Of a stretch of 10,772 nucleotides of DNA, positions 1-10,772 are shown piece by piece. Source of the DNA: an uncultured Bacteroidales bacterium (lineage in GTDB: Bacteria; Bacteroidota; Bacteroidia; Bacteroidales; Muribaculaceae). The DNA lies in assembly GCA_947175585.1 (NCBI GenBank), contig CAMWNL010000014.1:1-10772 (forward strand). The letters are read 5' to 3'. Position 1 is the stretch's first letter. Each line of letters begins with the position of its first letter. Under the pieces are notes generated by a model. It saw only the letters and a program-made list of their open reading frames with translations, was not told the origin of the DNA and did not search any database. A program made the position numbers and the translations under genes.

Positions 1-1775
1 AAATATCATTTTATGCGATTGACGAAGCTCATTGTATTTCGGAATGGGGGCATGATTTCAGACCCGAATATCGCCGTATCCGTCCGATAATCAATGAAAT
101 TGGTGTTCGTCCTGTAATTGCGCTTACCGCTACCGCTACCCCGAAGGTACAGCATGACATACAGAAAAATCTTGGTATGACCGATGTTGCGGTATTTAAG
201 TCTTCGTTTAACCGGCATAATCTTTATTATGAAGTTAGACCCAAAACAAAGAATACTGATCGCGATATTATTAAATTCGTTAAGCAGCAGAATGGCAAAT
301 CAGGTATTATATATTGTCTGAGTCGTAAAAAGGTTGAAGAGCTTGCAGAATTACTATCTATAAACAATGTTAAGGTTCTTCCATATCATGCCGGACTTGA
401 CGGTGCGACACGATCTTCTAATCAAGACGCATTTCTTCTTGAAACGGTAGATGTAATTGTCGCCACTATTGCATTTGGCATGGGTATTGATAAGCCTGAT
501 GTGAGATTTGTTATCCACTATGATATGCCAAAATCTCTTGAAGGTTATTATCAAGAAACTGGTCGTGCCGGTCGCGATGGTGGAGAGGGATATTGTTTGG
601 CTTTCTACTCATACAAAGATCTCCAGAAAATGGAGAAGTTTATGCAGGGTAAACCTGTGGCAGAACAGGAAATTGGTAAACAATTACTAGTTGAAACTGC
701 TGCTTATGCAGAATCGGCTGTTTGTCGTCGAAAGGCTTTACTCCATTACTTTGGTGAGGACTTTGGAGAAGATAATTGCGGTAATTGTGATAACTGTCGT
801 GCAACCCATAACCGTATCGAGGCTAAAGATGATTTGATTGATGTACTTGAGACGGTAATTGCACTGAAAGAACGCTTTAAGGCTGATCATGTAATTGATG
901 TTATTCTTGGTAAAAATACTAATGAAATAAGGGCATATCATCATGATGAGCTTGATACGTATGGTTGCGGTAAAGATCATGACTATCGTTACCTAAATAC
1001 AGTTGTCCGTCAGGCCACTCTGAGTGGTTATCTTGCAAGGGATATAGAAAATTACGGCATTGTGAGACTTACTGACTCAGGTCGTGTATTCCTTGAAAAC
1101 CCACGTTCATTCAAAATTGTAGAGGATTCTGAATTCACCGAAGACGACGAACCGGTATTTATGAAAGGCGGAGCTACATGTTCTGCGGATCCTGAACTTT
1201 ATGCTATTCTTGACTCTTTACGTAAGGAGATTGCAAGTAAATTAAAACTTCCGCCTTACGTAATTTTTCAGGAGCCTTCTCTTGAAGCTATGGCAACCAG
1301 CTATCCGATTTCAATTGATGAGTTACAGAATATTCCAGGTGTTGGTGTCGGTAAGGCAAAGCGTTACGGAGATGAATTTGTTAAGGTAATTAAGGCTTAT
1401 GTTGATGAACGTGAAATAGAGCGTCCCGAAGATTTGCGTGTTCGCAGTGTCGCAAATCGTTCCAAGTCTAAGATTTCAATAATCCAGTCTATAGACCGTA
1501 AAATTGATCTCGGTGAACTGGCTCGGTCATTGAATTTGACTTTTGAGCAATTACTGGAGGAAATCGAAGCAATTGTAAATTCAGGCACAAAAATTAATAT
1601 TAGCTACTATCTTGATAATATTATTGATACGGAAGATCAAGACGAGATATTTGATTATTTTATGGAATCAGAAACAGATAGTCTTTCAGAGGCATATAGT
1701 GAATTATGTCCGGATTATTCAGAGTCTGAAATACGTCTTGTGCGTATACGCTTTTTATCAGAGATGGGCAATTAA
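1..1775 (+). CDS. recQ: RecQ-type ATP-dependent 3'-5' DNA helicase, 5' end cut by the window
   Basis: RecQ is a superfamily 2 DNA helicase that unwinds duplex and branched DNA in recombination and fork repair. The open frame runs from base 3 to the stop at 1775 (590 residues visible); an ATG at 177 is internal, because RecQ motifs lie upstream of it. In fragment numbering, the DEAH box is at 7-10, followed at once by the aromatic-rich loop (CISEWGHDFRPEY), motif III (ALTATAT) at 40-46, and motif VI (QETGRAGRDG) at 184-193. Zinc-binding cysteines are at 241, 259, 262 and 265 (CGNCDNC). A winged-helix region follows, then an HRDC domain at about 396-470 containing PGVGVGKAKRYG. A further region of about 120 residues goes beyond the E. 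coli-length protein and looks helical. Roughly 140 N-terminal residues, with motifs 0 and I, lie outside the window, which would make the protein about 730 residues. It is followed after 20 bases by the kinase-RapZ gene, probably in the same transcript. Confidence 0.97.
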   Translation, partial: ISFYAIDEAHCISEWGHDFRPEYRRIRPIINEIGVRPVIALTATATPKVQHDIQKNLGMTDVAVFKSSFNRHNLYYEVRPKTKNTDRDIIKFVKQQNGKSGIIYCLSRKKVEELAELLSINNVKVLPYHAGLDGATRSSNQDAFLLETVDVIVATIAFGMGIDKPDVRFVIHYDMPKSLEGYYQETGRAGRDGGEGYCLAFYSYKDLQKMEKFMQGKPVAEQEIGKQLLVETAAYAESAVCRRKALLHYFGEDFGEDNCGNCDNCRATHNRIEAKDDLIDVLETVIALKERFKADHVIDVILGKNTNEIRAYHHDELDTYGCGKDHDYRYLNTVVRQATLSGYLARDIENYGIVRLTDSGRVFLENPRSFKIVEDSEFTEDDEPVFMKGGATCSADPELYAILDSLRKEIASKLKLPPYVIFQEPSLEAMATSYPISIDELQNIPGVGVGKAKRYGDEFVKVIKAYVDEREIERPEDLRVRSVANRSKSKISIIQSIDRKIDLGELARSLNLTFEQLLEEIEAIVNSGTKINISYYLDNIIDTEDQDEIFDYFMESETDSLSEAYSELCPDYSESEIRLVRIRFLSEMGN

Positions 1776-1795
1776 CGGTATTAAAATTAAGTATC

Positions 1796-3226
1796 ATGGC
1801 TAACAAAACACTTGAAGATTTATATATAAAATATGTCGGCAGCCAGCCGACATCGATTGATGAATTGCCGTCATCGGGATCCAATCGACGTTATTTTAGA
1901 TTACATGGTGAACAGGATTTAATTGGCGTTATCGGTACTTGTACTGAGGAAAATGATGCCTTTATATATATGTCTGATCATTTCAGAAAGCAAGGTTTGA
2001 AAGTTCCTCAAGTCGTTGCAGTTGCAGATGATCAGATGTCTTATCTTCAGGAAGACCTGGGGGATACTTTGCTCTTCAAAGCGATTGAAAAGGGTAGGCT
2101 GACCCGATCTTTTTCTGTAGATGAGCGAGATCTTCTGATTAAAACGATAAGAGCTTTGCCTGATTTGCAATTTGTAGGAGCTGTAGGTTTGGATTTTAAC
2201 TATTGTTATCCATCCTCGCAGTTTGATGTCCGCACGATAATGTGGGATCTCAATTACTTCAAATATTGCTTTTTAAAGGCTACAGGCTTGGAATTTCAGG
2301 AAGACAGGCTTGAAGATGATTTCCAAGCATTGGCTGATGTTTTGATGCGTTCTCAATCAGGAACATTTATGTATCGTGACTTCCAGTCGCGCAACGTAAT
2401 GATTAAGGATGGTGAACCATGGTTTATTGACTTTCAAGGTGGGCGCAAGGGCCCGTTTTACTACGATGTAGCTTCTTTTTTATGGCAGGCGAAGGCAAAC
2501 TATCCGGACTCACTACGTCAGGAGCTGATAGGTGAATACATTGATTCTCTGCGCAAATATCAATATATCGATGAGCAGTACTTTATGGAGCAACTGCGAC
2601 ATTTTGTTCTGTTCCGCACGCTCCAGGTGCTTGGTGCCTATGGCTTCCGTGGCTACTTTGAGAAAAAGCCTCATTTCATGCAGAGTGTTCCGTTTGCGAT
2701 TGCTAATCTCCGTACACTGCTTGACAGGCCATATACTGAATATCCTTATCTCAATCAACTTCTTGAGCGACTTGTCAACCTAAAGCAATTTTCTGATGAT
2801 CTCCAGCGTAAGGCTTTAACCGTAAAGGTTATGAGTTTTGCTTACAAGAAAGGAATTCCCAATGATACATCGGGCAACGGTGGTGGATTTGTGTTTGATT
2901 GCCGTGGAGTTAATAATCCGGGTAAGTATGAGCGTTACAAGCCATTTACCGGTCTTGATTCACAGGTGATAAAATTCCTTGAAGACGATGGCGAGGTCAA
3001 TGTTTTCCTTGATAATTGCTATAGGTTGGTCGACGCGTCTGTTGCACGTTACAAGGAGCGTGGTTTCACTAATCTGATGGTTTGTTTTGGATGTACTGGT
3101 GGTCAGCATCGCTCAGTGTACTGTGCGCAACACATGGCGGAGCATATTCATAAGAATTTTAATGTAAAGGTCGAGCTTGTCCATCGAGAGCAAAATATCG
3201 AACAGAATTTTTCTGTTAAAGATTGA
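1796..3226 (+). CDS. AmgK-like sugar kinase (APH fold) fused to a RapZ C-terminal domain
   Basis: This 476-residue protein has two parts. Residues 1 to about 330 form an aminoglycoside-phosphotransferase-type kinase. The N-terminal nucleotide-loop region has SNRRYFRL (29-36), like the AmgK family. The catalytic loop is YRDFQSRN (193-200) with probable catalytic base D195, and the metal-binding segment is IDFQGG (211-216), followed by GPFYYDVASFL. The usual His of the HxD motif is Tyr193. Residues from about 341 match the C-terminal domain of RapZ: SFAYKKGIP, FVFDCRGVNNP, TGLD, and the loop GCTGGQHRSVY (432-442). The P-loop NTPase domain that makes up the N-terminal half of E. coli RapZ is absent; the kinase takes its place. 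Known: AmgK phosphorylates MurNAc/GlcNAc at C1, and the RapZ C-terminal domain binds glucosamine-6-phosphate. Inferred: an amino-sugar anomeric kinase sensing an amino-sugar phosphate. The substrate is unproven. The downstream nucleotidyltransferase starts only 10 bases after the stop, which supports a shared pathway. Confidence 0.9.
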   Translation: MANKTLEDLYIKYVGSQPTSIDELPSSGSNRRYFRLHGEQDLIGVIGTCTEENDAFIYMSDHFRKQGLKVPQVVAVADDQMSYLQEDLGDTLLFKAIEKGRLTRSFSVDERDLLIKTIRALPDLQFVGAVGLDFNYCYPSSQFDVRTIMWDLNYFKYCFLKATGLEFQEDRLEDDFQALADVLMRSQSGTFMYRDFQSRNVMIKDGEPWFIDFQGGRKGPFYYDVASFLWQAKANYPDSLRQELIGEYIDSLRKYQYIDEQYFMEQLRHFVLFRTLQVLGAYGFRGYFEKKPHFMQSVPFAIANLRTLLDRPYTEYPYLNQLLERLVNLKQFSDDLQRKALTVKVMSFAYKKGIPNDTSGNGGGFVFDCRGVNNPGKYERYKPFTGLDSQVIKFLEDDGEVNVFLDNCYRLVDASVARYKERGFTNLMVCFGCTGGQHRSVYCAQHMAEHIHKNFNVKVELVHREQNIEQNFSVKD

Positions 3227-3236
3227 ATGTTTCGAT

Positions 3237-4013
3237 ATGAAAGCGATGGTGTTTGCTGCCGGTCTTGGTACCCGGCTTAAACCTTTTACCGACCATCATC
3301 CTAAGGCTTTGGCCGAAGTATGTGGACATCCTATGCTTGGTATAGTTATTGAGCGTTTAAAAAGGTATGGAGTCGACGAAATTGTCGTGAATGTGCATCA
3401 TTTCGCTGATCAGATTATCGATTATCTGCATAAGAATGACAATTTCGGGATAACGATTCATATCAGTGACGAGCGTGAGTTTCTGCTTGATACAGGTGGT
3501 GGGATTTTGCATGCGCGCCACTGGCTTGATGGTGATGAATCATTCATAGTCCATAATGCTGACATTTTAACAGATTTCGACATAGACGGAATGGTAATGA
3601 AATCTAAGTCAAATGATGCGATGGCTACCTTGCTGGTTGCAGAACGCTCGACAAAGCGGTATCTTCTTTTTGATAAATCCGATATGCGCATGAGAGGATG
3701 GACCAATATTGATACAGGAGAATTGCGTCCAGGGAATCTGGGAAGTATTGAAAATCTCGACCTTCTTGCATTTGGAGGAGTTCACGTCGTCTCACCACAG
3801 ATTTTTCCATATTTGGAAGCTTTTGCGGCGACTATTCCGGTCCAGGCTGAATCTGTGATACCGAAATTTTCCATTATGGATTTTTATATTTCACTCTGCC
3901 ATCAGCTCCGGTTCTATGGATATATTCCGGCTTCTCCCTACAGTTGGCACGATATAGGCAAACCGTCATCTCTTCAGGCTGCAGAAGAGGGCTTCAATGA
4001 GATCTCACTCTGA
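3237..4013 (+). CDS. MurU-like sugar-1-phosphate nucleotidyltransferase
   Basis: The 258-residue product is a nucleotidyltransferase of the GT-A-like NTP_transferase family, which joins a sugar-1-phosphate to an NTP to give an NDP-sugar and pyrophosphate. The N-terminus has the signature GLGTRLKP (9-16) and PKAL (22-25), which bind the nucleotide. The probable metal-binding aspartates are D109 in HNADIL and D239 in WHDIGKP. Other family segments are VNVHHFADQI (51-60), LLDTGGGI (83-90) and FGGVHVVSP (179-187). ATG 3237 is chosen because it places the signature at residue 9, as in the family. An upstream ATG at 3177 would overlap the kinase gene by 50 bases and add 20 residues with no family match. 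Size and motifs are close to MurU (MurNAc-1-phosphate uridylyltransferase), and the AmgK-like kinase lies directly upstream. Glucose-1-phosphate thymidylyl- or mannose-1-phosphate guanylyltransferase activity cannot be excluded from sequence alone. Confidence 0.9.
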   Translation: MKAMVFAAGLGTRLKPFTDHHPKALAEVCGHPMLGIVIERLKRYGVDEIVVNVHHFADQIIDYLHKNDNFGITIHISDEREFLLDTGGGILHARHWLDGDESFIVHNADILTDFDIDGMVMKSKSNDAMATLLVAERSTKRYLLFDKSDMRMRGWTNIDTGELRPGNLGSIENLDLLAFGGVHVVSPQIFPYLEAFAATIPVQAESVIPKFSIMDFYISLCHQLRFYGYIPASPYSWHDIGKPSSLQAAEEGFNEISL

Positions 4014-4040
4014 GTTGCATAAGTTAATACGGATATAGTA

Positions 4041-5102
4041 ATGAAAAATCTTAAATTTAGTACAACTATCGCAAGCTTGCTGATGCTTGTCTCATCATGC
4101 ACCAGTAAACAGCCTGAACAACTCAATGAAGTGTATTTTACAGATAATGGTATTGTTTACGACGAGACAGAGCTTGTAGTATCGGATACACTTCGTTCAG
4201 AAGTCATTCAAAAGGATCGTATTGGTATTTGGCGTCTTTTAGTCGCTGATTCGATCCTGTGTTGCCAAACGATTGATCTACCACACAAGTTTGAACTTTA
4301 CTCTATAGACGGAGATTCGTTGGCAGGTATTGGTTTGCGTGGGAATGGGCTGAATGATTTTGCGACAGGGAGTCTTAACGGTGTTATAGATAACGAAGCT
4401 GGTGACCTTGGAGGGGTTGTTGATACTAACAACGCAATGCTGAAGCGTTTAAACTTATCAAAGTCTATAGATCGTGGCAAAAGCATAGTCGACAGCATGT
4501 ATAGAATTCCAGGATATACAGTAGATGCTTTCTTAGTCGACGGCAAGCTAATATATCCGCAAATGGTTCCAGGCTCCTTTAATCTACTTATTGCTGATGG
4601 CGAGAATGGTGAAAATGTCATCTATAATGAACCTCTATACCTGGTAGATTTCGGACAGAGTTTAATGTCTGCATATCATTCTTTTAAGAAAATTTCTCCA
4701 AATGGAAAATATTTTGTGAATCCCATGCTGGCAATAAATCAAGTCAACATACTGAATCTCGAAGATATGTCACGACTGGCGGTGTCAATCGGTAATGTCA
4801 AAAAGCAGGATGAAGTATTAACGGATCGCGGACCGGCTCATTACTATTATATCGGTTTGACTCTCAGTGATGACAATATTTTTGCTCTCTACCATAACAT
4901 ATCCACTGATGCAGATATGGAGGCTCAAGAAGCAAATTTTCGCCAACTTCATGTATTTGACTATAATGGCAATCTGAAAGGCGTTTATCCATTTGATAAG
5001 GTAATATACGATGTATCCTATTCGCCAGTTGATAATTCATTATATGCAATTACAGCCGACGAAGAAATTTGTCGCTATAGGTTGCCTGACTTCAATAAGT
5101 AA
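4041..5102 (+). CDS. BF3164-like lipoprotein (probable six-bladed beta-propeller)
   Basis: The 353-residue product starts with a lipoprotein signal peptide: charged MKNLK, a hydrophobic stretch, and a lipobox ending LVSSC with lipidated Cys20. The mature part contains FELYSIDGDSL followed by GLRGNGLNDF (98-107), resembling the G-x-G-x-x-[DE]-F signature of Bacteroidota BF3164/TolB-like six-bladed propeller lipoproteins. Other blade-like segments are ISPNGKYFV (218-226), LHVFDYNGNLKGVYPF (313-328) and VSYSPVDNSLYAI (335-347). It should sit in the outer or inner membrane facing the periplasm. No catalytic residues are recognisable. The gene starts 27 bases after the nucleotidyltransferase and probably shares its transcript; its role there is unknown. 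The family assignment rests on the propeller-like motifs and lipobox seen by eye, so function remains open. Confidence 0.82.
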   Translation: MKNLKFSTTIASLLMLVSSCTSKQPEQLNEVYFTDNGIVYDETELVVSDTLRSEVIQKDRIGIWRLLVADSILCCQTIDLPHKFELYSIDGDSLAGIGLRGNGLNDFATGSLNGVIDNEAGDLGGVVDTNNAMLKRLNLSKSIDRGKSIVDSMYRIPGYTVDAFLVDGKLIYPQMVPGSFNLLIADGENGENVIYNEPLYLVDFGQSLMSAYHSFKKISPNGKYFVNPMLAINQVNILNLEDMSRLAVSIGNVKKQDEVLTDRGPAHYYYIGLTLSDDNIFALYHNISTDADMEAQEANFRQLHVFDYNGNLKGVYPFDKVIYDVSYSPVDNSLYAITADEEICRYRLPDFNK

Positions 5103-5172
5103 GCAATATAAGAGTTTGATGATGTAAATAGGGTACAAAAACGCAGATTGCAAAAACTTTTATTTGATAAAG

Positions 5173-5204
5173 TTTGGCGGCTTACAGAAATTTCATTACC
5201 TTTG
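5173..5204 (+). promoter_or_regulatory. Bacteroidota sigma-ABfr-type promoter for rpsP
   Basis: TTTG at 5173-5176 (-33 element) and TACCTTTG at 5197-5204 (-7 element, consensus TAnnTTTG) are separated by 20 bases, the normal spacing in Bacteroidota. This predicts a start near 5211 and a leader of about 40 bases before ATG 5252. The leader is A/T-rich with no Shine-Dalgarno sequence, typical of the phylum. The 149-base gap that holds it (5103-5251) shows no convincing terminator for the upstream gene run. Confidence 0.8.
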
Positions 5205-5251
5205 TGCCCGCTAAACAATACAAAACCAACATTTTTAATTAATTCAAATTA

Positions 5252-5800
5252 ATGGCAACTAAAATTAGATTACAACGCCACGGTCGCAAGAACTACGCGT
5301 TTTATCCTATTGTAATCGCCGATAGCAGGGCACCACGAGATGGTAGATTTATTGAAAGGATAGGTTCTTATAATCCGAACACTAATCCTGCTACAATTTC
5401 TCTTAACTTCGAGCGGGCTTTGTATTGGGTGAATGTCGGTGCTCAACCTACCGACACTGTTCGTTCAATCCTTTCTAACGAAGGCGTTCTCCTGATGAAA
5501 CATCTTCAGGGTGGCGTTAAGAAGGGTGCATTTGACGAAGCAGAAGCGCAGCGTCGTTTCGAAGCTTGGAAGGCTAACAAGATTGCATCTGTTGACAAAC
5601 TCAAAGCAGATATGGCTTCTAAGAAAGAAGTAGCTTTGAAAGAACGTCTTGATGCCGAAACCGCTAAGAATAAAGCAAAAGCTGAAGCTGTTGCTAAGAA
5701 AAAAGCTGAAATAGCCGCTGCTGCCGCTGAAGCTGCAAAAGAAGCTGAAGAAGCAGCTAAAGAAGCCGAAGCTCAGACTGAAGCACCTGCTGCAGAATAA
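5252..5800 (+). CDS. rpsP: 30S ribosomal protein bS16 with a long Ala/Glu/Lys-rich C-terminal tail
   Basis: bS16 binds 16S rRNA during small-subunit assembly. The N-terminal part is a clear S16 domain: [20 protein letters not shown] (5-24), then [16 protein letters not shown], and [20 protein letters not shown]. The core ends near residue 82, the full length of the E. coli protein, but this protein is 182 residues. The added 100 residues begin with [26 protein letters not shown] sequence, become lysine-rich, and end in repeated AA/EA/KEA units, predicted as a long charged helix. Extended S16 proteins of this kind are common in Bacteroidota. The gene stands alone between its own promoter and terminator; the rimM and trmD partners found next to rpsP in E. 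coli are absent here. Confidence 0.97.
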
Positions 5801-5827
5801 GCCAAGGTTTTATAGCTTTAATCGATT

Positions 5828-5873
5828 AACGGATGTAACTTGTCTTTAATGACGGTTGCATCCGTTTCTTTTT
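5828..5873 (+). terminator. Intrinsic terminator after rpsP
   Basis: The left arm AACGGATGTAAC (5828-5839) pairs with GTTGCATCCGTT (5855-5866) as a 12-bp stem with one G-U pair, around a 15-base loop. A T-rich run (5865-5873, TTTCTTTTT type) follows. It lies 27 bases after the rpsP stop and separates rpsP from ileS. Confidence 0.88.
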
Positions 5874-5911
5874 CGCTGCAATGTTTCGCTATCTTATCCA
5901 TTTTTATTAAA

Positions 5912-5944
5912 TTTGCGAAAAATATATTAGTCGACTTATATAAT
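5912..5944 (+). promoter_or_regulatory. Possible promoter for the ileS gene run
   Basis: TTTG at 5912-5915 is followed 21 bases later by TATATAAT (5937-5944), a partial match to TAnnTTTG that keeps TA at the front but loses the TTTG end. Position is right: after the rpsP terminator and before ATG 5963. It would leave a very short leader of roughly 10-15 bases. The remaining bases of the 5874-5962 gap show no tRNA-like T-box leader structure or other recognisable element. Confidence 0.4.
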
Positions 5945-5962
5945 CTAAAGATATAAAGTTTC

Positions 5963-8900
5963 ATGAAGAAATTTACTGAATATACTGGTTTTAATCTCTC
6001 TGAGATTAACAAGCAGATGCTTGAAAAATGGCGTAAGGCGAATCTTTTTGAAGAGAGCCTTAAGGCAAGAGAGGGTTGTCCTTCGTTTGTATTTTTCGAA
6101 GGTCCTCCATCGGCAAACGGTATGCCGGGCATTCATCATGTTATGGCGCGTACAATCAAGGATATCGTGTGCCGATATAAAACCATGAAAGGATTTCAAG
6201 TGAAACGTAAAGCTGGTTGGGACACTCACGGTCTGCCGGTTGAACTCGGTGTTGAAAAAGCTCTTGGTATCACTAAAGAGGATATTGGTAAAAAGATATC
6301 AGTTGATGACTACAATGCGGCCTGTCGTAATGAGGTCCTCAAATACACAAAAGAGTGGGAGACTCTTACTGAGACTATGGGTTATTGGGTCGATATGACC
6401 GATCCATATATCACATACGATAATCGCTATATCGAAACTTTATGGTGGTTGCTCAAGCAAATCTACGATAAGGGATTGCTATATAAAGGTCTCACTATTC
6501 AACCTTATTCACCGGCCGCAGGTACAGGTCTGAGTTCTCATGAGCTTAATCAGCCGGGTTGTTACCGCGATGTTAAAGACACTACGGTGACAGCTTTGTT
6601 TGAGATTTCAGAGCCACGAGAAGAAATGAAAGGGTGGGGCAAACCTTATTTTGTAGCGTGGACAACTACACCTTGGACATTGCCTTCAAATACGGCTCTT
6701 TGTGTCGGTCCCCGATTTGAATATGCGTGTGTTCGCACATATAATCCATATACAGCCGAACCCATCACGATAGTAATGGCTAAGGATTGTGTGGCTCATT
6801 ATTTTAAACCGGAAGGTCTTGAAGCTCCGATTGAAGAGTTTTCTGCTGGAGATAAGATTGTGCCTTATCGCATCGTTGCCACTTTTACGGGTGAGGAACT
6901 TGTCGGCATGAAGTACAATCAACTTATGCCGTGGGTTAAGCCGACAGAACGACTCGATGATAACGCCCCTGTTTACGTAAAGGATTTTGCAGAGGCAAAT
7001 CCCTCTAAGCTATTTACTGTAGGCAAGGATACATTCGTAGTTATGGATACGGCTGCGTTCCGAGTAATTCCGGGTGACTATGTTACCACAGAAGATGGTA
7101 CAGGAATTGTACACATTGCTCCGACTTTCGGTGCTGATGATGCCAAGGTTGCCAAGGCAGCAGGAATCCCGTCCTTATTTATGATTACTCGCAATGGTGA
7201 AACCAGACCTATGGTTGATTTTACAGGCAAGTATTATCTTCTTGACGAGTGTGCTCCTGCTTTTGTTGAGCTTTGCGTCAACGTTGATTTATATAAGAAA
7301 CATGAAGGTGATTTCGTGAAGAATGCTTATGATCCCCGTTTCAATCCTGGCGGAAAATATGATGAGGCTGCTGCATCTAAAGCGGAAGACTTGAATATCG
7401 TTATCTGCATGGAGATGAAGCAGGCTGGCGAGGCTTTCCGCATCGAAAAGCATACTCATAATTATCCTCACTGTTGGCGTACGGATAAGCCGGTCATCTA
7501 TTACCCTCTTGACAGTTGGTTTATTAAGACAACCGCGGTTAAGGATCGCCTGATTGAATTGAATGAAACTATCAAATGGAAACCGGCGTCAACCGGTTCT
7601 GGACGTTTCGGTAAGTGGCTTGAAAATCTTCAGGACTGGAATTTATCGAGAAGCCGTTATTGGGGTACACCATTGCCAATATGGCGAACCGATGATGGAA
7701 AAGAGGAAATTTGCATTGACAGTGTTGAGCATCTCTATAACGAGATTGAGAAGTCTGTTGCTGCAGGTGTGATGAAATCCAATCCATATAAAGATAAAGG
7801 ATTTGTACCTGGAAACTACTCGAAATATAATTATGAGAAGATTGATCTTCACCGTCCCTATGTAGATGATATTGTGTTGGTGTCTGAATCTGGTAAACCG
7901 ATGCATCGCGAGACGGATTTGATCGATGTATGGTTTGATTCTGGTTCAATGCCTTACGCACAGTTACATTACCCGTTTGAAAATAAGGAACTTCTCGACT
8001 CAGGGGCTGCTTATCCTGCCGACTTTATCGCGGAGGGTGTTGACCAGACTCGTGGATGGTTCTTTACTCTTCACGCTATAGGAGGCATGGTATTCGATAG
8101 CATTGCGTTCAAATCTGTTATTTCAAATGGTCTTGTCCTCGATAAGAACGGTGATAAGATGTCAAAACGACTTGGCAATGCTGTAGATCCTTTCTCTACT
8201 ATTGAGAAATTCGGATCCGATCCATTACGTTGGTACATGATTGCCAACTCTGCGCCATGGGATAATCTGAAGTTTAATCCTGAAGGTGTGACAGAAGTTT
8301 CTCGCAAGCTTTTCTCTACGCTCTACAATACTTACTCTTTCTTTGCTCTCTATGCCAATGTAGATGGATTCGATGGTACTGCACCCGAAATTCCAGTAAA
8401 GGATCGTCCTGAAATTGACAGATGGATCATATCTCTGCTTAACACCTTGGTGAAGGATGCAGAGTCAGCTCTTGATGACCTTGAACCGACCAAAGCCGCT
8501 CGTGCCATTAATGATTTTGTAATTGATAATCTTTCTAACTGGTACGTGCGCCTTAATCGTAAACGTTTCTGGGGCGGCGAAATGAATGATGATAAGCTTT
8601 CTGCTTATCAGACTCTTTACACATGTTTGCTGACAGTGGCAAAACTGATGGCTCCGATTGCGCCATTCTATTCTGATCAACTCTATCGTGATCTTACTGG
8701 TGACGATTCTTCTGTACATGTTTCGCTTTATCCCGTAGCAAACGAAGCTGATATTGATAAGAAACTTGAAGAACGCATGTCAATTGCACAACGCGTGACT
8801 TCTATGGTGCTTGCTCTTCGTCGCAAGATTAATATTAAAGTGCGTCAACCGTTGACTGCGATTATGGTGCCGGCAATAGATGATGCCCAGCGTGATGCAC

Positions 8901-9514
8901 TTGAGTGTATGAAAGATCTTATCCTTAGTGAAGTTAATGTTAAGGAATTGCGTATCGTTGGTAATGACGAGGGCATATTGGTGAAACGAGTAAAACCTGA
9001 TTTCAAGAAGCTCGGGCCGAAACTTGGAAAGCAGATGAAGGCTGCTGCTGCAGTCCTGCAGTCTCTTGATAATAATGAGATTATTGCATTTGAGAAGAAT
9101 GGTTATACTGATATCATCTTGTCTGATGGTAATACCGCACGTATTGATTTAACTGATGTTGAGATTCTGTCCGAAGATATTCCCGGTTGGCTTGTCGCTA
9201 ATGACGGTAATCTGACGGTTGCGCTTGACGTGACAGTGACACCTGAACTCCGTCTGGAGGGCCTGGCTCGTGATATAATCAACCGTGTACAGAATATCCG
9301 AAAGACTCGCGATTATGATATAACAGACCGTATCGAGATTGTTTTTGCGCCAAATCAAGAAGTTGATGATGCCATTAAGACTTTTGGTGACTATATTGCC
9401 CGTCAGGTTCTTGCCGAGAGCGTGGAGATAGCTTCACTTGATGGTAAAGATAATATCGAGATTCTTGACATCGATGGTATGGAAGTACCGGTCTGCATAT
9501 CGCTGAAGCAATAA
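5963..9514 (+). CDS. ileS: Isoleucyl-tRNA synthetase, long eukaryote-like type (IleRS2) with GIHH in place of HIGH
   Basis: This 1183-residue class I aminoacyl-tRNA synthetase activates isoleucine with ATP and charges tRNA-Ile in the cytoplasm. The first signature region reads PPSANGMPGIHH, so the four residues normally HxGH are G56-I57-H58-H59. GWDTHGLPVE is at 85-94. The CP1 editing domain has the Thr-rich TTTPWTLPSN beginning at 234 and GTGIVHIAPTFGADD at 379-393, including the conserved Asp. The second signature KMSKR is at 732-736, followed by the anticodon-binding helical domain. The C-terminus has no CxxC zinc finger as in E. coli IleRS; it carries the long region typical of IleRS2, with LRLEGLARDIINRVQNIRK. 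Length exceeds E. coli IleRS by about 245 residues. It lies first in a run with the dksA-like gene and lspA; ileS-lspA adjacency is also seen in E. coli. The altered motif predicts mupirocin resistance by analogy. Confidence 0.97.
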   Translation: MKKFTEYTGFNLSEINKQMLEKWRKANLFEESLKAREGCPSFVFFEGPPSANGMPGIHHVMARTIKDIVCRYKTMKGFQVKRKAGWDTHGLPVELGVEKALGITKEDIGKKISVDDYNAACRNEVLKYTKEWETLTETMGYWVDMTDPYITYDNRYIETLWWLLKQIYDKGLLYKGLTIQPYSPAAGTGLSSHELNQPGCYRDVKDTTVTALFEISEPREEMKGWGKPYFVAWTTTPWTLPSNTALCVGPRFEYACVRTYNPYTAEPITIVMAKDCVAHYFKPEGLEAPIEEFSAGDKIVPYRIVATFTGEELVGMKYNQLMPWVKPTERLDDNAPVYVKDFAEANPSKLFTVGKDTFVVMDTAAFRVIPGDYVTTEDGTGIVHIAPTFGADDAKVAKAAGIPSLFMITRNGETRPMVDFTGKYYLLDECAPAFVELCVNVDLYKKHEGDFVKNAYDPRFNPGGKYDEAAASKAEDLNIVICMEMKQAGEAFRIEKHTHNYPHCWRTDKPVIYYPLDSWFIKTTAVKDRLIELNETIKWKPASTGSGRFGKWLENLQDWNLSRSRYWGTPLPIWRTDDGKEEICIDSVEHLYNEIEKSVAAGVMKSNPYKDKGFVPGNYSKYNYEKIDLHRPYVDDIVLVSESGKPMHRETDLIDVWFDSGSMPYAQLHYPFENKELLDSGAAYPADFIAEGVDQTRGWFFTLHAIGGMVFDSIAFKSVISNGLVLDKNGDKMSKRLGNAVDPFSTIEKFGSDPLRWYMIANSAPWDNLKFNPEGVTEVSRKLFSTLYNTYSFFALYANVDGFDGTAPEIPVKDRPEIDRWIISLLNTLVKDAESALDDLEPTKAARAINDFVIDNLSNWYVRLNRKRFWGGEMNDDKLSAYQTLYTCLLTVAKLMAPIAPFYSDQLYRDLTGDDSSVHVSLYPVANEADIDKKLEERMSIAQRVTSMVLALRRKINIKVRQPLTAIMVPAIDDAQRDALECMKDLILSEVNVKELRIVGNDEGILVKRVKPDFKKLGPKLGKQMKAAAAVLQSLDNNEIIAFEKNGYTDIILSDGNTARIDLTDVEILSEDIPGWLVANDGNLTVALDVTVTPELRLEGLARDIINRVQNIRKTRDYDITDRIEIVFAPNQEVDDAIKTFGDYIARQVLAESVEIASLDGKDNIEILDIDGMEVPVCISLKQ

Positions 9515-9526
9515 AAATTCAATATA

Positions 9527-9910
9527 ATGTCCGAAAAGACAAGATACTCTGATGAAGAGCTCCTCGAATTTAAGGAGCTTATATTGGCAAAACTTGAAAA
9601 GGCTCGCGCAGAATACGAAAATCTCTGCGCAAGCCTTCGTATTGGCAATGGCAATGATGTAGCAGACACTTCTCCAACGTTTAAGGTACTTGAAGAAGGT
9701 GCTTCAACATTGGAACGTGAGGAAACTGCACGTTTGGCTGAACGACAGCGTACATTCATAAATCATCTTAATGCGGCATTGGTCCGTATTGATAACAAGA
9801 CTTATGGCATTTGTCGTGCTACCGGTCAGTTGATTCCAAAAGAACGATTACGAGCCGTGCCACATGCTACATTGAGTATTGACTCTAAAACTGGGCAAAA
9901 ACAATCTTGA
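9527..9910 (+). CDS. TraR/DksA-family transcription factor lacking most zinc ligands
   Basis: The 127-residue product belongs to the DksA/TraR family, whose members enter the RNA polymerase secondary channel and adjust initiation, often with ppGpp. Two helices (about 8-36 and 55-85) would form the coiled-coil hairpin. The tip has D44-V-A-D47-T-S49, keeping the two aspartates of the E. coli DksA tip (DxxDxA) while the following Ala is Ser. The zinc-finger region aligns as YGICRATG ... TLSIDSKT. The four ligand cysteines of E. coli DksA correspond here to Cys96, Thr99, Ser117 and Ser120, so only one remains and zinc binding in the usual way is unlikely. Length is shorter than E. coli DksA (151). 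It begins 12 bases after ileS and ends 4 bases before lspA, so the three genes are probably one transcript. Confidence 0.9.
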   Translation: MSEKTRYSDEELLEFKELILAKLEKARAEYENLCASLRIGNGNDVADTSPTFKVLEEGASTLEREETARLAERQRTFINHLNAALVRIDNKTYGICRATGQLIPKERLRAVPHATLSIDSKTGQKQS

Positions 9911-9914
9911 TTGC

Positions 9915-10559
9915 ATGAAAAATTCCAAAGCGTGGCTCGCCTCTGCCATTATTATATCGGTAATTGTTATTGACCAACTCATTAAAATTTGGGTCAAGAC
10001 CCGTATGTATTGGGGTGAAGATATTGAGATCTTATCTTGGTTTCATATTCGTTTTGTTCAGAACAACGGTATGGCTTTTGGCATGGAATTTGGCAGCAAA
10101 CTGTTTTTGACACTTTTCCGCATAGTAGCGGTTGGAGTGCTCGGTTGGATAATCTGGAGACTATGTAGGCGAGACTATTATCCTAAGGGATTTGTGGCTT
10201 GCGTGGCTTTGATTACCGCTGGAGCGGCAGGCAATATATTTGACTGCGTGTTTTATGGAGAAATATTCACTAACCCATATCCACCTCAGATAGCGCAGTT
10301 TGTGCCGTGGGGTGAAGGTTATGCACCGATTTTCCATGGTCTCGTGGTCGATATGTTCTATTTCCCTCTGTTCTCGTTTCAGTGGCCTGATTGGTTTCCT
10401 TTGTTAGGAGGAAAGACTTTCTCATTCTTTGATCCGGTATTTAATTTTGCTGATGCTGCTATTAGCGTAGGCATGGCTGTCCTGATAATTTTTTACTCAA
10501 AATATCTGGGTGGTGTTCCTGTTGCTGACAAAATAGAGGATAATAGCTCTGAACACTAA
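9915..10559 (+). CDS. lspA: Lipoprotein signal peptidase (signal peptidase II) with an enlarged region between the catalytic aspartates
   Basis: LspA is an inner-membrane aspartyl protease that cuts the signal peptide off prolipoproteins before the lipidated Cys; it is the globomycin target. The 214-residue product has hydrophobic segments near 7-24, 63-82, 92-106 and 177-197. Family motifs are DQLIKIWV (20-27), QNNGMAFGM (49-57), GNIFD (106-110), HGLVVDMFYF (131-140) and FNFADAAISVG (176-186). D110 and D180 match the catalytic Asp pair. In E. coli the pair is 19 residues apart; here it is 70, owing to added sequence before and after HGLVVD. Similar enlargements occur in other Bacteroidota LspA proteins. 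ATG 9915 is chosen because it puts the first membrane helix directly at the N-terminus and leaves 4 bases after the previous stop; an in-frame ATG at 9879 would overlap that gene by 32 bases. A lipoprotein gene starts at its stop codon. Confidence 0.95.
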   Translation: MKNSKAWLASAIIISVIVIDQLIKIWVKTRMYWGEDIEILSWFHIRFVQNNGMAFGMEFGSKLFLTLFRIVAVGVLGWIIWRLCRRDYYPKGFVACVALITAGAAGNIFDCVFYGEIFTNPYPPQIAQFVPWGEGYAPIFHGLVVDMFYFPLFSFQWPDWFPLLGGKTFSFFDPVFNFADAAISVGMAVLIIFYSKYLGGVPVADKIEDNSSEH

Positions 10560-10772
10560 TGAAACAGTTGCACGGTAAATATGGAGCGATAGGAGTTGTT
10601 GCTTTATTGGCAGTATCATGCAGTTCGGTGCCTGGTTATGTGATACCTCCGGACAAGATGGCGTCATTGCTTGCTGATATTCATGTCGGTGAGGCTGTTG
10701 TTGACTTGAACCGAGCAGATTTCCGCACAGATTCATCCAAATCTATAATGCTCCAGTCAGTGCTGGCTAATC
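10559..10772 (+). CDS. DUF4296-like lipoprotein, 3' end cut by the window
   Basis: The first 71 residues are visible. ATG overlaps the lspA stop by one base (TAATG), which favours translational coupling. The N-terminus is a lipoprotein signal: MKQLHGKYG, a hydrophobic stretch IGVVALLAVS, and lipobox Cys21 (LAVSC). The mature part begins SSVPGYVIPPDKMASLLADIHVGEA, with the pattern of a proline-rich start followed by a D-I-H-x-x-E-A helix as in DUF4296 proteins of Bacteroidota, which have no known function. It should be a substrate of the LspA encoded just upstream. The assignment rests on a short fragment. Confidence 0.78.
   Translation, partial: MKQLHGKYGAIGVVALLAVSCSSVPGYVIPPDKMASLLADIHVGEAVVDLNRADFRTDSSKSIMLQSVLAN

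Follow-up and report, generated by a model that had tools for sequence, protein, structure and literature searches.

A naturally swapped GXHH signature motif in a type 2 isoleucyl-tRNA synthetase of Bacteroidales

In some type 2 isoleucyl-tRNA synthetases (IleRS2), the class I signature motif HXGH takes the swapped form G/AXHH, which was described and explained by Brkic et al. (2023; PMC10485003), whose main text counts it in 86 of 379 sequences, all of them IleRS2. According to that text, the tip of the motif is shifted in IleRS2, letting the third-position His replace the first, and this third His was modelled as clashing with mupirocin; two IleRS1 enzymes were inactivated by GXHH. The mupirocin inhibition constants (Ki) reported there are 6.6 mM for Deinococcus radiodurans IleRS2, whose motif is ALHH, and 8.1 μM for the same enzyme once made canonical; 1.08 μM for the HVGH and 460 μM for the GVHH form of PmIleRS2; and 0.20 μM for the HVGH and 35 μM for the engineered GVHH form of TtIleRS2, the last value indicating that a millimolar Ki does not follow from the motif by itself. 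Enzymes with exchanged motifs stayed active, and a natural reversion was inferred in Deinococcus-Thermus (PMC10485003). The first-pass annotation of the DNA studied here had linked a GXHH variant in Priestia megaterium to extreme mupirocin resistance; GVHH indeed raises the Ki of that enzyme from 1.08 to 460 μM, but the natural enzyme has HVGH and its GVHH form was engineered. Natural G/AXHH enzymes that have been measured are those of D. radiodurans and, in an earlier paper, Streptomyces griseus; the swapped S. griseus IleRS is described, in the accessible part of that literature, as lacking tRNA-dependent pre-transfer editing. The canonical bacterial IleRS1 enzymes, such as those of E. coli and S. 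aureus, have HXGH and nanomolar mupirocin Ki values.

The window (the whole stretch of 10,772 nucleotides that we analysed) belongs to a draft genome of 2.17 Mb in 409 contigs, 77% complete, and contains an ileS gene with the following features:

5963..9514, + strand: ileS, isoleucyl-tRNA synthetase assigned to type 2, 1183 residues (TIGR00392, 1008 bits against a cut-off of 621.4; tree)
6128..6139, + strand: G56-I57-H58-H59, class I signature motif, swapped relative to HXGH (translation, codons, alignments)
6356..6358, + strand: Trp132, the aligned counterpart of W130 in PmIleRS2; all five IleRS1 rows have Gln
7967..7981, + strand: HYPFE, eukaryote-like IleRS2 motif, residues 669-673 (motif as given in the accessible text of PMC4861432)
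8156..8170, + strand: KMSKR, second class I signature motif, residues 732-736, with Arg for the last Ser
8417..8860, + strand: Anticodon_1, residues 819-966 (Pfam PF08264)
8912..9490, + strand: DUF5915 C-terminal domain, residues 984-1176, with no zf-FPG_IleRS match (Pfam PF19302)

The first-pass annotation placed GIHH on the HIGH positions with the first His and the Gly exchanged, and this holds at the level of the codons, GGC ATT CAT CAT at 6128-6139, which put Gly first and His third and fourth in the motif, as in the G/AXHH definition; the span that it marked, 6101-6139, is the motif plus its PPSANGMP lead-in. In the E. coli enzyme, GPPYANGSIHIGH, the flanks GPPxANG...KD are spaced identically, so that no register shift is involved. 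The lead-in FEGPPSANGMP and the trailing KD align without gaps both to E. coli GPPYANGSI-HIGH and to PmIleRS2. The genome encodes three further class I synthetases with canonical motifs (HMGH, HVGH and HLGH), presumably its ValRS, LeuRS and CysRS-like proteins. An artefact of sequencing, assembly or alignment would have to account for the ungapped flanks here and for a motif of this type in 231 more loci, among 227 different sequences in all; the presence of the motif in every Bacteroidota locus read, together with the canonical sister synthetases, rules out a sequencing or assembly error, and we consider an artefact vanishingly improbable.

That the protein might be an IleRS2, with a long C-terminus devoid of a zinc finger, had also been proposed, and both the phylogeny and the domain content bear this out. 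In a quick IQ-TREE analysis of 71 rows (LG+G4, rooted on ValRS), the IleRS1 clade, represented by five rows only, has an SH-aLRT support of 100, and the window protein lies apart from it among the other 65 IleRS rows (SH-aLRT 99). Within IleRS2, the 59 Bacteroidota rows form one clade (SH-aLRT 99), and all of them are swapped. This tree includes a half-empty, long-branched Microbacterium row, which the program warned of as meeting the IleRS1 branch, and 12 rows flagged for unusual letter make-up. In the window protein, Pfam finds DUF5915 at residues 984-1176 and no zf-FPG_IleRS; DUF5915 is present in three of three reference IleRS2 proteins (Paenibacillus, Sutcliffiella and Rhodococcus) and in neither of two reference IleRS1 proteins. 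The finger model is found in E. coli IleRS1 and is not reported for Bacillus velezensis IleRS1, so that lack of the finger is by itself weak evidence of type.

Diagnostic residues point the same way. The window IleRS has S50 and A62-R-T-I65 where IleRS1 has Tyr (Tyr59) and NKIL, and it differs from IleRS1 at positions 50, 55, 62-64 and 132, although the two types share the reaction and the class I catalytic domain. Trp132 is present in 233 of 233 Bacteroidota rows, against Gln in all five IleRS1 rows, and HYPFE is given as a motif of eukaryote-like IleRS in the accessible text of PMC4861432. The swapped IleRS2 proteins of Nonomuraea and Rhodococcus have Phe in the Trp132 column and no clear HYPFE; neither feature is universal among IleRS2. 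Against solved structures, the window protein scores 825-836 bits with four PmIleRS2 sequences, 704 with 1ile_A, 551-631 with three chains labelled as cytoplasmic, and at most 310 with PmIleRS1. We take 1ile_A to be the T. thermophilus enzyme. When the comparison is confined to 57 residues around the motif, 8c8w, the GVHH mutant, gives 99.2 bits and the three HVGH PmIleRS2 sequences 90.9. Neither HXGH nor placement in the IleRS1 clade was found for the window protein, and together the tree, the C-terminal domain, the diagnostic residues and the likeness to solved structures identify it, at the level of sequence, as an IleRS2.

The closest solved relatives by sequence are the P. megaterium IleRS2 structures (PDB 8c8u, 8c8v, 8c8w and 8c9d), of which the mutant 8c8w (GVHH) has the same motif type as the window enzyme. 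The natural P. megaterium enzyme is an HVGH chain of 1032 residues whose host possesses an IleRS1 as well, whereas in the window enzyme, of 1183 residues, the swap is natural and the protein is probably the sole IleRS. The G/AXHH enzymes of D. radiodurans and S. griseus share with it the IleRS2 type, His at position 3 and Gly or Ala at position 1; the window enzyme differs from them in belonging to Bacteroidota, a phylum that the main text of PMC10485003 does not name, in having KMSKR as its second motif and in being known here from its sequence. MupA and MupB, the plasmid-encoded resistance enzymes of staphylococci, are IleRS2 relatives as well, but the window enzyme scores 752.3 and 770.7 bits with their NCBIfam models, far below the cut-offs of 1900 bits, and whereas MupA and MupB are acquired and plasmid-borne, the window ileS lies among ordinary chromosomal genes. 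Only TIGR00392, among the 15 NCBIfam models listed, scores above its cut-off, the other 14 (MupA, MupB, an ileS variant, ValRS, LeuRS and MetRS) remaining below.

The first-pass annotation had looked to the four motif positions across Bacteroidales, and the survey, carried to the phylum, finds the swapped motif in 232 of 232 Bacteroidota ileS loci examined. These loci make up 233 aligned rows: the window protein, a duplicate (L008), 117 phylum-wide genomes, 32 family genomes drawn for motif reading from 146 others, 80 named loci, chosen as the best among 174 relatives found, and two records filed as plasmids; over a 400-residue stretch they include 227 different sequences, with five identical pairs. 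GIHH accounts for 201 of the 233 rows and GVHH for 31, all of the latter from the phylum set, and the remaining row (L182) has GVHH in the piece upstream of an in-frame stop; neither HXGH nor an intermediate (HXHH or GXGH) occurs among them. The codon pattern GGN, CAY, CAY at positions 1, 3 and 4 is matched by 231 of 232 sequences, the one exception (L073) having N letters in its DNA and GIHH in its protein. Gly is encoded by GGT (87), GGC (96), GGA (39) and GGG (9), the first His by CAC (150) and CAT (81), and the second by CAT (102) and CAC (129); conservation of the motif with all synonymous codons in use excludes chance. The swap is the shared form of the phylum relatives examined and not special to the window organism. 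Among IleRS2 references from outside Bacteroidota, it is present in Nonomuraea (GVHH), Acetoanaerobium (GIHH) and Rhodococcus (GTHH), and the motif is canonical in Paenibacillus (HIGH), Sutcliffiella (HAGH) and Microbacterium (HYGH).

Other positions vary in the same alignment. The last residue of KMSKS is R in 91 of the 233 Bacteroidota rows, S in 84, H in 50 and T in 6, with a gap in two, and KMSKH is also found in two swapped enzymes from outside the phylum, the IleRS2 of Nonomuraea and that of Rhodococcus. The stop in L182 (G067:C5:1787-6529), either genuine or a sequencing error, splits the ileS of one draft genome a few residues upstream of the Trp aligned with W132. Leu724, which aligns with His582 of PmIleRS2 and Phe586 of PmIleRS1, was considered as a residue covarying with the swap and rejected: 1ile_A, whose printed motif is canonical, and the cytoplasmic 9w01_B also have Leu, and the column is mixed within Bacteroidota (L in 202 and H in 29 of 233). 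Eight more columns split the three swapped from the two canonical references, which are too few for a claim.

Natural resistance had been made to depend on this being the only IleRS of the genome. A search for a second ileS there returned one match over the cut-off and none further, and the six weaker matches fall in the ValRS-, LeuRS- and CysRS-like genes; as the genome is 77% complete, the single copy rests partly on relatives. Of the 147 family genomes, 146 gave a single ileS match (five best candidates scored per genome), the exception (G173) having two matches that are two gene halves on two contigs. The 247 phylum genomes gave exactly one match each in 246 cases (three best candidates scored), the other (G322) giving none at the threshold; these 247 include most genomes of the phylum-wide motif sample. 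The model matched all 14 control genomes, E. coli and B. subtilis among them, and IleRS1 copies should therefore be detectable. A degenerate or moonlighting paralogue, with a normal HIGH-type IleRS encoded elsewhere, could in principle sit in the missing part of the genome, but the counts in relatives, the full length and conservation of the gene, and the recurrence of its downstream genes in two named genomes make it very unlikely. The window IleRS is probably the only one in its organism.

The surroundings are those of a chromosomal gene. A TraR/DksA zinc-finger gene and then lspA follow 3′ of ileS at 9527-10559, and the order ileS, TraR/DksA, lspA recurs in Bacteroides finegoldii and Riemerella, while E. 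coli has ileS-lspA. The six closest named ileS loci, among the 174 relatives found, are 76-78% identical over the best segment and all come from metagenome-assembled genomes, of which five have Muribaculaceae in the title and one has Bacteroidales; several are from ruminant gut. A tblastn search of plasmid records matched 159, of which 142 are from Staphylococcus, and others from Bacteroides, Parabacteroides, Phocaeicola, Prevotella and Riemerella. A mobile second ileS in Bacteroidota was considered and dropped: the two plasmid-filed records that were read, from B. finegoldii (L239) and R. anatipestifer (L240), hold ileS among housekeeping genes (fabD, thiD and xylA; lepA, sufB and murA) and look like circularised pieces of chromosome, a caution for plasmid-based searches.

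Several neighbouring or reference loci deserve a separate record. Upstream in the window, 1796-3226 encodes a protein that joins an APH-type kinase domain to the C-terminal domain of RapZ and is followed by a nucleotidyltransferase gene at 3237-4013, a pair that to us resembles AmgK-MurU of cell-wall sugar recycling, plus the RapZ part. The 353-residue product of 4041-5102 has, by eye, a lipoprotein-like N-terminus and no Pfam match, and 5252-5800 encodes ribosomal protein S16 (Pfam, residues 9-67) with a long Ala/Glu/Lys-rich tail to residue 182. On the Sutcliffiella horikoshii plasmid pBH-BAT-167 (L252), the HAGH-type ileS (7959-11048) adjoins a cluster of thiopeptide type, encoding a lantibiotic dehydratase together with YcaO-like and thiopeptide-type biosynthesis proteins; genes for a CBASS phospholipase and for type I restriction are nearby. 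This ileS may be a self-resistance copy, which would hint at an IleRS-targeting peptide. On a Rhodococcus opacus plasmid (L251), the GTHH-type ileS (14956-18111) adjoins short condensation-domain and AMP-binding genes and the gene of a phosphopantetheine-binding protein, resembling fragments of a peptide synthetase cluster, and here too the synthetase is possibly a self-resistance gene.

The reading that we favour, with a probability of roughly 0.88, is that the window encodes the housekeeping IleRS2 of a Muribaculaceae-like Bacteroidales with a natural GXHH motif, in which H58 would be catalytic and mupirocin would inhibit only at very high drug. In the proposed mechanism, the shifted tip of helix α1 in IleRS2 would allow a third-position His to fit without displacing the adenine, H58 would do the job of the first His of HIGH in stabilising the transition state of amino acid activation, and it would also clash with mupirocin, so that inhibition would be expected to require very high drug concentrations, probably in the millimolar range. 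The catalytic role of H58 and the hyper-resistance follow here by analogy with the enzymes in the main text of PMC10485003; the window enzyme has the parts for G/AXHH-like behaviour, and we infer the behaviour itself. Hyper-resistance of the window enzyme to mupirocin is likely on this analogy, although the 35 μM of engineered TtIleRS2 and the Arg that ends the second motif of the window enzyme count against taking a millimolar Ki for granted.

Why the motif is retained, as distinct from how it acts, has a further candidate answer, namely that the swap is neutral or historically fixed: gained once in the Bacteroidota ancestor, perhaps when the gene itself was acquired, and retained since a return to HXGH would take several base changes, with mupirocin resistance as a by-product. 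The single all-swapped Bacteroidota clade with no intermediates in the sample fits this, as does the presence of the swap in every lineage sampled, gut bacteria that would seem unlikely to meet the mupirocin producer among them, and so do the activity of motif-exchanged enzymes and the Deinococcus-Thermus reversion as reported in the main text of PMC10485003. Reversion in other lineages, however, means that a change back is possible, and strict conservation of the residues amid synonymous codon variation indicates selection on them, though perhaps for catalysis alone. We consider the odds of such a history about even; our preferred reading of the enzyme as a working GXHH IleRS2 concerns its action, which this history does not address.

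The motif, its mechanism and its consequence are already published, and we do not claim that its presence in the phylum is unreported. The main text of PMC10485003 contains no word that starts with 'Bacteroid', and its source tree may well contain Bacteroidota; in the literature searched, with most subscription papers outside its reach, we found no statement on the motif across Bacteroidota. Likewise, no mupirocin MIC for Bacteroidota was found in that literature, including the accessible text of PMC11064412, PMC11829017 and PMC8128205. In the accessible part of the last, mupirocin resistance genes among 100 gut strains are reported in Actinobacteria only, which suggests that methods based on gene catalogues may miss the Bacteroidota case. 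Beyond these published points there remain the phylum-wide presence of the motif and the predicted resistance of gut Bacteroidota.

Together, these observations suggest that a catalytic motif usually taught as near-invariant has been replaced phylum-wide in an essential enzyme. For annotation tools, it means that a missing HIGH does not equal a broken synthetase. It is somewhat more probable than not, in our judgement, that the whole phylum, to which much of the gut flora belongs, carries out its sole isoleucine charging through a non-canonical class I site with target-level hyper-resistance to mupirocin, perhaps without tRNA-dependent pre-transfer editing. This would give a simple reason, at the level of the target, to expect Bacteroidota to be intrinsically resistant to mupirocin.
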